Assembly: GCA_023301565.1 (NCBI GenBank)
Contig: JALZUO010000028.1
Coordinates: 17,219 to 81,218, forward strand
DNA: 64,000 nucleotides
Direction: 5' to 3'
DNA from: Oligoflexales bacterium
GTDB lineage: Bacteria; Bdellovibrionota_B; Oligoflexia; Oligoflexales; JALZUQ01
Shown: positions 1-64,000 of the stretch, one piece after another
How positions within the stretch are numbered: position 1 is the first letter of the stretch
Layout: the number at the start of each line of letters is the position of its first letter
The notes under the pieces: model-generated
Databases searched by the model: none
What the model saw: the letters and a program-made list of their open reading frames with translations, nothing else
What the model was told of the DNA's origin: nothing
Position numbers and translations under genes: made by a program

Positions 1-1374
1 CGCATAGCAGGTGCTTATTGGCTCGGAGACGAGAAAAAACCTATGCTTACACGCATCTACGCACTGGCGTTTGAAAACAAAGCAGAGCTGCGTGGGTATA
101 TTGATATGCGCGAAAAAGCGCGTGCTTTCGACCATAAAAAACTTGGTAAAGAACTCGACCTTTTTGTCATTGACGATACTGTAGGTAAAGGCCTTCCTCT
201 TTGGCTTCCAAACGGAACCGTCTTACGTGACGAAATTCAAAAGTACGCCGAAGAAGTAGAGTTTAAGTACGGTTACAAGCGTGTGTCGACACCGCACATA
301 ACCAAAAAAGAGCTCTACCTGCGAAGCCAGCATTTACCAGCTTACCAAGACGCAATGTTTCCGCCTCTTGTCATGGAAGAAGACGGCGCTAAAGAAGAAT
401 ACTACCTAAAGCCGATGAACTGCCCGCATCATCATCTAATCTACGCGGCTCGGCCCAAAAGTTATAGAGACCTTCCGCTGCGACTTGCCGAGTATGGGAC
501 AAACTACCGCTATGAAAAATCTGGTGAGCTTAGTGGTTTGATTCGGGTTCGAGGGATGACCTTAAATGATTCGCATATTTATATTCGTGAAAATCAGTTT
601 GAAGAAGAATTTCGTAAGGTCATTGATTTATATCAAGAGTGTTACGCGACCTTTGGCTTAACCGATTATACCTACCGCCTTTCGATTAGAGGCGCCGGAA
701 ACGAGTCTAAGTTTAAAGGTGACCCGGTAATGTGGGATAAAGCCGAAAAGCTTTTGGCAAAGGTGATGGATGAAGCAGGGCTAAGCTATTTTGTCGGTGA
801 GGGCGAGGCAGCTTTTTACGGCCCTAAAATAGATATTCAGTTTAAAAACATGCTCGGCAGAGAAGAAACCGTATCGACGATCCAAGTAGATTTCTTGTCT
901 CCAGATAATTTTGATCTGAGCTACACAGATGAGGACGGTAAAGACGCGCGGCCTGTGATCATTCATAGATCTCCCCTCTCGACTCTTGAGCGTTTTGTTA
1001 GCTATTTGATCGAGTATTACGGCGGCGCTTTCCCTACGTGGCTTGCACCCGTTCAGCTTTGCCTGCTGCCAGTCCATGAAGACGCGCTAAAGGTTTGCCG
1101 CCAGATTGAAGAGAGGCTACATAAACGCCGAGTTCGGGTTGAAATTGATGATAGCGACAATAGCTTTAACAAAAAGATCCGTATGAACGTTAAAAGAAAG
1201 ATTCCTATTTTAGGGATCATCGGCAAAAACGAAGTCGAAAGTGGCAGCATTACTCTGCGGCGTTATGGGATTGAAGAGCAAGAAACCTTAACTTTAGAGG
1301 CGTTTGAAAAGACTCTTCTTAAAGAGATCGAAGAGCGTGCGATGCACCGCGAAGCGATGACTTCGAAGCTATAG
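1..1374 (+). CDS. thrS: threonyl-tRNA synthetase, 3' part (5' end outside window)
   Basis: Charges tRNA-Thr in the cytoplasm. The frame is open from base 1 and encodes IAGAYWLGDEKKP before the first ATG at 43, which is the normal internal ThrRS sequence, so that ATG is not the start and the N-terminal TGS/editing region lies outside the window. Counting from the ATG at 43, the class II core shows the zinc Cys in PMNCPHHH, the motif 2 block ending RVRGMTLNDSHIY with a zinc His, and motif 3 (HRSPLSTLERF) with the third zinc ligand. The C-terminal anticodon-binding domain (about 345-430) begins at FPTWLAPVQ. Identity is certain; only the 5' extent is unknown. Confidence 0.97.
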   Translation, partial: RIAGAYWLGDEKKPMLTRIYALAFENKAELRGYIDMREKARAFDHKKLGKELDLFVIDDTVGKGLPLWLPNGTVLRDEIQKYAEEVEFKYGYKRVSTPHITKKELYLRSQHLPAYQDAMFPPLVMEEDGAKEEYYLKPMNCPHHHLIYAARPKSYRDLPLRLAEYGTNYRYEKSGELSGLIRVRGMTLNDSHIYIRENQFEEEFRKVIDLYQECYATFGLTDYTYRLSIRGAGNESKFKGDPVMWDKAEKLLAKVMDEAGLSYFVGEGEAAFYGPKIDIQFKNMLGREETVSTIQVDFLSPDNFDLSYTDEDGKDARPVIIHRSPLSTLERFVSYLIEYYGGAFPTWLAPVQLCLLPVHEDALKVCRQIEERLHKRRVRVEIDDSDNSFNKKIRMNVKRKIPILGIIGKNEVESGSITLRRYGIEEQETLTLEAFEKTLLKEIEERAMHREAMTSKL

Positions 1375-1438
1375 TTCAATACTAAGGTTCAATACTGTAG
1401 TTTGAAAACATGAATACAAGCGGACTCGCGGGGGTGTG

Positions 1439-2470
1439 ATGGCGAAATTTTCAGGAGCAAAAGTATGGATCGACGGTCCAGGTGCAGTGCCCGGACTTTC
1501 TATCCAGGCTCAAGATGTTAGCGCCGAAGATTTGCCTGCAGGCTACCTTTTGGTAAAGACAGAGTATTCTTCGATCAACTACAAAGATGCTATAGCTATT
1601 ACCGGACGTGGCAAGATTCTGCGTTCTTTTCCGCTGACGCCAGGTATAGATTTTGCTGGAGAGGTCGTGCATAGCCATTCAGAAAAGTTCAAGGTTGGCC
1701 AAAAGGTTTTTGCAACTGGCCAAGGGTTTGGTGAAAAGCTCTCGGGTGGGTTGGCTACCTACTGCATTGCAGTAGAAGACAAAATACTTGCAGTTCCTGA
1801 TGCGTGGAAGCCAAAGCAAACCATGATTTTAGGGACTGCAGGGTTTACGGCAGGGCTTGCAGCTTTAAGAATGCAACAAGTAGAACACACAAGTGATTCT
1901 GGCTATATATCCGGGCCCATATTGGTCACAGGTGCGAGCGGCGGCGTGGGTAGCATCGCGACCGCTCTATTTGCAAAGCTTGGTTTTGAGGTTTGGGCGT
2001 TGTCATCGAAAAAGACCAGGCACACATATCTCAAAAGCTTGGGAGCCCGTAAGGTTATGACGCCAGAAGAGTTTTTTAGCCAAGAGCTAAAAACAGTCGA
2101 TAGGCCTAGGGCCCTTGAAAAAGGTGTGTTAGGTGGTGTGGTAGACAATGTTGGCGGTGAGTTGCTGTCTAAGCTCATTCCGTTTGTAAACCTATGGGGG
2201 AACGTTGCCTCGATTGGGCTGGCAGCTGGAGCGGAGCTAAGCTCTACGGTTATGCCACACATTTTGCGAGGGGTGAGTATCTTGGGCATCAGCAGTACAA
2301 ACTGCCCGCCCCATCTAAGAGAAAAGGTTTGGGAGCTTTTGGCCAAAAACTTTAGTCCAGAAGATCTGGAAGGGTTTATAGAAGAGGTTGTGCCACTGAG
2401 CGAAGTTTTTCGGGTGAGCACAGAGCTTTTGGACCGAAAACGCTCACGTAGGACCTTGGTGCAAATTTGA
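1439..2470 (+). CDS. acrylyl-CoA reductase / YhdH-type quinone oxidoreductase (MDR family)
   Basis: NADPH-dependent zinc-free medium-chain dehydrogenase of the AcuI/YhdH group, which reduces acryloyl-CoA in characterised members. The N-terminal GroES-like half carries SSINYKDAIAITG and PGIDFAGEV. The Rossmann half carries the nucleotide-binding stretch VTGASGGVGSIA. The length (343 aa) is normal. A GTG at 1436 directly precedes the ATG at 1439, and a G-rich ribosome-binding site lies just upstream. It stands 60 bp after thrS and 31 bp before the acyltransferase gene, so it may be co-transcribed with either. The substrate cannot be fixed from sequence. Confidence 0.85.
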   Translation: MAKFSGAKVWIDGPGAVPGLSIQAQDVSAEDLPAGYLLVKTEYSSINYKDAIAITGRGKILRSFPLTPGIDFAGEVVHSHSEKFKVGQKVFATGQGFGEKLSGGLATYCIAVEDKILAVPDAWKPKQTMILGTAGFTAGLAALRMQQVEHTSDSGYISGPILVTGASGGVGSIATALFAKLGFEVWALSSKKTRHTYLKSLGARKVMTPEEFFSQELKTVDRPRALEKGVLGGVVDNVGGELLSKLIPFVNLWGNVASIGLAAGAELSSTVMPHILRGVSILGISSTNCPPHLREKVWELLAKNFSPEDLEGFIEEVVPLSEVFRVSTELLDRKRSRRTLVQI

Positions 2471-2501
2471 AAATATTTTTTAAAAGGCTTTAAGGTTTAC
2501 C

Positions 2502-3242
2502 ATGAACAAACCAACTACTAACATCTCTGTTTCGGTCACCAAAGAGCGTTATCAGGTAAAAACCGTCGATAACCAAGAAGAGCTGGATGCTGCTATGCAG
2601 CTTCGGGTGCAGTCGTTTCACCGTGAAATGGCTGGCATCTCTTCGACGACAAACGACATGACCCAGTACGATGTAGTCGGTGACATTATGATTGTAAGAG
2701 ACCTTGAGCTTGATAAAACTGTTGGCTGTTACCGCGTGATATCGAGCACGCACACAGACCTATTCTATAGTTCACAGTTTTTTGATTGCTCCGAGTTTTT
2801 GGCCTTGCCCGGAACAAAAGTTGAAATGAGTAGAGCTTGCATAGACCCAGAGTATCGCAACGGATCAACTTTGCGCCTGCTTTGGACCGGGATTCACGAG
2901 TACGCACAAAAAGCTAAAGCCGATTACGTTTTTGGTTGCAGCGGTGTGTGGACGAACCGCCCAGAAGAGGTAGGTCTTTTAAAAGCGCATTTACACGATA
3001 AAGACGCGGTATATGTTCGTAGCCGGATCTCTCCGATTGTCACCGGCAAAGAACCTGCGCCGCGGCCGGGTGAACCCTTTGAAACCAACCCCAAAAAGTT
3101 TATGCCCGGAATCATGCGGGTGTATCTAACAGTAGGCGCAAAGGTTTTTCCAGAAGCTGCCTATGACCCTGCCTTTGATTGCTACCTGATGTTCACGGCC
3201 TTGCACTTGCAAGAAGAAATCCTCGATCACATGCGTAAATAA
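2502..3242 (+). CDS. OlsB-like GNAT-fold N-acyltransferase
   Basis: Resembles the Acetyltransf_5 family (ornithine lipid OlsB and relatives), which moves a 3-hydroxyacyl chain from acyl-ACP to an amino group. Seen: an early RVQSFHREM block matching the family's R-x-x-x-F start, VGCYRVI in the core, and EMSRACIDPEYRNGS, the conserved E-x-S-R-x-x-V/I segment. The length (246 aa) fits. The stop codon abuts the kdsB ATG with no gap, so the two are translationally linked, which supports a role in envelope lipid synthesis. There is no OlsA partner beside it, so ornithine-lipid production is inference; it could acylate another amine. Confidence 0.72.
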   Translation: MNKPTTNISVSVTKERYQVKTVDNQEELDAAMQLRVQSFHREMAGISSTTNDMTQYDVVGDIMIVRDLELDKTVGCYRVISSTHTDLFYSSQFFDCSEFLALPGTKVEMSRACIDPEYRNGSTLRLLWTGIHEYAQKAKADYVFGCSGVWTNRPEEVGLLKAHLHDKDAVYVRSRISPIVTGKEPAPRPGEPFETNPKKFMPGIMRVYLTVGAKVFPEAAYDPAFDCYLMFTALHLQEEILDHMRK

Positions 3243-3980
3243 ATGAAGACAGACCTTAAAAACTGGCTGGTGGTTATACCAGCAAGGCTAGAGAGCACGC
3301 GGCTTCCGAACAAGCCCCTTGCTATGGTAGCGTCTAAACCACTTATTTACTGGGTACACTCGCAGGTAGCAAAACTTGAAAGTTATGGTGCTGATGTGGT
3401 GGTTGCCATCGATGACTTGAAGACAGAAGAGGCATGCAAGCAATTTAAAATTCCGTTCGTGCAAACTTCTAAAAAACATAAAAGTGGCACGGACCGTGTG
3501 GCTGAAGTTGCAAAAGACCACGGCAAGGATTTTATATTAAATGTCCAAGGGGACGAGCCACATATATCTGTGGGTGATCTTGCGGCGCTGATGCAAAGGA
3601 TGGAGGCCGACTCTGGCAAGATGGGAACTCTTGTTTTTAAAACCAATGATCCAAAGGTTTTAGAAAACCCAAACAGGGTTAAAGCTATCGTGGAAGGCAG
3701 TATGGCCATCGATTTTTGTAGAAGCTATTCTTATTGTGAGGACTCAGCAGCGGGTGTTTCTTCCGTGTTTCTTCACGTTGGTGTGTACGCATTTCAAAAA
3801 GAGTATCTTTTGACCTTTTGCCAGTTGCCGCAATCGGAACGCGAGAAGTCTCTTCGCCTCGAACAAATGCGGGCTCTAGATAATGGGGGAGAAATCCTTA
3901 CTGTCGAAGCCGAAAAGTTTACGACTGGCATCGATACACCTGAGGACCTCGAAGCTTTTCGGCGAGGCCTGAACTCTTAG
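3243..3980 (+). CDS. kdsB: 3-deoxy-manno-octulosonate cytidylyltransferase
   Basis: Activates Kdo as CMP-Kdo for attachment to lipid A in the cytoplasm. The N-terminal signature IPARLESTRLPNKPL, the downstream SGTDRVAEV and the NVQGDEP metal/nucleotide site are all present, as is the C-terminal TGIDTPEDLE. The 245-residue length is typical. It begins directly after the acyltransferase stop codon. Together with lpxD elsewhere in the window it shows a lipid A/Kdo outer membrane. Confidence 0.95.
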   Translation: MKTDLKNWLVVIPARLESTRLPNKPLAMVASKPLIYWVHSQVAKLESYGADVVVAIDDLKTEEACKQFKIPFVQTSKKHKSGTDRVAEVAKDHGKDFILNVQGDEPHISVGDLAALMQRMEADSGKMGTLVFKTNDPKVLENPNRVKAIVEGSMAIDFCRSYSYCEDSAAGVSSVFLHVGVYAFQKEYLLTFCQLPQSEREKSLRLEQMRALDNGGEILTVEAEKFTTGIDTPEDLEAFRRGLNS

Positions 3981-4118
3981 AATTCTTAACTTACTGAAAA
4001 TAAAACGTAAATTTAAGAGCGCAAGCACTTTCAAATATTGCTTAATAGTTGTGCGTTTTGCCTCTGGTTGCTACACTCCCCTGGATTGAATTGTGAACGG
4101 CGTGAATGGAGAGTTTTG

Positions 4119-4589
4119 ATGCGTATAAGTGTAGTGTTTTTGGCTTGTGTAAGTGTGTTTGGTTTGGCTGTCTCTTGCGGTAGCTCTGATGGCGGCGGAA
4201 AAAAATCAAAGGACGAAAAATTTTTAAACGAGGGCGCATGTAAAGGAACAGAAAACATTGTTGCAGAGCAAACAAAACTTGTTCTAAAGGTTCCTTTGGG
4301 TGCTTTGTACGCGCAAAATACAGAAATGAGCTCGGCTGTGCTGAAGTTTCAAAAAGCTGATGGCTCGGCCGTAGACGGAGCCGTCCTTTTGTCGGCTAAG
4401 CCGGAAATGAAGTGTTGCGGTGGTACCCCTGATCAAGACGACATTGAACTAATTGATAATGGTGACGGCAGCTTTGATATAGAAAAAATATTTTTTAATA
4501 AAGCAGGTGAGTGGCTACTTCAGGCTAAATACTGCGCGCAAGGTAAGGCCGTCGTAGAAATCGTAGAGTTTCCAGTAAAAGCCGAATAG
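4119..4589 (+). CDS. lipoprotein with a YtkA/FixH-like domain
   Basis: Predicted exported lipoprotein of 156 aa. The start at 4119 is chosen because it has GGAGAG just upstream and begins a proper signal peptide ending in the lipobox LAVSC; an in-frame ATG at 4038 would destroy the signal. A Gly/Lys-rich linker follows, then a small beta-rich domain with KPEMKCCGG, NGDGSFDI and NKAGEWLLQAKY. That order (metal-type Met/Cys patch, GDGxY/F, aG-W-l) recalls YtkA/FixH-like domains linked to copper handling. This family call is inference. It leads an operon with the CASCGSG barrel and the thioredoxin-like gene. Confidence 0.6.
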   Translation: MRISVVFLACVSVFGLAVSCGSSDGGGKKSKDEKFLNEGACKGTENIVAEQTKLVLKVPLGALYAQNTEMSSAVLKFQKADGSAVDGAVLLSAKPEMKCCGGTPDQDDIELIDNGDGSFDIEKIFFNKAGEWLLQAKYCAQGKAVVEIVEFPVKAE

Positions 4590-4627
4590 TTGTTTGAGCC
4601 ATTAATTATTTAGAAGCGAGAAGAGTC

Positions 4628-5527
4628 GTGCAAAAGAAAACTCAGTTTTGGTTAGTGCTATCGCTTGTCAGCTTGATGCTCGCGCAAGTTCCACACCTTC
4701 TGGCTTGTGCTTCGTGCGGTAGTGGTGCAGGTGATGCCATTTTTTTAGGTCCAAATGAAAAGTTTAAGCTCTACACTGCAGCAAGAGTGCAAAACTTTGT
4801 TTATAGGCTCGGAAGCGAAGGCGACAAAGCGGCAGTTTATGACGTATCACAGCAGCGATACGTAGACGTGGGCCTAGCGTACCGAATATTGCCACGCGCT
4901 TATGTTTCCGTTTATTCAGGCGCGCAGTGGAACCACTCAGACGATCGTTCGGACTCTGGCGTGCAGCAGCCTTTATTTGCAGGCAGGGTTACCTTGCTCA
5001 GAACAGACATTGCAAAAAGCTGGCGGCCGCAGCTGCAGGTTTTGATGTCTTATCGTCCTAAGATGTTTACAGACCGCTATGAAGGCTTGGACAGACAAGG
5101 GCTTGATGTGTTTGGTTCTGGGCATCATGAGGTTTCTATCGGTTACGACGCATTTAATAACCTTAAGAAAGTATTTTGGGGTGTTTCTCAAAGCCTAAAG
5201 GTTTCGACAGAAACAGATGTCGGTGATGATATTAAGACGCGGCCAGGCATCCAAACAAGTCATATTGCCAGTGTTGGTGCGGCTTACTATAGGCAAAACA
5301 AGGTTATGGCCGGCTATATTTTAAGCCTACGGGAAGAGCGGGTAAGCAGCGGAGATTCTATTGACGGGACAAAGATGCGAAGCCATGGGGCTTATATTGG
5401 TGCTGACTATAAACTGAAAAAAAATACGCAAATTCGAGCAACTTACACAGCAAGCGGTCTTGGAAACTCTAAGAATACGGGTAGAGCCGGTGGGTTAACC
5501 TTGGGTTTGTTTCATACATGGTTTTAA
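4628..5527 (+). CDS. outer-membrane beta-barrel protein with CASCGSG motif
   Basis: A 299-residue exported protein: signal peptide to about residue 25, immediately followed by ACASCGSGAGD, then amphipathic alternating strands and a terminal aromatic (HTWF), as in outer-membrane barrels. It starts at a GTG with GAAGCGAGAAGAG upstream, 38 bp after the lipoprotein. The mature N-terminus presents two cysteines in a CxxC arrangement that could bind metal or be a thiol-disulfide substrate. I recognise the motif as recurrent in deltaproteobacterial barrels but cannot name a function. The downstream thioredoxin-like gene suggests redox control of these cysteines. Confidence 0.65.
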   Translation: MQKKTQFWLVLSLVSLMLAQVPHLLACASCGSGAGDAIFLGPNEKFKLYTAARVQNFVYRLGSEGDKAAVYDVSQQRYVDVGLAYRILPRAYVSVYSGAQWNHSDDRSDSGVQQPLFAGRVTLLRTDIAKSWRPQLQVLMSYRPKMFTDRYEGLDRQGLDVFGSGHHEVSIGYDAFNNLKKVFWGVSQSLKVSTETDVGDDIKTRPGIQTSHIASVGAAYYRQNKVMAGYILSLREERVSSGDSIDGTKMRSHGAYIGADYKLKKNTQIRATYTASGLGNSKNTGRAGGLTLGLFHTWF

Positions 5528-5540
5528 ATACGGTTTTTAT

Positions 5541-5963
5541 ATGTCAATAGGTCTTTTCTTTTTTCTATCTTTTCTTAGTGTTTTTATGTCAGCCGATGCA
5601 AATGCCGATGCAGTAAAAACCTATGTTTCTCAAAAGCAATCAACTCCTGAGTGCCAACCGATTCATGCGGTTAGCGCTAGGAAGATTTTCCAAGAACAAG
5701 AGCTTAGCGGTAAAACCAGAGTCATATGGTTTGCTAGCTGGTGCGGAGCTTGCCGGAAAAAAATAGCAGATTTGTCGGCTGCTGAGCTCAAGAAAACAGT
5801 TTTTGTAGGCCTTTTAGAAAGCCAAGCAAAGTCAAGTAGGGCACTAAAGGTCATGCTGCGGGGCAGGCAGGGGACGGTGAAGCTACCTTGCTACAGCGAT
5901 TCAAACGGGCAAGTAGCCGAGCTTTATAAGGTCTCGGGATTGCCGGCTTCTACGAAGCTCTAG
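5541..5963 (+). CDS. periplasmic thioredoxin-like protein
   Basis: Short (140 aa) TlpA/thioredoxin-fold protein with an N-terminal signal peptide (hydrophobic 4-17, cleavage near ANA). The active site FASWCGACRKK is a CxxC, and a cis-proline candidate lies in SGLPAST close to the C-terminus. The fold ends soon after that proline, so the last strand and helix are reduced. It starts 13 bp after the barrel gene without a clear Shine-Dalgarno sequence, which suggests translational coupling. It probably reduces or shuffles disulfides of the two upstream gene products; that partner assignment is inference. Confidence 0.75.
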   Translation: MSIGLFFFLSFLSVFMSADANADAVKTYVSQKQSTPECQPIHAVSARKIFQEQELSGKTRVIWFASWCGACRKKIADLSAAELKKTVFVGLLESQAKSSRALKVMLRGRQGTVKLPCYSDSNGQVAELYKVSGLPASTKL

Positions 5964-5967
5964 GCTT

Positions 5968-6156
5968 TTACTTTTTTAATACACTCACTGATTCAGATTT
6001 ATTCAAAAAATTCATTCTAAAAAAATAGCCTCCAACGCTGAACCCATGGGGTAGATCACTTTCAAGGTTTCTTAGATAACGTAGACCTAGTGCGGTCTGT
6101 TTAACGTTACTATAGAAAAAGTTTTTTTCTGGCTTTGGGTAGCTGGCAAGAGTGCT
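5968..6156 (-). pseudogene. possible remnant of an exported/outer-membrane protein
   Basis: The minus strand between the thioredoxin-like gene and the next exported gene is open for 62 codons without a start codon. It reads like the end of a beta-barrel protein, with stretches such as KQTALGLRYLRNLE and LPHGFSVGGYFF showing alternating aromatic/polar residues. No ribosome-binding site or initiation codon exists. It may be the decayed tail of a gene or chance. Confidence is low. Confidence 0.22.
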
Positions 6157-6174
6157 TTATGGGAAAGATCAAAG

Positions 6175-7338
6175 ATGAAATCGATATTTATTCTCCTAGT
6201 AATAGCTGTGTTTTTTGGGTTACCTGCCGTACGAGCGGATGCAAAGCCACTGTGTAACCTTGCTAGAAGTAAAGCCATGCTTGCAAAAAACAAGCTACAT
6301 GAAAAAATGTTTTCTTCAGTCAAAGCAGTCAAAAGTATGGAGCGTCGCCGTAGGATTGTTAAAGGTGTATTTGAACCTATTGCGCAAAAGCAGAGACTAG
6401 ACGTTTATAAAACAAAACACTCTTTAGACTTTCTTGAGCTCGATGCTTTGTCTCGCCGCGATATGTCCATCATAGATGCAGTGCGAGAATCCATTAAGAT
6501 TTCTGGGCTGGAAATAAGTTTTAAAAATAGCAGGATGAAGCTTGCCTCGGATGCAGCCTTATATGGTTTTACTGCCGACCAAGCCTTGGCTGCATATGAT
6601 GCTATGCAAAGTGAGATGATCAAACAGGGAGCCAACACGCGAAACTCGCTTTTTAAATGGGATGTCCAATCGGTTTCCTTGCTTAAGATGCTATCGACCT
6701 TGTCACCATCTGAGATTCTCAGCTATCAGCGGCGGGCGAAGATGCTACTGGGCCCTATTACGCCGCCTGCATGGGACGAAGTGCTTAGGGTTCATTTGAT
6801 GACTGGTGATTCTATAGAGTCGATTGTCGGTGCAGCAAAATCGATTACGAGTATTGCTGAGTTTGCAGAATTTTTTGATAATCACTCGGGCCACGACTAC
6901 ATATCAGTTGGGTTGATTCAAAATGCTGCTTTTTCGGGTAAATACGAAGTAGAAAAGTACGTGTTAGATTGGAAAGCAAGAAGGTCCAGCTTCGTCGACA
7001 CTCAGGCTGCCTACTCCCTGCTTTTTTCCTCTGTAACTTTAGCTAAGACCGTTTCTGAACTGCAAGAAGAACGGATGCCTAAACTAGTAGAACAAGTCAA
7101 AGAGGTGAGAGCAGAGCTGAAGTTGCCGCGTATCGGTCCAAAAAGTAATCTGATGGAAGTAATGGTCGCCTCCATGATTGAAAAAAGTGCTTTTCATGGC
7201 ATTAGTGACGATACCATACTCAAGGTTTACCGAGAGCTTCTTGTAAGAGGTTATGATGCTCAAGACATACCCGGTTACTGGGGAACGATGAATAAAGCCT
7301 TAAAGGCGGTTATTGCGGATAGCTTTCCTGTTATATAG
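6175..7338 (+). CDS. exported helical protein of unknown function (paralogue A)
   Basis: A 387-residue protein that I do not recognise. A clear signal peptide spans residues 1-22 (hydrophobic ILLVIAVFFGLPAV, cleavage near VRADA). The remainder is predicted almost wholly alpha-helical, with one early Cys and no catalytic motif that I can see. Its closest visible relative is the neighbouring frameshifted gene at 7583-8753, aligned along the whole length (for example SEMIKQGANTRN versus NEMIKQGANTQN), so the pair arose by tandem duplication. This copy is intact. It is likely a periplasmic or secreted protein. Confidence 0.8.
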   Translation: MKSIFILLVIAVFFGLPAVRADAKPLCNLARSKAMLAKNKLHEKMFSSVKAVKSMERRRRIVKGVFEPIAQKQRLDVYKTKHSLDFLELDALSRRDMSIIDAVRESIKISGLEISFKNSRMKLASDAALYGFTADQALAAYDAMQSEMIKQGANTRNSLFKWDVQSVSLLKMLSTLSPSEILSYQRRAKMLLGPITPPAWDEVLRVHLMTGDSIESIVGAAKSITSIAEFAEFFDNHSGHDYISVGLIQNAAFSGKYEVEKYVLDWKARRSSFVDTQAAYSLLFSSVTLAKTVSELQEERMPKLVEQVKEVRAELKLPRIGPKSNLMEVMVASMIEKSAFHGISDDTILKVYRELLVRGYDAQDIPGYWGTMNKALKAVIADSFPVI

Positions 7339-7432
7339 GAACCAAGTACAGACCGTTTTTTTTGTCTCGTATGTTTAGGTTTTGTACAAGTCTACCTATT
7401 GAATCTTTTGTTTTTTTGGCAATTGAATGGGT

Positions 7433-7465
7433 GGCATTGTGTTCAAGGTGATCGACCACAATGCC
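7433..7465. repeat. 9-bp perfect inverted repeat
   Basis: GGCATTGTG (7433-7441) and CACAATGCC (7457-7465) flank a 15-base loop in the gap between the two paralogues. There is no T-tract, so it is not a standard terminator. It could be an RNA hairpin or an operator for the second gene. Confidence 0.5.
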
Positions 7466-7513
7466 GCTACGGTGAACTTTGTTACTTGTATTATATGGGG
7501 GGTGCTGTTTCTC

Positions 7514-7559
7514 ACTGTGTAATGTACCTACTTAGGCACACAGTTGGTCGGTTTTTTTT
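7514..7559 (+). terminator. terminator-like hairpin with T8 tract
   Basis: ACTGTGT (7514-7520) pairs with ACACAGT (7538-7544), followed after seven bases by eight Ts (7552-7559). It lies 24 bp before the second paralogue's start, so it may end transcription of the first paralogue or attenuate the second. The stem-to-T distance is longer than ideal. Confidence 0.35.
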
Positions 7560-7582
7560 ATTGTAGTATAGGGAAAAAATCC

Positions 7583-8074
7583 ATGAAGTTTATCGTCGGT
7601 TTGTTGTTATTGTGGGTAACCCTTGGAGTTAGTTTGACAGCAGGTGCTAGCCCTCGATGCAACCTTGTAAGGGTTGAAAGTAGACTAATTGAGAATAAAA
7701 ATAATGAACGGACCTTTTCAGCAAAAAACTCCGTAGACGCTATGGAACTTAGGGGCCAAGTTGTTAGGGCGATGTTTGTTCCTGTCGCGAAAAAAAATGG
7801 TTATAACTCTTCCAGTGTCGACGTTATTGTTAACTTGATGGAAATCCATGCTTCGCGGAGTAGAGGACCTTCGATAGCTGCTTCAGTGAAAGAATCCATG
7901 AAAATAACAGGAGTTGAAGTAGGTACATCAAATAACAGACACCAGCTTGCAATGGATGCAGCTACATACGGGGTTAGTGCTGACGAGGCTCTAGCGTTAT
8001 TTGACGATATGCAGAATGAAATGATCAAACAAGGAGCTAATACACAAAACCCAATTTTTAAAATCCGATGTTGA
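7583..8074 (+). pseudogene. exported helical protein, paralogue B, 5' part (frameshifted)
   Basis: First part of a tandem paralogue of the 6175-7338 gene. The start at 7583 is chosen for its upstream GGGA and because it opens a signal peptide (FIVGLLLLWVTLGVSL, cleavage near AGA). Homology to the intact copy continues to the segment NEMIKQGANTQNPIFK, then the frame runs into TGA at 8072. The downstream frame resumes the homology at once (KSDVES matching KWDVQS). The break sits at the homopolymer pair T5A4 (8055-8063), so one extra base explains it: a real mutation, a base-call error or slippage. Confidence 0.7.
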
Positions 8075-8753
8075 ATCACTTGCGACGGTTAAAATGTTGT
8101 CGACCTGGTCACCACCTGAGGTTCTTCACTACCAACAGCTTGCTAAGAATTTACTTGGTCCCAATACCCCGTCAGCAGCAGATGAGGTTCTTATAGTCCA
8201 CCTTATGACATGGGAGTTAATTGAGACTATCGTTAATTCTGCAAAATCTATTACAGAAATAGCTGAATTCGCCAAGTATTTTGAGGACGGTGCAGACGGG
8301 GTAAATAGTTACTTTAGATCAGTCAGCTTACTTCAGTACGCTGCTTTTACAGGTCGTTCAGAAGTTAAGAGGTTTGTAGAAGATTGGAAGGTGAATAGAG
8401 ATAGCTTCACTGATCGTCCTTCTGCAGACTCTTTATTGTATTCTTCGGTAGTGTTGCAAAAAACTATCTCAGAATTGCGACGTAGTCGATTACCTACTAT
8501 AGCGAAAGAAATTAATAACATCAGAGCTGAGTTGAAGTTGCCTGTAGTCAGTTTTAGGGACCCATTTATGGAAAAGGCTGTAGCTGCTATCCTTGAAAAA
8601 AATGCTCTTCACGGGATTAGTGATAAGACAACTTTGAAGGCCTACAGAGAGCTTTTGGAAAGAGGCTATGGCAGAGACAGTGTAGAGGCTTTTTCGCGTC
8701 AGATGAGTAGTGCGTTGCATATGGTTGTGTTAGTTAGCTTTCCTGTCCTTTAA
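8064..8753 (+). pseudogene. exported helical protein, paralogue B, 3' part (frameshifted)
   Basis: Continuation of the gene above in the next frame. From about 8061 the codons read KSDVESLATVKMLSTWSP, matching KWDVQSVSLLKMLSTLSP of the intact paralogue, and homology holds to the C-terminus (VSFPVL versus ADSFPVI). An ATG at 8094 could be called a start, but it has no Shine-Dalgarno sequence and lies inside the homologous region, so an independent protein is unlikely. With one base removed near 8060 the pair would give a single protein of about 390 residues. The reading frame downstream is otherwise well preserved, so the lesion is recent or artefactual. Confidence 0.7.
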
Positions 8754-8983
8754 ATTTTTTCGTTTAGCTAGGGTTTCATGGTGCTTTCTTGCTTTTCGAT
8801 TGACGTGGCGGTCCTCTTGTCTTCTTGAGTAAAAAACAAACATCTTCCTCTAGCGACCTCCTGTTGAGGGTATACCAAGCTTTCAACTAGGCAGTTTGCC
8901 GCTCTTTGCATTCTTTGTTGTGATTTTAAGTTATCCCTGCAAAAGTTAAAAAATATTTTCATGCATTTGTCAGGGAGAGACAC

Positions 8984-10672
8984 ATGAGTCATCGGCTAAC
9001 GCAGGAATCTGGCGGGGGGAGCCTTAGACCTTTTTTCAGTACCCGTCTTTGCACGGTTGTGCTTCTTTTATTTCTTCTTCTAGCCTTTTTGCCAACCACT
9101 GGTTTTAGTTTCCAAGAACCCGACTTTAGCCGCGATGCCCGTATTGTGCCCGGTGAAAACCGGGAAAATATTTACGCATGGAGCGAGCAAGAGTTCTCTC
9201 AGGTTAAGGCAGCAGGGTTAAAGCATGTATTGAATTACCCTGTCGATGTAACTGGGCTTGTTGTTCCGGACGGGGTTTTTCGCCGTATTCTTGACGGAGA
9301 AAGTAAGCAGTTTAGCCATATGCTAGCAACGGAAGCTGCAAGGGTTTATACGGGCTATGATTCTTTTTCGAGTTTTCAAGATTGGATGGGGCTGATTGAT
9401 GTCGAAGGAAGCTCAGTCCGTCTAGGTGAAACACGTATAGAGCGTGGCGGTGTAGATGGGTTGACCTATAGCTGCGGGTTTTGTCATACGAGCAAACTTT
9501 TTGGCAAAGCCGTGGTTGGACTTGGTAACCGGTTTGCACGGGCAAACGCTACCTTTGGTTTGGCACAGTCGTTTTTTAATCGTTTTGACTCTGAGCAGCT
9601 TGCATTAGCTACGCATGTAAGCCCTGAAGAGATGGCTTTGTCTAAGGATGTAGAACATAAGATGGCCTGGGTCGGGCAAAAAGAGCCGGTAGCACTGGGT
9701 CTAGACACCTCTTTGGCGCAAGTTGCGCTTTCTTTGGCAAAGCGCGGGCAAGGGCCATGGGCTGAAATGCGGGCAGACTCTGCAAACAGCCCAAGAGCAA
9801 ATGCCTTGAGTTCACACGTGGCAGACAGCAAGCCTGCTACCTGGTGGGGGTTGAAGTACAAGACCCGCTGGCTTTTGGATGGTTCGGTTGTGTCTGGTAA
9901 CCCTGTTTTTACAAACTTTTTGTGGAACGAGCTTGGTAGGGCCACTGACCTTAAAGAGCTAGATCAATGGCTAAAACAAAACAAAAAAGTAGTGCAAGAG
10001 CTCACAACTTACGTCTATGCAAGCAGCCCTCCGTCGTTGGCACAGTTTTTTGACTTAAAAGAGTTTGATTTAAAAAGTGCGAAACGTGGCCAAAAGCTTT
10101 TTACAGATAACTGTGCGCGTTGCCACGGTGAGTACAAAAAAGCATGGGATAGTGCAGAAGGGTTATCGTTAGAAGAAGCCATTCAAACCACAGGCGTTCG
10201 CTACCATGAAAAAACCCCTGTCATCAATGTTGGTACGGACCCGGGCAGGTGGCAAGGGATGCAGTACTTTGCAGGACAGCTCAATAGCCTGCAAATTTCA
10301 AAAAATGCAGGGGCAGTGGTAGAGCCTCAACGCGGCTATGTGCCGCCTCCTTTGGTTGGTATCTGGGCGCGGTGGCCATATCTGCACAACAACAGTGTCT
10401 CTTCTCTGTGTGAGCTTTTAACCCCTTCAAGCGAGCGCAAGAAAAGCTATTATGCCTCCGAGCCGATTCTTCAAGATCGTGATTTTGATTTTGAATGCAA
10501 CGGCTACCCGGACGTGCCGTGGCTGCACCAAAGAAGTGAATTCTACTTTGATACCCAAAAAGAAGGAATGGGAGCTATGGGGCATGATAAAGGAATTTTT
10601 GTCGTAGGCGGAAGGTCCATATTTTCTGCGCAGGATAAGCTTGATTTAGTGAAGTTTTTGCAGACGCTCTAG
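8984..10672 (+). CDS. di-heme c-type cytochrome (RoxA/cytochrome-c-peroxidase-like)
   Basis: A 562-residue exported redox protein. A long signal or anchor helix lies at about 22-43. Two c-type heme sites are visible: YSCGFCH near residue 164 and NCARCH near residue 376. The C-terminal region has PPPLVGIWARWPYLHNNSV and GAMGHDKGIF, the layout of RoxA/RoxB-like and CcpA-like di-heme proteins (family knowledge). Such proteins act in the periplasm as oxygenases or peroxidases; the substrate here is unknown. GGGAGAG precedes the ATG. It stands alone, convergent with the release-factor-like gene. Confidence 0.78.
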   Translation: MSHRLTQESGGGSLRPFFSTRLCTVVLLLFLLLAFLPTTGFSFQEPDFSRDARIVPGENRENIYAWSEQEFSQVKAAGLKHVLNYPVDVTGLVVPDGVFRRILDGESKQFSHMLATEAARVYTGYDSFSSFQDWMGLIDVEGSSVRLGETRIERGGVDGLTYSCGFCHTSKLFGKAVVGLGNRFARANATFGLAQSFFNRFDSEQLALATHVSPEEMALSKDVEHKMAWVGQKEPVALGLDTSLAQVALSLAKRGQGPWAEMRADSANSPRANALSSHVADSKPATWWGLKYKTRWLLDGSVVSGNPVFTNFLWNELGRATDLKELDQWLKQNKKVVQELTTYVYASSPPSLAQFFDLKEFDLKSAKRGQKLFTDNCARCHGEYKKAWDSAEGLSLEEAIQTTGVRYHEKTPVINVGTDPGRWQGMQYFAGQLNSLQISKNAGAVVEPQRGYVPPPLVGIWARWPYLHNNSVSSLCELLTPSSERKKSYYASEPILQDRDFDFECNGYPDVPWLHQRSEFYFDTQKEGMGAMGHDKGIFVVGGRSIFSAQDKLDLVKFLQTL

Positions 10673-10682
10673 CGTTAGAGCG
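10665..10682. terminator. hairpin between convergent genes
   Basis: CGCTCTA (10665-10671) and TAGAGCG (10676-10682) form a perfect 7-bp stem with a 4-base loop that includes the cytochrome stop codon. No T-tract follows on either strand, so terminator function is uncertain. Confidence 0.35.
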
Positions 10683-10686
10683 GCCC

Positions 10687-11577
10687 TTATCTTCTTTTAG
10701 AGCCGATGATTTCTAAAAGTCTGTGGTCTAATAGCGCGTCGTCGAAGTTAGATAAGTCTATGTCTTCTATTGTTTCATTGGGTTTAATTGCTACATTGTG
10801 TTCGCTATTTCCCTTGTTAGGAACTCTAGTATCTGAAACAAAGCCGCTTTCTGTTCGGTAGGAGCGATATCTGGGTAGTTCGCTGGCTTGGCCAATACCC
10901 ACTTGTTCTTTGATTTTGGCACGGTTTTCAGATCTGGCGATTTGGCTGTAGTGCGAGCTGACTTTTGCGCTTAAGATTGCAAGGGCTGCTTTACGGTTTG
11001 CTTGCTGACTTCGGTGGTTGCTTATAGCAACGCTTAAGCCTGTGGGTCCATGCGTAGCTCGAATAGCTGTTGCTGTTCTGTTGACGTGTTGACCGCCGGG
11101 ACCACTAGCAGCAGCAAAGGCGACGATGTCAACTTCTTCTTCCCTAATGAAAACGTTGTTTTTAGGGTCTGGCGGGGTCACAGTCACAGCTAGTTTGTTG
11201 GTGAATACCTGCCCTTTACTTCCCCCGCCAACAGTAAATGTTTGAGCGCCAGCTTCAAAAATAAAGGTTTTATAAGCCTCCTTACCCCGTACGATCATAA
11301 AGACTTCTTTTAGTAGTTTAGTCTTGCTATCAACCGCTTCTTGAACGATTTCATGCTCAATTCCTTTCGCTCTGGCCAGTCTTTGGTAGCGGTTGTAAAG
11401 CTTCTCGAGGTTTATCTGGTTGTCCTTCCCACCACCTATTGATCGGATTTGAACTAAAAATTCAGTCTGCGAGTAATATGGGTCGTTGTATTTGAGTAGT
11501 TCGTCTCTCAGCGGGTCCCTAAGCTCTAGAGCTGTGGATAAAATGGATTTAGCGTGAACCTTAGCGGCCTGGGCCAT
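10687..11577 (-). pseudogene. class I release-factor-like protein, 3' part (frameshifted)
   Basis: Carries the peptide-release domain GPGGQHVNRTATAIR with the GGQ tripeptide that triggers peptidyl-tRNA hydrolysis, followed by SQQANRKAAL as in RF1/RF2. Earlier FLVQIRSIGGGKD matches the start of RF domain 2, but at the codon-recognition site the PxT/SPF tripeptide is replaced by a Gly-rich FTVGGGSKG. So it is a divergent paralogue, not a housekeeping RF1 or RF2. Homology extends upstream of the ATG at 11577 in this frame (SRSLRERAEYLEIAKDPD), so that ATG is internal. The missing N-terminus is in another frame at 11619-11888. The whole gene would be about 390-400 residues. Confidence 0.72.
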
Positions 11578-11618
11578 GTCCGGATCTTTGGCGATTTCAA
11601 GGTATTCGGCTCTTTCTC

Positions 11619-11888
11619 TTAGGCTTCTACTAACTTTGTATACTTTGAGCTTATCGCGGTTATTTGGCTATTTTTTTCAGTACCTACATAAGTGCCGTCG
11701 GTGTAAGAGGAGTTGATGGCCTTCATTTGTGGTGCGATTTCTTTTTCGATGTAGTTAATCATTTCTACGAAGCCAGGGCCAAAACTGGCCTCATTTAGTT
11801 CTTCACATATGCTTGCGCGTATCGAGGTTGAAATTAAAACGAATAAGAAAAGCAAAATATTTTTGTAGGTTATGTATGATTTTTTCAT
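11619..11888 (-). pseudogene. release-factor-like protein, 5' part with apparent signal peptide
   Basis: Encodes 89 residues. It starts with a Sec-type signal peptide (two Lys, hydrophobic ILLFLFVLIST, cleavage near IRA). After it, MINYIEKEIAPQM and ITAISSKYTKLVEA correspond to the first helices of RF domain 1. The frame ends in TAA at 11619-11621, and the next helices continue in the frame of the 10687 fragment, so one base is missing near 11620-11626. No classical slippery heptamer is visible. A signal peptide on a release-factor-like protein is highly unusual. An alternative start at MINYIEKE (11762) would remove it but has no Shine-Dalgarno sequence. Confidence 0.6.
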
Positions 11889-11893
11889 AAAAA

Positions 11894-11902
11894 ATTATAC
11901 CA
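11894..11902 (-). promoter_or_regulatory. extended -10 promoter; predicted leaderless start
   Basis: On the minus strand TGGTATAAT, a perfect extended -10 element, is followed by six Ts and then the ATG at 11888. Transcription would begin at or within one base of the start codon, and there is no Shine-Dalgarno sequence, so a leaderless mRNA is predicted for the release-factor-like gene. Confidence 0.5.
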
Positions 11903-11943
11903 GGAATTTCCAGCTTCTGTTAGGTGAGCACGGGTTTGGGTAT

Positions 11944-12891
11944 TTAGCCTTCAATCGAGAGTCTCTTTCCTTTTTTATACGTCGCTAGCCCTTTGGGAAT
12001 AGCCTGCTGAACGACCTCCAAAAAAGCATCTAGGAGGGGTTTCTTCCACTGGTCGCGGCGAAAAACAAAGCTGACTTCGCGCATGGGGGTAGGGCCTTTG
12101 AAGGGTCTTACCATGGCGTCCTGCTCCTTTTTAGTTAGACCCTCCGCAAAAAGCTGAGGTACCAGTGTGTAACTATTCATTTTTTTTACAAGGTAACGCA
12201 GAGTTTCGAGGTTTCCGCCAGCAAACCTTACCCGGCCAAGGCGGCTAGTCTCAGCGTTTAGGTTGCAGTAGTTAATCACTTGGTTTTTAAAACAGTGACC
12301 GTCTTGCAAAAGCCAAAGCCCATCAGGACTAAGGTCTTTGACAGATACAGAGCTTTTTTTACTTAGCTTGTGGCTGGGGTTTCCGTAATACAAAAAAGGC
12401 TCGTTGAATAAAAATCTTTCTCTTAGCCCGGCTTCGTTTAGAGGGGTTACAAGGATAGCCGCGTCGATTTGATCGTCTCTAAGTCCTGCGACAATGTTTT
12501 CTGTTTTTAGCTCGTCTAAGACAAGGTCTACCTTTGGATATTCGCGTGCAAAATTTTCAATAAATAAAGGCACCAAGTAAGGTGTTAGGGTAGGAATGAT
12601 ACCGATGCGGATGTCACCTCGAAGCTCTGTAGCTGATTCGCTCCCGATAGATAGTAGCTTTTGGTGCTCTTGCTGCAAAACGGCAGCCTGCTCGAGGATG
12701 GCTTTACCCTGCTGCGTGCGTACGATGGGTTTTTGATTGCGGTCAAAAAGGACTACGCCTAGCTCATCTTCTGCCTTTTGCACCTGGATACTTAGGCTGG
12801 GCTGCGAGACGGCGCAGGCTTTTGCCGCAAGGCCAAAGTGGCGGTACTTATCTACAGCTAGAATATAACGTATCTGCGTTAGAGTAGGCAT
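11944..12891 (-). CDS. oxyR: hydrogen-peroxide-inducible transcription activator OxyR (LysR family)
   Basis: LysR-type regulator of 315 aa. The N-terminal winged helix starts MPTLTQIRYILAVDKYRHFG. The start at 12891 is chosen because GGAG lies just upstream and the 27 upstream codons are low-complexity promoter DNA. The effector domain has the redox pair in GHCFKNQVINYC: two Cys nine residues apart, equivalent to C199 and C208 of E. coli OxyR, in the same DGHC context. Peroxide oxidation forms this disulfide and switches DNA binding. It is divergent from ahpC with a matching OxyR half-site in between, 30 bp from its own ATG, which also fits autoregulation. Confidence 0.92.
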   Translation of the reverse strand: MPTLTQIRYILAVDKYRHFGLAAKACAVSQPSLSIQVQKAEDELGVVLFDRNQKPIVRTQQGKAILEQAAVLQQEHQKLLSIGSESATELRGDIRIGIIPTLTPYLVPLFIENFAREYPKVDLVLDELKTENIVAGLRDDQIDAAILVTPLNEAGLRERFLFNEPFLYYGNPSHKLSKKSSVSVKDLSPDGLWLLQDGHCFKNQVINYCNLNAETSRLGRVRFAGGNLETLRYLVKKMNSYTLVPQLFAEGLTKKEQDAMVRPFKGPTPMREVSFVFRRDQWKKPLLDAFLEVVQQAIPKGLATYKKGKRLSIEG

Positions 12892-12921
12892 GTAAGACTC
12901 CAATAATGCACCATAAAAATG

Positions 12922-12936
12922 ATAGCTAAAAACTAT
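12922..12936. promoter_or_regulatory. OxyR-binding half-site
   Basis: ATAGCTAAAAACTAT fits the OxyR consensus half-site ATAG-n-T-nnn-A-n-CTAT at every fixed position. A second half-site at the expected 7-base spacing is only AT-rich, so one clear half is seen. It lies between divergent oxyR and ahpC. A weak ahpC promoter (CTGCAA, 16 bases, TATGTA near 12967-12994) would place the box just upstream of -35, the position for activation. Confidence 0.75.
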
Positions 12937-13055
12937 CGTTATAAATATATAATATATTTTAAATATCTGCAAAAAACGACGATTCTCTTATGTAAGGCAG
13001 CTGTTGCAGCTTGCAGCAGCAAACCAGATAAACGTACTTATGAATGGAGAAGAAA

Positions 13056-13592
13056 ATGATTGGAATAGGAAAACAGTTTCCCGAGTTTAATGTAACCGGA
13101 GTGAAATCTTCTGAGATGGATACAGCATTTGAGAAGTATAGTCATGAAAGTTTAAAAGGTAAGTGGAGTGTCATCTTTTTTTATCCAAAGGACTTCACCT
13201 TTGTTTGCCCAACAGAGATCAAAGGCTTTGCAGATCTAAACGGGGAGTTTGCCGATAGAGATACGCAAGTATTTACAGCAAGTATAGACTCTGAGTTTGT
13301 CCACCTTGCTTGGCGTCAAAGTCACGAAGACCTAAAAAACTTACCGTTTCCTATGCTATCAGATGTAAAAAGGGAGCTATCATCAAGTTTAGGGATCCTA
13401 GACCCAGAAGAAGGCGTATCGCAAAGAGTGGCCTACATTGTGGATCCAGGCGGCATCATTCGGTTTGTGTATGCAACTGATTTGAACGTGGGAAGAAACC
13501 CGGCAGAGGTTTTGCGCGTACTTGATGGTCTGCAAACTGACGAGCTATGCCCGTGCAACTGGAAACCAGGCGAAGAAACGATTCAAGTTTAA
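13056..13592 (+). CDS. ahpC: alkyl hydroperoxide reductase AhpC (2-Cys peroxiredoxin)
   Basis: Reduces H2O2, organic peroxides and peroxynitrite in the cytoplasm. The peroxidatic Cys is in KDFTFVCPTEI and the resolving Cys in DELCPCNW, with an additional Cys beside it, as in the actinobacterial-type AhpC that is re-reduced by AhpD. The start at 13056 (MIGIGKQFPEF) is preferred because GGAGAAG sits correctly before it; an in-frame ATG at 13044 overlaps that site. The length (178 aa) is normal. ahpD follows by 30 bp. Likely activated by OxyR through the box upstream. Confidence 0.95.
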   Translation: MIGIGKQFPEFNVTGVKSSEMDTAFEKYSHESLKGKWSVIFFYPKDFTFVCPTEIKGFADLNGEFADRDTQVFTASIDSEFVHLAWRQSHEDLKNLPFPMLSDVKRELSSSLGILDPEEGVSQRVAYIVDPGGIIRFVYATDLNVGRNPAEVLRVLDGLQTDELCPCNWKPGEETIQV

Positions 13593-13622
13593 ACCACAAC
13601 ACCTTAAAGAGGAGAAAAACCT

Positions 13623-14135
13623 ATGCAAGCGATTAAAGAACTTATACCGGATTTTGCCAAAGACGTGCGAATCAACTTTTCATCTATTACCGGGGATCTT
13701 GGCGCCCCGGGTCTAAGCCAAACCCAGGCGCATGGCGTGCTTTTATCAGCAGCTCTCCAGCTGGGTTTTGATCAACTTAGCAAAGAGATCGCAAACGCTG
13801 ATACTTTGAACGAGCAGGAAGTGCTTGGCGTAAAAGCTGCCGTTGCAATCATGGGTATGAATAATATTTACTATAGAACCATGCACCTAATGAGTGACAA
13901 AGAAGTAAAGTCCTTGCCTGCTAAGCTTCGAATGAACGTGATTGGCTCGCCACCAAACGAGAAAATCAACTTTGAAATATACTCGCTGGCTGTTTCTGTT
14001 CTTTCTGGCTGCGGAATGTGTATCAACGCTCATGTAAATGAATTAAAGAAAGCTGGACTAGGAAATGAAGGGGTTCAATCGATCATCCGTATTGCATCGG
14101 TCGTAAATAGCGCTTTTATAAGTACAAGGCTTTAG
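13623..14135 (+). CDS. ahpD: AhpD-family alkylhydroperoxidase
   Basis: Helical disulfide reductase that recycles AhpC. The CxxC-x3-H centre is seen in SGCGMCINAHVN near residues 133-141, the family's catalytic motif. The length (170 aa) is typical. AAAGAGGAGA precedes the ATG, and it shares an operon and terminator with ahpC. In known AhpC/AhpD systems electrons come from lipoamide dehydrogenase and lipoylated SucB; those genes are not here. Confidence 0.93.
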   Translation: MQAIKELIPDFAKDVRINFSSITGDLGAPGLSQTQAHGVLLSAALQLGFDQLSKEIANADTLNEQEVLGVKAAVAIMGMNNIYYRTMHLMSDKEVKSLPAKLRMNVIGSPPNEKINFEIYSLAVSVLSGCGMCINAHVNELKKAGLGNEGVQSIIRIASVVNSAFISTRL

Positions 14136-14142
14136 TTTGTTT

Positions 14143-14187
14143 AAAGGTGATGTGAGGTGTGCGATCACTTACATCACCTTTTTCTTC
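14143..14187 (+). terminator. intrinsic terminator of ahpCD
   Basis: AAAGGTGATGT (14143-14153) pairs with ACATCACCTTT (14171-14181), an 11-bp stem running into Ts. It sits directly between the convergent ahpD and fabH genes and can serve ahpCD. Confidence 0.85.
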
Positions 14188-15173
14188 TAAAGTTTAAAAA
14201 TACAACTTCCCCAGGTAAAGCCGCTACCAAAGGCTGTCATAGCGATGGTTTCGCCAGGTTTGATTCGGCCGCTTTCTATGCTTTCAGCAAGCAAGATTGG
14301 AATAGAAGCTGACGAACAGTTGCCGTATTTTTGAATGTTTGTTGGTACCTTTTCGCTAGGGATCTCGAGCGATTTCCCTACAAACTCATTGATTCTGAGG
14401 TTTGCTTGGTGAAACAAAAAATGGTCTACATTTTCAATTTTGCACTTGGCTTTTTCTAGAGTTTGCACCAGGACTTCTGGCATTCTTTTAACGGCATGTT
14501 TGAAAACGAATGGGCCTTCCATTTGCGGGTAGCGGGAGGTGCTTCTGGGGTCTTCAGGCAGAAAGTTTGGATCACCCACACCTGGTTTTTCGCACCAGAG
14601 CTTATCTGCGAAGCTTCCGTCGGAGTGAACACAAATGCTTTGCATGCCACGATCTTTTTCGGATTTTTGAACTACAACTGCTCCAGCACCATCGCCAAAA
14701 AGAACCGCAGTGCCCCTGCCTCTGGTTGTCTTATCCAAACCCCTAGACTGGAGTTCAGAAGCTACGACAAGTAAAGTCGTTGCTTGGCCAGATTCAACCA
14801 AGCCGTAAGCGACACTCAAGGCGTAAAGAAAACCGCTACACTGGCCTCGGATATCAAAATGTGGTTTACCCCCCATCCCAAGCGCGCCTTGTAGTTTTGC
14901 CGCTGTTCCAGGAAAAAAGTGATCGGGAGATAGTGTCGCGTGAACCAAGCCGTCAATTTGCTCTATGTCAAGGCCAGCATTTTTTAGAGCCATTTCAGCT
15001 GCGGACTTGCTCATGGAGCTTCCAGATTCGTGGTCTTCAGCCCAGCGGCGCTCTTCAATTCCAGAGCGCTGCCGGATCCATTCGTCGCTTGTGTCCATCC
15101 ATTCAGTCAACTGACTGTTGGTGACTACTTTTTTTGGAACATAGTAGCCGGTTCCTAATATCTGCATTCCCAT
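14187..15173 (-). CDS. fabH: 3-oxoacyl-ACP synthase III
   Basis: Initiates type II fatty acid synthesis by condensing acetyl-CoA with malonyl-ACP. The catalytic triad is visible: Cys in IRGQCSGFL, His in FHQANLR, Asn in YGNCSSAS. The N-terminus MQILGTGYYVP and the substrate-contact region DEWIRQRSGIEERRW are canonical. The start at 15173 (MGMQILG) has AAAGG upstream; a TTG 24 bp further out is less likely. It is the last gene of a probable aldolase-trmJ-fabH run. A second, more divergent KASIII lies at 22155. Confidence 0.93.
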   Translation of the reverse strand: MGMQILGTGYYVPKKVVTNSQLTEWMDTSDEWIRQRSGIEERRWAEDHESGSSMSKSAAEMALKNAGLDIEQIDGLVHATLSPDHFFPGTAAKLQGALGMGGKPHFDIRGQCSGFLYALSVAYGLVESGQATTLLVVASELQSRGLDKTTRGRGTAVLFGDGAGAVVVQKSEKDRGMQSICVHSDGSFADKLWCEKPGVGDPNFLPEDPRSTSRYPQMEGPFVFKHAVKRMPEVLVQTLEKAKCKIENVDHFLFHQANLRINEFVGKSLEIPSEKVPTNIQKYGNCSSASIPILLAESIESGRIKPGETIAMTAFGSGFTWGSCIFKL

Positions 15174-15223
15174 GAATTGCCTTTCTGTCAGGTTCAACGA
15201 TGCTCTAAAAAACGCAAGGCGAG

Positions 15224-15931
15224 TTATCTGCCGCGTGTATAGTCCCCGTCGATTTTATACAAGATTTTTTTACGTAAAAAATGAATAAGCTGCATCTCTT
15301 CACTATTTATTCGCGATAATTTCTCGAATAGCTTTTGTATTCGGTCCGACTCCGGGTCAACTTCAATCGACTCAAGTAGCTCGGTTACCTTGGAGCGGAA
15401 AGTGCCAAAATCAAACGCAAGCTTTTCGGGCCTTGCATTACGTACTTCTTGTTCGGTTAGTTTTCCAAGCTCGTATGTATAGATCATTAGAGCCTGAGCT
15501 AAATTTAAAATACCATACTCACTTTGCGTAGGTATGTTTGTGATTAGATCGCAGTGCTTTAGCTGCTCGTTGCTAAGCCCGCTATCTTCGGGCCCGAAAA
15601 CAATTGCAACGTTTTCAGCTACGCCAACCTTCTTTTTAAGAGAGCTACGTAGATCGCCAGGGCTTAAAAACTCATGGTGAAGTTTGCGCGCCTTTGCCGT
15701 CGTACCGACGACAATGTCCATGTCTACAACCGCCTCTTCGAGCGACATACAAATTTCTGCTTGTTCTATTAGGTGGTAAGCTTTGGTCGCTACCCACCTG
15801 CATTTGTCTTCTTTATGGTTCTTTGGCTCGACTAATATTAAAGAATCAAACCCCATGGTTTCCAAGGCTCGCGCCGCTGCTCCGATATTTTCAGGAACCC
15901 GCGGCTTGACCATCACAAAGTGAATACGCAT
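15224..15931 (-). CDS. SpoU-family tRNA/rRNA 2'-O-methyltransferase (TrmJ-like)
   Basis: SAM-dependent RNA ribose methyltransferase with the trefoil-knot motifs: VPENIGAAARALETMGF (motif 1), FGPEDSGLSNEQL (motif 2) and LNLAQALMIY (motif 3). The length of 235 aa and the N-terminus MRIHFVMVKPRVPENIG match the TrmH group 1 / TrmJ family, which methylates position 32 of tRNAs in E. coli. The exact target is not deducible. It lies 45 bp after the aldolase and 50 bp before fabH on the same strand. Confidence 0.88.
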   Translation of the reverse strand: MRIHFVMVKPRVPENIGAAARALETMGFDSLILVEPKNHKEDKCRWVATKAYHLIEQAEICMSLEEAVVDMDIVVGTTAKARKLHHEFLSPGDLRSSLKKKVGVAENVAIVFGPEDSGLSNEQLKHCDLITNIPTQSEYGILNLAQALMIYTYELGKLTEQEVRNARPEKLAFDFGTFRSKVTELLESIEVDPESDRIQKLFEKLSRINSEEMQLIHFLRKKILYKIDGDYTRGR

Positions 15932-15976
15932 TTATTTTCTACCTGTTTCTGCTTTTACTTATTTATTTTAACTGCC

Positions 15977-16984
15977 TTACGCTTCCATATCTGGACTATA
16001 AGTTCCCAGTGCCGCGGCCGTGTTGCATTTAGATCGCAAGCCAAGAGCTGCCTGGGCGGCTGGAATCTGGTCTGGTTTGCCCTGCCATGCTTTAAGTGCG
16101 GGTGATTGAAGAGCGCGCCCGTAGGAATAAGACAGTTTCCAAGGAAGGTCTTTATAGGCTGCATTCATCGCATTTAGGTTTACGGTCGCATCAATATCTG
16201 CTTGTCCACCTGACAAGAACACGATACCTGGAACCGTGCTTGGTACAGTCTCGCGGAAAGTCTCGATTGTATGCTTGGCGATGTCTTCAGCTGTAGCTGT
16301 GCTCCCAGACTTGGAGCCAGGTAATACCATGTTTGGCTTTAAAAGAATTCCATCTAGGTCTACGCGGTGCGCTAGAAGCTCAGCAAAAAGGGCTTTGAGT
16401 GCACTCGTGGTGGCAGACTTACATTGTTCGATCGAATGCGGTCCATCCATGATGACTTCTGGTTCGACGATTGGAACAATGTTGTTTTCTTGGCAGAGTT
16501 TGGCATAGCGTGCCAAGGCGTGTGCATTTGCATGTAGGCAGTAGTCGTTTGGTCCTTCAGGAAGAACCTGAATGACGGCTCTCCACTTTGCAAACTCAGC
16601 GCCAAGTCTGCTGTATTCAGCTAGTCTTTCACGTAAACCATCAAGGCCTTCTGTTACTTTTTCACCTTCGAAACCAGAAAGATCCTTGGCCCCTGTGTCA
16701 ACTTTGATGCCGGGAGCGATCCCCATTTTTTTGAGCATGTCGCGAAAAAACACACCGTTGCTGCTTTTTTGGTGAAACGTCTCATCGTACATAATTACGC
16801 CGCTAATATAGTTTTTTAAGTTAGGGGTTGTGAATAAGAGTTCCCGGTAGGTACGCCTAGCATCTTCAGATGATTCAACGCCTATGCTGTTCAACCTTTT
16901 TTCAATGGTTCCCGTGCTTTCGTCAGCGGCTAAAATTCCTTTTCCATCGGCCACAATTTTCTTTGCTATATCCGCTAGTCCCAT
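15977..16984 (-). CDS. fructose-bisphosphate aldolase, class I
   Basis: Cleaves fructose-1,6-bisphosphate in glycolysis through a Schiff-base lysine. Animal/bacterial-type class I aldolase landmarks are present: KGILAADESTGTIEKRL near the N-terminus, IVEPEVIMDGPHS, LLKPNMVLPGS with the Schiff-base Lys, and FLSGGQADIDAT. The start at 16984 (MGLADIAKK) is chosen for GGGAGAC upstream; 32 upstream codons are non-conserved. The length is 335 aa. First gene of the aldolase-trmJ-fabH run. Confidence 0.93.
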   Translation of the reverse strand: MGLADIAKKIVADGKGILAADESTGTIEKRLNSIGVESSEDARRTYRELLFTTPNLKNYISGVIMYDETFHQKSSNGVFFRDMLKKMGIAPGIKVDTGAKDLSGFEGEKVTEGLDGLRERLAEYSRLGAEFAKWRAVIQVLPEGPNDYCLHANAHALARYAKLCQENNIVPIVEPEVIMDGPHSIEQCKSATTSALKALFAELLAHRVDLDGILLKPNMVLPGSKSGSTATAEDIAKHTIETFRETVPSTVPGIVFLSGGQADIDATVNLNAMNAAYKDLPWKLSYSYGRALQSPALKAWQGKPDQIPAAQAALGLRSKCNTAAALGTYSPDMEA

Positions 16985-17178
16985 TGCGTGTGTCTCCCAT
17001 CGCTCAGTTGTTCGCAGCTGTGCTTGCTGCTTGTTTGCTAGTGGCCCCAATCCTAGCGGATTGAGGTTTTTAGGAAACAAATCTGGCTAAAATATATTCA
17101 GTCATTCCCCGCGTGCCTGCCTAAGAATGCTAACCTTTTGGGGTGATTTGAGAGAACAAACAAGGGAGCCCTCCGTTT

Positions 17179-17730
17179 ATGGCAAGAACCCCGTCAAATA
17201 TGACACCTTTAAGTACTCCTCTTCCTGAGTTTAGCGCTTTGGACGTGCGGTCTGGAGAACTATTTACCTCCTCGTCTCTTGGTGGAAGCCCAGTTCTAGT
17301 GGCATTTATTTGCTGCCACTGCCCATTTGTTGTGCATATAGAGAGCGAGTTTTCCCAGCTTTGCACGGTCATGCAAGCCAGAGGAGTGAGAGTCGTTGGT
17401 ATCCAATCGAACGATGTTGAAAATTACCCTGCTGATAAACCCGAGAAGATGATTGAGCAAGCAAGCACACATGGTTTTGACTTCCCGTATTTACACGATG
17501 ACTCGCAAAGCATCGCAAAGTCTATGAATGCTGCGTGTACGCCAGACTTTTTTCTTTATGATAGCGACCATAAACTGTTTTACCGCGGGCAGATGGACTC
17601 TAGCCGTCCCGGGAACGAATTGCCTGTGACAGGGGTGGATTTAATTTCTGCTGCGGACGCTTTACTTGCTGGAGATAAGCCACCGTTGGAACAAAACCCA
17701 AGCATAGGATGCAATATAAAATGGAAGTAA
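17179..17730 (+). CDS. thioredoxin-fold protein (AhpC/TSA-Redoxin family)
   Basis: A 183-residue peroxiredoxin-like/thioredoxin-family protein without signal peptide. The active segment AFICCHCPFVVHIESEF matches the common F-I-C-N-H-C-P-F-V family in which CxxC is the redox centre. A conserved TPDFFLYD follows, with a proline that fits the cis-Pro position, then YRGQMDSSRPGN. It is probably cytoplasmic and of unknown partner. It is 2 bp upstream of the next gene, so they may share a transcript. Confidence 0.85.
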   Translation: MARTPSNMTPLSTPLPEFSALDVRSGELFTSSSLGGSPVLVAFICCHCPFVVHIESEFSQLCTVMQARGVRVVGIQSNDVENYPADKPEKMIEQASTHGFDFPYLHDDSQSIAKSMNAACTPDFFLYDSDHKLFYRGQMDSSRPGNELPVTGVDLISAADALLAGDKPPLEQNPSIGCNIKWK

Positions 17731-17732
17731 TA

Positions 17733-18536
17733 GTGAAAGTGAAAATGATTTTTAAGATAGCTTTTACAGTTTGTGCTTTTTGGTTTCTTGTTGCTCCAAA
17801 GCAAGCCCAAGCGTGCGACCTAAAAAAAATCTCCGCCTTTCAAAGAGAAATCAAACAAGTAGAGGCAGGCATTGGAGCAGACCTAAAAGAGTTCAAGCCT
17901 GGTGTGTCTCCAGTCGGTGATTTGATTTGTAAAAACTGGTCCGCGAATCCCTCGCAGGTTATTTGGGCCAAACTGTTTAGTCGTCATATCCGCAAAGGAG
18001 TCGATCAGATTGCAGCATTGGTTGGAATATTTGACTTCAAACAAAAGAAAATCATTGGGACTGCCTACCATTCACAGTTCGGGGTAAGCGGTTACGCTAG
18101 GCTAAAATACATTGATATTGATACGGCAACCTACCAGGTCTCTTCTGGTCAAAGAGCCTTTGGATTAAAAACCGGTTATATCAGTGCAGAAGGCAAAAAC
18201 CTTGCCATGCATGAGATACTATCTTTGTATCTTCCCTTAGGGGATGGACTTAGAGTGCTTGTCGATGGGGTTGTCTTGCAGAAAAAGTTTGGCGAGAAAG
18301 GCAAAAAAGGATGCCTAGTCGCTTATTCTGAGGCTAAAAGTCAGATGAGCATGGTTGCCAAGCCTGGAAATAAACTAAAAAGTTTTCGCATTACAAGGCA
18401 GAACAAAAGTTTTTCCGGTAAATTTAAAAAAGGGAAATGCCTAAAGATAAAGCCAAAATCAAGGGCAGAAAAGTTCGACCTAGATCCTCCAGGCTACGAT
18501 GTGCCCGTTAAGTTCAAACATACTTTCAGTTTTTAG
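17733..18536 (+). CDS. exported protein of unknown function
   Basis: About 267 residues starting at GTG 17733, chosen for GGAAG five bases upstream and two bases after the previous stop. A signal peptide spans the first 24 residues (MIFKIAFTVCAFWFLVAP, cleavage near AQA), so the mature N-terminus starts with Cys-Asp. The rest is mixed alpha/beta with a basic C-terminal third (KGKCLKIKPKSRAEK). No family recognised. Its 3' end overlaps the convergent HEPN-like gene by four bases. Confidence 0.75.
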   Translation: MKVKMIFKIAFTVCAFWFLVAPKQAQACDLKKISAFQREIKQVEAGIGADLKEFKPGVSPVGDLICKNWSANPSQVIWAKLFSRHIRKGVDQIAALVGIFDFKQKKIIGTAYHSQFGVSGYARLKYIDIDTATYQVSSGQRAFGLKTGYISAEGKNLAMHEILSLYLPLGDGLRVLVDGVVLQKKFGEKGKKGCLVAYSEAKSQMSMVAKPGNKLKSFRITRQNKSFSGKFKKGKCLKIKPKSRAEKFDLDPPGYDVPVKFKHTFSF

Positions 18537-21058
18537 GCGTTGCGTTTTAGAAACGTAGGCTCACGCGTACGCTTTGCAACTTCTTCGTCTTCTGTTTTTC
18601 GTGCAGCACTGCTAAGGTTGTGAATCATCATGAGAATCTGGCTGGTTTGGGTCCAGGTAGATTCTAGGTTTGCGCTAGCCTCTGGTGGTAAACCTTCGTG
18701 AACGGCCCTGTTTCTAAAATCTTGGAATGAATGTAGTTGATGCACAAAATCGTATAACTGCTTATCTTCTGAAAACTCTAGTGGGAACAAGTTTTGTAGT
18801 CCGTACTGGCATTTTTGCCTTGAAAATACAGCAAAAAATAGTGCGAAAGCTTTTAGGCCGTCTAGGGTAAATCTCTTGCCAGGCCTAAACTGACAAATTC
18901 CTCGAAGCATTTTTCGTAGTTTGAACTTAGAAAAATAAGGAATGGTTTTTACTGTTGGTAGCGAACTTATAAAGTTTTCAAATTTAGTCATCTTTTCGAT
19001 AATAGGGCGAGAGTACCCCAAAAGGTCGAGCTTGCGTTGCAGGACGCCTTCGCGTATCAGGTTGTCTGTTGCTGCTTGAAAGGCCTCTCTTAGGCTTACC
19101 TCCATGGCTTTATATTGCATGTCGATAACTGGGCTTAAGTCCATGGTCCCTGCTGTTTCTTGGCGGACCTTGTCGTAGAAGAACAGACCGGTACGAATAG
19201 ATCTTTGAACCTCTCCCGAGAGCTCTCCAAAAATAGGTATTACCTTTTGGATGTGCGTTTCAGAGTAGTTTTCTAAATGGTTGTTTTCGACCCTGTGAAG
19301 AATGCTACCAGGTTTTTGTTTGCCACTGCGTTTTGGCGTGGTTCGTGGGTTGGCTAGTGGCGTGCCTTGTGACGTGGGTTGCGCTGGTTTTTTTTCAGCC
19401 CTTCGGACTATCGTTGCTGCCGGACTTTTTGTAGGTCTACTTGCTGCTTCGGGTTTCGAACTTTTCACATGGCTGTTTACAGGTGTAGGCGCTGAGGCCT
19501 GGGGTATAGCAGGGATGCCGGTAGCATCGGATTGCAAACTGCTGCGCAGAAGGTCCAATGACTCTTCTATCTCCAGGTCGGAAAGACCTGTTTGGCTGCC
19601 TTTTGACTCAAGCTCTTTGATGGAATCTCTTAGCTGCACTTGTACCAAGCTTGTGTCGAGATTTTTTAACGAGCGAAAAAAACGCATTTTGAGTTGGGGG
19701 TGAAACCCAGACTTTCCGGTAAATTTTAGCAGCTCTTGAAGGGCGCGAGGGCTTCTTATTTGAAGGAGTGCATCCACTATGGCTCGCTGTTCAGATGTAC
19801 GGTTCGTGTGTACATAGTCTAAAAGCTGTAAAACAGCTTTGTCCTGGTTTGTGAACGCGCCAAATGCTTTGATAAACACTTGGCGGTAAATCCCGGTCGT
19901 GCCTCTAGCAAGCCTTGAAAGGTTGGTTAGTTGGAAATCATTTTGCAACGTATAGACAGAAGCTACACAGCACCACGGGCCGTCTTTAAGTATCCCGGAA
20001 TTTTTTGCATTACGGTACATAAAGTCAAATAGCCTTGAGCGGTCCTGAGGTGTGCGGATTGCTAGGGTTGCAGAATTTTGGTCTCGAAGCTGGCGCCAGA
20101 CTTTAAATGCTGTTTTGTTTAACCATGGACGGACTAGTGTTCCTAATTTACGTTGTTTGCTCTCGTTTATGTTTAAAAAGGCTTCGCTTAGTTGCTCTGA
20201 GTCTACCCCCGTAAGTAGGTTTCTGCTTAAGCTCTTTTTATCCGAAATGCTACAAAGCCTTTCCAGTAATGGTTTGATTGCAATAGCGTTTAACTTATGT
20301 CGCTTTGCTGCTGTGGGCCAGTATTGGTCAAGCTTTTCTAAATCTTCAATGTCTGCCCACGGTATAGGGGCTTCACTGTCTGGCTTAGACAAGCGAAATC
20401 GAATAGCTTCTCTCCATAATCCGCCTGGGCCAAGCTTTTGAACGCCTTCTAGGGCCGTTGGTTCGAACTTTGCCAGGTAGGTAATTGCCGGGAACAATGC
20501 TTTTGCGTCTGGGTAAGGGTATTCTTTGAATCGATTGCAGTAGTTTACGGCCATGGTCGTAAACATAGAAGAGCTATAGTTGTATTTTACGGACTCACTA
20601 AGGGCAAGAGCGTGGAATGCATCAGAGAATTCATCCAAGCCCTCAAGCTTGCTAACATGGTCTAAAAGCTGCGTCCCCTCAAAACACTCTGAATGCATCA
20701 GAATTATGTAGCGCACGCGCTGCCCACAGTGTTTGTTGTGAAAAAGATCTAAAATCTTTTGTGCTTTGGTGTGGTTCGTATGCTCAATCCATTTGCGAAG
20801 AAACACAATGGTTTGTGGCTCAAAGTTCAAGCTTAAATGCTCCAACAAAGCTTCTTCAAAAAGGTGCTTTTCGCTGCCTGCTGCTGCGATGTCTAGGATA
20901 TGTTCTTGCTCTTGTATGGGTAAGCCAAGTTCTAACAAATCAAAGGCAAGGTCAACGCTCACAGAGGCCGCGTCCGCTTTTTGTTTTTTCAATTTGACAA
21001 GAATATCTAGCCTGCGAACTTCGCTGGATTCTGCTAAATATTCTTGCAGAAGGCTCAT
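18533..21058 (-). CDS. large helical-repeat protein with C-terminal HEPN-like domain
   Basis: 841 residues, no signal peptide. Residues 1-500 are alpha-helical with HEAT-like periodicity (for example KAVLQLLDYV and PRALQELLKFTG). About 505-585 is a Pro/Lys/Ser-rich flexible linker. The C-terminal 585-841 contains LSPVIDMQYKAMEVSLRE and then FRNRAVHEG, whose R782-N-x3-H787 matches the RNxxxH motif of HEPN ribonuclease domains. The KA-x-E helix upstream also fits HEPN folds. HEPN proteins act as RNases in toxin-antitoxin and phage-defence systems (family knowledge); that role here is inference. It is a lone gene with no antitoxin-like partner. Confidence 0.6.
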   Translation of the reverse strand: MSLLQEYLAESSEVRRLDILVKLKKQKADAASVSVDLAFDLLELGLPIQEQEHILDIAAAGSEKHLFEEALLEHLSLNFEPQTIVFLRKWIEHTNHTKAQKILDLFHNKHCGQRVRYIILMHSECFEGTQLLDHVSKLEGLDEFSDAFHALALSESVKYNYSSSMFTTMAVNYCNRFKEYPYPDAKALFPAITYLAKFEPTALEGVQKLGPGGLWREAIRFRLSKPDSEAPIPWADIEDLEKLDQYWPTAAKRHKLNAIAIKPLLERLCSISDKKSLSRNLLTGVDSEQLSEAFLNINESKQRKLGTLVRPWLNKTAFKVWRQLRDQNSATLAIRTPQDRSRLFDFMYRNAKNSGILKDGPWCCVASVYTLQNDFQLTNLSRLARGTTGIYRQVFIKAFGAFTNQDKAVLQLLDYVHTNRTSEQRAIVDALLQIRSPRALQELLKFTGKSGFHPQLKMRFFRSLKNLDTSLVQVQLRDSIKELESKGSQTGLSDLEIEESLDLLRSSLQSDATGIPAIPQASAPTPVNSHVKSSKPEAASRPTKSPAATIVRRAEKKPAQPTSQGTPLANPRTTPKRSGKQKPGSILHRVENNHLENYSETHIQKVIPIFGELSGEVQRSIRTGLFFYDKVRQETAGTMDLSPVIDMQYKAMEVSLREAFQAATDNLIREGVLQRKLDLLGYSRPIIEKMTKFENFISSLPTVKTIPYFSKFKLRKMLRGICQFRPGKRFTLDGLKAFALFFAVFSRQKCQYGLQNLFPLEFSEDKQLYDFVHQLHSFQDFRNRAVHEGLPPEASANLESTWTQTSQILMMIHNLSSAARKTEDEEVAKRTREPTFLKRNA

Positions 21059-21417
21059 GTTGTTTCTCGTTTCTCTAAGCTTAAAAGTGCAAAAAAATAT
21101 GCCTTGTGGGTCGCGGCGAAACCTTGTCGCCGTTTAAACCTTTTCCCTGCTCTTCGTTTCGGGAAAATCGAGTGACATCCTTTGTAAATATGCGTTTGTT
21201 AGATAAAATCCATAAGAAACAGGTACTTGTATTGGTTTCGTCGACCTATTAGAGATGGTTTCTAGTAGGCAAATAATACTGCCTTGAATTAAGGCGGGCT
21301 AGTGTATAGGTGTTTTATTGACTTCTCTTTAGCCTGGTTCAAGGTTAACCTCGAAGCCTGAGTTTATGCCGTTTTTTGAGGGTGTTTATTCGTTTAGGCA
21401 AAAGGGAGATCGTGAAA
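21059..21417. other. divergent intergenic region
   Basis: About 360 bp between the divergent HEPN-like and fabG genes. CGGCGA (21114-21119) and TCGCCG (21127-21132) make a 6-bp hairpin just upstream of the HEPN-like gene. No convincing promoter hexamers, ORF or RNA gene seen. Confidence 0.5.
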
Positions 21418-22158
21418 GTGACCAGCGTAGAAAATGTAAAACGTGTTTTGGTAACGGGAGCTAGCAAAGGTATTGGCTATGCCTGTGCCGAGTGGTTTGC
21501 TTCGCGTGGCCACAAGGTAGCGGTACACTATAGGTCGGGCAAAGATGCGGCAGAAGAGTTTTGTAAACGCTACGACCAGTGCGTTCCATTGGGAGCGGAT
21601 CTTTCGGATACGGATGCTCAAAAGAAGTTGGTAGAGGATGTTTGTGAGTCCTTTGGTGGCATCGATATTTTAGTAAACAACGCAGGAATGTCCTTAGATA
21701 AAATTCTGCTAATGGCTAAACCAGAAGATTTAGACCGTATTCTCAAGGTGAATGTAACGCCTGTGATGCATTTGACTAAACTTGCAACCAAAAAAATGCT
21801 CAAACAACGCTGGGGTAGGGTGATCCAAGTAAGCTCTGTGGTTGGACACACTGGCAACGCGGGACAAAGCCTATATAGCTTGAGTAAAGGTGCTATTTCG
21901 GCCTTTACAAAAAGCGCGGCCCAAGAGTTGGCAAAAGCAGGGATCACCATCAACTGTGTGGCTCCTGGCTTTATTCAAACAGCGATGACAGATGCATTGT
22001 CTGATGTGCAGCAAGAAGCGATTCTGACTGGGATTCCGATGAAACGTATTGGGAACCCTTCGGAGGTTGCAGCCTGTGTCGGCTTTCTTGCTTCTGATGG
22101 GGCAAGTTATGTCACAGGATCGACGCTGCATGTAAACGGGGGGATGTATTGCGCATGA
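21418..22158 (+). CDS. fabG: 3-oxoacyl-ACP reductase
   Basis: NADPH-dependent SDR enzyme for the first reduction of fatty acid elongation. Cofactor motif TGASKGIG, the LVNNAGMS segment, catalytic Ser in QVSSVVGHTG and the Y-x3-K in LYSLSKGAI are all present. GGGAG at 21404-21408 precedes two in-frame GTG codons (21412, 21418); the second has better spacing, and a TTG at 21376 is unlikely. Its stop overlaps the next start (ATGA), so it is translationally coupled with a KASIII, suggesting a dedicated acyl-chain pair. Confidence 0.92.
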   Translation: MTSVENVKRVLVTGASKGIGYACAEWFASRGHKVAVHYRSGKDAAEEFCKRYDQCVPLGADLSDTDAQKKLVEDVCESFGGIDILVNNAGMSLDKILLMAKPEDLDRILKVNVTPVMHLTKLATKKMLKQRWGRVIQVSSVVGHTGNAGQSLYSLSKGAISAFTKSAAQELAKAGITINCVAPGFIQTAMTDALSDVQQEAILTGIPMKRIGNPSEVAACVGFLASDGASYVTGSTLHVNGGMYCA

Positions 22159-23165
22159 GTATAAGAATCACAAGTGCGGGGCACCATTACCCAGAGACAG
22201 TTTTGGACAACTCGTTTTTTGAAAGTTTGGATATTGAAACTAATGACGAGTGGATAGCTTCTCGAACAGGTATCCGCGAACGCCGAACCGTTCTTTCACA
22301 TGAAGATATCCTTGCGCAGCGGCATGGCAAAATAACTATGGATGAGATTTGCGCTCGCGACAGCTATCCAGGAATAGCTCCTTTTATGAAGCCATCGGTT
22401 GATATGATGGAGAAACGTACTCCAAGCTTGGATCCTTCGACTTTTACAACTTCTCTTTGCACTACAATCTTTGGCCAAACCCTTGTGCCTGTGAACGCAA
22501 ATTTGGTTGCCGATGCCGTCGGTGCCAAAAGTGCAGTAGGCATGGATTATGGCTCAGCTTGTAGTAGTTTTGTAACAGGGATGCGGCTAGCCGCAGGTCT
22601 TTTGTATGTAGACCCCAAAGAAAAGGTTCTTTTGACTCTGGGTGATCGGCTTACGACTATGCTCAACTATGCCGATCGTGGTAGCTGCATTTTGTTTGGT
22701 GATAGCTCCGCTGCTTTTTCTGTGGAGAGAACTACAGACAAACCAGGGCTTGAGCTAGTTGATTCGATGGTTGCCGGAGATGCCGGAAACTGGGCGAAAA
22801 TTCATAAACCTCGCTATGACCATTTCTGGCAAGATGGCAGGTCTGTGCAAAAGTTTGCAGTTCAAAAGACGATTGATATGACACAAAAAATGCTCGAAAA
22901 ACATGGAATGGTCGTATCAGATCTAGACTACTTTGTTGCGCACCAGGCCAATGGGCGCATGCTTGATTTTGTAGAAAAAAGCCTTGAAGTCGCTCCAGAA
23001 AAGCACCTTCGTAATGTTGATACTCTAGGGAATCAGGGTGGTAGTGGTGCTGCCGTAGCTCTTTCACAGGCTTGGGAACGCTTTAAGCCAGGAGATAAGA
23101 TCATTGTAACTGTGGTAGGGGCTGGGCTTACGTGGGGATCACTGCTGCTGGAATATAAAGCTTAA
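22155..23165 (+). CDS. 3-oxoacyl-ACP synthase III family protein (second KASIII)
   Basis: A 336-residue FabH homologue. The catalytic Cys (GSACSSFVTG), His (VAHQANGRM) and Asn (LGNQGGSGAA) are all conserved, so it should be active. It differs from the housekeeping fabH at 14187 by an insertion of about 40 residues after the N-terminal SRTGIRERR block (KITMDEICARDS to LDPSTF). The start at 22155 overlaps the fabG stop. Divergent KASIIIs paired with FabG often prime unusual acyl chains or secondary lipids; that reading is inference. Confidence 0.85.
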   Translation: MSIRITSAGHHYPETVLDNSFFESLDIETNDEWIASRTGIRERRTVLSHEDILAQRHGKITMDEICARDSYPGIAPFMKPSVDMMEKRTPSLDPSTFTTSLCTTIFGQTLVPVNANLVADAVGAKSAVGMDYGSACSSFVTGMRLAAGLLYVDPKEKVLLTLGDRLTTMLNYADRGSCILFGDSSAAFSVERTTDKPGLELVDSMVAGDAGNWAKIHKPRYDHFWQDGRSVQKFAVQKTIDMTQKMLEKHGMVVSDLDYFVAHQANGRMLDFVEKSLEVAPEKHLRNVDTLGNQGGSGAAVALSQAWERFKPGDKIIVTVVGAGLTWGSLLLEYKA

Positions 23166-23183
23166 CTCTGCGTTTAGCCTATT

Positions 23184-23230
23184 TTAAAAAGCCCCACGCA
23201 ACGTGCAAAAGCGCTGCGGGGGATTTTTAA
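23184..23230. terminator. bidirectional intrinsic terminator
   Basis: AAAAAGCCCC-ACGCA-ACG pairs with CG-C-TGCGGGGG-ATTTTT around a TGCAAAAG loop. A-run on one side and T-run on the other serve both the fabG-KASIII operon and the convergent exported gene. Confidence 0.85.
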
Positions 23231-23251
23231 AGAACAGTATTTGAATGCTCG

Positions 23252-24421
23252 CTAGCCTTCGTCAGAGGCATCATCCAGTGGAAGATCAAACAGACTTGTC
23301 ACAAAGTCAGCCAACATATCAATCATTCCATCACTTAGACCTGCTACCTCTTCGATGAGTTCAGCCGTGTCGTTGTCGCCACCTTCAGCAAAGGCTGTGA
23401 TCCTACGAGCACCCTCTCCCATGATTCCATGTACAAAACCGTTGCTAGAATAAAAAGTCGATGCCACGCTAAAGTTTAAGCCTTCTTGAAGGAGGCCACG
23501 CTGCTCGTCTACTACCGGAAGACTTGCAAGGTAAGCACCTAGCAAAAAGTTTTTTACGTATTGATCGATAAAACCTGTGTCTATGTCTGGGTCTTTGGCT
23601 AGCTCTTTATCCAATAGTGTTTTGTCTAGTTCGACGCCGGCTAGAGGCGCTTGGTCAAAAATATTCAACGAGGCGTATATATGAACAAATAGGCGTAACC
23701 ACATTCCTCCCTTGCCTTTATCCTCTTCTATAGCGAACTTTCTAGTGTTATCTAGAACAGTTGCAAAAGCAGTCAAAACTTGGTTTTTTGTTTTAGCTTC
23801 GGCCAGTGCAGCTGTAAACTTTTTCGCTTCAGCAATTAGCTTAAGCTCAATATCGTCTGCGTCGGGGTCGACTTTTTGCCCATCAATATATGCATCGAGC
23901 AGGCCGCCGACAATATTAGCCGCAACTAAGATGTCAAAACCGATGTGAAGCTGTGTTGAAATGCTGTGACTATCTGCGGCATCTTTTTTTAGATCCATGC
24001 TAAAGCCAAAAGTCGTATCTTTGCCTTCATTGCCTGGTTTTTGCAGGATAGAGCCGTCCAGCTCAACGTTGAACTCTATGTTTAAAGCTCTTTTTTCTAG
24101 GTCAAGGCTTTTAAACTCAAACTGAATAGGCGCAGAACCGTCTTCTTTTATTTTGAGTTGTGGGATCGTTGGAAGCTCAATGGCATCCATGTCTTTTTTT
24201 GCTCTTTTTTCGTTGATCGCTTTTTCTTTGATTGCGATGCTTTCGTTTTGAAGCTCGATGCTTTTGGATATTTTTTTAACGAGCTCTGGGATCACCTCTT
24301 CTTTGAGCTTTTTGTTTAAGGTTTCAATCTCATCGGTTGTTTTAACTTCTGCAGAAAGCGTTCCTGCAAACAGTGCTGTGAACATCATAAAAGTCAGTGA
24401 AGGTAATAGCTTTATAAGCAT
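23252..24421 (-). CDS. exported protein of unknown function
   Basis: 389 residues with a signal peptide (LLPSLTFMMFTALFAG, cleavage near LSA). A Lys/Glu-rich coiled segment covers about 30-85, then a beta-rich part (PIQFEFKSLDLEKRALNIEF), then a helical C-terminal half with acidic residues at the end (LPLDDASDEG). No Cys and no known motif. A single-gene unit with a shared terminator downstream. Family unknown; likely periplasmic or surface-associated. Confidence 0.75.
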   Translation of the reverse strand: MLIKLLPSLTFMMFTALFAGTLSAEVKTTDEIETLNKKLKEEVIPELVKKISKSIELQNESIAIKEKAINEKRAKKDMDAIELPTIPQLKIKEDGSAPIQFEFKSLDLEKRALNIEFNVELDGSILQKPGNEGKDTTFGFSMDLKKDAADSHSISTQLHIGFDILVAANIVGGLLDAYIDGQKVDPDADDIELKLIAEAKKFTAALAEAKTKNQVLTAFATVLDNTRKFAIEEDKGKGGMWLRLFVHIYASLNIFDQAPLAGVELDKTLLDKELAKDPDIDTGFIDQYVKNFLLGAYLASLPVVDEQRGLLQEGLNFSVASTFYSSNGFVHGIMGEGARRITAFAEGGDNDTAELIEEVAGLSDGMIDMLADFVTSLFDLPLDDASDEG

Positions 24422-24551
24422 CAGTAGTCTCCTTAGCTGGGCGCTCGGGGCGCCTATGTGTGATTTTAGATAGTCAGGGTATAGAACGGAAGCCCTTGGG
24501 CCACAAATGATTTCTCGAGTTCTGTGGCGCTGCGAAGGCTAAATATATAGC

Positions 24552-24598
24552 CACCTCTAAAAGCTTTTGCAGTAAGCTTTTTAGAGGTGCTTTTTTTT
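24552..24598 (+). terminator. strong terminator hairpin downstream of purA
   Basis: CACCTCTAAAAGCTT (24552-24566) pairs with AAGCTTTTTAGAGGTG (24574-24589), followed on the plus strand by eight Ts. It lies just past the purA stop (minus strand), where it may also end purA. The T-tract favours the plus strand, where no gene lies upstream. Confidence 0.75.
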
Positions 24599-24631
24599 AT
24601 GGCGTTTAAATTATAGGCGACCTAAGCCTGG

Positions 24632-25894
24632 CTAAACAAAAGAACTACGGTCTACCCCAAAGCCAATACGGTCAATTTTTTGATCCAAAAACTTTTCTAT
24701 ATATGCCAGGTAAGACCTGGTTTCATCCGAAAAATCATCGGCAGTTGCGATGTTGGGTTTCTCGGAAAGCTTTTTCCACCCACTTAGCTCGTGGTAGTTA
24801 GGCTCGGCCTCACAAGCTTCCATCCACGGGCTTGCGTCATTATCCGCGCTTTTTTTATAGGAAGTGCATATTTTTAAGGTGTCGAGGCCAGAGAGAACAT
24901 CAAGCTTGTTGATGATTAGTTTGTTGATGCCACACACGTCAACGGCATACTTGAGAGCAACAAGGTCTAGCCATCCGCAGCGTCGCGGCCGGCCAGTAGT
25001 TGCACCTTTTTCGTGGCCAACATCTGCCAGGTGTTTTCCGCTTGCATCGTTTAGTTCTGTAGGAAACGGACCTTCGCCCACGCGGGTTGCGTATGCTTTT
25101 GCAATCCCGTAAATATCGCGTATCCATCGCGGGCTAATACCGAGAGAAGCACAAGCACCCCCAGCAATAGTATTGCTGCTGGTTACAAAAGGGTAGCTTC
25201 CATGATCTACATCTAAAAGAGCTCCCTGAGCCCCTTCAATTAGAATGCTTTTACCAGCCACAGCCCACTTGCGTAGCCTCGCCTCGGCATCGCAAACTTG
25301 TTTTGCAATCTGCGTACATGCTTTATCAAAGGCTTTCCACTCTTCTGAGTTGGTCTCTAAAAAATCCGAGAATTTTGGCTCGAGCATCGACATCTGTTTT
25401 TTCCAGGTTGCCATGCGTTCTGGGGATTTACAGAAAGACGCACGCAGACCTATTCGGCGAGCACGGTCCGAGTAAGTTGGCCCAATGCCACGTTTTGTGG
25501 TTCCTATTGGTTTGTCACGTCTACCTTCAAACTCTTGGTCTAAGTGGATATGCCACGGAGTAATCAGATGTGCCCTGCCTGATACCCAAAGGTTTTTGGC
25601 TTCAAACCCGGAAGAACATGCGTTTTTCAGCTCTTCTTGCAGTACGACTGGATTTACGACAACCCCTGCGCCAATCATACAGGCCTTGTTGCGAAATACC
25701 CCACTTGGCAGTAAGTGCAGTACTTTTTTTTCTCCGTTTACATAAATCGTGTGGCCAGCGTTGTTTCCACCTTGATAGCGGACAATCAGGTCTGATTTTT
25801 CACTGAGTATATCTACCCATTTACCTTTTCCTTCATCGCCCCATTGGGCACCAATAAGAATGTCTATATTCTTGGAATCGTTTGTACTGGTCAC
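24632..25894 (-). CDS. purA: adenylosuccinate synthetase
   Basis: GTP-dependent conversion of IMP plus aspartate to adenylosuccinate. The N-terminal P-loop-like IGAQWGDEGKGKWVD, GGNNAGHT, GTTKRGIGPTYSDR, EGAQGALLDVDHGSYPF and ATTGRPRRCGWLD motifs are all present. The GTG at 25894 is taken as start because AAAAGGAG lies eight bases before it and the protein (420 aa) then has the usual length. A TTG 84 bp upstream opens the longest frame but lacks support. purB, the next enzyme, lies 1.2 kb away on the other strand. Confidence 0.95.
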   Translation of the reverse strand: MTSTNDSKNIDILIGAQWGDEGKGKWVDILSEKSDLIVRYQGGNNAGHTIYVNGEKKVLHLLPSGVFRNKACMIGAGVVVNPVVLQEELKNACSSGFEAKNLWVSGRAHLITPWHIHLDQEFEGRRDKPIGTTKRGIGPTYSDRARRIGLRASFCKSPERMATWKKQMSMLEPKFSDFLETNSEEWKAFDKACTQIAKQVCDAEARLRKWAVAGKSILIEGAQGALLDVDHGSYPFVTSSNTIAGGACASLGISPRWIRDIYGIAKAYATRVGEGPFPTELNDASGKHLADVGHEKGATTGRPRRCGWLDLVALKYAVDVCGINKLIINKLDVLSGLDTLKICTSYKKSADNDASPWMEACEAEPNYHELSGWKKLSEKPNIATADDFSDETRSYLAYIEKFLDQKIDRIGFGVDRSSFV

Positions 25895-26052
25895 GGGCAC
25901 AACTCCTTTTGCAGGGTTTTGGTTTTGCGGGCCTTGGATTGCTTTAACGTTCTCAAGGTTGCTACCTAGTGTAATCAAGTTACTACAGTCGCATTCTAGG
26001 AATAAATCCCTAGAAGGTCACGCTATCGTTTTTAAAAAAGCTTAGCTTCTCT

Positions 26053-26084
26053 GCAGCAATAAAAGTGCTGTTTCCGGCGCCAAT
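26053..26084 (+). repeat. diverged direct repeat, copy 1
   Basis: A 32-base segment matching 27064-27094 with 27 identical positions and one gap (shared core GCAATAAAA, TGCTG and CGCCAAT). It is in the purA upstream region. Similarity fades into mostly transition differences for about 15 further bases. Confidence 0.6.
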
Positions 26085-26206
26085 GTTCGTTGTGACCGTG
26101 CCTGTGACTAGCCGTTCCAGAGGGTATATCAGTAATATCGGTACCTTAGATAAAAAAAGGGGTGATTTTACTTTGCCTGGTCAGGAACCGTTCAAAGGCT
26201 TGGGTG

Positions 26207-26890
26207 TTAAAATGGGTCAAACAAGGTCCAACGCTTGGTTCTTGGGTTGAACACTATATTGTCGGATTTAAAGATTACTTTTTGAGGTAACCTGAATTCT
26301 TTTGGCAGAAGGTTGGGAACAGGAAGATCGAAAACGTAGGTGCCGTCCAAGGTTCGTGATCGATAAAACTGTTTGCCGGAAATCACTTTAACCTTGCAGC
26401 TATGTCGCTCGCAGATATCCTCAGCTAGTTTTCGAAACGTCTCGTTAAAGCTACTCTGCATCTTTTGCTTCTGAACAGACCCATCACCTAGACCTAAGAG
26501 ATAGTCGTGGGCAGTTCGGGGTTTGACATAGTCCATAAAGACCGTCCGCGGCATACTTTGCGAATAAGCACGGCTAACTATATCCACTTTCATTTCTGAA
26601 AATATATCCTCAAACTCTGCAAGCCACTCAAACCGGGCCTTATCAGCTATATATTTGCTGTCGGTCAAATATGTTTTGGCGACGTACTCGTCTCCATGCT
26701 CACCTTTAAGCTTCGTCACGATAGAATTAAGATCTTCAGAAAGCACTTCGACGTTTGAAAAACTCTTTTTTGTACCACCAAAGAAATGAGCTGCTAGAGC
26801 CTCTAGGCGCTTGCAAGCTTGTACTTGCTCTGCCGGTGAAAACAAAAGCAACACGATAAAAGTAAAAAGAAGCATTAAGAGTTGGTTCAT
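26207..26890 (-). CDS. exported protein of unknown function
   Basis: 228 residues from the ATG at 26890, chosen because it opens a signal peptide (LLMLLFTFIVLLLFSPAE, cleavage near VQA) and has GGGAGCG upstream. The mature protein begins CKRLEALAAHFFGG, is mixed helix/strand, and has a Cys pair (DICERHSCKV). No family recognised. It lies between the two copies of a short direct repeat, with purA on one side and purB on the other. Confidence 0.72.
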   Translation of the reverse strand: MNQLLMLLFTFIVLLLFSPAEQVQACKRLEALAAHFFGGTKKSFSNVEVLSEDLNSIVTKLKGEHGDEYVAKTYLTDSKYIADKARFEWLAEFEDIFSEMKVDIVSRAYSQSMPRTVFMDYVKPRTAHDYLLGLGDGSVQKQKMQSSFNETFRKLAEDICERHSCKVKVISGKQFYRSRTLDGTYVFDLPVPNLLPKEFRLPQKVIFKSDNIVFNPRTKRWTLFDPF

Positions 26891-27063
26891 AAAAAAGCGC
26901 TCCCAGGCTGCGTTTGGACGCATTGTCGCAAATTTAAAATGAATTTACGTAGCTACTATAGCATGAGGGCATAGTTGAGATGGCTCCTCTCGGTTTGTAC
27001 TTTCGATCTTAGAAATCCTCGCCTAAGCAAGCATGGTAGGTGCTAAACGCTTGTAGGCTCCAC

Positions 27064-27094
27064 GCTGCAATAAAATGCTGCTTCTGACGCCAAT
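27064..27094 (+). repeat. diverged direct repeat, copy 2
   Basis: Second copy of the repeat at 26053-26084, in the same orientation. It lies 40-70 bp before the purB start codon, directly upstream of a likely -10 box. Confidence 0.6.
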
Positions 27095-27106
27095 TTTTAC
27101 TATGAT
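27078..27106 (+). promoter_or_regulatory. predicted purB promoter
   Basis: TATGAT (27101-27106) is a good -10. A weak -35 (CTGCTT, 27078-27083) lies 17 bases upstream inside the direct repeat. The purB ATG is 28 bases downstream of the -10. Confidence 0.4.
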
Positions 27107-27134
27107 CTGAACCCTAAGCAATCGGAGAGTACTT

Positions 27135-28553
27135 ATGCCAAACGACGATCGGCCAAACACTCTAGCAATTAGCCCTTTGGACGGAAGATACCAAAGTAAA
27201 GTCAGTGGCTTATCTAGAATCGCCTCTGAAGGCGGGTTGATACTGTTTCGACTTCTAACCGAAGTCCTCTGGCTTAAACACCTGGGAGAGAGTCTCTTGG
27301 TCCCGTTTGAACTCAGTCAACCTGCAAAAAAAACTCTGAACACCCTACAAAGGAAACTGCAGCCTCTGGACTGGCAAAAGTGCGAGACAGACTACCTTGT
27401 TTGGATCAATGCGGTTAAAAGCATTGAAAAAGTAACGAACCATGACGTCAAAGCTGTGGAATATTTTTTACGCGACACTCTAAAAGAAGCAGGTGCAAAC
27501 TCTAAAGACTTAGCAATGATCCACTTTGGCTGCACTTCGGCAGACATTAACTCTACAAGTTACGCTATGATGCTCGGAGCTATACACGGTAGTTTTTCCA
27601 AGCTGGTAGCAAAGATTAGCTCCGAGTTAGCCAAAAAATCTAGGCAGTGGGCAGGCGAACCACTTTTAGCTCTTACGCACGGGCAGCCAGCCTCACCAAC
27701 CACTTTAGGTAAAGAACTAGCTGTTTTTCTTGTACGCATAAGGCGCCTGCAGTTTTCGGCCCCTATCTTTTTAAGCGCTAAAATGAGTGGTGCGGTTGGT
27801 GGCTTTCATGCGCATGTCGCTGGCTTTCCTGGTGTAGATTGGCCGAGGGTTCAAAAAGATTTTTTTGCCCCGCTTGGAATTACGCCAGCAGCGCTAACCA
27901 CGCAAATAGACTCTCATGACTGTATAGCTGAGTACTTATATAAAGTTGCAATGCTCAACCAGGTTCTTTTAGGTCTTTGCAGGGACTCGTGGCTTTATAT
28001 CAGCCGTGGTGTTTTCAAGCTTAAAAAAGTAGATGGGGAAGTTGGCTCTTCGACCATGCCGCACAAGGTAAACCCGATTGACTTTGAAAACGCGGAAGGC
28101 AACCTACAGATAGGCACAGATCTATGCCAGGTGCTTGCCCGAAAGCTGACCGTTTCCAGGCTTCAAAGGGACCTTAGTGACTCTACTGCTTTACGTTCGC
28201 TTGGGTCAACACTAGGCTATTCAATGATTGCTCTGCAGGCCTTGCATAAAGGTTTGCAAAAGCTCGACTTCAACCAGAGTGCAGCAGCAGAAGAGCTTGC
28301 TGAGGTTCCAGAAGTTTTAACTGAAGGCGTGCAATCAGCGCTAAGGGCGAATGGTGTCGCAGATGCTTACGAGCAGCTTAAGGAGATTTCTCGGGGCGCA
28401 CCGCTTAGTTTGCTGCAGCTTCGAGGGTTTGTAGAAGAGCATTCAGATTTAACGGCAGAACAAAAAAAGTATTGGTCCGAGATGACTCCCGCAGAGTACG
28501 TAGGAAAGTCAGAAGAAATCACGCGTGATTTTCTTCGCACTGAATGCTCTTGA
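27135..28553 (+). CDS. purB: adenylosuccinate lyase
   Basis: Cleaves adenylosuccinate to AMP and SAICAR to AICAR, each with release of fumarate. The fumarase/aspartase-superfamily signature GSSTMPHKVNPIDFENAEGN is present, along with NHDVKAVEYFL, FGCTSADINS and LTHGQPASPTT. The N-terminus AISPLDGRY and the length of 472 aa are those of the E. coli-type PurB. CGGAGAG precedes the ATG. lpxD follows after 63 bp. Confidence 0.95.
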   Translation: MPNDDRPNTLAISPLDGRYQSKVSGLSRIASEGGLILFRLLTEVLWLKHLGESLLVPFELSQPAKKTLNTLQRKLQPLDWQKCETDYLVWINAVKSIEKVTNHDVKAVEYFLRDTLKEAGANSKDLAMIHFGCTSADINSTSYAMMLGAIHGSFSKLVAKISSELAKKSRQWAGEPLLALTHGQPASPTTLGKELAVFLVRIRRLQFSAPIFLSAKMSGAVGGFHAHVAGFPGVDWPRVQKDFFAPLGITPAALTTQIDSHDCIAEYLYKVAMLNQVLLGLCRDSWLYISRGVFKLKKVDGEVGSSTMPHKVNPIDFENAEGNLQIGTDLCQVLARKLTVSRLQRDLSDSTALRSLGSTLGYSMIALQALHKGLQKLDFNQSAAAEELAEVPEVLTEGVQSALRANGVADAYEQLKEISRGAPLSLLQLRGFVEEHSDLTAEQKKYWSEMTPAEYVGKSEEITRDFLRTECS

Positions 28554-28616
28554 TTGGGTGGACAAATCGTAAATACGAACTTCGAAGCTAAAAAAGATTA
28601 AAATAAGGTAAAAACA

Positions 28617-29648
28617 ATGGCAACACCTAACCAATTGACTTTAGACGAGTTGGCCCAAAAATTTAGTGCTAAGCTTAGGTTCCCTAACTCGGTAGAAGTG
28701 TCAGCTAAAGATAAATGTATAGATGGTGTAAACAACCTGGCCAGTGCCGGGGCCTGTGATGCTAGCGTATGGAAAGACCCGAGGTACCGCAAACAGTTTT
28801 CCGAAACCAAAGCCGGTGTGGTCTTTGTTAAAGAGTTTCAAGAAGACATTTCTGTAGCGCAGCTTGTACACCCGCATCCAGACGTGGCCTTTGTAAGTCT
28901 AATTCAGTACCTAAACCCAAGCGCTGTAGCCAAACCAGCTCAGAGCACACAAGCCTTTATTGCAGGCACGGCAACGGTGGACCCGGCAGCAGAGGTGCAG
29001 GCCGGCGCCTATATTGGCGAAGGTGCTGTGGTAGAGGCTGGCGCCATCCTGCATGCAGGTAGCTATGTTGGCTCAAATGCAAAAGTAGGTAAGGGCACGG
29101 TGCTACATGCAAATGCAGTTTTAGAGGCAGGCTGTGTTACAGGAAAAAACTGCATTTTGTTCGCCGGTGCGGTGGTCGGCGCAGACGGTTTTGGTTATGT
29201 TGGCGAGGCACCTGGTCAAAACCCCGAACATCCAGCTGGAAGAATCCTAAAGGTGCCGCAGATTGGCAATGTGGTCCTTGGCGACAGGGTGGAAATAGGC
29301 GCAACGACAACGGTTGATCGCGCAGCTTTTGGCTCTACTATTTTAGGAAATGACGTGAAACTCGATTGCAAGGTACAGGTAGGACACAACTGTGAGATTG
29401 GCGCATGCACGGTAATCTCAGGTATGACTGCTATTGCCGGTTCTGCAAAAATAGGACGTTGGTGTTTGATTGGCGGCGTTGTCGCCATCAAAGGGCATAC
29501 GGTGATGACAGACGGCGTGCAGATTGCCGCATGCTCCGTGGTAGGGCGCAGCGTCCGGGAAGCCGGGCAGTATGGTGGCGACCCTATTGTACCCATAGAT
29601 GTGTGGCGGAGAAACAAACTAAAGCAGGCTAGGGAAATGCGGCGGTGA
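28617..29648 (+). CDS. lpxD: UDP-3-O-(3-hydroxyacyl)glucosamine N-acyltransferase
   Basis: Third step of lipid A synthesis: transfers the N-linked hydroxyacyl chain from ACP. The N-terminal uridine-binding domain (about 1-100) is followed by a left-handed beta-helix of hexapeptide repeats (about 105-300). The catalytic His is in VQVGHNCEIG, and VVGADGFGY is the family signature. C-terminal helix WRRNKLKQAREM fits. The length is 343 aa. It stands outside the usual bamA-skp-lpxD-fabZ-lpxA cluster, downstream of purB. Confidence 0.93.
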   Translation: MATPNQLTLDELAQKFSAKLRFPNSVEVSAKDKCIDGVNNLASAGACDASVWKDPRYRKQFSETKAGVVFVKEFQEDISVAQLVHPHPDVAFVSLIQYLNPSAVAKPAQSTQAFIAGTATVDPAAEVQAGAYIGEGAVVEAGAILHAGSYVGSNAKVGKGTVLHANAVLEAGCVTGKNCILFAGAVVGADGFGYVGEAPGQNPEHPAGRILKVPQIGNVVLGDRVEIGATTTVDRAAFGSTILGNDVKLDCKVQVGHNCEIGACTVISGMTAIAGSAKIGRWCLIGGVVAIKGHTVMTDGVQIAACSVVGRSVREAGQYGGDPIVPIDVWRRNKLKQAREMRR

Positions 29649-29885
29649 AAGTGGGGCTGCAAGATCCGTCTCAGAAGTGCTTCCGTTTTGAATAGAGACT
29701 AAATGAATGATTCAGTTTTTCCATTTTCTACAAAATGTAGCAAAGCTTTAAAGTACTCGATTTTCTTATACCTACTTAAAAACAAACAATACTTTATCTT
29801 GGCTGGACCTAATACTTACTGAGCAGCCCTGAATAAAGCGCTGTAGGCGTCGCACCAACTTTTACAGCAGGGGTAGGTATAAAGT

Positions 29886-30119
29886 CTAAAGCCTGACCGT
29901 TCCATCACCTGAAGTAGTCTCGCTACTTGCGATAGGCTCTACCTTTTCGAATGCATTGCTAGTGTCGTATACGGGTTTAGGTATAAAGGGGTCTTGGGGA
30001 TATTCGTAGTCTGTGGATTGCCAGAAGAAAGCGCTGATTAAAAGTGCTACAAAAAAATACAGCAAGAGCTTGCCCTGACGGGTGTGAAGCTCTTGCTGGT
30101 TTTGTATACGCCTGTGCAT
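29886..30119 (-). CDS. small single-pass membrane protein, unknown
   Basis: 77 residues: a polar, charged N-terminus (1-16), one hydrophobic helix LLLYFFVALLISAFFW (about 19-34), then an acidic, proline-containing tail. An AGGA lies upstream of the ATG. It follows rpmG on the same strand with a 90-bp gap. No family recognised. Topology with the C-terminus outside is inferred from the charge distribution. Confidence 0.5.
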   Translation of the reverse strand: MHRRIQNQQELHTRQGKLLLYFFVALLISAFFWQSTDYEYPQDPFIPKPVYDTSNAFEKVEPIASSETTSGDGTVRL

Positions 30120-30208
30120 CTCTTGGGTTCCTTATTGTTAGTAAGTTACCCCTTCTTTTAGCAAAAGCCAAATTAGAAGACATTAAGACGCGGAAGAAGA
30201 AAAAGTGA

Positions 30209-30388
30209 TTACTTCTTCTTACTTTTGTTGATTTTTACTTCTTTGAACTCAACGTGCTTTTTTACGACTGGGTCATATTTTTTGACACGTACTTTGTCGC
30301 AGTTTTTTCCGCGAGTGGTTGTGTAAAAAAAGCCTGTTCCAGCAGTAGATTCAAGCCTGATTTTCTCACGAGTGACTTTTTTTGCCAT
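30209..30388 (-). CDS. rpmG: 50S ribosomal protein L33
   Basis: 59 codons encode a protein starting [19 protein letters not shown], with [10 protein letters not shown] and [18 protein letters not shown], the bL33 pattern. It has one Cys only and lacks the two CxxC pairs, so it is the zinc-independent form. AGGAAAAAGAG precedes the ATG. It is not next to rpmB, secE or nusG, its common neighbours. Confidence 0.93.
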
Positions 30389-30659
30389 CTCTTTTTCCTT
30401 ACTTGGTTTTGCCTTTACTCAAAAAGAAGCTGCCTATGCACCCGCTTTTGAAGGCTGATTCGAATTCTAGGTGCTTTCAATGCACCCAAATACACCTTAA
30501 GCCCCCAAAATTACACCTACCTATAGGGGAATGCAAGTGGCTGGCATCAAGGGTCTCGAAGATTTTGCTTTGTTTGCATAAAAAACTTGCAGTTTCAATC
30601 CAATCTACGAGGGAGAGCCTGATAAGATATTGTTATTGCGGATAACTTTGGAGCAGCTT

Positions 30660-32132
30660 ATGCGATTATTTGGTGGGTGGAGCTTGTGCATTTGGTTGGC
30701 TTTGTGGAGCTATTCGGTAAATGCTCAGACCAGCAATGTATCAGACCTTAGGTCTTCGGTGTTTAAGATCATCACTATCAGCGCCTCGCCTGATTACAGA
30801 AACCCGTGGAACGATTTTTCACCTTCTCAATCTTTTGGTACCGGATTTTATATAGGTCAAAAGCTTATTTTGACAAACGCGCACGTAGTGGCTGAACACC
30901 GTTATGTCATGGTGCAAAAAGACGGTGAGGCCAGGCCTGTAAGAGCCAAGGTCTTGTTTCAAGGCCATGATTGTGACCTAGCAATTTTGAGTGTCGATGA
31001 CGCTGCGTTTTTTCAAAACATAAAGCCTCTGACTTTAGGGGGCGTCCCTAGGCTTTTGTCTCCGGTTCAAGCGATTGGCTACCCAGTGGGTGGAGAGCAG
31101 CTTTCGATCACAGACGGTGTCGTAAGCCGAATGGGGTTTAATGTTTATTCTCACGACGGTTTTGCCCAGCATTTTTTAATCCAAGTTGATTCGGCGATTA
31201 ACCCAGGAAACAGCGGCGGGCCGGTGGTTCAAGGTGGCAAAGTAGTAGGGGTGGCCTTTCAAGGCCGAACCACAGCGCAAAGCACGGGCTACATTATTCC
31301 TACACCTGTAGTCGAACGGTTTTTAACAGACATTTCAGATGGCAAGTACGACGGACACCCGTTTCACGGGTTATCGCTTCAAAAATGGTCGATGACAAAC
31401 CCGAGTTTACGTAAGTTTATGAAAAAAAGTGACGTTCAAGGCATCCTGGTTGCGGATGTCGCCGAGTATGAAGGCGTATCAAAGGTGCTTCAAGCAGGTG
31501 ATTTGATCACTGAGATGGAAGGAAAAGCCATTGGTGTCGACGGTAAAATTGAGTACTACCGCGAAAGAGTTGATTTTAGGGTTCTCATAGATCAAAAACA
31601 AGTGGGTGAAAACGTTTCGATGAAAATTGTGCGAAATGGCAAACCGATGGAAGTCAGCTTTAAGGCTGGCAGCCGCCGCAAACACTACAAGCGCAATACA
31701 GTTTATAAAAAAAGGCCTCCTTATGCTGTTGTTGGCGGCATGGTTTTTACACCATTGACAAGAAACCTTTTAGAGACCTGGGGCAAGTCTTGGTACCTCG
31801 AATCGCCTCTTTCCCTGCGTAGAATCCACGCTTATTATGAGCACTCAGAGCTTGCCGGCCGCGACGATGTCATTGTCTATGTGCAAAAGCTTGGGTCTCG
31901 CATCAACAGCTACGTGCAGACGCCCAAGTTTGCCATTGTTAAGTCTGTTCAGGGTAAAGAGCCCAAAAGCTTTTCCGAGTTTGTAGAGCTAACGCAAAAC
32001 TATGATGGAAAATTTTTGAAGATCGACTACTTTTTTGATGAGATACCTACTTTTTTAAGTCAAGAATCAAGAAAAGAAGCAGAGGCTGAGATTCTTCAGT
32101 CGTTTCGAATTCAAAAAGGTTTTGTTCTTTAA
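30660..32132 (+). CDS. exported Deg-like serine protease with PDZ domain
   Basis: 490 residues from the ATG at 30660 (GGAG upstream), with a signal peptide ending near VNA. The trypsin-fold domain has a complete triad: His in TNAHVV, Asp in HDCDLAIL, Ser in INPGNSGGPVV. A PDZ-like region follows (LVADVAEYEGVSKVLQAGD and DLITEMEGK), then an extra C-terminal domain of about 170 residues not found in DegP. This architecture resembles plant-type Deg/DegP9-like proteases rather than DegP. It is followed 22 bp later by a catalytically dead paralogue. Confidence 0.83.
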   Translation: MRLFGGWSLCIWLALWSYSVNAQTSNVSDLRSSVFKIITISASPDYRNPWNDFSPSQSFGTGFYIGQKLILTNAHVVAEHRYVMVQKDGEARPVRAKVLFQGHDCDLAILSVDDAAFFQNIKPLTLGGVPRLLSPVQAIGYPVGGEQLSITDGVVSRMGFNVYSHDGFAQHFLIQVDSAINPGNSGGPVVQGGKVVGVAFQGRTTAQSTGYIIPTPVVERFLTDISDGKYDGHPFHGLSLQKWSMTNPSLRKFMKKSDVQGILVADVAEYEGVSKVLQAGDLITEMEGKAIGVDGKIEYYRERVDFRVLIDQKQVGENVSMKIVRNGKPMEVSFKAGSRRKHYKRNTVYKKRPPYAVVGGMVFTPLTRNLLETWGKSWYLESPLSLRRIHAYYEHSELAGRDDVIVYVQKLGSRINSYVQTPKFAIVKSVQGKEPKSFSEFVELTQNYDGKFLKIDYFFDEIPTFLSQESRKEAEAEILQSFRIQKGFVL

Positions 32133-32154
32133 ACGCTTGCTCTAGGAGCTTTCA

Positions 32155-33654
32155 GTGAAAAATATTTATTTATCTGGATATAAAACAGCAGGAAAGCAGC
32201 TTATGTATAAACTTGGAATCATCGCAGTACTCTTTTCGGTTTTCATTTCGTCTTTTAGTTGTGTCCCGACTAGCGTGCTAGATCACAAAAACAGCATTGC
32301 GCTGATGAATGTAACTCGCTTAGATCCAGATTTTGAAGCGCCTTGGCTCATGCTTCCGCCTAAGCAAACCGCTGCCTTTGCTTTTTTTCTTTCTGACGAC
32401 ACGCTACTTACAACCTATAAGTTTTTGCAAAACACTAGGCTTGTCGATGCACAGCTTGTGGGAGAGAGTGAAAAACGCGAAGCAGAAGTATCTTTTTTTG
32501 ATCCAGATGTAGGCTACGCACTTCTCAAGCTAAAAGAGCCGATCAAGGACGCTAACCCTTACAGCTTGTTGAATGAGGAGCTTTCCATTGGTAAAAAGTG
32601 TACGGGCATACGGGTGGAAAAGGGCGATCAAATCAAAGAGGTAGAGCTGACCCTTGAAAGGGTTGAGATGGGTGAGATTTCGACGAGCTTAAGGCGAGTG
32701 CCGCAATATATTTTTAGCGGTGAGTCCGATGGTTTTGGTTTGAACCAGCCACTACTATGCGGAAGCATGTTAGCTGGGCTGATTGTTGCAAAAGGCGACG
32801 ATGAACTTACGGTGACCCCTTCTTTTTTGATGAAGGATTTTTTATCTCGCTCCAAGAAAAAAGAGTACATAGGCTATGCGAGTCTAGGCGTTTCTACAGA
32901 CGCTGTGTTGGATAAAAATCGCTTGGAGTATATGGGGATTGAAAAGGGACAGACAGGACTCGTTGTCCGCTACATTTTACCTGATAGCCCAGCTGCCAAG
33001 CATTTAAAAGCGGGAGATTTTATCACAGATTTGGATGGACACGCTTTGGACGAGTATGGGTACATCGAACATAAAAAATGGGGCAAAATTAAGTTCCACT
33101 ATGTGGTTTCGAAGAAATCTCCTGGAGAGTCAATCAAAGTTACGCGGTATCGTGATGGAAAAAAAGAGTCTGTTTCTTGGGAGCTCGATCGCTTTGATTC
33201 AAATACAGGCCTACTGCATGTGAACTCAAAAAACTCGCTACAGTTAGACCATGAAATCATCGGTGGAATGATTTTTCAAGAGCTCAGCTTAGGCTACTTA
33301 AAAGTCTGGGGTAAAAACTGGTACAAGACAGCACCACTGCGGTTGATGCAGATATTTTCGCAGTCTAACTTTGAACGTGAAAAGAAGGGCGAGCGTGTAG
33401 TAGTCCTCAACAAAGTACTGGCCGACTCGGTCAATGAAGGCTACCAGGACCTGCAAAGCCTTATTTTAGATTCGGTTAATGGCAAAAAGATACAATCCTT
33501 GGCTGATCTGCGAAAAATCATTAAGGATTTCCCTATGTTAGTTGACGGCAAAAAGTTTGCAAAGTTTGAGTTTAGGTTCCTTGAGGGCATGGCTGTTCTG
33601 GGATACGAGGCGATTGCTGCGTCCGAAAAAAGGATTGCCCAAAAGTACTTGTAA
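32155..33654 (+). CDS. lipoprotein pseudoprotease, Deg-like paralogue
   Basis: Tandem relative of the preceding protease, with the same order: protease-like domain, PDZ (YILPDSPAAKHLKAGDFITDLDG) and the extra C-terminal domain (shared GGMIFQELS/GGMVFTPLT and WGKNWYKTAPLRL/WGKSWYLESPLSL). The triad is lost: the His site reads TTYKFLQ, the Asp site DVGYALL, and the Ser site NQPLLCGSM. The signal peptide ends in a lipobox SFSC, so it should be lipidated. A GTG at 32155 (GGAG upstream) and an ATG at 32203 both open the frame; the ATG gives a more typical lipoprotein signal. It probably partners or regulates the active protease. Confidence 0.78.
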   Translation: MKNIYLSGYKTAGKQLMYKLGIIAVLFSVFISSFSCVPTSVLDHKNSIALMNVTRLDPDFEAPWLMLPPKQTAAFAFFLSDDTLLTTYKFLQNTRLVDAQLVGESEKREAEVSFFDPDVGYALLKLKEPIKDANPYSLLNEELSIGKKCTGIRVEKGDQIKEVELTLERVEMGEISTSLRRVPQYIFSGESDGFGLNQPLLCGSMLAGLIVAKGDDELTVTPSFLMKDFLSRSKKKEYIGYASLGVSTDAVLDKNRLEYMGIEKGQTGLVVRYILPDSPAAKHLKAGDFITDLDGHALDEYGYIEHKKWGKIKFHYVVSKKSPGESIKVTRYRDGKKESVSWELDRFDSNTGLLHVNSKNSLQLDHEIIGGMIFQELSLGYLKVWGKNWYKTAPLRLMQIFSQSNFEREKKGERVVVLNKVLADSVNEGYQDLQSLILDSVNGKKIQSLADLRKIIKDFPMLVDGKKFAKFEFRFLEGMAVLGYEAIAASEKRIAQKYL

Positions 33655-33698
33655 GCCTTAAGTTGGTGCTTCGCCTTTTTCTAAGGTAGGGGGATTTT

Positions 33699-34970
33699 GT
33701 GCACCAAACCAAAAATGAAACAAATTATGACGTAGTCGTGGTCGGTGGCGGGGCTGCAGGCTACTTTGCTGCTCTGAGCCTTTGTGAGCTTTCGGACGCT
33801 CCTTTAAAGGTGCTGATCTTAGAGGCGCAAAAGAGCTGCCTTGCGAAGGTGAAAATTTCAGGGGGCGGACGCTGCAACATTACCCATAACCTGATGGACC
33901 CCAAAGAGCTTATTAAAGGCTACCCGAGAGGCCGCAAAGAGATGCTTGGGCCTTTTTATCATTGGGGTCCGCAGCAGATGCTCGACTGGTTTCAAAAGCA
34001 CGGTTTGGACCACAAAATCGAAGCTGACGGACGGATCTTCCCCTTAAAAAACACCTCACAAGCAGTTATAGACTGTTTTGAATCGCTCGCCTTAAAGTAT
34101 GGCATCGAGGTCGAAACCCGGCAAATGGTTGAGTCGATCGAACGTCGTGAAGCTCGGTTTTGGCTGCAGACACCGACGCGTAGCATCGGCACCAAAAAGC
34201 TTCTGCTGGCAACTGGAGGTTCGCGTGCAGGCCACAAGCTAGCAGAAGGTTTGGGGCATAGCCTTACTTCTACCTTCCCGAGTATTTTTACGTTTAAAGT
34301 AGCAGATAAAAATCTGCATGCCCTCTCGGGCCTTAGCTTGCAAGATGTTTCGGTAGAGCTTCGTGCAGGCCCTAAGTCTTTTACAGCCCGTGGCCCGCTG
34401 CTTGTGACCCACTGGGGCCTTTCCGGGCCTTCTGTCTTAAAGGTTTCAGCTTTTGCTGCTGGCGAGCTAGCAGCTATTAAGTACCGGTCTTTGTTTGCTT
34501 TAGATTTTTTTCCAGACCAAAGTAAAGAAGAGCTTTTCACGCGGCTAGAGGTCATTGCCCGTAAAAATCCAAAGAAAAAAGTTGCCACGACCCCTTTTGA
34601 GCCAATTCCAAAACGATTTTGGCAATACCTGGTGCAAAACCAGGCCTTAGATTCTGCTTTTTGGAATGACGAGTGGAATAAGCTCAGTGAAAAACAGCTT
34701 TTGGAGTTTGCCGGCAGGCTTAAAAAATTCGAGCTACACCTTGCTGGCAGGGCTGTTTACAAAGACGAGTTTGTCACAGGCGGCGGGGTAGAAAACAAGG
34801 GGGTGGATTTTAGGACCATGCAAAGCAAACTTGTCGAAGGTCTTTATTTTTCAGGAGAAATCTTAAATGTGGACGGGATTACCGGGGGGTTCAACTTTCA
34901 AAATGCTTGGACTACTGGGCGTCTTTGTGGTCAGCATCTTGCGAAAGTACTTGAGCCTATTTGCTCGTAA
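33699..34970 (+). CDS. BaiN/YhiN (HI0933)-family FAD-dependent oxidoreductase
   Basis: Flavoprotein of 423 aa. The FAD Rossmann motif VVVGGGAAGYFAAL is at the N-terminus, followed by the family hallmark KISGGGRCNITHN, LLATGGSRAG and the C-terminal FSGEILNVDGITGGFNFQNAW. The start is GTG 33699 with a strong AGGTAGGGGG site. The substrate in most bacteria is unknown. Its 3' end overlaps the convergent histidine kinase by 14 bp. Confidence 0.9.
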   Translation: MHQTKNETNYDVVVVGGGAAGYFAALSLCELSDAPLKVLILEAQKSCLAKVKISGGGRCNITHNLMDPKELIKGYPRGRKEMLGPFYHWGPQQMLDWFQKHGLDHKIEADGRIFPLKNTSQAVIDCFESLALKYGIEVETRQMVESIERREARFWLQTPTRSIGTKKLLLATGGSRAGHKLAEGLGHSLTSTFPSIFTFKVADKNLHALSGLSLQDVSVELRAGPKSFTARGPLLVTHWGLSGPSVLKVSAFAAGELAAIKYRSLFALDFFPDQSKEELFTRLEVIARKNPKKKVATTPFEPIPKRFWQYLVQNQALDSAFWNDEWNKLSEKQLLEFAGRLKKFELHLAGRAVYKDEFVTGGGVENKGVDFRTMQSKLVEGLYFSGEILNVDGITGGFNFQNAWTTGRLCGQHLAKVLEPICS

Positions 34971-36072
34971 CCTTGGCTTCGGGGAAAATAACTTTAAAGG
35001 TTGTGCCTGCTTTGTGTTTGCTTTCGACTTCGATTCTTCCACCCATGTTCTCCATGATGCGAAAGCATATAGATAGCCCTAAACCTGTGCCCTCGCCAGG
35101 GTCTTTGGTTGTAAAAAAAGGGTCAAAGATCTTCTTTAGATTTTCTTCGCTAATCCCTTTTCCAGAATCTCTAAAACAAATCACAAGCTCTGAGCCAATT
35201 TTTTTTGCATCGATATTTAGCTCGCCACCCCCAGGCATTGCTTGGATGCCATTTTGGATGATATTCAAAAAAACTTGGATGACAGAGTTTTTGTTTCCGG
35301 AAATAGTGAAATTTTCTATTTCACCGCTAGTGGTGATTCTAACGTTTTGGTATTTCGAAGCTAAAGCACCAAACTTTTCGGCTACTTTTAATGCTTCTGC
35401 TAGCTCGAAGCTCTCTTTTTTACCGTCACTACTCGAACGTGCAAACTCTAGCAGTTGTTTTACAATCTCTTTGCAGCGTTGAGCAGCCGACTCAATCTCC
35501 ACGATGTCTTGAAAAACAGGGTTGTTTTGTTCTACTTCGCGCAAAAGCATCTGTGAAAAGACGAGTATGCCACCTAGAGGGTTGTTGATCTCGTGCGCGA
35601 TGCCTCCGGCCAAAAGACCAATCGAGGCGAGCTTTTCTTGTTGTAGTAGCTGTTTTTCCATTTTTTTTGCGGCTGTGCGATCACGGTAAACGTGCACATA
35701 CTGATCTTTTACTCCAGGTATTGGCTGAGAAGAAACCTCATAAGTGCGTTCGCCTTGAATGTCTTTTAACTCAAACTGAAAGGCTTCAGACTTATCTGTA
35801 CTTTGTTTTAGCTTGCATCCGCTGCATGGCTTGTTTAATCCAGCAAAAACTTCGTAGCACTTTTTCCCCACAATTTCTTTGGGATTTAGGTCCTGTAGTT
35901 TTGCGGCTGCTCGGTTTGAACGCTGTATCTCATACTGGCCGTCAATGATCATCAAAGGGTCAACCAAGGCGTCAACGGTTGCTAGCCACTGACGCTTAAT
36001 CTGCTCAATAAAGGCGAGCTCTTCGGACCTTTGGTCTTTATCGGTTCCTTTTGGAAGTTTTGATGCGCCCAT
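34957..36072 (-). CDS. PAS-domain sensor histidine kinase (soluble)
   Basis: 371 residues with no membrane segment. A PAS domain covers about 35-140 and contains CYEVFAGLNKPCSGCKL, a cysteine motif common in deltaproteobacterial PAS domains. The HisKA H-box GGIAHEINNPLGG is near 165. The HATPase has N-box NIIQNGIQA, G1 DSGKGI, F-box FDPFF and G2 GTGLGLS. It starts 12 bp after the lon stop codon, so it is probably transcribed with lon. No response regulator is nearby. Confidence 0.9.
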   Translation of the reverse strand: MGASKLPKGTDKDQRSEELAFIEQIKRQWLATVDALVDPLMIIDGQYEIQRSNRAAAKLQDLNPKEIVGKKCYEVFAGLNKPCSGCKLKQSTDKSEAFQFELKDIQGERTYEVSSQPIPGVKDQYVHVYRDRTAAKKMEKQLLQQEKLASIGLLAGGIAHEINNPLGGILVFSQMLLREVEQNNPVFQDIVEIESAAQRCKEIVKQLLEFARSSSDGKKESFELAEALKVAEKFGALASKYQNVRITTSGEIENFTISGNKNSVIQVFLNIIQNGIQAMPGGGELNIDAKKIGSELVICFRDSGKGISEENLKKIFDPFFTTKDPGEGTGLGLSICFRIMENMGGRIEVESKHKAGTTFKVIFPEAKVTSK

Positions 36073-36084
36073 ATCCTTAGTCCA

Positions 36085-38586
36085 TCAATGCTTTACAGCA
36101 TTTCCAGAAGAATCTTTCCCGGAAACCTGCTCAGTTATTTTTTGCAGTTTTGCAAGCAAGTCATCTTTTTTCTTACGTGTAGAAGAGGCTTCATCCCAGG
36201 CTAGGGCGTGGATAAGAACCTGGTCCATGTGCTTTACGCAGTGAATTGTAAGGTTTTTAAGGATGTTCTTTGGAATATCTTCGATATCTTTACGGTTATC
36301 TTCTGGAATCACAATGACTTTGATGCCACCACGGTGAGCTGCAAGAAGCTTTTCTTTAAGTCCTCCAATAGGCAAGACGCGGCCGCGCAAAGTGATCTCT
36401 CCTGTCATCGCCACAAACCTGTTTACTGGCCTGCCTGTGATTGCACTTGTAAGTGCTGTTGCCATGCAGATACCAGCCGAAGGACCGTCTTTCGGGATGG
36501 CTCCTTCTGGCACATGAATATGAACATCTAATTTCTCATAAAACTTTTTATCTAAGCCAAGAAAGTCAGCTCTGGTTCGAACATAACTCCAAGCTGCGTG
36601 CGCAGACTCTTGCATGACCTCGCCGAGTTTACCTGTGATGCGAAGCTTACCGTTACCCGGGAAGGTTGCAACTTCAACCTCTAGAAGGTCTCCGCCTACT
36701 TGCGTCCAAGCCAGTCCCATGCAGATTCCGATTTCATTGAGGTCGTTTCGTAGACCAATGCGGTACCGTCTTGGGCCTAGGTATTTGCGTACACTTGCAT
36801 CCGTAACTTTTTCTTTGATTTTTAAATCGTCTATGTTTGCTTTGAACTCTTCATCGCCAGTTTTTTTACCGTCTTTGAAGTATTTATCTAGGTGCTTACG
36901 AGCTAGTTTGCGAAAAACAGACCCGATTTCACGCTCTAAATTACGAACGCCAGCTTCACGGGTGTAGTACTGAATAAGCTCGCGAATTGCCTTGTTATCA
37001 AAGTTAATTTCTTGATCTTTAAGCCCTGTTTCTTTTTGCTGCCTATCTACCAGGTACTGCGATGCAATCGACTCTTTTTCTTCTTCCGTGTAGCCGGACA
37101 GTTGAATCATCTCTAGGCGGTCCAGTAGGGGCCCTGGAATGGTGTGGGTCGAGTTGGCTGTAGCTAAAAACAAAACACGTGAAAGGTCATAGTCTAGATC
37201 TAAGTAGTGATCTTGAAAGGTGTTGTTTTGCTGCGGGTCAAGAACTTCAAGAAGTGCCGCTGAAGGGTCTCCGCGGTGGTCTCTACCTAGCTTGTCAATC
37301 TCGTCAAGCAAGATCACAGGGTTAGAAGTCTTTGCTCTTTTTAACGCACGCATGATCTTTCCTGGCATCGCACCGATGTAGGTTCTTCTGTGGCCACGGA
37401 TTTCAGCCTCATCGCTTACACCACCCAAACTCATACGAACAAACTCCCGGCCGGTTGCTTTTGCAACGCTTCGGGCAAGGCTTGTTTTACCAACCCCAGG
37501 AGGGCCTACCAAGCAAAGGATTGGACCTTTGGGCGTTTCAACCAAGGAGGAAACACTTAGGTATTCAATGATGCGGTCTTTGATCTTTTCAAGGCCATAA
37601 TGGTCACCATCTAAGATGCTTTTGGCCTTTGCTGTATCCTTGGACTCTTCCGAAAAATCTCCCCAAGGAAGTCCTAGTACCGTGTCCATGTAGTTGCGAA
37701 CTACAGTTGCCTCGGCTGACATGGGGGACATTTGCTTTAGTTTTTTAAACTCTTTTGTGAGCTTTTCTCTAGCTTCTTTGGAAAGTTTTTTTTCCTTGAT
37801 TTGCTTTTCTATGTCTGCAATTTCATTGCGCCCATCGTCGCGCTCTCCAAGCTCTTTTTGAATGGCCTGCATTTGCTCGTTTAGGTAGTATTCCTTTTGA
37901 GTTTTTTCCATCTGGCGTTTTACACGCGCTCTAATTCTTTTTTCTACACGCATGATTTCAATTTCAGATTGAATAAAGCCATAGAGCTCTTCTAGGCGGA
38001 CTCTAGAGTCTGTTTGTTCGAGGAGCCTTTGCTTATCTGCAAGCTTCAAGTTGCTAAGCTGAGCGACTAGGGTGTCTGCAAGCTTAGATTCATCTTCGAT
38101 TCCCGTGATGGAAAGAAGCATCTCTGGTGCAATCCGCTTGTTTAGCCTTACATAGTTATCAAAAGCTGTTTTTACAGTGCGAACCAACGCTTCGTTTTCA
38201 ATGCCTTTATCGGCAGCTTCTGGCAAGACTTCTGCATCGACTAAAAATACGCGATCTGTTTCTACGAATTCTTTGATCTTAGCTCTGCTCTTTCCTTCGA
38301 CCAGTACTTTTACGGTTCCGTCGGGTAGGGGAAGCATCTGCACGATTTCAGCAATGGTGCCGACTTCAAATATGTCGGTTTCAGATGGTTTGTTTGTTTT
38401 GGCTTTTTTCTGTGCGGACAAAAGGATCATGCGTCCAGTAGACTCTGCTTCTTCTAGTGCGCGGATAGACTTTTCTCTACCTACAAATAACGGTACAACC
38501 GTGGAAGGAAAGACAATGATGTCTCTGAGCGGCAACAGGGGAAGCCTGATTCCGTTGGTCGGTGCTTTGTTTTCTTGATCAGCCAT
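36085..38586 (-). CDS. lon: ATP-dependent protease Lon
   Basis: Cytoplasmic AAA+ protease, 833 aa. N-terminal substrate domain ([18 protein letters not shown]), coiled middle, Walker [10 protein letters not shown], Walker B VILLDEID, and the protease domain with catalytic Ser in [11 protein letters not shown] and Lys in [16 protein letters not shown] precedes the ATG. It has its own predicted promoter (38713-38741) with a palindrome, separate from clpX. The PAS kinase gene follows closely downstream. Confidence 0.97.
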
Positions 38587-38712
38587 AAGAAACCTCTTTT
38601 CTATCTCAGTTTTCTTTTCGGCTCGATTGATTCAACGGTCAAACAAAATAGAACCGTTTTTTCAGGATTTAGCCTGAATCCATCGAATTCGAAAAGACAC
38701 AACTACCTGAAT

Positions 38713-38741
38713 ATTATAGCGCACAAAGTAGGAAAACTTTG
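38713..38741 (-). promoter_or_regulatory. lon promoter -10 with adjacent palindrome
   Basis: On the minus strand a perfect TATAAT (38713-38718) lies about 130 bp before the lon ATG. Just upstream, CAAAGT (38724-38729) and ACTTTG (38736-38741) form a perfect 6-bp inverted repeat covering the spacer and -35 zone; no good -35 is seen. This looks like an activator or repressor site. Confidence 0.5.
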
Positions 38742-38835
38742 CCTGAAAAACGTTCTTTTTGATTAAGCTACCAAGTAGCAAGCAAAGAAAGCTAAGCCAC
38801 TTGGTGTTGGAGTAAGTTGTTTTGGCAGCTATGCC

Positions 38836-40152
38836 TTATTGGTCATCACTTTTTTTCGAAGCTTGACTTTCAGTTGTAGATTGCCCTACCGCTTTTTTTG
38901 TCTTTTTTTCTTCGGGTGCATGATAAACCAAAATTGCTTCTTGGGTTCCAGCGATGGACTCTTCGGTTAAAACACACTCTTTTAGGTTTTCAATGCTTGG
39001 AAGGTCATACATTAAGTCTAACATCGAGTTTTCAATGATGCTTCTTAAGCCCCTGGCACCAGTTTTTCGAGCGATTGCTTCTTTTACAACGGCTCTTAAG
39101 GCGCCTTCAGAGAACTTTAGCTCAACATCTTCAAATTCAAATAGCTTTTGAAACTGCTTCACAATCGCATTTTTTGGCTTGGTCAAAATCTGCATCAATG
39201 CTTCTTCGTCAAGTTCGGCAAGCGTACACAAGACAGGAAGTCTCCCCAGGAATTCCGGGATAAGACCGTATTTCATTAGATCTTCCGTGCGAACCTGGGC
39301 AAAAAGATCGTTGATGTTTTTTTCTTTTTGCGCGACTAGTTCAGCACCAAAGCCCATTTTAGAGACTTCTACACGCTGGCTAATCACAGAATCTAAACCG
39401 GCAAATGCTCCGCCACAGATAAACAAGATGTCTCCAGTGTCTACCTGGAGAAACTCCTGCTGTGGGTGTTTTCTACCGCCGCGAGGAGGTACGTTTGCAA
39501 TAGTTCCTTCGATGATTTTCAAAAGTGCTTGCTGCACGCCTTCACCAGAAACATCTCTGGTAATAGAAGGATTGTCAGACTTGCGGGCGATTTTATCAAT
39601 CTCGTCAATGTAGCATATGCCTCGCTGTGCAAGGTCTACATCGTAGTCTGCAGATTGAAGTAGGTTTAGAATAATGTTTTCTACATCTTCACCAACATAG
39701 CCAGCTTCTGTAAGGTTCGTAGCGTCTGCAATGGTAAACGGAACCTGAAGGATTTTAGCCAATGTCTGGGCTAAAAGTGTCTTACCGCTACCGGTGGGGC
39801 CAATAAGAAGGATGTTGGACTTTTGCAGTTCAATATCATCGTCCTTAGCCTGCTTTTTAGCTTCGATTCGTTTGTAGTGATTGTGTACGGCTACAGAAAG
39901 AACCTTTTTAGCCCTGTCCTGACCGATAATGTATTCGTCAAGGATAGCACGTATCTCTTTGGGTTTTGGAACGCTGCCACTAGGACTTAACAGCTCTTCT
40001 TTTTCTACTTCTTCTGCGATGATATCGTTGCAAAGCTGAATGCACTCGTCACATATATAAACGTTTGGTCCAGCAATGAGCTTACGAACTTCACGCTGAC
40101 TTTTTCCGCAAAAACTGCAGCTCAATCCACTATCTTTTGTTTTACTCGACAT
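38836..40152 (-). CDS. clpX: ATP-dependent Clp protease ATP-binding subunit ClpX
   Basis: Unfoldase that feeds ClpP. The N-terminal zinc domain ([14 protein letters not shown] ... YICDEC) has four Cys. Walker A GPTGSGKT, the pore loop GYVGED, Walker [11 protein letters not shown], and the ClpP-binding loop (FLGRLPV is adjacent to the usual sensor region) are present. The length is 438 aa. AAAGGA precedes the ATG, and it lies 28 bp after clpP. Confidence 0.97.
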
Positions 40153-40180
40153 TGTGTATAGTCCTTTCTATCTCAGTCGA

Positions 40181-40789
40181 TCACTTGTTTGGGGTGGGTT
40201 GTTTTGCCCCGCCACCAGAAATGACTTCATCGATGATCCCATACTTTTGTGCCTCATCAGCTGTCATGTAGTTGTCTCGGTCTATGTCTTCTAATACTTG
40301 CTTTTTGCTTCGGCCCGTATTGGCAGCCATGATCTCAGCCATTTTTTCTTTAGTTTTAATGATTTCGTTGGCTTGAATACGGATATCTGTTGATTGCCCT
40401 GTTGCACCGCCTAGTGGCTGGTGGATCATGACCCTAGCGTTAGGAAGAGCATACCTTTTGCCTTTTGCCCCAGCAGAAAGAAGCCATGCTCCCATGCTTG
40501 CACATTGTCCGATGCAATAGGTTCTTACAGGCGATTTAATCAGTTCCATGGCATCGTATATGGCCATTCCAGCAGTTACCGAACCGCCTGGAGTGTTTAT
40601 GTAAAAATGAATGTCTTGGTCAGGTGCTTGGCTTTCTAAAAATAGAAGTTGAGCAACAATTACGTTTGCAATTTCGTCCATAACCGGCGTACCAAGAAAG
40701 ATGATTCTTTCTTTTAAAAGCCGGGAATAAATATCCCAAGACCTTTCGCCTCTACTGGTTTGCTCTACTACGATGGGTACCAACGCCAT
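40181..40789 (-). CDS. clpP: ATP-dependent Clp protease proteolytic subunit
   Basis: Serine peptidase forming the ClpXP chamber. Catalytic Ser is in [11 protein letters not shown] and His in [11 protein letters not shown]; the Asp lies in the [11 protein letters not shown] region. The start at 40789 ([19 protein letters not shown]) has AGGAG five bases upstream, giving 202 aa; an upstream codon 27 bases earlier is not supported. Co-directional with clpX, separated from tig by a terminator. Confidence 0.97.
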
Positions 40790-41154
40790 ACCTACTCCTG
40801 AACTTGAAGGTTTCACCGTATACTTGGAGGTTAGCCTGCCAAGCTACGGTTCTAGAAAAGATCTTCGACATCAATATGGGGGGCGTTTAGGGAAAGGCAA
40901 GGTTCCTGAGTATTTTCCGGACACTAGCGCGATTATTGTAGCGGCCAGCGAGCTGAGGAAAACTGCCTATAACCGGTTTATTTTGCCGGGTTATCAGTCA
41001 ACTAAGCTATGGTAATTAAATATGAATTCCAAGCTTTGACCAGTGTTTTAAGTGCACATAAAAAATTATGTTCACACCCAATAAAAAGGGCCCAGAGGTA
41101 GGTGGCTGAAAATGCCACTTTACTGAGCCCAATATTAACTAAAGTGCAGGTGGT
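40790..41154. other. tig-clpP intergenic region
   Basis: About 365 bp upstream of clpP. It holds the tig terminator (41081-41131). The remaining 290 bp should carry the clpP promoter, but I see no convincing hexamer pair and no ORF or RNA gene. Confidence 0.5.
41081..41131 (-). terminator. intrinsic terminator of tig
   Basis: On the minus strand GGGCTCAG ... GTGGC-ATTTTCA-GCCAC ... CTCTGGGCCC runs into TTTTTATT. A long imperfect stem with a perfect apical hairpin directly after the tig stop codon; it separates tig from clpPX. Confidence 0.8.
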
Positions 41155-42429
41155 TTAGCCTACAAGTACTTCTAATGCTTTTTGCCTGGTCAGGCTTTCT
41201 CGGATCGAGTCGCCGTGGCTTTGGAATACTTTGTCCACTTCTTTGGCATCTTTGGTTACGTCTTTTTTCAAATCTTCTGCAATTTGAGTTTTGACGATTT
41301 CATCGGTGACTTCGATTTTCTCTTGTTCTGCAACTTTCCACAAAACAATGATTTCTTTTGCGTGTCGCTCGGCGGAGTCTTTTACCGACTCGCGAAGCTT
41401 AGGGTTTTTGATAGCCGAATCATACTCTTCTTTTTTCTGCCATGGGTAGCGAGCAATCATATCGTTGATGCAGCTGTCAACCATGGACGGAGGAGCTTCG
41501 ATGGTGTTTTTCGCAAAAACCTTATCCATAGCTTCTTTTTCAAGACTTGATTTTTGTGCTGTTTGCTTTTGTTCTAGAAGCTGACTTTTGGTTTCATCCG
41601 TTAGCTGAACTAAGCTTTCCTTCCCTAAGTCTTTGGCAAAATCGTCGTCCAAAGCTGGAACTTCTAATATCTGTAGGTCTTTCACAGATGAGATGACTTT
41701 AATCGATTTTTCCCGGATAGATTCAATAGGGAAGTCGCTGGGCGTTTTTGTTTCAAACTCTACGTTTTGGTCTTTTTTCGACTTTAAAAAACCTTTACCA
41801 AGCCACCAGTCCGGGCTTTTTTCTTCAAGTTCAAAATACCTGGATTCAGATGATAAAGCTGGAATGACTTCGTCTTTTTCATCTTTTACGATCAAGCTAA
41901 CCTGGACGACATTTCCAACAGCTGCTTCTGCGGTTGCTTCTGCAGTTTTTGTTTTTGCATGCATTTTCGTGAGGCGCTGCATTTGTTCATCTAGTTCTTT
42001 TTGCGGAACTTCGATGGTTTCTTTTTTTATGCCTAGGTTCTTATAGTCTTTCAGTTCTAACTCTGGAAGATTTTCGAGAATGGCACAAAAGTGAAACTCA
42101 ACGTCACGCTTAGCCGAGTGCATATGGTCGATGGTTGGCCGACCTACAAACTTCAGCTTTTTTTCTTTATCCATCTGCTCTTGCATGGCACTTGGCAGTG
42201 CTTGCTGCAGCAGGTTCTGGGATACCTCGCTCGATAGCTGCTCGCCGTAAACCTTTTCAATCATTTCTAACGGGGCCTTACCCTTACGAAAGCCTTGAAT
42301 GGTAGCCTGGCCTTTTAATTTTTGCAGCGAAGCAGCGTAAGCTTTGTTTACTTGGGAAGCGTCTACATGCACGCTTAACTTCGTTTGAACATTGTTTATC
42401 TTCTCTAAACTGGAGCGTAATCCTTCCAC
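41155..42429 (-). CDS. tig: trigger factor
   Basis: Ribosome-associated chaperone. The ribosome-binding signature appears as GFRKGKAPLEMIEKVYG in the N-terminal domain. The middle PPIase-like domain (about 160-245) is recognisable only by position, and a Lys/Glu-rich helical C-terminal domain follows. The length is 424 aa. The only start available is GTG 42429; a GAGG lies about 12 bases upstream, further than usual. It heads the classic tig-clpP-clpX-lon arrangement. Confidence 0.93.
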   Translation of the reverse strand: MEGLRSSLEKINNVQTKLSVHVDASQVNKAYAASLQKLKGQATIQGFRKGKAPLEMIEKVYGEQLSSEVSQNLLQQALPSAMQEQMDKEKKLKFVGRPTIDHMHSAKRDVEFHFCAILENLPELELKDYKNLGIKKETIEVPQKELDEQMQRLTKMHAKTKTAEATAEAAVGNVVQVSLIVKDEKDEVIPALSSESRYFELEEKSPDWWLGKGFLKSKKDQNVEFETKTPSDFPIESIREKSIKVISSVKDLQILEVPALDDDFAKDLGKESLVQLTDETKSQLLEQKQTAQKSSLEKEAMDKVFAKNTIEAPPSMVDSCINDMIARYPWQKKEEYDSAIKNPKLRESVKDSAERHAKEIIVLWKVAEQEKIEVTDEIVKTQIAEDLKKDVTKDAKEVDKVFQSHGDSIRESLTRQKALEVLVG

Positions 42430-42616
42430 AGTTAGTCTTTTCCTCTTTTAAAATTGGTTGTTTATCTGAGTGCGTCCGCCGCACACAGAAGGACTTGTTT
42501 AACGAATAATGCCAAAAACTGCTACGAAATAGTTACCTCAGGCTGTTTGAGGTGCGCCTGTAACGTTATGTATCTTAATTTACTGGTTTTTTTGTAGATT
42601 TAAACTAAGGGATAAA

Positions 42617-42692
42617 TGGAGGTGCAGGCCGGATTCGAACCGGCGAATACCTGATTTGCAATCAGACCCCTTAGCCACTTGGGCACTGCACC
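42617..42692 (-). tRNA. tRNA-Cys (GCA)
   Basis: A full cloverleaf reads on the minus strand: acceptor GGTGCAG/CTGCACC, anticodon stem TCTGA/TCAGG with loop TTGCAAA (anticodon GCA at 42657-42659), T-arm GCCGG-TTCGAAT-CCGGC, and an encoded 3' CCA. It lies 190 bp upstream of tig on the same strand. Confidence 0.97.
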
Positions 42693-42828
42693 CCGAAGAC
42701 TTATAACCATAAGGTTTAGTTGCCTCTGAAGTAAAGGGGGGTGACTCAAAAAATCACCACAACCCTCAAAAAATTTGGTACCTTGGCGAGCAGCTGGAAG
42801 AAAAGGGAGTGCGGCCAAGCCGTACAGC

Positions 42829-43611
42829 ATGTCTATGGGAAGAAAGCCAAACAAGCAGCGCACGCCGAAGGGACAGAAAACTGGTTCTTCGCGTGACCGG
42901 CCCCACAAGGGGATTATGACCCGCGTAAGCTTGGGTGCATCCTCTGTGTTTACCGTAGGCATAGATAGCCTCAGCTGCCTAATCGTAGGCGCTTTTGCAG
43001 TCCTTTTATCTCCACTTCACATTCTAAGAGGTTTTGACAAATTCTTCTTATTCGGCCGGGTTCTGGCTCCACTAGGGCTTTTAACCACTGGTATTCGTAC
43101 AGTCATCGATTCGAGGCTTGGCTACCATGACCGGGTCGTAGCCCAGCTTGAGGGGATGATTGCTCACCTGGAAAAGGTTCGGAAACGGAGCAAATCGAGA
43201 GCTCCACAGTGCAAACTGGTCTTGATCGAGCTTTATACAGCTATGGTTAGAGCTTATATGCAAACTGGCCATATGGACGATGCCATGCTTGTGATTATAA
43301 GGGCTTACAACAGCCTTGGGGTAAAAAGGCTTCGCGGCCTTGGTGAGCTGGATATCCGTACGGCGCACATTGTGCGGGCAGGGATATCGGCAGGCAGGCT
43401 TTTAGATGACGGTGGTATGGCTGCAATGCTAGTTCGTAGTTCGAATCAAGCTGAAAAGCCAAAAAGGTCGCCTAGAAAGACCCCAAGAAAAGGTGCCTCT
43501 TCAGGGGGCGATGCTATAAAAACAAAAAAAAAGAAAAAGAAATCTGGTACCGTCATTTCGCTCGGTCAGTATGTAGCCGAAAAAAACGAGTCTACTAGAC
43601 CACAAAAATAG
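42829..43611 (+). CDS. membrane protein of unknown function with basic tail
   Basis: About 260 residues: basic N-terminus, two hydrophobic segments (DSLSCLIVGAFAVLLSPLHI and FGRVLAPLGLLTTGIRTVI), a helical middle with TPR-like spacing (LVLIELYTAMVRAYMQTGHMDDAMLVI), and a Lys-rich tail with KTKKKKKKS. The start is uncertain: ATG 42829 has no Shine-Dalgarno sequence, while ATG 42916 follows AAGGGG and may be the true start. It precedes gapA by 28 bp. No family recognised. Confidence 0.65.
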   Translation: MSMGRKPNKQRTPKGQKTGSSRDRPHKGIMTRVSLGASSVFTVGIDSLSCLIVGAFAVLLSPLHILRGFDKFFLFGRVLAPLGLLTTGIRTVIDSRLGYHDRVVAQLEGMIAHLEKVRKRSKSRAPQCKLVLIELYTAMVRAYMQTGHMDDAMLVIIRAYNSLGVKRLRGLGELDIRTAHIVRAGISAGRLLDDGGMAAMLVRSSNQAEKPKRSPRKTPRKGASSGGDAIKTKKKKKKSGTVISLGQYVAEKNESTRPQK

Positions 43612-43639
43612 TTTGCAATGATTTGAGAAAGGCTTTCAC

Positions 43640-44644
43640 ATGACAATTCGCATCGGCATCAATGGGTTTGGACGCATCGGCCGCAACGTAATGCGCCACG
43701 TGCTTTCCGGAAGTAGAGATATCGAAGTGGCTCACATCAATGACTTGACCGATAATGATATGCTGGCTCATTTACTCAAGTATGACAGCGTACACGGCAA
43801 TCTGAGTACCGATATCAAGGCTGACGATAAGCAGATTTATATGGATGGAAAAGCCGTTACAGCTTCGGCGATTCGTAACCCTGCAGAAATTCCTTGGGGC
43901 GATAAAGGTGTCGATATTGTTTTCGAGTGTACGGGAATATTTAGAGACAGAGAATCAGCTTCTTTACACATAAAGTCCGGTGCAAAAAAGGTTCTGATTT
44001 CTGCTCCTGGTAAAGACGAAGATAAAACGGTTGTCTTTGGGGTCAACCATAAAGAGCTCACTCCGCAAGACACCATTGTTTCTAATGGGAGCTGCACAAC
44101 AAACTGCCTTGCACCAGTCGCTAAAATTTTGCACGAAGGGTGGGGGATTCAAAAAGGAACTATGACCACGGTTCATGCTTACACTAGCGACCAGCGCATT
44201 TTGGACCTTCCGCATAAAGACAAGCGGCGCGCACGTGCAGCCGCTGTCAGTATGATTCCAACAACGACCGGCGCAGCAAAGGCTATTAGTCTTGTGATTC
44301 CTGATCTTAAAGGAAAAATTCATGGCATGGCCATCCGTGTTCCAACACCTAATGTGTCGATGATCGATTTGAGTTTACAGCTGGGGAAAAAATGTTCGGC
44401 TGAAGAGTTAAATAAAGCCTTAGAAGAGGCCGCTAAAGGTCCTTTGCGTGGAATATTAGGTTTTTCTAACCTTCCTTTGGTCTCTTGTGACTATAACGGG
44501 AACCCGCTGTCTAGCTGTGTAGACGGACTATCGACAGAGGTTGTCGGTGGGGATCTTGCCAAAGTAGTTTCTTGGTACGACAACGAGTCAGGCTTTAGTG
44601 CTCGTATGTTAGACGTAGCAGCTTATATGCAAAGCCTCTCTTAG
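43640..44644 (+). CDS. gapA: glyceraldehyde-3-phosphate dehydrogenase, type I
   Basis: Glycolytic NAD-dependent oxidation of G3P. N-terminal Rossmann motif INGFGRIGRNVMR, active-site Cys in SNGSCTTNCLAP, the catalytic His in the segment LPLV-CDYNG region upstream of the C-terminal helix, and NESGFSARMLD at the end. The length is 334 aa. Asp is present at the NAD-selecting position (HINDLTD). AGAAAGG precedes the ATG. Not clustered with pgk or tpi. Confidence 0.95.
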   Translation: MTIRIGINGFGRIGRNVMRHVLSGSRDIEVAHINDLTDNDMLAHLLKYDSVHGNLSTDIKADDKQIYMDGKAVTASAIRNPAEIPWGDKGVDIVFECTGIFRDRESASLHIKSGAKKVLISAPGKDEDKTVVFGVNHKELTPQDTIVSNGSCTTNCLAPVAKILHEGWGIQKGTMTTVHAYTSDQRILDLPHKDKRRARAAAVSMIPTTTGAAKAISLVIPDLKGKIHGMAIRVPTPNVSMIDLSLQLGKKCSAEELNKALEEAAKGPLRGILGFSNLPLVSCDYNGNPLSSCVDGLSTEVVGGDLAKVVSWYDNESGFSARMLDVAAYMQSLS

Positions 44645-44705
44645 TTTTTGAGAGTTTAATTGATAAGTGTAATTGGTTTTTCCATAAATAATACAGGTGC
44701 AAAAG

Positions 44706-45119
44706 ATGTCAAAAGATAGTTCTGGTTTAGAAACTTTTACCCGTAAAGAGGTGCTCGAGGCTTTGGCCAAAGGTGCTAGTCTCGCGGACAAAGATATGCG
44801 CAAAGCGAACTTGTCTAAGCTGGACTTTACAGGTGTAGATTGCAGAAATTCCAATTTTTCTTATGCAAACGTAAAAGACTGCGTTTTTGTCAGAGCAGAT
44901 CTAACCAATGCTTCGTTTTGGAACGCTAGCTGCGAGGGGGCAAACTTCACTGCTGCAAACCTAGAAGATGCGGACCTAGACTACGCAAAGCTGCGTGGGG
45001 CCATTTTATATCAGGCAAATATCCGTAGAGCATCTCTTCCGGTAGAGACTATCGCCCGGGATGATATTATGAGCTCTGTAGATAAAGGGACGCCTGTCGG
45101 GCACTTTAGAGATCCTTAA
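44706..45119 (+). CDS. pentapeptide-repeat protein
   Basis: 137 residues. After a helical N-terminus (about 1-28), A(D/N)LxF-type pentapeptides run through the protein: LSKLDFTGVDCRNSNFSYANV, then VRADLTNASFWNASC, ANFTAANLEDADLDYAKL. They would form a short right-handed quadrilateral beta-helix. The ATG at 44706 has AGG eight bases upstream; a GTG nine bases earlier is possible. Function unknown; it is followed by a strong terminator. Confidence 0.85.
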   Translation: MSKDSSGLETFTRKEVLEALAKGASLADKDMRKANLSKLDFTGVDCRNSNFSYANVKDCVFVRADLTNASFWNASCEGANFTAANLEDADLDYAKLRGAILYQANIRRASLPVETIARDDIMSSVDKGTPVGHFRDP

Positions 45120-45126
45120 ATAAAAA

Positions 45127-45186
45127 AAAAGCCCTTAGGTTAGATCTCTGTCTTTCTGTAAAACGGAGAATGCCTAAGGGCTTTAT
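45127..45186. terminator. bidirectional terminator
   Basis: AAAGCCCTTAGG pairs with CCTAAGGGCTTT over a branched 32-base loop. A nine-A run on the left becomes a T-tract for the minus-strand degP-like gene; the plus-strand pentapeptide gene ends just before it. Confidence 0.85.
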
Positions 45187-45252
45187 CGTGCTTCAATCGA
45201 TTGGTTTTCTAGACCTGTCGCTCTTTTTTTTAAAAAACTACTTTTTTTAAAA

Positions 45253-46770
45253 CTACTTTGAAATAGCTAAAAATTGGTACTCGTCGCCACGCTCAATACG
45301 AATAAGACAGCTTTTGTGCTTTCGAGTCGCTGCATAGAAGTCCGATGGTTTAGTAACCTTGGTTCTTTTGCGGTTCACACGAACCTCTACAATGACATCT
45401 CCCTCGCGCAAACCAAAGCGTGAAGCAGCAGACCCAGGCGCTGCGGCACTTACAACAGCACCGGAAGCAGAACTGATGCGGTACTTAGATTTTAGCGCGC
45501 GGTTTACTGGGACCAATGAAAAGCCAAACCCTGAACCTTTACTCCCTGACTTCGAAGTCAATGTTTGTGGGTTGTCTGGGAAAGATTGAATTTTTAGCGA
45601 AAATGATTTTTGCTTGCCATCTCTGTAGGCCGAAACATCGACTCTGTCTCCAGGGTTTCGGAGGCCAACCTGGTTTGCCAGCTCGTTTGGTGAGCTGATG
45701 TTTTTGCCGCTCACCTGTGTGATTACATCGCCTTCTTTGATCCCGGCGCGCGCTGCAGGGCCCTTGCTCACGACCTGGGTTACCATCACACCTTTTTGCC
45801 CTTTTGGAAGCCCAAGGTGGCTAGTCATTTGCTCGTCCATGCTCTGCATGGTTACGCCGATATACCCGCGGTCTACCTTACCTTTGTTGATGAGCTGTGT
45901 AGCGATGCGGCGTGCAATGTTCGAAGGGACGGCAAAACCAATTCCATTATAGCCACCGGCTTGTGAAAAAATCGCAGTGTTTACACCGATGACTTTTCCA
46001 GCCATGTTGATCAGCGGTCCACCCGAGTTTCCGGGGTTGATGGCACTATCTGTTTGGATAAAGTTTCCTAGCTGGGTGAGCTTTAGGTTTCCGCGGCCAA
46101 GAGCCGAGATAACCCCAAAGGATATACTAGATTCAAGCCCAAACGGCGCTCCCAGTGCAAGCGAAAACTCGCCGACCTTAAGCGCGTCGCTATCAGCAAG
46201 TACCAGTGAAGACAACCCTTTGCGGTTGAACTTTTTCATCTTGATTTGAACGACGGCAATATCCGTGTTTTTATCTCTACCTACGACTTTTGCATCATAG
46301 CTCTCACCGTTTGCTAGTTTTAGGCTAATTTCATCTGCGCCTTCGACCACGTGGTTGTTCGTTATGACATAGCCCTGGTCTAAGTCGACAAAAAACCCAC
46401 TACCGATCCCACTTTTTTGTGGCTTGGGGTTGCTTTGCCGAGGGGATTGGTTTTGCAGCTCCGGAAACCAAAACTCAAAAGGGTTAAACTGTCCGCCATT
46501 TCCAAAAGGGTTGCGAACTACCTTGGCCACCGAAACAAAGACAATAGCAGACGATGTTTGGGCAGCGATTTCACTTACGCCCTGAGACATTTCCTGCAGT
46601 GCCGACACATTACTCGAATAACGCGCGGTGCTACTCGAAGAGCTTGGCAGTTTGTAGGCAAGCCCAAAGCTCGGCGCTAGGACAAGGCAGCAGAGTAGCG
46701 CCATGGATATCACCGCTAGACGCGGCGGTTTACAGAAGGTTTTAGTCGATGGGTTCTTTTGTTTGTTCAT
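45253..46770 (-). CDS. periplasmic serine endoprotease DegP/DegQ (Do family)
   Basis: 505 residues with a signal peptide (AVISMALLCCLVLAPSFG). Protease triad: His in ITNNHVVEG, Asp in KNTDIAVVQ, Ser in INPGNSGGPL. PDZ1 (GYIGVTMQSM, GPAARAGIKEGDVITQVSG) and PDZ2 (GSAASRFGLREGDVIVEV) follow. A linker of about 25 residues with GNGGQFNPFEFWFPE corresponds to the LA loop. Envelope quality control and protein folding stress. Its own unit, with the terminator at 45127-45186. Confidence 0.93.
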   Translation of the reverse strand: MNKQKNPSTKTFCKPPRLAVISMALLCCLVLAPSFGLAYKLPSSSSSTARYSSNVSALQEMSQGVSEIAAQTSSAIVFVSVAKVVRNPFGNGGQFNPFEFWFPELQNQSPRQSNPKPQKSGIGSGFFVDLDQGYVITNNHVVEGADEISLKLANGESYDAKVVGRDKNTDIAVVQIKMKKFNRKGLSSLVLADSDALKVGEFSLALGAPFGLESSISFGVISALGRGNLKLTQLGNFIQTDSAINPGNSGGPLINMAGKVIGVNTAIFSQAGGYNGIGFAVPSNIARRIATQLINKGKVDRGYIGVTMQSMDEQMTSHLGLPKGQKGVMVTQVVSKGPAARAGIKEGDVITQVSGKNISSPNELANQVGLRNPGDRVDVSAYRDGKQKSFSLKIQSFPDNPQTLTSKSGSKGSGFGFSLVPVNRALKSKYRISSASGAVVSAAAPGSAASRFGLREGDVIVEVRVNRKRTKVTKPSDFYAATRKHKSCLIRIERGDEYQFLAISK

Positions 46771-47026
46771 TTCAGCTCCAAAGTCTAGGTCTGTCCAGTT
46801 AGCTTCAGCTTAGTGTTTCTATTCTAAGAACTTGCTAAGAGATGGATAAGTTTAACCTAAGCTGTTACTGGCTGCCTTAGCGCCTGGCTTAGCGGCAAAA
46901 GATTGACGCAAAAAATCTAATTATTACAATTAGTTAAGCTCGGGATGGGCTGACCCTATAAAATGAAAAGTGATTTTTTTTTCAGCCCATAAAAAAACAA
47001 CAGACACGTAATAGAGGATTTGGAAT

Positions 47027-47740
47027 ATGTTGAAAAAGTTTTTGAAGTTCGCTTTGATCGTCACGCCACTGGTTGGCTGTGGGGAAGATGTTCCAGGTGC
47101 AGTCGCTTTTTCCGAGACGAGCCCCACAGATATTCACCGCCAGTACACGGTGAACTATGACGAGTCGACCGACGAGACCACCTATACGGCTGAGTTTTCA
47201 AAGCGCAGCGATGGCTCCAAGGTTTATATGCCCAACACGCGTAGCCTAAAAGCATCTGATACGTCTTTGGTCTCTGTCTATGGAGCCAAATCAGGCGTCT
47301 ATACTGCAAAGAGTGCGGCTGGATACAGGGAAGATGAAATTGAGTTTCGTTGGACAAACCATACCTCGACTATTGTTCCTGATTTTTTCCCTGCCCCTCA
47401 AGAGCTATCACCCGTGGAAAGCTCTATACGCTTTCGGCGAGGTCAAAACCTAGTGATCCGTCTGTTTGGTTATCCGCAGGATATGGTCGAAGAAGAGCTA
47501 GTAGGCGTCCTCGAAAATGGCGGAGAGTTTTACCTTCTGGCCTCTTCAGTAACAAACCGCCAAGCTGTTTTTAAGTGGGAAAACATACGAGATCACTTGA
47601 ACAACAACAACTGGTATTTTTATGTGGTCCGGGAGCGTGATATTAAACAAGCAGAAAACAAAGCCCTAGGACAGTACGGGACGGCAAATTATAAAAGTAT
47701 ATACCGTAGCCGGGCAGTCCCTGTCTCGCGGGCTCTATAA
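47027..47740 (+). CDS. lipoprotein of unknown function
   Basis: 237 residues with lipoprotein signal peptide ending in TPLVGC. The mature part is beta-rich and polar, with an arginine-rich segment (ESSIRFRRGQNLVIRLFGY) and no further Cys. GAGGATTTGG precedes the ATG. No family recognised. It converges with the membrane protein at 47757 with 16 bp between stops. Confidence 0.72.
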   Translation: MLKKFLKFALIVTPLVGCGEDVPGAVAFSETSPTDIHRQYTVNYDESTDETTYTAEFSKRSDGSKVYMPNTRSLKASDTSLVSVYGAKSGVYTAKSAAGYREDEIEFRWTNHTSTIVPDFFPAPQELSPVESSIRFRRGQNLVIRLFGYPQDMVEEELVGVLENGGEFYLLASSVTNRQAVFKWENIRDHLNNNNWYFYVVRERDIKQAENKALGQYGTANYKSIYRSRAVPVSRAL

Positions 47741-47756
47741 CCTTCGACCTTATAAA

Positions 47757-49370
47757 TTACTTTTTTGCCAGGCGGTGCTCTATAGCTGCCTGGCATTTTT
47801 TTAGCTCTTTTTTTGATTGGCTCTCAGGTGCTTCAGTGATGGCTTGTGCGATTTTGTTTTTAGAATCTATAAGTTTTTTCTCGATAAGTTGAAGGGCGTC
47901 TTTATAGTCGAGGTTAAAAAAGTGTAGAATAGTTGCTTCGAACTTGGCTATGTCTTTTACAATGCGCTCAGCTCCTCCACGAAACCCGTAGATGTCTGCA
48001 ATTTTGTGGCTAGCACTCCACAAGCTTCCACCGCAAACAACCAGCAGCAGCCCTTTGGCGGCGCCAATTTTTGCCAAAATCAAAACCCCACTACCAAGTG
48101 CAAGAGAGCTCAACAGCTTTACGATAGCTCCTTTTAGGCCTATGGCTGCAAGAAATGCCGGACCCAGCGTTAGGCCTAGGCCAGTAGCCAAAAAAGCCCC
48201 GCCGAGCCAATAGCCCAAAGACTTGATCTGCTTTCTGCTCATGAGGTCGTCGACAATTTCTTCATAGGAGCTTAGGGCTGCGCTAAACTTTTTTTGCGCA
48301 AACCCTGAGGTAGCAATAAACTGTAGCAAGCTGCGTCGGCCCACTGATTGATCAAAGTCGGAGGGTTTGGTCTGGTAGGTTTGTTGCTTTTGCGCTCTCT
48401 CTTCTGACTTTAGGTCAAAATAGGGCTGAAACAAGGCTGTTTCTAAATATAACATCCCCATTTTTTTATAACCCTGTGAGGTCAAACGGACGCACTCCTC
48501 TAGTAGGTGAGCTTCGTCCTCATCTAGGTTTTTTAAGATAGAGTTTTCACTGGTAGCGACGTCGCGCACCTTTTTTTGCAGAGACTTCCAAGAGGTGTAC
48601 CAAAGCATTTTAGCTTTCTTCTTGCTTGAATCTTGCTCTGTTTCAATGTCTTTACGCACAATCATCGCCTGCAGGCTGAGGAGCAGCCGAAGCTCTTCGG
48701 AGTCAATTTCAAACGGGTCGCCGTCTTTTTCAAGTCCGATGGCAAACTCTTCAATTCTTCTTTTTTGTATTTGCAGCTTTTCAGCTTTTCGGCCAAGCAT
48801 GAAAGAAACCGTCAAAAGAAGCATGCGCGGCAAGATGCCATAGAAAAACATGGTCCCCAAAACCCAGTTACGCCAGTGCAGGCGGCCGAGGTTTTGGTTG
48901 TCTTTGGGGTCTATGTTGATCGATGAGATCATGGTACTTGGATCAAACTCTATGCCCAATATTTGCAGAGGTGCTCCGAGGATAGAAATCATCGAGAAAA
49001 CAAGGTTTTCATGTAAAATTTCAGGGAATGTCGTTGCAAATTCAACCCCAACCACCTTGTGCAGGTATGTCCAGAGCAAAAGCAAGAAACTTCCGGTCAT
49101 ATACCCAGTAGAGGCTAGAAGTAAGGCTTTAGTCTTTTTTTGCTCAAGGCTTTTCCATCCCCACGCTACTCCGAATATAAGCGCCAACAAGGGGCCGGCA
49201 ACAAACAAGACAACAAAGGGCAAAAGCTGAAGATTTTTGGTTGCGACACCACCAAAGACGTAGCTTCCGCCGCAGCCAAGGGCAAAGCCTACAAAAAAGA
49301 AAACCAGCAAACCATAGGTTTCTACTTTTTTATATAACTGGTTTAAAAACAGTTTGCCTCTAAAAAACAA
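47757..49370 (-). CDS. inner-membrane protein, DUF2868-like N-terminal part
   Basis: 537 residues. Four membrane helices lie in the first 190 residues (about 19-39, 47-72, 82-103, 168-191) and a hydrophobic cluster near 390-460. The segment from TTFPEILHENLVFSMISILGAP to YGILPRMLLLT follows the layout I associate with DUF2868 proteins (a TFL-x-E segment, then l-x-x-P, then Y-x-x-lPR). The middle is a charged cytoplasmic helical region. It starts three bases after the stop of the peptidase/barrel gene, so the two are coupled. Function unknown; the DUF call is from memory and tentative. Confidence 0.5.
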   Translation of the reverse strand: MFFRGKLFLNQLYKKVETYGLLVFFFVGFALGCGGSYVFGGVATKNLQLLPFVVLFVAGPLLALIFGVAWGWKSLEQKKTKALLLASTGYMTGSFLLLLWTYLHKVVGVEFATTFPEILHENLVFSMISILGAPLQILGIEFDPSTMISSINIDPKDNQNLGRLHWRNWVLGTMFFYGILPRMLLLTVSFMLGRKAEKLQIQKRRIEEFAIGLEKDGDPFEIDSEELRLLLSLQAMIVRKDIETEQDSSKKKAKMLWYTSWKSLQKKVRDVATSENSILKNLDEDEAHLLEECVRLTSQGYKKMGMLYLETALFQPYFDLKSEERAQKQQTYQTKPSDFDQSVGRRSLLQFIATSGFAQKKFSAALSSYEEIVDDLMSRKQIKSLGYWLGGAFLATGLGLTLGPAFLAAIGLKGAIVKLLSSLALGSGVLILAKIGAAKGLLLVVCGGSLWSASHKIADIYGFRGGAERIVKDIAKFEATILHFFNLDYKDALQLIEKKLIDSKNKIAQAITEAPESQSKKELKKCQAAIEHRLAKK

Positions 49371-49373
49371 AGC

Positions 49374-52300
49374 CTATATCTCCAAAAAGTTATCAAAGCT
49401 AAAGTTGAGATAATAGTCATAGTTGTCTGATTCGAGGGCGCGGCCAGCACCAAGACCTAAGGAAAACTGTAGGCCTTTTGCTTCAAACTGCATATCAAGG
49501 CTGTGCCCGTGTGCCCATTCGAAACGGTTAAACGGAATATCCAGGGACTCTCCTGACCAGGCTCCGCCAAAGTTTACAAAGTTTGCTAGGTCGATTCTCT
49601 GGAGATAAAAGATGTATAACAGCTTATCCATATGTTTTACGATCGGAAACGAAAGGTTGAACTTTGTTCGAGCTTGGTTGTCACCGTATCTGGCGCTAAA
49701 CAAACCGCCAGGTGGGAGCTTTTCAAAGTAGTCTTTGGCTTCTAGGTGAAAGTTGTTGAAGCCTGACCCCTCGCCAGCCACAAAGGTTTTAAGTGGGCGA
49801 TAAAGTTGCCTCAACAAAAGCTGCTTGCTTCCTCTACTTCGAGAGTACTCCCAGCCGATATTCGTCGATACCCGGCCTAGTTTTGGCATGTAGATGGTCT
49901 GAGACAGGTTGAGGTTGTTGTAGACGAGTTCTTTATTAAGTTTATTAGGGCTAAAGGTAAACTGCCCAGCAGTTGAAAGGCTCCATCTGCCCATCCGAGC
50001 CAGGTGCGAGGTGCCAATGCCAAACTCGTGGTTTTTGCCGCTACGAAACCCAGCGTTTGTTTGCAGCTGTTCTTGGCTGTAAAACTTTCTGTCGTAAAAC
50101 CGGTAAGAAAGCGTAGTAGATATATTTAAGATAGGCTGCCAAGGCAGGCTTGCACTGATCCCTGCACTGGTGCTGTCAAAAAAAGACGCTATTAATTGCT
50201 GGGTGCCGTCTGCTTGCCTGCCAATAAAGGCCCCGTTGAAGGCAATGGTTTTGCGGGCATTGATAGACCACAGTGGCCAAAACCTTGTCGAACGAACCGT
50301 AAGGTCTACGTCTGGGAACTCGGAGGTGAGGCCCCAAAGAGCGCTTAGGCGCAACTCTTCGTTTTGACTAAAGTCCATAAGTGGCATCGAAAGTACCCCT
50401 ATACTGATTCCTTCGGGGTCGGCTCCAACCCAAGGGGAGGTAGCTCCGTGCTTTAGGCGGTATTTTGCTTTTCGTGTGGGTACGATGGATATCGATTCAG
50501 GGCGGCTAAGCTCTGCTTCTTTGCCTGTAAGTGCAGGGCTGTTTTGTACTTGCCAGAGGTCGGCGCCTTGAATTGCTGCAGCAAAGCTAGCGGGCTTTTT
50601 TTGGTTCATGGCAAAAAGTAGAGGAGAGCTATGCCGGCTAGTGGTGTCGCATTTTTTTAGTTTTTGGGATGCGCGTCTTTCCACCAGAAGACCCGAAGAG
50701 TATAGGTTGGAAATCTGCACGGCAAAGTTGTCGTTTCCTAGTGCGAAGACGCGCTGCGGAAGTTCGGCATACCAGATCTGCCCTAAGCAGTTACCTTTTA
50801 AATCATATTTTTGAAGTTGACGGTGGGACCTTCCGGCTGTAATCACCCAGAGGCTACCTTTGCTTGTGGCTACACTAATGGGTTTTTGGCTAAAGACCTT
50901 TGGGTGCTGCAGGACTCTTTTTCGTTTGAGCGTGAATGCTTTTATTTTGTAGTGGTCACCTTTTAGTGTCTGGTTGCGCTCTGAAAACCAGAGGTGGGTT
51001 GCGCCTTTTCGTTTTTTTGAAACCGAAGTGCCAAGGTAAGATATGGTTGCAGGAAGTCTTGTTTCGTTTGTACATGTGACGTTTTGATCGCTAAACTCAC
51101 CGCTTGTCCAGTTTTTGTCTTGCACAAAGCAAATCCTGCTGTTTTGGGTTTCGTGCTCTATCCAGACAAAGCCATCTGCATACTCGGATACATGCTGAAT
51201 TCGAGCTTCTCGGGTGATAGTTTTTTTGTACTTAACGTCCTGGCTGCCTTTGACCCAAAACTCGTAGGCAGCTTCTTTTCTGAACCGCTGTTTTATCCGT
51301 ACCTGTAATGGCACAAAGTCTTTGCGCGCAATAAATGTATGCGTAAGTGTTTTTTTGTTGCGAGACTTTCTTTTGATGGTGGGTTGTTGCGGGTTTAGCC
51401 ATCCGCCGCCACTATCTTTTGTAAGCTTAAAACGCCCAAGCCAGCTTTCTTTGCGGCTCATGGTTAGGTAGCCAAGCTTTGTATCAAAGCTTTGGTAGAC
51501 TTTTAGGTTTCCCAAGGGGGCTGCCTTCTTGCTTGCTACGGCAGGGATAAAGCGAAGCGGGGCTTTGCTGCTTTTTTCCCAGTGTTTTTTGGCGCGGGCC
51601 TTGTAGCTTTCAAACGCTTTTCTTGTGCTTTTATTCGTGTACTTTTTGCTGAGTGCATCCATGGGAGTATTGCCAACAATAGGAACAAGGGACCACATGA
51701 GGTGCCAGGGCATGGTGTACTTGCGGTATTTTCGGTGGATGTCGCCCAGGTTTGTTTCTTTGCTCTTTGCAAACCCCTGGCGCATAAGGTCATGCATAAA
51801 CATACCAGATAGCCCGTAGCCAACCTGGGTGTGGGTATGCCCGCTGTACAAACTGTGTAGACCATCAAAACTAGGCCAGTTTTTGCTCAAAGCAGCCATG
51901 CGTTCGGCCGAAGCCGCCAGGTCAGAGCCTTGGCTTTGTGAAAGTAGTTCTGCTAGGCCTTCGATCCACCAGTTAGCCATCCAAGGCAGATGTAAATAAA
52001 GGGCGCTTGCTGAGCCAGCATACTGGTAAAAACGATACATCTGGTCATGAGTGTATTCATGCCAGAATAGATCTCTATCACCTTGACCTAAGGTTTGGAG
52101 TTCAATGTTTCTAGTGACAAAGTTTGCAAACGAGGCATTTGATGAGGCTGCCGAGCTGACGACGGTAAGCCTTTTGTCCTTTTTGAGGTCAAACCATGCT
52201 TCCATAAACGGCCTTGCAGCCTCTAAAGAGTTTATGATCATGGCAGCTTCTTGCGGGGTTCTCCGGTCATGGTAGATCAAAAAATTATCTGAGCGGGTTT

Positions 52301-52430
52301 CGTCGTAGCGTAGTTTGTCTTGGTGCATTCCAAAACCTATAGGGAGCGCTTGGGCACCACTGCCTATACAAAGCAACAGTGGAAGTGCGATGTTGCGGAT
52401 CATATAAAAGGCGTTCTCACATAGTGTCAT
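49374..52430 (-). CDS. exported gluzincin-type peptidase fused to an outer-membrane beta-barrel
   Basis: 1018 residues with signal peptide (IALPLLLCIG, cleavage near AQA). Zinc-peptidase centre: H124-E-Y-T-H128, then WWIEGLAEL with E157 as the likely third ligand, the gluzincin pattern of peptidase MA-like families. Residues about 290-680 are beta-rich with repeated strand-turn units, perhaps a propeller. From about 690 to the end the sequence alternates polar/aromatic strands and closes with SFDNFLEI, an outer-membrane barrel pattern. So a cell-surface or periplasm-facing protease anchored by its own barrel is predicted. AAGG precedes the first ATG. Confidence 0.68.
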   Translation of the reverse strand: MTLCENAFYMIRNIALPLLLCIGSGAQALPIGFGMHQDKLRYDETRSDNFLIYHDRRTPQEAAMIINSLEAARPFMEAWFDLKKDKRLTVVSSAASSNASFANFVTRNIELQTLGQGDRDLFWHEYTHDQMYRFYQYAGSASALYLHLPWMANWWIEGLAELLSQSQGSDLAASAERMAALSKNWPSFDGLHSLYSGHTHTQVGYGLSGMFMHDLMRQGFAKSKETNLGDIHRKYRKYTMPWHLMWSLVPIVGNTPMDALSKKYTNKSTRKAFESYKARAKKHWEKSSKAPLRFIPAVASKKAAPLGNLKVYQSFDTKLGYLTMSRKESWLGRFKLTKDSGGGWLNPQQPTIKRKSRNKKTLTHTFIARKDFVPLQVRIKQRFRKEAAYEFWVKGSQDVKYKKTITREARIQHVSEYADGFVWIEHETQNSRICFVQDKNWTSGEFSDQNVTCTNETRLPATISYLGTSVSKKRKGATHLWFSERNQTLKGDHYKIKAFTLKRKRVLQHPKVFSQKPISVATSKGSLWVITAGRSHRQLQKYDLKGNCLGQIWYAELPQRVFALGNDNFAVQISNLYSSGLLVERRASQKLKKCDTTSRHSSPLLFAMNQKKPASFAAAIQGADLWQVQNSPALTGKEAELSRPESISIVPTRKAKYRLKHGATSPWVGADPEGISIGVLSMPLMDFSQNEELRLSALWGLTSEFPDVDLTVRSTRFWPLWSINARKTIAFNGAFIGRQADGTQQLIASFFDSTSAGISASLPWQPILNISTTLSYRFYDRKFYSQEQLQTNAGFRSGKNHEFGIGTSHLARMGRWSLSTAGQFTFSPNKLNKELVYNNLNLSQTIYMPKLGRVSTNIGWEYSRSRGSKQLLLRQLYRPLKTFVAGEGSGFNNFHLEAKDYFEKLPPGGLFSARYGDNQARTKFNLSFPIVKHMDKLLYIFYLQRIDLANFVNFGGAWSGESLDIPFNRFEWAHGHSLDMQFEAKGLQFSLGLGAGRALESDNYDYYLNFSFDNFLEI

Positions 52431-52579
52431 AGCAAACCTTATTTTGGAGCTGATGGGTTATTTCAGGTTTATGCTACTGAAATTCATCCAGAATTGCTAA
52501 AATAAAAGACAAGTTTTTATTTTTTCACCATCTCTTTATTCGGTATACCTTGCCGTCTTTTTTCCGGGAGGATTGATAA

Positions 52580-53896
52580 ATGCCATTAGCGAAAGATAGC
52601 TTGAACGAGTCGCAACTCAAAGACTTTCAGGATCGGTTTGTGCCCCAAGCAGAAACTGTGAACGAGTACCTTGGAACCCTTACGGGGAGCGCTAAAGAAG
52701 CTTATCAGCTAACTAAATTGACCTTTCAAAACCTGCTTAGCGACTTTCACCGTACCAATGAGCAAGAAAGCGCCAAACTTGTATGCCTTGAAAGGGCAAC
52801 CGAAGCTTTTTTTAAAGCGAAACCAGAAAGCTCAGGAATACTTTCAAAGTTGAGCCCTAAGGAAAAGGTTTCCGTTGTATTGACCGAGTGTTTTGGTGTT
52901 TCTGTGCAAGAGATTGCAGAAATGCTTAGTTGCGAGCTAGTGACTTCTCGGGCTTTATTAGCTTCTGGGCGTAAGTCACTTATGAGCGGTAGTTTGAAGC
53001 ATGGCAGTGAAAAGGAAAAAAGCCTAGTTATAGGTTATATGAGTGATTATCTGGGCGAGGAAATTCCAGATAAAAAGCTTTTGAACTTCAAAAAAGCGTT
53101 GAGTGTTGTCGAAGGAGAAAAGCCTTCTTCTGAGGACTTAGAAGATTCGCCTGTCGTTCAGGCATTTATAAAAATGCGTTATGAGCTCGATGCAGTGCGT
53201 GCAAAATTTGCCTTAGATCTGGATCAAATTGAAAGCATTCAAATTTTAGCTGAAGAGCCCAAATCAATCCTTGCCCGAGAGCATAAGGCTCTAGAAATAC
53301 TTGGTGTAGCAGAGTCGAAACAGCTTTTGCTGCGCTGGCTTCTTGCTATTATTATTCTTGTCGGAGTTGGCTGCGTTCTTCTGTTAGGGCAATCAAGGAT
53401 TGAGCAAAGTACAAAAGATTTTGACCCGCTTTTGTATCTAGGTAACGAAACCGAAGCGTTTGAGTATGACTACCGAAACCGCTTGGACTTTCCTGTGCGA
53501 GGAATTGAAGAAGTTTACAACTTTTTAAAGACAAGAAAACAAGTACTAGGTCACAACCCTGTTGTACTAAGTCCTCCGATCGCTGGTGTGAACGTGCTAG
53601 GGGCATCAGTGCTTGATTATGACCCGCGTAAAGTTTCGGCCGTGCTCTATCTGGACGAGCGATCTCTTGACCTTGCAGATTCTGGCCCCGAAGTGGTCGC
53701 ACTTTATTGCTATGACGGTAATTTCAAAAGTCTGGAAAAAGCCCCCCAAACCAATAAAAACGGTCAAACCTTTCAGAGCTATACCAGTAAAAGATTTAAT
53801 ATGGTTGCTTTTGAAAATGGTGAAGAAACTATTTGCATGCTTATGGGCCGGATGTCCGGTGCTGATTTGCTGAAGATGGCAAGCCAGCGCTACTAG
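52580..53896 (+). CDS. membrane protein with sigma-region-4-like N-terminal domain
   Basis: 438 residues, GGGAGG before the ATG. Residues about 88-135 (LSPKEKVSVVLTECFGVSVQEIAEML ... ALLASGRKSL) match sigma-70 region 4 of ECF factors, including the helix-turn-helix. The stretch before it is helical and could be a degenerate region 2. Then YMSDYLGEEIPDKKLLNF recalls anti-sigma N-termini, one membrane helix follows (LLRWLLAIIILVGVGCVLLL, about 249-270), and a 165-residue exported domain. This would be sigma and anti-sigma functions in one chain. Whether it still binds polymerase or DNA is unknown. Confidence 0.6.
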   Translation: MPLAKDSLNESQLKDFQDRFVPQAETVNEYLGTLTGSAKEAYQLTKLTFQNLLSDFHRTNEQESAKLVCLERATEAFFKAKPESSGILSKLSPKEKVSVVLTECFGVSVQEIAEMLSCELVTSRALLASGRKSLMSGSLKHGSEKEKSLVIGYMSDYLGEEIPDKKLLNFKKALSVVEGEKPSSEDLEDSPVVQAFIKMRYELDAVRAKFALDLDQIESIQILAEEPKSILAREHKALEILGVAESKQLLLRWLLAIIILVGVGCVLLLGQSRIEQSTKDFDPLLYLGNETEAFEYDYRNRLDFPVRGIEEVYNFLKTRKQVLGHNPVVLSPPIAGVNVLGASVLDYDPRKVSAVLYLDERSLDLADSGPEVVALYCYDGNFKSLEKAPQTNKNGQTFQSYTSKRFNMVAFENGEETICMLMGRMSGADLLKMASQRY

Positions 53897-54005
53897 CCTT
53901 GATGCGTGGGTGAGTGGCTCAAATGTTTAGGCGGCGGCACTGCTGAGTTTTACCTTCTTCCAGTAGGGGCGCTTCTAAGAAAGCTTTCCGCTATTTATCC
54001 TTTGG

Positions 54006-54950
54006 TTAAGGCGTCGAGATATAGTCACTCATCAAGTCTTTCTCTGTAAGGTTGGCCGAGTAGAACTCAAACCCACGTAGCTTACTTTCGTAAATGACCT
54101 GTAGCTTTTGATTGCCAGAAGGGTTGGTCGTTGGCACACGTAGTACCACGGATTTGTAGCTAGAAGTATGCTCAGGTGCCAGGTTTTGTGATTCAAACCT
54201 TAAAATTGCTGGGGAGTTCTTTACCGTTAGGTCCTGGGTTGAGAGCTTTAAAGCAATAGGGGTAGTGTCCCCGATCTTTTTGACCCAAGCTTGCCCCAAA
54301 AACCTTGAGTAAGACAATACTTCCACCGAACCGTTCGTGTTAGTCCCTGTGATTTGCAGCCTTGGGAAAAAGTGTTGACGTTGACTATTGTTGTTTGCGG
54401 CACCTGCAAAGTTTGCGTCCCTATGTGTAGATTGGGCGTATGCTCCATCAGCAGCTAGAAACCCAGAATAGTAGGCGACGGGCTTGGTAGATGCCCACTC
54501 ATTTAATTTCATATAGCGAACAAGGCTAGAACGCCCTGTTCCATTAGCTACCTCTAGCGTCCAGTGGTTTGCCTCAAAGGTAGGCCCACTATTTTGCTGG
54601 CTATAGGTTTGGTATAGGTTGCTTCTATATTTTAGGCTGTCCGAGCCAATTCCATGAAAATTCAAGGTGATTCTATGATTAAGCAGAACTCCATTTTGCT
54701 TACGACCCTCGATATCTCTAGGTTTATCTAAGGTTTCTAGGTCGATGACATGCTTGCCATTTCTGTAACCCATAAAGGTGACTTTGACTTTATTCTCTTG
54801 TTTTATAAATGTGCGAACAGAGGCTTTAGCCAGATTGCTCAAGGTGAATTGGCCCGAACCTTGTACTTCTTTGACAGACGAATACGTAGACGTCTTGCAA
54901 GAAATTGGGATCATTGCCGTCAACATAAGTAGTAGAATGAATTTGATCAT
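54006..54950 (-). CDS. lipoprotein of unknown function
   Basis: 314 residues with signal peptide and lipobox IPISC, then a Ser/Thr-rich linker. The mature region is beta-rich with repeated Asn/Ser turns and appears to hold two similar sandwich-like halves; no active-site motif is visible. No family recognised. It is divergent from the Cys-rich lipoprotein gene at 55292. Confidence 0.72.
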   Translation of the reverse strand: MIKFILLLMLTAMIPISCKTSTYSSVKEVQGSGQFTLSNLAKASVRTFIKQENKVKVTFMGYRNGKHVIDLETLDKPRDIEGRKQNGVLLNHRITLNFHGIGSDSLKYRSNLYQTYSQQNSGPTFEANHWTLEVANGTGRSSLVRYMKLNEWASTKPVAYYSGFLAADGAYAQSTHRDANFAGAANNNSQRQHFFPRLQITGTNTNGSVEVLSYSRFLGQAWVKKIGDTTPIALKLSTQDLTVKNSPAILRFESQNLAPEHTSSYKSVVLRVPTTNPSGNQKLQVIYESKLRGFEFYSANLTEKDLMSDYISTP

Positions 54951-55291
54951 TATTTTTTTCCCTAAATTTTATTCTTTACCTTGTAAGAAGATTATAGCCT
55001 ACTTCGGCTGAAGTAAGAGGCTTTGGTGTCAAAAAATCGGTTAGCTGACAACTTTTTAGTTACTTCGCTTAGTTTGACGATACCAAACAAAAACCATTTT
55101 CCTTCTTAAAATCACCATAATAACAGACCCTTGGAGTTATTTTGCTAATCCCTTGACAAGGTGGCCTATTCGGGCATCACCCTTGCAAACTTGTGTACAG
55201 AGGCGATACCAGCCTTTGCTCATTGAAGCAGTGTGTGGAAGTTGAAATTAGTTGTTGTTCAAGTGTGGACGAAGAAATGGAGATCAAGAAT
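54951..55291. other. divergent intergenic region
   Basis: About 340 bp between two lipoprotein genes. ACTTC-GGCT-GAAGT forms a small hairpin near 55000. A TTGACA occurs at about 55153 without a matching -10; TTGCAA with GATACC at 16-base spacing near 55184-55211 is a weaker alternative for the downstream gene. No ORF with a start signal. Confidence 0.4.
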
Positions 55292-56092
55292 ATGAAAAAG
55301 ACATCAACCCTTATGATGGTGGCAATCTGTGCCGCAGCTATGTTGCAAGTAAGTTGTAAATCATCTGTTAAAACATCGGCAAAAAAAGATGCGGATCCTC
55401 AGTTAGTAGCGGGAAACGGTGTTTTTACACCAGATTCTGATATTTCTATTAATCCTCAAATTGATACTAGTGCTAACTTAGGTGGAGACCTTTTAGCTAG
55501 TGATTCTAACGGTGCATATGGACAAGCTATCCCAGCTCAATGCTTAACTTACCTTAACCAACAAAGAGATGTATACCCAACTACATTGATTGCTTCTAAC
55601 TTGGGTACTTTCGAAAACAGCATTCAGTTTCAAAGTGAGCTAGCATACTGCCAGCAGTACCTAGGTAACTATATGCAAGGTCCAGTCTGGAATGGTTACA
55701 ACCGTGATGTTCAAAATGGATATTCAGATATAACTCCAATCGGTGTTGGCGGTGTAGTTGGATCAGGTTACGCTCGGCCAATCGGCGGATGCTCAAGCGG
55801 AAATTGCGGCGTTCATAGCGGTTCGGTATACGGCGGCGGATGCTCAAGCGGAAATTGCGGCGTTCAAAGCGGTTCAGTATATGGCGGCGGATGTTCAAAC
55901 GGAACCTGCGGCGTTCAAAGCGGCTCAGTATACGGCGGTCACTCTTCTTGTGGTAGCAACGCATACGGCGTAAGTGGATGTTCAAATTATTATCAGCCGG
56001 GTATCGTTGGAGCTGCTGTTATCGGTGCACGTAACACTCTTCGCGCTACGGGCAACCTACTTTTCGGTGGATGCGGTACTCGCTGCTACTAA
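55292..56092 (+). CDS. Cys/Gly-rich repeat lipoprotein
   Basis: 266 residues from the ATG at 55292, chosen for GGAG nine bases upstream and a clean lipoprotein signal (lipobox LQVSC). The first two thirds are Asn/Asp/Ser/Gly-rich, then three 17-residue tandem units of the form GCSSGNCGVxSGSVYGG, then a Gly-rich tail ending GGCGTRCY. Cys pairs with fixed spacing suggest metal binding or inter-repeat disulfides. Codon use in the first part is A/T-richer than in neighbouring genes. No family recognised. A clear terminator follows. Confidence 0.78.
   Translation: MKKTSTLMMVAICAAAMLQVSCKSSVKTSAKKDADPQLVAGNGVFTPDSDISINPQIDTSANLGGDLLASDSNGAYGQAIPAQCLTYLNQQRDVYPTTLIASNLGTFENSIQFQSELAYCQQYLGNYMQGPVWNGYNRDVQNGYSDITPIGVGGVVGSGYARPIGGCSSGNCGVHSGSVYGGGCSSGNCGVQSGSVYGGGCSNGTCGVQSGSVYGGHSSCGSNAYGVSGCSNYYQPGIVGAAVIGARNTLRATGNLLFGGCGTRCY
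55787..55939 (+). repeat. in-frame tandem repeat, 3 x 51 bp
   Basis: Units at 55787-55837, 55838-55888 and 55889-55939 differ at only a few bases. Each encodes 17 residues with two Cys. The in-frame length makes unit gain or loss tolerable. Confidence 0.92.
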
Positions 56093-56133
56093 GAAACACT
56101 TAGAGCCCTTTAAAAGTATTCTAAAAACATATT

Positions 56134-56165
56134 ATCCCTACCCTCAAAACGGTAGGGATTTTTTT
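56134..56165 (+). terminator. intrinsic terminator
   Basis: ATCCCTACC (56134-56142) pairs perfectly with GGTAGGGAT (56151-56159), followed by six or more Ts. Ends the Cys-rich lipoprotein transcript. Confidence 0.93.
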
Positions 56166-56232
56166 GTTGAGATATTTTACGGTAGCTGCAATATAGGTGG
56201 TCCCGTTAGGATTTAAGTGAGTCTATATCCGT

Positions 56233-56643
56233 ATGAATACCATTGAATCATCTTCGCCGCACGTACAAATTTGTTTGCCGGTTCAAAAGCTCGAGCCTTT
56301 TCCGACCTTGTATTGGTTAAGTGATCCAAAGTGGGACAAGAAAATTGCTACCCTTGAGGCTGGCGGCGCCGTAAAAAAAATGCGAGCTTGGATTACAGAG
56401 GACGAAAGCAGAGCTTCTGAGTATAAAAAACTTCAGGTTTTGTACCGGGATCAAAGAAGGTCTTTTATCAAGCTAGATGAGATGAAAAAGCTTCCTATAG
56501 GTGGAAGAAAAAGAATTTGGGAAACCGGTATCGGAGGCATGGAAGATTGGTCTTTAGTCCGCTGCCTTCATATGCAGTATGCTTTTCACTTGATACACCC
56601 AAACTTTGTAGGCAAAAAAATAGAAGAATGGCTGAGCTCTTAA
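56233..56643 (+). CDS. DUF501-family protein
   Basis: 136 residues, cytoplasmic, no signal peptide. EPFPTLYWLSDPKWDKKIATLEAGGAV at the N-terminus and GIGGMEDWSLVRCLHMQYAFHLIHP at the C-terminus match the DUF501 pattern as I know it. In Actinobacteria such genes sit beside ppx and ftsB; here they do not, so context gives no function. It converges with the deaminase-like gene. Confidence 0.75.
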   Translation: MNTIESSSPHVQICLPVQKLEPFPTLYWLSDPKWDKKIATLEAGGAVKKMRAWITEDESRASEYKKLQVLYRDQRRSFIKLDEMKKLPIGGRKRIWETGIGGMEDWSLVRCLHMQYAFHLIHPNFVGKKIEEWLSS

Positions 56644-56657
56644 GCTCAAATTCTTCT

Positions 56658-57755
56658 TCAAGCAAATGGAAACTTTTCTGGGTAGTTAGCTTCACGGACC
56701 TTGTCCTTGCCTAGAGCGGCTTTTACCTCAGCATGTTCGCTCTGAAGGGTGGTTCCTAGGATTCCTGGGTCGTCGCTGCATATTAGGTAGGGAATACCTT
56801 TGCTCTGGAATTCTGCAGCGCAAGGCTTATCTATTCCGGCAATAAGACTGTTTGATGTGGGGCAGCTTTCTACGAGAACCTTTTTGCTTTTAACCTTTTC
56901 TTCCACCTTAGCTTGCAGCTCTTTGTCTTCGGGAGAGCCTGGGTTTCGCACAAGCGAGCAGCCGTGGCCAATCCTAGTAGCTCCAACGTCTATGGTTGCA
57001 TGTATTCTTTGCAAAGAGTCTTTTAAACTTATGGTTTCTATGGTTTCACCGACGTGCATTAGCAGAGGGATCTTGCGAGGGTGCGAGCTAAACCTTCTGG
57101 TAGCTGTAAGCATTTGTTTTTTTGCTGACGGCTGATACCGCTCTTCAAACATACAAAAATCAACACCTGCAAACACAGAAAGCGCTGATGGGGTTGCAGC
57201 AAAGTAATGATCTAAACAGTCAAAGGCTCGTATATAGGCTTCTTGCTCATGGGGCATGCTTACGACTAGGGAGCAAGAAAACTCTGGAGCATGATCCAGG
57301 TTGATTTTTTTAGCAGTTAAAAAAACCTGCTCCCAACCTTTTTGACTGAAGTCTAAAAAAACCCTGTATTCTCTGTGAGATACTTTTTCACGTATTTGAG
57401 CTTGGAAGCATTCTTTCAGTACTTTGTCTTGCCATACAGAAAGAGGGAACAGTGCAATAAGCAGGTTAAACCTAGCCTGAAAAGCGGAGAATTTTGCCGG
57501 CCCACGGTGCATAAGAGTGTCCGTTATTTGTTGCTCGTCAAGCTTGCTGCTGTTTATGTCTTCTAGGTTCACGGAAGGAAGCCGGGAAAACTCGGCCAGG
57601 TAGCGCGACTCAAACCAGCTCCACCTTGTTTGGGAAGGATCCCACGGGGCAGCAGCTTTGGCCGACGCTAAGACTTTGGCCGGGTCTTGCAGGCAAAGAC
57701 TTTGGGCCATTTTGGGGCTCAGGCATCCATATAGATGAGAGTGAAAGTCTTGCAT
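56658..57755 (-). CDS. adenosine-deaminase-like metal hydrolase
   Basis: 365 residues of the ADA/AMPD amidohydrolase family. The metal HxH is in DFHSHLYGCLS, further ligand/catalytic residues in LMHVGETIE, RIGHGCSL, VESCPTSNSL and CSDDPGILG, in the family order. Substrate could be adenosine, adenine or another aminopurine; the region between the N-terminal HxH and HVGE is not typical of E. coli Add. It starts four bases after the NFACT-R stop and ends the dnaE operon. Confidence 0.82.
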   Translation of the reverse strand: MQDFHSHLYGCLSPKMAQSLCLQDPAKVLASAKAAAPWDPSQTRWSWFESRYLAEFSRLPSVNLEDINSSKLDEQQITDTLMHRGPAKFSAFQARFNLLIALFPLSVWQDKVLKECFQAQIREKVSHREYRVFLDFSQKGWEQVFLTAKKINLDHAPEFSCSLVVSMPHEQEAYIRAFDCLDHYFAATPSALSVFAGVDFCMFEERYQPSAKKQMLTATRRFSSHPRKIPLLMHVGETIETISLKDSLQRIHATIDVGATRIGHGCSLVRNPGSPEDKELQAKVEEKVKSKKVLVESCPTSNSLIAGIDKPCAAEFQSKGIPYLICSDDPGILGTTLQSEHAEVKAALGKDKVREANYPEKFPFA

Positions 57756-57759
57756 AGTC

Positions 57760-59139
57760 CTAGCTCCGCATGCCTAAGACAGTTTCAAGCTCTTCTTTGG
57801 AATAGCGAAAAAACAGGGTTTCAGCTTTTTGAATGATCCATTTACCTGGGGCAAGGTCTTTTGTTTTTTTTAGGTTCCGTTTTTGAGTCTTGTGGACTTC
57901 GCCAGCGAGGTCTTTTTTAAAACTCGAAAAATTCAATGCCAAAATAGCCGCTGTCCGGATGTGTTCGTCTGTGACGATTACATTTTTTTTGGTTTTGACT
58001 ATTGCAACGTGTGATCCTTGTCCTCCTGCAGCATGAAGCCAAAGGGTAGCGGCTGAAAGAGACTTTGTCAGAAGATCGTTCTCTTTAGCCCCTCGGCCCA
58101 TGCGGACTTTTACCCCCTCATCTAGAGTGTATTCTGCATAGTCTTTCTTTTTTGGTTTTGCAGACTCAAGGTCACTTTGTGTGAACGCTTTTAACCGAAA
58201 CCTTCGCCCGAGGTCCTCAAGGGCATGGTCGTCCCAGTATTCCGTGGCAAGGCTTTCAATGGTGTCTTCGACTTTTTTAAGCTCTTTTTGAGATTTCTGC
58301 AGGTATGCTTGAGCCTTTTTTTCTTTGGATACCAGCTTTTTTCTGGTTTCATGCAAAAAGGTCAACTGTTTTCCTTGTGGGCTTTCTTCTATGCCTTTTT
58401 TGACTAAAAGCTTTTCAATTTTGATATTCTCAATTGGAAATTCAATGTTTTGAAGTTCTGACTCAAGCAGCTCAAGCAGCTCTACTTCAGCAGGGTTTAG
58501 TGCGTTTTTTTTGATGGAGCCTGATACGGTTTTGCGTTTGCGTTGCATCTGCTTGCGGCGAAACTTTTGCAGCTCACTTTGTTTTTCAAGGCCAGTCTCG
58601 ACCTCCTGGCTGGAATCTGCGCCTCCCTGTCTTGCACTGTCTTTGGGCGTGGGTTCGGCGGCAGAGAAAACACCTGAAGATTGGCAGAGTCTATCCAAAA
58701 CACTATTTTCAGACAGCTGATCAGGGCTCGTTTCCGTAGTTTTTTTCTTAGTGTAGATCTTGTCGGGTTTTAGTCGGAAAAAGCTTTGTGCTTCTATGAT
58801 GCAGTCTAGAGTCGGTGCCCCTGCTTCATCCAGACTAATCGTGATCAGTGCGTCTTTTCGCTGCAAGACTAAGCTAACAATCCATTCGTTTTGTTTTTTT
58901 CTTACATCTTTTATATAGCCACTAGCGGCGTTTTTTCGCAAAATCGAAAACAAACTACCTTGCGCATAGTTGAGGTTTGGTTTTTTAGTGTGGAGAGAAA
59001 TCCCATAATTTTTTCGTCTACACGATGCTTCAAAAAAACCTTTTTTCCAGTCAGTGCTACCGTCTTCTTGGATTCTAGCGGCCCATACAATTGATTGAGA
59101 TCCAAACCATACTTTTTGCAGTTTAATCTTATGCATCAC
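57760..59139 (-). CDS. NFACT-R domain protein (RqcH/FbpA-like, reduced N-terminus)
   Basis: 458-459 residues. The C-terminal NFACT-R (DUF814) domain reads VRMGRGAKENDLLTKSLSA then LWLHAAGGQGSHVAI. A coiled coil of Lys/Glu-rich helices (about 245-315) precedes it. RqcH proteins add Ala tails to stalled nascent chains on 50S subunits (family knowledge). The N-terminal NFACT-N domain is shortened to about 130 residues and the helix-hairpin-helix region is replaced by a low-complexity linker. The start (GTG 59139 or ATG 59136) overlaps the acyltransferase stop. Confidence 0.78.
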   Translation of the reverse strand: MMHKIKLQKVWFGSQSIVWAARIQEDGSTDWKKGFFEASCRRKNYGISLHTKKPNLNYAQGSLFSILRKNAASGYIKDVRKKQNEWIVSLVLQRKDALITISLDEAGAPTLDCIIEAQSFFRLKPDKIYTKKKTTETSPDQLSENSVLDRLCQSSGVFSAAEPTPKDSARQGGADSSQEVETGLEKQSELQKFRRKQMQRKRKTVSGSIKKNALNPAEVELLELLESELQNIEFPIENIKIEKLLVKKGIEESPQGKQLTFLHETRKKLVSKEKKAQAYLQKSQKELKKVEDTIESLATEYWDDHALEDLGRRFRLKAFTQSDLESAKPKKKDYAEYTLDEGVKVRMGRGAKENDLLTKSLSAATLWLHAAGGQGSHVAIVKTKKNVIVTDEHIRTAAILALNFSSFKKDLAGEVHKTQKRNLKKTKDLAPGKWIIQKAETLFFRYSKEELETVLGMRS

Positions 59140-59843
59140 GTTCTCGTAGAGCCTGGTCGTTTGATGGATTCGATAGATTGTGCAAGTTCTTGAATTAAAG
59201 CTGTATCTTTTTTTATCGTAAAGTTTTCTGGGGTTTGTATTGCTGGCCCAAAGACAATATCAACAGTTGAAAAAGGGTAGGGTATACGCATTTTATCCCA
59301 TGTTTTTAAGGCAAATGAGTTCGAGCAAAAACACTGCGTTGGTAGTATCTCGGCCTGGCAGGCTGCTGATATTTTAAGAGCACCTGGTTTCGGTACATGC
59401 TTAGGGCCTGTAGGTCCGTCTACTGCTAGAAGAATATTGTAGCCCTCATTTAATTTTTGCATGAGCTGAACAATGGCCTCTTTCCCGCCTTTACGTGAAC
59501 TTCCTCTTACAGCCTCGTAACCAAGCCTGCGTACAATCTTGACTCCCCATTCGGCATCTTTGCTTTTGCTAGCTAGAGGAGTAAAAGGCGGCTTCCTCTT
59601 AAAAAGTAAAAGCGTAAAAAAAATGACGTTTTCATGCCAATGCACAACTACCTTGCCTTTTGTTCCCTTAACCGGTTTTAAAAATGTTTTGCGGTCGGCT
59701 CCCGGGTTAGCTAGAGCCTCGTCGCCATGTATGCGGTAGCGCAGTGTGATAACAAGAGCCCAAAGCATTATCCAAGCCACCTCAAGTATGATGACATTTA
59801 GCAATCGGGTTAATTTTTTCTTTATTGTGTTGTTTGAACTCAT
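59136..59843 (-). CDS. DUF374-type lysophospholipid-like acyltransferase
   Basis: 235 residues, one N-terminal membrane helix (VIILEVAWIMLWALVITL), then the LPLAT core. The DUF374 family pattern is seen as VVVHWHENVIFFTLL (in place of HX4D of other LPLATs) and LAVDGPTGPKHVPKPGALKIS. Likely transfers an acyl chain to a lipid such as lipid A precursor; inference. The ATG at 59843 overlaps the dnaE stop (ATGA), which fixes the start against a longer frame. Confidence 0.82.
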   Translation of the reverse strand: MSSNNTIKKKLTRLLNVIILEVAWIMLWALVITLRYRIHGDEALANPGADRKTFLKPVKGTKGKVVVHWHENVIFFTLLLFKRKPPFTPLASKSKDAEWGVKIVRRLGYEAVRGSSRKGGKEAIVQLMQKLNEGYNILLAVDGPTGPKHVPKPGALKISAACQAEILPTQCFCSNSFALKTWDKMRIPYPFSTVDIVFGPAIQTPENFTIKKDTALIQELAQSIESIKRPGSTRT

Positions 59844-62800
59844 AGTGTCTGTGCGTTCCCTGGTTTTGGTTGGCTTTGGTTGGGGTTCAGGTTTGGGGGT
59901 GGCATTGGCTTGTAGCTCAAAGAGCATGATTCATCCAGGGCTAGAAAGGCCTCAATAAAGGCATCTGAACAGCTTACAAAGTACTTTTCTTGCCTGAGCC
60001 ATACAACTTCATCCGTGCTTGAAAAAACCCGTAGGCCAAAGGCTAGAGGTCCTGGGTGTGCTTTGCATAGGTTTTGTAGCTGGGTTTGTAGGGTGCTATC
60101 CCTTAGTGCTTCTTCGCCAATACTAAGACAAAGGTTTTTTAGGCAACGAATGCGGTACTCTTCGAGCCCCATGACTCCTTGAATTTGTATCTGTAGATCG
60201 TCAGAGTCATACCTTTTGCGAATCAAAGCCTTCATAGCGATTGGCTGATCTAGCTCTGTTGGAATCTCCGGGAAGTGTTCTTCAAACATCACCGCTTCTG
60301 TCACGCCTGCGGTGCAGCTAAGACGCAAAGAACGCATCTTCTTTTCTGACTTTAAAATCCGGTCAAACCTGTTTTCCAGATAGCCGACTAGGCGCACTTC
60401 CTGGGAGTTTACCTTTTTCGGAAGAGCGTACTTTCCTTTTACAATATCTTCTAGGCTACCTTGGCTGAACGTGTCGACGTCACGCTGATAGAGTTCGAGT
60501 GGGTGACGCCCTAAAAACATCCCCAAAATTTTCTTTTGCTTTTTATAGTCACTGTGCTTGTAGCGGATTGTTTTTGGCTTTTTTGGAAGGCTAACTCCTA
60601 TATCAGCTCCCTGCTCGTTGTCTTGGCTCTGCTCTTTTTCGCTAGAAACACCAAACAGGCTTTCTTGACCCTCTTTTTCACTCAAAAACCGCTGCTGACT
60701 AGCCCGGACAAGCTTGGGCAAAAACCGCATTGCCTGCTCGCGTTCGTAGCCTAAATGGTCCATGGCTCCTGCCGTGATCAAAAGCTCTATATTCTTTTTA
60801 CCAATGGAATGTAGGTTGATTCTAAGAGAAAGGTCTTCCCAGCTTTTAAATGGACCGTTTTTAGCTCGCTCTTCCATAAGTGGCTGGAGCGAAGAAACAG
60901 ATAGGCCTTTAATCGCACCCAGCCCGTAATTGATTTTTTTGATCTGCCTGGTCGAGGTTTCTTCTCGAGGCGCTACACTGAAATTTATCTCACACAAGTC
61001 TAAGTGTGGAGGAACCATCTGAATGCCAAACTGCTTTAGGTCAAATATGTAGTTTACGACCTTGTCGGTGTTATCCATGTCAACGGTCATGATCGCTGCC
61101 ATAAACTGCTCAGGGTACAAGGCTTTTAGGTAAGCTGTTTGGTAACTAATAAGTCCGTAGGCAGCACTGTGGCTTTTGTTGAAGCCATACTCAGCAAATT
61201 TAGCCATCAAATCAAATATTTCTTCGGCCTTTGTAGGCTCTATGTTGTTGGTTTGGCAGCCTTCAAGAAACCGCTTTTTCTGCTTAGCCATCTCCTCTGG
61301 CTTTTTCTTACCCATTGCTCGGCGAAGCAGATCGGCTTCGCCTAAGCTGTAGCTGGCCAAAATAGCTGCCGCTTTTTGCACCTGCTCCTGATACAAGATA
61401 ACCCCGTAAGTCTCTTGTAAAACCTCTTCAAGCTGCGGAAGCATAAAGTCGATTTCTTGGCGTCCATGCTTTCTTTCGATAAAGTCATCGACCATACCAG
61501 AGCCTAACGGTCCAGGGCGAAACAGTGCTACCATCGCAATGATGTCTTCAAACCTCGACGGTTTTAGCTTTTTAAGAATCTGCCGCATGCCGCGACTTTC
61601 AAGCTGAAACACACCAACCGTTTTTGCTTCACTTACCATCGAGAAAACGCGTGGGTCGTCGAGCGGAATCGTATCAATGTCAAAGTCTGGTTTTATCTTT
61701 TTACGTACAAGTTCTGCGCATTTTTGGATAACTGTTAACGTCTTGAGACCTAAAAAATCAAACTTAATCAGCCCGACCTTTTCAGCTCGCGTCATCTCGT
61801 ACTGGGTAATTTGCCCCTCTGTGCCTGGTGCTCTATAAATAGGGGAGTGTGTCGATATTTTGCCGTCTGCGATGATAACGCCAGCAGCATGCACCGACGT
61901 ATGCCGCGTAGTGCCCTCGAGCTTTCTTGCAAGCTTCATCATCCGGCCAATCTCTACGTTTTGCTCACAGGCAAACGCCAGCTCTGGCACTTCGGCTAAG
62001 GATTGATCTAAGTTGATCCCAAGAGTGTTAGGGATCATTTTTGCAACCTGGTCTACCCGTAAATAGGGCATTCCTAGGGCGCGACCGACGTCGCGGATAG
62101 CGGCTTTTGCCTGCATTTTTCCAAACGTTGTAATTTGCGCCACACTTTCAGCGCCGTATTTTTGAACTACATATTTAATGACTTCGTCTCGCCTAGACTG
62201 GCAAAAGTCGATGTCAAAATCGGGCATCGAGACCCTTTCTGGGTTTAGAAACCTTTCGAATACAAGGTTTAAAGGTATAGGGTCTAAATCCGTGATTCGC
62301 ATAGAATATGCAACCAGGGAGCCAGCTCCTGACCCACGGCCTGGCCCTACAGGTATTCCTTGTTCTTTTGCCCAATTGATAAAGTCTTGAACAATTAGAA
62401 AGTACCCGGCAAACCCCATTTTTTTGATGATGCCAACTTCAAACTCTAGCCTGTCTAGGTATTCTTGCCTGTGCTCTTTAAAATAGTTTTCTTCGTAAAG
62501 AGGTGTCAGTGCCTCTATTCTTTTTTCTAGGCCCTCTAAAGAGAGTCTGCGGAGCATCTGGTCTGAATCTTCTTTTTGGTCTGAGCTTTGCTTGCTGTCT
62601 GCTTGCGGCGCTACTTGAGAATGTTCAGACGCGAAGTCTGGCAACACATACTCGCCAAACTTAAGCTCTACATGGCAGGCGTCGGCAATCTTTTGTGTGT
62701 TTGCGATCGCGGCAGGGTAGGCGGCAAAGGCTGCCTGAAACTCTTCGTCTTTTAAAAGGTGAAACCTATTTCCTTGCTCTCGTCCTTTGAGTTGCTTCTC

Positions 62801-63454
62801 TTGCATGTCGCCACGAATACAAGCAAGTATCCTGTGAGCCTCTTCGTCCTCTGGGTTCAGGTAATAAGCGTTGGTAGAGGCAACAAGAGGGACCCCTAAA
62901 TGAGATGCAATGGAAGCTGTCTTTTTATTCACAGCCTTTGTTTGCTTCGGAAAGTTAGCGCTTAGCTCAAAGTATAGGTTTTCTTTAAACACAGACTTTA
63001 GCTGTTGTGCAACTTCCTCTGGTGCTTCTAACCCAGGCTGGTGAAAAGGCCCTAACAACTCAGGGATGACGCATATAAGTCCTTGGTGGTGGTCTAAAAC
63101 CTCTTGTAGCGAAATCCAAGGAACAGGCTGCTCGAGCCTATGCTCTTTGTAGCCAATGCTCGAAAGCTGTAGCAGGTTGCGGTACCCGGTGATGTCCTTT
63201 GCAAGAAAACTTAGTTTAAAAACAGAAGCTTGATCCTCCGAGGGCGTAACATGTACATCGTGACCGAAAATGCATTTTAAACCGAATTTAGCGGCAGCTT
63301 CGTATGCTTCTACGGCTCCAAACATCGAAGTATCTGAAAGGTGGAAAGCCTTGTGTCCACGTTCAGCAAGTAGACTACAAAGCTTTTTTAAACGGATGGA
63401 TCCATCTGCCAGAGAGTATTCTGAATGGATGCGTAAATGGGTGAACTCAGTCAT
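59840..63454 (-). CDS. dnaE: DNA polymerase III alpha subunit
   Basis: Replicative polymerase, 1204 aa. N-terminal PHP domain (HLRIHSEYSLADGS), polymerase active site with PDFDIDF, palm segment GPGRGSGAGSLVAY, and FNKSHSAAYGLISYQTAYLKALYPEQF in the fingers; the C-terminal OB and tau-binding parts follow. Slightly longer than E. coli DnaE because of an acidic insert near 275-295 and a Pro/Asn/Gln-rich tail. No Shine-Dalgarno sequence precedes the ATG; a hairpin abuts it. First gene of a four-gene coupled operon. Confidence 0.96.
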   Translation of the reverse strand: MTEFTHLRIHSEYSLADGSIRLKKLCSLLAERGHKAFHLSDTSMFGAVEAYEAAAKFGLKCIFGHDVHVTPSEDQASVFKLSFLAKDITGYRNLLQLSSIGYKEHRLEQPVPWISLQEVLDHHQGLICVIPELLGPFHQPGLEAPEEVAQQLKSVFKENLYFELSANFPKQTKAVNKKTASIASHLGVPLVASTNAYYLNPEDEEAHRILACIRGDMQEKQLKGREQGNRFHLLKDEEFQAAFAAYPAAIANTQKIADACHVELKFGEYVLPDFASEHSQVAPQADSKQSSDQKEDSDQMLRRLSLEGLEKRIEALTPLYEENYFKEHRQEYLDRLEFEVGIIKKMGFAGYFLIVQDFINWAKEQGIPVGPGRGSGAGSLVAYSMRITDLDPIPLNLVFERFLNPERVSMPDFDIDFCQSRRDEVIKYVVQKYGAESVAQITTFGKMQAKAAIRDVGRALGMPYLRVDQVAKMIPNTLGINLDQSLAEVPELAFACEQNVEIGRMMKLARKLEGTTRHTSVHAAGVIIADGKISTHSPIYRAPGTEGQITQYEMTRAEKVGLIKFDFLGLKTLTVIQKCAELVRKKIKPDFDIDTIPLDDPRVFSMVSEAKTVGVFQLESRGMRQILKKLKPSRFEDIIAMVALFRPGPLGSGMVDDFIERKHGRQEIDFMLPQLEEVLQETYGVILYQEQVQKAAAILASYSLGEADLLRRAMGKKKPEEMAKQKKRFLEGCQTNNIEPTKAEEIFDLMAKFAEYGFNKSHSAAYGLISYQTAYLKALYPEQFMAAIMTVDMDNTDKVVNYIFDLKQFGIQMVPPHLDLCEINFSVAPREETSTRQIKKINYGLGAIKGLSVSSLQPLMEERAKNGPFKSWEDLSLRINLHSIGKKNIELLITAGAMDHLGYEREQAMRFLPKLVRASQQRFLSEKEGQESLFGVSSEKEQSQDNEQGADIGVSLPKKPKTIRYKHSDYKKQKKILGMFLGRHPLELYQRDVDTFSQGSLEDIVKGKYALPKKVNSQEVRLVGYLENRFDRILKSEKKMRSLRLSCTAGVTEAVMFEEHFPEIPTELDQPIAMKALIRKRYDSDDLQIQIQGVMGLEEYRIRCLKNLCLSIGEEALRDSTLQTQLQNLCKAHPGPLAFGLRVFSSTDEVVWLRQEKYFVSCSDAFIEAFLALDESCSLSYKPMPPPNLNPNQSQPKPGNAQTL

Positions 63455-63477
63455 CCCGAGACCATATCAGGTTCGGG
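63455..63477 (-). promoter_or_regulatory. hairpin abutting the dnaE start codon
   Basis: CCCGA (63455-63459) plus ACC pair with GGT plus TCGGG (63470-63477), an 8-bp stem with one bulged base and a 6-base loop ending at the ATG. It occupies the place of a ribosome-binding site and could limit initiation. Confidence 0.5.
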
Positions 63478-63537
63478 TTAGTGTGTCTGGCTAAGCGATA
63501 GCTTAGTGAGCGTTGCTAAGATTAGGGTGGGGTGCAT

Positions 63538-63566
63538 AAAAAAAAGGCCTCTCCGTAGAGAGACCT
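63538..63566 (-). terminator. intrinsic terminator in dnaE leader
   Basis: AAGG-C-CTCTC and GAGAG-A-CCTT form a stem with one mismatch and CGTA loop. On the minus strand it is followed by seven Ts. It sits 84 bp upstream of the dnaE start, so it either ends a separate RNA or attenuates dnaE. Confidence 0.8.
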
Positions 63567-63925
63567 TCGAAATGTCGACCGTCTAAAGTGAAGGCGCAGG
63601 CGAAACCTGGCCGGGTGTAGAAAAGAAAGTGTAAGGAAAAGCCTATACTTGCAGTTTTTATCAAAACAAAACGGGAAAGAAAAGTCTGCAACGGTCGAGC
63701 AATTAAAAATGTAGTGTCTACGTTCCTCCGTAGGTCTGGTTACTTTATACTCATAGGGGCAAAGTCAGCCTTTATCCCCCAAAAGTAGGGCTCTTTATCT
63801 ATCTGAAAACCTCTATAAAATCAAAGGCTCTCGCTTCTTAAAAAACCTGGCTCCAAGCCATAATCCCGTCAAAACGCCAGTGTCTCTAGGCTTAGAGACT
63901 TCTAAAAGTGCTTGCTGGGACTGGC
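63567..63925 (-). ncRNA. candidate structured RNA or long dnaE leader
   Basis: Between the promoter at 63929-63957 and the terminator at 63538-63566 lie about 360 bases without a credible ORF but with several hairpins: TCGACCGT/ACGGTCGA enclosing about 110 bases (63574-63698), CTACG/CGTAG (63718-63733), TGGCT/AGCCA (63848-63860) and GTCTCTA/TAGAGAC (63882-63899). No tmRNA, RNase P, SRP or 6S signature found. Confidence 0.35.
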
Positions 63926-63928
63926 TAT

Positions 63929-63957
63929 GGAATACTCAACGACTCTAAGACTGTCAA
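63929..63957 (-). promoter_or_regulatory. predicted sigma-70 promoter upstream of dnaE
   Basis: On the minus strand a perfect TTGACA (63952-63957) is followed after 17 bases by TATTCC (63929-63934). Transcription would start near 63922 and run toward the terminator and dnaE. Confidence 0.55.
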
Positions 63958-64000
63958 ATGGCTAAATTAAATTTTACAAAAACGTAAAAATCTAAGGGCA

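Follow-up and report, generated by a model that had tools for sequence, protein, structure and literature searches.

To our knowledge, bacterial HEPN RNases are known almost wholly as toxins or immune effectors, and the HEPN comparison case in eukaryotic rRNA processing is Las1. The hallmarks of the superfamily are an Rx4-6H motif, in which the arginine is followed by a polar residue, and an Ex3[KR] motif (Anantharaman et al. 2013, PMC3710099). We analyzed a gene of an Oligoflexales bacterium, located in a stretch of 64,000 nucleotides (the window), whose product combines a HEAT/ARM-like solenoid with a HEPN-like C-terminal domain (hereafter HEAT-HEPN). Within the superfamily (Pfam clan CL0291), the DUF4145 and Abi2/Swt1 branches were the best profile-profile matches of this domain, in register on the RNxxxH block, and have in common with it an Rx4H motif placed after a helix and before a long last helix as well as an Ex3[KR] motif. 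However, the domain scores below every curated cut-off, is about 230 amino acids long and carries extra helices as well as a DG[LPI][KR]A signature, and its gene has no restriction-system or antitoxin neighbours. The best structural company came from the HEPN proteins of HepT/MNT toxin-antitoxin systems (7ae8, 6m6u; Z about 7), with the Rx4H motif closing the penultimate helix in the domain model, but the HEAT-HEPN gene has no adjacent MNT antitoxin gene, its domain is fused to a solenoid and the profile match was not significant. The AbiJ HEPN proteins (PMC3710099), likened here by description, also hold HEPN and HEAT in one chain; AbiJ proteins act in conflict, whereas the HEAT-HEPN family is a core, syntenic gene.

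Architecture of the HEAT-HEPN protein

The open reading frame (window positions 18533-21058, minus strand) encodes 841 amino acids plus a stop codon, starts with ATG and has no interruption. The original prediction had described about 500 residues of HEAT-like helices, a Pro/Lys linker and a C-terminal domain carrying KAMEVSL and RNRAVH, and each of these parts was borne out. The full-length AlphaFold2 model, built from a 27-orthologue alignment, contained a solenoid (residues 1-506), a disordered linker and a compact all-helical domain (residues 597-831). The solenoid, a proposed recognition arm (19541-21058, minus strand), was delimited by the model, structure comparison, Pfam and alignment; it matched ARM/HEAT structures with Z of 8-9.5 and is thus an array of antiparallel helix pairs. 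The sole Pfam match on the protein was a sub-threshold HEAT_2 at residues 383-446 (E 0.012), and conservation among the solenoid repeats was strongest around R385-L464. The linker (residues 507-596; 19271-19540, minus strand) consists largely of Pro, Lys and Arg, has a pI of 11 and is mostly disordered, with low AlphaFold2 confidence over residues 513-595. The C-terminal domain (18566-19270, minus strand), the proposed RNase, was delimited by alignments, AlphaFold2, structural realignment and hhalign, and when modelled alone from a 39-row alignment it gave a pLDDT of 91.5 and a pTM of 0.89. KAMEVSL occupies residues 650-656 and RNRAVH residues 782-787 of the translation.

Affinity of the C-terminal domain to HEPN

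Alignment of 40 orthologues indicated that R782, N783 and H787 of the catalytic-type Rx4H motif R782-N783-R-A-V-H787 (18698-18715, minus strand) were conserved in all 40. Since the three residues are invariant in 40 sequences, the RNRAVH motif does not occur by chance, and the possibility that R, N and H might vary among orthologues, which would have counted against the prediction, did not materialize. The three residues were likewise present in 39/39 sequences of a mixed alignment that included paralogues. When a second class-level group and the paralogue family were added, 9 of 230 columns stayed invariant (R26, K54, F113, D137, Q183, R186, N187, A189 and H191 in domain numbering), the last four falling in the RNxAxH block, where the R, N and H are those of the RNRAVH motif. 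Between orthologues, identity was 46-59% in the C-terminal domain and about 23-38% in segments of the solenoid. The secondary Ex3[KR] motif was matched by E653-x3-R657 (19088-19102, minus strand), both residues being invariant in the 40 orthologues; relatives linked to a receiver domain (REC) have ENEVK, and the motif is lost from the cluster 7 paralogues described below. The family's extra helices are marked by FTLDGLKA (F730-A737; 18848-18871, minus strand), whose D733 is invariant in alignment A3, and DGLKA is also present in the REC-linked members. The protein thus has an Rx4H motif with N after R as well as an Ex3[KR] motif, and in the domain model the former terminates the penultimate helix and precedes a long final one.

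Searches of the protein and the isolated domain with Pfam and NCBIfam matched no model to the C-terminal domain, nor did a PDB sequence search give a match to it. Direct Foldseek against PDB and viral structures gave nothing significant; the viral list held one MAE-28990-like HEPN with a non-significant TM of about 0.4. When the Foldseek candidates were realigned (VIA), the top ten rows were all HEPN or HEPN-like, led by 2q00 with a Z of 7.5, although values of 6-7.5 are also in the chance range for helical bundles. The other members of the top ten included the sacsin HEPN (7.4), HepT toxins (7.1-6.8), 4nqf (6.3) and Csm6 (6.2); DrrA and MtlR ranked slightly lower. The predicted fold resembled HEPN, whose core is a four-helix bundle, more than it did any other structure offered, in line with the original prediction of a HEPN-like domain.

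For profile comparison by hhalign, we used alignments built from genome searches for four known HEPN families and for PhoU as a helical control. The main family matched DUF4145 over 84 columns with a probability of 29%, low in absolute terms but above the maximum of 2.4% for 32 unrelated decoy families. With the combined set, the Swt1-HEPN and DUF4145 profiles scored 12.7% and 10.4%, respectively, with the RNxxxH blocks aligned (decoy maximum 6.3%), while PhoU scored 0.1-3%. Pairs of accepted HEPN families reached 0.1-50% under these conditions, so a similarity of the level found is to be expected of a divergent HEPN. The matches to PF05168 HEPN and PF01934 HepT were not significant, although the HepT alignment still had the motif in register; this result is uninformative because PF05168 against PF01934 itself scored only 0.1%. 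At about 230 amino acids the domain is roughly twice the usual HEPN size. These lines of evidence are individually weak but agree, and we consider a HEPN fold probable. The invariant Rx4H with Ex3[KR], the company found on realignment and the DUF4145 profile similarity above decoys make a divergent HEPN of enlarged size the most likely identity of the domain.

Relatives with other architectures

A second HEAT-repeat family of this class, cluster 7 with proteins of 870-956 aa, ends in the same C-terminal domain (hhalign 99%). Its HEAT_2 repeats are clear (E 1e-19 to 1e-22), and it has an RNxAAH motif, in which N is changed to S in a single paralogue (L115). Cluster 7 forms a separate clade with 100/99 support, its domain is only 17-21% identical to that of the main family and its neighbours are different. 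The paralogue loci (L091-L102, L115 and L116) were seen to diverge fast, with neighbourhoods mostly not common to different genera.

In other phyla we found seven proteins of 411-469 aa (L107-L113) composed of a receiver domain (PF00072, E 1e-18 to 1e-23), a helical linker and the C-terminal domain (hhalign 98.5%), all with the Rx4H motif in the form RNP[YF]IH. In these proteins the solenoid of the main family is replaced by a receiver that we call phosphorylatable because the acidic pair, the phospho-acceptor Asp, the Ser and the Lys are kept in 7/7 receivers. At two loci the REC-HEPN gene (L107, 7866-9143; L108, 7110-8378, in the coordinates of those loci) lies directly beside an upstream histidine kinase-type gene (9271-11208 and 5105-7024, respectively) whose product contains HATPase_c and, in one case, GAF. 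At two others (L112, 6000-8280; L113, 5920-8091) it lies directly downstream of the RNase PH gene rph, on the same strand and 87-133 bp apart. Going by sequence, this arrangement suggests that the REC-linked proteins may be two-component-controlled RNases, and a position beside a kinase or RNase PH is compatible with phosphorylation-controlled RNA processing. A literature search for REC-HEPN and for HEPN in the Oligoflexia-type class found nothing matching in the papers searched.

One further relative, L114, is similar at its end, where it carries DFRNPAAH, and is likened to the HP0729 family (NCBIfam NF041917); the difference is a Pua-like N-terminus and a domain link of only E about 1e-3 to 1e-9. 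We dropped the HP0729 family as a bridge since it was too rare (1 of 239 genomes searched). L114 may represent a third architecture, Pua-like plus domain, with a weaker link.

The relatives also bear on whether the domain cuts RNA. The invariance of its R, N and H could reflect a structural or ligand-binding role instead of catalysis, and the whole domain could be a non-catalytic HEPN-like module for dimerisation, RNA binding or ligand binding that acts in regulation or scaffolding. Catalysis has been lost in the HEPN families of GlnD/E C-termini and human sacsin (PMC3710099), and a scaffold would fit the long-term conservation of a core gene. However, R and H occur in every member seen, whether HEAT, paralogue or REC-linked, at around 80% divergence, which is the pattern of an active site. 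We regard the non-catalytic alternative as unlikely, and the motif pattern argues that the domain is probably an active RNase.

Distribution and gene neighbourhood

Ten GTDB relatives were found for this Oligoflexales-type MAG, nearly every one of them classified as Oligoflexales. Of 43 genomes of the order, 33 gave a match, about 30 of them being main-family orthologues in a single copy per genome. The main family was present in 12-13 further genomes of the class, again with one copy each; overall, about three quarters of the class have it as a single copy. In a wider class-level set, 47/58 genomes carried the domain. In the same genomes other HEPN families were patchy: DUF4145 occurred in only 3/56, while PF05168 and PF01934 were each present in some of the genomes.

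Most Oligoflexales loci have the order tamB-tamA/Omp85 (tamB assigned by eye from sequence), often a divergent gene without assigned family, HEAT-HEPN, fabG and fabH. In most relatives of the order, fabG and fabH are co-directional with HEAT-HEPN and directly downstream of it, with short same-strand gaps to fabG; in the window the HEAT-HEPN gene is inverted relative to fabG, and the fabG and fabH (KAS III) homologues (21376-23165, plus strand) diverge from it across a 317-bp gap. Two KAS III (FabH-like) homologues flank the gene in the window (14187-15197 and 22149-23165), 7 kb apart on opposite strands and in one similarity cluster. On the other side a convergent ORF of 275 aa (17709-18536), likely with a signal peptide as judged by eye, overlaps the end of the HEAT-HEPN gene by 4 bases; Pfam gave no match for it. 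In a second class-level group, which is probably Silvanigrellales, the order is ABC transporter, aldehyde dehydrogenase, HEAT-HEPN, flagellin, a PTPS-family gene and a QueE-like gene (the last by eye).

The original prediction had noted the lack of a partner antitoxin, and this was confirmed by the flanks in the window, where fabG and the convergent ORF without family match are the neighbours, and by the relatives, whose conserved annotated neighbours are not antitoxins. It had left the choice between stand-alone defence and RNA processing; the second half of that guess is the better one, and the rest of its interpretation (solenoid, linker, HEPN-like domain) stood. In a stand-alone defence or abortive-infection role, the solenoid would sense an invader component and unleash the RNase. 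Most HEPN RNases work in biological conflict, and AbiJ-type HEPN proteins may carry fused HEAT repeats (PMC3710099). Such a role would also suit the faster divergence of the solenoid than of the HEPN domain, and with PADLOC some members matched Csx1 and CARF-HEPN weakly (E about 0.01). On the other hand, PADLOC gave no match on ten proteins of the window neighbourhood and no significant family for the protein or its domain, and no relatives were found in viral contigs searched with the domain or in plasmids searched with a REC-linked relative. The gene does not show the patchy, mobile pattern of defence genes or, going by the ten window proteins, their clustering with one another; it is near-universal, single-copy and syntenic through the class, beside envelope, lipid and flagellin genes, and it is the other HEPN families of these genomes that show the patchiness expected of defence. 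We therefore consider a defence RNase improbable. Because synteny is conserved, none of the ten neighbourhood proteins matches in PADLOC and other HEPN families are patchy, we argue for a vertically inherited core function.

The neighbourhood of the second group raised one more candidate, a dedicated post-transcriptional regulator of flagellin mRNA. At 11/11 second-group loci (L084-L090 and L103-L106) a flagellin gene follows the HEAT-HEPN stop codon by 5-33 bp on the same strand, and across 56 genomes gene and flagellin presence were correlated (40/48 vs 2/8; Fisher P 0.002 without correction for ancestry or completeness). Flagellins occur in 48/56 genomes of the group, but we found none in the window genome or in family member G023, although both have the gene, and the neighbours in Oligoflexales are fabG and fabH. 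Since these two genomes keep the gene without flagellin, we rejected flagellin control as the general function, and a dedicated regulator of this kind appears very improbable; a local flagellin role in the second group is possible. Second-group genomes have about 7-9 flagellin matches each, of which only one was seen linked to HEAT-HEPN.

Proposed function

Taken as a core gene, HEAT-HEPN appears to be a class-wide Oligoflexia-type protein made of a HEAT/ARM-like solenoid, a basic flexible linker and a divergent, enlarged HEPN domain, and we lean towards a core RNase that processes RNA or degrades mRNA. That the protein dimerises and cuts RNA, what it targets and what its solenoid does are all inferred here. 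The HEPN domain would dimerise, as in known HEPN RNases. H787 would activate the 2'-OH of RNA while R782 and N783 would position or stabilise the phosphate, and the RNA ends produced by this metal-independent cleavage would carry a 2',3'-cyclic phosphate. An RNA (mRNA or tRNA) or a ribonucleoprotein partner may be chosen or held by the solenoid together with the linker. Rather than defend against phages, the protein would most likely process RNA as a housekeeping task or take part in the regulated decay of mRNA.

More tentatively, and at less than even odds in our judgement, the proteins could make up a novel HEPN family that serves the whole class as a core RNA-processing RNase with a HEAT solenoid and elsewhere forms the output of two-component systems, from histidine kinase to REC-HEPN. 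With an RNase domain as the two-component output, phosphorylation would switch RNA cleavage directly. If true, the REC-linked relatives would be response regulators with an RNA-cutting output, for which there was no case in the papers searched. If a HEPN has been fixed as a single-copy core gene of a class, this would show that it has been domesticated for housekeeping RNA metabolism, with Las1 as a comparable case.

Follow-up and report, generated by a model that had tools for sequence, protein, structure and literature searches.

The gene under study is a 438-codon open reading frame at 52580-53896 on the plus strand of the window, the 64,000-nucleotide stretch of an Oligoflexales contig that was analysed, with an ATG at 52580 and a stop at 53894-53896. 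The encoded protein is single copy in its own genome. Its parts and the relevant neighbours are as follows, with the basis of each assignment in brackets.

3243..3980, plus strand: kdsB, CMP-KDO synthetase (NCBIfam E=5.6e-65; adjoins the locus in most relatives)
49374..52430, minus strand: divergent neighbour cl1, a 1018-aa exported protein with a weak M9-like peptidase stretch (synteny; Pfam PF01752)
52431..52579, no strand: divergent intergenic region (open reading frame bounds)
52566..52571, plus strand: Shine-Dalgarno-like GGGAGG, 8 nt before the ATG (direct sequence reading)
52580..53896, plus strand: putative fused pseudo-ECF-sigma/membrane anti-sigma-like protein, 438 aa (open reading frame; homologues fused or split)
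52607..52819, plus strand: sigma2-like domain, aa 10-80, region 2.2/2.3/2.4 signature lost (AlphaFold2 helices, family profile, hhalign, residue counts)
52820..52855, plus strand: short sigma2-sigma4 linker, aa 81-92 (AlphaFold2 model, span counts)
52841..52981, plus strand: sigma region 4-like helix-turn-helix (HTH), aa 88-134 (Pfam PF08281 E=3.7e-6; residues)
52982..53020, plus strand: fusion junction, aa 135-147 (comparison with split relatives)
53009..53203, plus strand: anti-sigma-like helical domain, aa 144-208 (alignment with the N-terminus of split partners; AlphaFold2 helices)
53324..53386, plus strand: transmembrane helix, aa 249-269, the end of a long helix 227-269 (hydropathy, AlphaFold2)
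53414..53893, plus strand: exported alpha/beta domain, aa 279-438 (separate AlphaFold2 model; weak RseB/MucB-like fold matches)

This layout agrees with a preliminary description of the same DNA, which had proposed a sigma-4 HTH, an anti-sigma-like segment, one membrane helix and an exported domain in a single chain. The match to region 4 is statistically significant, the N-terminus carries sigma/anti-sigma-type cytoplasmic domains only, the exported domain comprises ∼160 residues, and the strongest hydrophobic 19-mers lie at residues 249-269 (Kyte-Doolittle 2.67; best elsewhere 1.57). In addition, the HTH proved to be only one part of a full sigma2-sigma4 ECF fold.

At all 36 informative loci the gene, or the pair of genes that replaces it in relatives, lies in divergent orientation to kdsB and/or a gene encoding a ∼1,000-aa exported protein. 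In the window genome the latter gene is in place and kdsB is displaced to 3243-3980. The ∼1,000-aa exported protein, a predicted product whose gene adjoins kdsB across the order, contains a weak M9-collagenase-like stretch with the motif HEYTH, and the 1018-aa member matches PF01752 at E=0.0015, below the Pfam cut-off. It is adjoined by a gene for a membrane protein matching DUF2868 (47757-49370, minus strand; E=2.7e-11). An HtrA/DegP-like protease, a possible site-1 protease, is encoded at 45253-46770 on the minus strand, ∼6 kb from the fused gene, and the relatives G008 and G038 have an HtrA/DegP-like homologue near kdsB. Elsewhere on the plus strand of the window, 30630-32132 and 32155-33654 encode adjacent exported trypsin/PDZ-like proteins, the second seemingly lacking an obvious catalytic serine motif; 55193-56092 is a lipoprotein-like open reading frame with tandem Gly/Cys-rich repeats (GGCSSGNCGVQSGSVY); and 6175-7338 and 7544-8753 are similar tandem genes for secreted proteins, the second split into open reading frames 7544-8074 and 8094-8753.

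Sigma70_r4_2 is the one significant Pfam family in the full-length protein (26.9 bits; cut-off 25.7), and the N-terminal 142 residues alone match it at E=6.4e-7. The region 4 HTH is matched at E≤1 by 12 of 14 family members, the window member having the best region 4 score seen in the family, and Pfam Sigma70_r2 matches none of the 14. A 14-sequence family profile nevertheless matches SigE in regions 2 and 4 alike (E=1.1e-11) and extends across the sigma-like domain of PhyR (E=1.9e-7), and hhalign aligns the family with six canonical ECFs from Oligoflexales at a probability of 97.0 (E=8.8e-11, 130 columns). Since the profile and hhalign matches cover regions 2 and 4, residues 10-134 are judged, from these comparisons, to be derived as a whole from a sigma factor. 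Each of the six canonical Oligoflexales ECFs scanned matches the NCBI general ECF model (E=2.1e-27 for the one shown); the window protein matches it at E=7e-4. The PhyR model is the top NCBIfam match for both split members checked and is matched by 7 of 14 members. Profile scans including Pfam gave no receiver domain in the window protein, and in a search with PF22233 for a true PhyR in other genomes, those matches that were translated are ordinary ECFs.

An AlphaFold2 model built with 18 sequences (mean pLDDT 84.7) is all-helical over residues 10-269 and alpha/beta over residues 283-435; folded alone, the exported domain reaches pLDDT 89.5 and pTM 0.87. The top Foldseek match in the PDB is PhyR. 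The sigma factors of the SigW-RsiW, RpoE-NepR and PhyR-NepR complexes (5wuq, 5uxx and 2lfw) fit the model at TMt 0.66-0.70, and RNA polymerase-bound sigmas at 0.31-0.45. The AlgU-MucA, SigK-RskA and RpoE-RseA complexes fit only at 0.30-0.36, as poorly as the polymerase-bound sigmas. The model is thus suggestive of a compact arrangement of sigma2 and sigma4 like that in the SigW-RsiW, RpoE-NepR and PhyR-NepR complexes. A search of a viral fold library gave no convincing match.

The anti-sigma-like domain is recognised by its position, its predicted helices (residues 144-158, 164-178, 184-189 and 191-208) and a YLDGEL-like motif; the zf-HC2 match is weak (E=0.19), and a profile search of the PDB with the anti-sigma half gave nothing significant. 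Many split partners contain the YLDGEL-type motif, which in the window protein reads YLGEEI, with glycine at the position of the motif's aspartate. The ZAS motif HxxxCxxC is absent from the window protein, which has no cysteine between residues 119 and 264, and no FecR-like periplasmic domain was matched in Pfam at E≤10. Weak matches of the exported domain to the RseB/MucB fold (E 0.02-0.4, TM-score up to 0.42) serve only as a lead.

A tblastn-type search of 191 genomes gave matches in 40, of which 38 are in the same order, and a profile search added one more genome, placing the single-copy family in 39 of 43 Oligoflexales genomes and in none of 15 other genomes of the phylum. Named contigs also place the family in Oligoflexales. 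In 28 of the 39 genomes the locus consists of two adjacent genes on the same strand, encoding a sigma-like protein of ∼145-165 aa and then a membrane anti-sigma-like protein of ∼280-290 aa (with longer versions in G012 and a contig end truncating that of G009). The fused form occurs in eight genomes (G000, G003, G011, G015, G025, G027, G029 and G031), and the f3 copies among them (G003 and G011) have a shortened cytoplasmic part. At the same locus, two others (G013, locus L038, and G018, locus L037) encode the transmembrane helix and exported domain only and show no trace of a sigma nearby, and in the remaining one (G040) the locus is cut by a contig end. Because most relatives have two adjacent genes that match its two halves, the window gene is a natural fusion, joining the two genes of a sigma/anti-sigma-like operon.

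In the split relatives the first gene ends at the junction with a stop codon, and the second starts anew after a short gap, usually of 6-70 nt. Several relatives have a single in-frame stop there, and stop recoding or read-through was considered; it was rejected on account of the varying gap and frame and of the new starts that follow the junction stops, often with a Shine-Dalgarno-like sequence. An assembly artefact was likewise rejected, the fused form being present in eight genomes. On an RpoD tree that includes the window genome, this fused genome is sister to a split one, and a topology that unites all the fused genomes is rejected (AU p=5.4e-6). The fused/split label changes five times on this tree, the exact number of fusions being uncertain given several long branches and groups that received their names once the fused state was known. 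An earlier tree built without the window genome rejected joining of the fused groups f8 and f11, or f8 and f3, and was borderline for f3 and f11 (p=0.051).

Residue counts were made for 34 family members and 19 canonical ECFs, both from Oligoflexales. The DxxQ core-binding signature of region 2.2 is absent from the family: its glutamine is present in none of the 34 members versus all 19 canonical ECFs, and its acidic residue (D/E) in 7 versus 19. The aromatic residue (W/F) of region 2.3 is present in 2 of 34 versus 19 of 19 and the asparagine of region 2.4 in 0 of 34 versus 14 of 19, and the D/N of the W..N..D signature of regions 2.3/2.4 for the -10 element in 6 of 34. In region 4, the helix at residues 120-134 of the window protein occupies the position of the recognition helix but lacks the SR..R contacts, having A, L and S at the equivalents of S172, R173 and R176. 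The loss of these DNA-contact residues from the second helix of the HTH extends across the family: the -35 contacts are retained at S172 in 2 of 34 members (13 of 19 canonical ECFs) and at R173 in 2 of 34 (9 of 19), and R176 in 6 of 31. Fused and split members share the loss of the sigma signature. The span from the region 2.2 phenylalanine to the region 4.1 arginine, a proxy for reach across both promoter elements in RNA polymerase, is 47 residues in the window protein versus 69-80 in canonical ECFs, and 47-66 in the family with one outlier of 101.

R149 and R178 of RpoE are contacts of helix 1 of the anti-sigma factor, according to a study of ECF/anti-sigma coevolution (PMC7406223). The equivalents of these docking residues are R or K in 34 of 34 and 26 of 31 members, respectively. 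Judged by these residues, the family has lost the sigma signature and kept the anti-sigma docking surface, as would be expected of a sigma mimic, and its sigma domain has most likely ceased to direct RNA polymerase. Against this reading, residue losses are no proof of lost polymerase binding, and divergent sigmas exist; the region 2.3 alignment could shift, family members carrying a tryptophan a few residues later; and the high region 4 score of the window member indicates a domain that is partly still sigma-like.

We propose, with a probability of about 0.58, that the degenerate ECF sigma is a mimic, kept clamped by the anti-sigma domain that follows it in the polypeptide, and that the exported domain does the sensing. 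The mimic would retain the sigma fold and the surface gripped by the anti-sigma domain, and would be held by it under the inner membrane. The exported domain would sense, or be bound by, a component of the envelope, probably one tied to LPS or to the divergently encoded ∼1,000-aa exported protein, thereby altering the clamp, and output would be through protein-protein contact. Fusion, fold, signature loss, order-wide conservation and synteny are the computed basis of this proposal, while the clamping, the sensing and the direction of the signal are what we infer. Against it, two genomes drop the sigma and anti-sigma domains and keep the exported part, and the anti-sigma domain has no significant profile match. 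A bolder proposal, to which we give slightly less than even odds, is that this is an order-wide membrane signalling module whose pseudo-sigma took over from the real sigma as the partner of a membrane anti-sigma protein, that it works without a canonical ECF in several genomes, and that it was fused repeatedly and independently.

The main rival is a working, divergent ECF sigma of the type of IutY, the sigma/anti-sigma hybrid of Pseudomonas putida (ECF243), for which proteolytic release has been shown (PMC8999054, PMC9249621); such release has also been proposed for ECF48/52/53 (PMC8999054). The window protein would then be inactive at the membrane until freed by a site-1 protease and then RseP, and would act on envelope genes. 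Its domain order is that of IutY and ECF48/52/53, its region 4 scores above the Pfam cut-off, and its genome encodes M50 proteases, one in a 571-codon frame, as well as the HtrA-type gene at 45253-46770. However, residues for core binding and promoter contact are lost family-wide, the sigma2-sigma4 span is ∼20-28 residues short, and the general ECF model fits the window protein far less well than a canonical ECF. Moreover, in several families the split genes are preceded by a conserved sequence that, read by eye as TTGCCA, ∼17 nt and TACCAT, resembles a sigma70 promoter rather than an ECF one; a promoter scan of the window's own intergenic region (52431..52579) gave no sigma70 consensus. On balance we regard this explanation as unlikely.

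Less probable still is a partner switch as in PhyR, in which the pseudo-sigma would compete with a true ECF for the anti-sigma domain and so control that ECF. PhyR is the top structural match and a leading family match, the docking arginines are kept, and the window genome has two canonical ECFs (C33 and C168). Yet there is no receiver domain, and four genomes that are each at least 90% complete (G002, G008, G015 and G033) have no obvious ECF partner because they show no canonical ECF with a region 2. That the locus is a decaying remnant, in which only the transmembrane helix and exported domain matter and the two cytoplasmic parts are in the course of being lost, would suit G013 and G018, which lack both cytoplasmic parts, and the shortened f3 copies, but is very improbable given a sigma-like domain kept in 36 of 39 genomes (one more being cut by a contig end) and the conservation of the R149 and R178 equivalents. 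Least credible is the function suggested in the preliminary description, whose architecture stands, that of a one-component regulator anchored in the membrane, which would bind promoters with its sigma-4 HTH and need no release by proteolysis: an HTH fold and a membrane anchor are present, but the recognition-helix contacts and the region 2 residues for core binding and the -10 element are gone, the HTH is part of a sigma fold that faces the anti-sigma domain, and split relatives encode it as a separate protein with no membrane anchor.

Sigma and anti-sigma factors are a main route by which envelope signals reach the genes of bacteria. If the clamped-mimic proposal is true, a sigma/anti-sigma switch other than the PhyR system has been converted into a device that works by protein-protein contact, and the label 'RNA polymerase sigma factor' is misleading for such proteins. 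The family offers a defined set of proteins for asking whether a sigma fold without promoter contact gives an output. The fused sigma and anti-sigma architecture is itself already known from IutY. What is new is that the family as a whole appears to have lost the sigma signature while keeping its anti-sigma docking residues, and to have undergone recurrent fusion; no description of such a fused/split pseudo-sigma variant was found in the open-licence papers searched.

IutY likewise combines an ECF-type sigma2-sigma4, an anti-sigma domain, one transmembrane helix and a periplasmic part in the same order in one chain. It drives transcription after cleavage by Prc and RseP, in a FecI-FecR system with a TonB-dependent receptor (PMC8999054, PMC9249621), whereas the window protein has lost the sigma signature, its exported domain has no FecR-family match and its neighbour is no annotated receptor. 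In ECF48, ECF52, ECF53 and ECF36, too, a membrane anti-sigma-like extension is joined to an ECF sigma (PMC8999054). In ECF48/52/53 the extensions carry zinc-finger anti-sigma domains and the sigmas are expected to work (PMC8999054), unlike the window protein with its missing ZAS motif. The family resembles RseA/RseB and class I anti-sigmas (PMC7406223) in its predicted N-terminal helical domain, a DGE-like motif seen in many members, one transmembrane helix and a periplasmic domain, although the window protein gives no significant Pfam match to them and its similarity to RseB is limited to a TM-score of ≤0.42 and E≥0.02. PhyR, the alphaproteobacterial anti-anti-sigma factor and a known sigma mimic (PMC4598750), has in common with the window protein the sigma2-sigma4 fold, the first Foldseek rank and a profile match over both domains, all of which are similarities only. 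It is a soluble protein that has a receiver domain and pairs with NepR (PMC4598750), whereas the sigma-like part of the window protein is tied to a membrane anti-sigma-like part.
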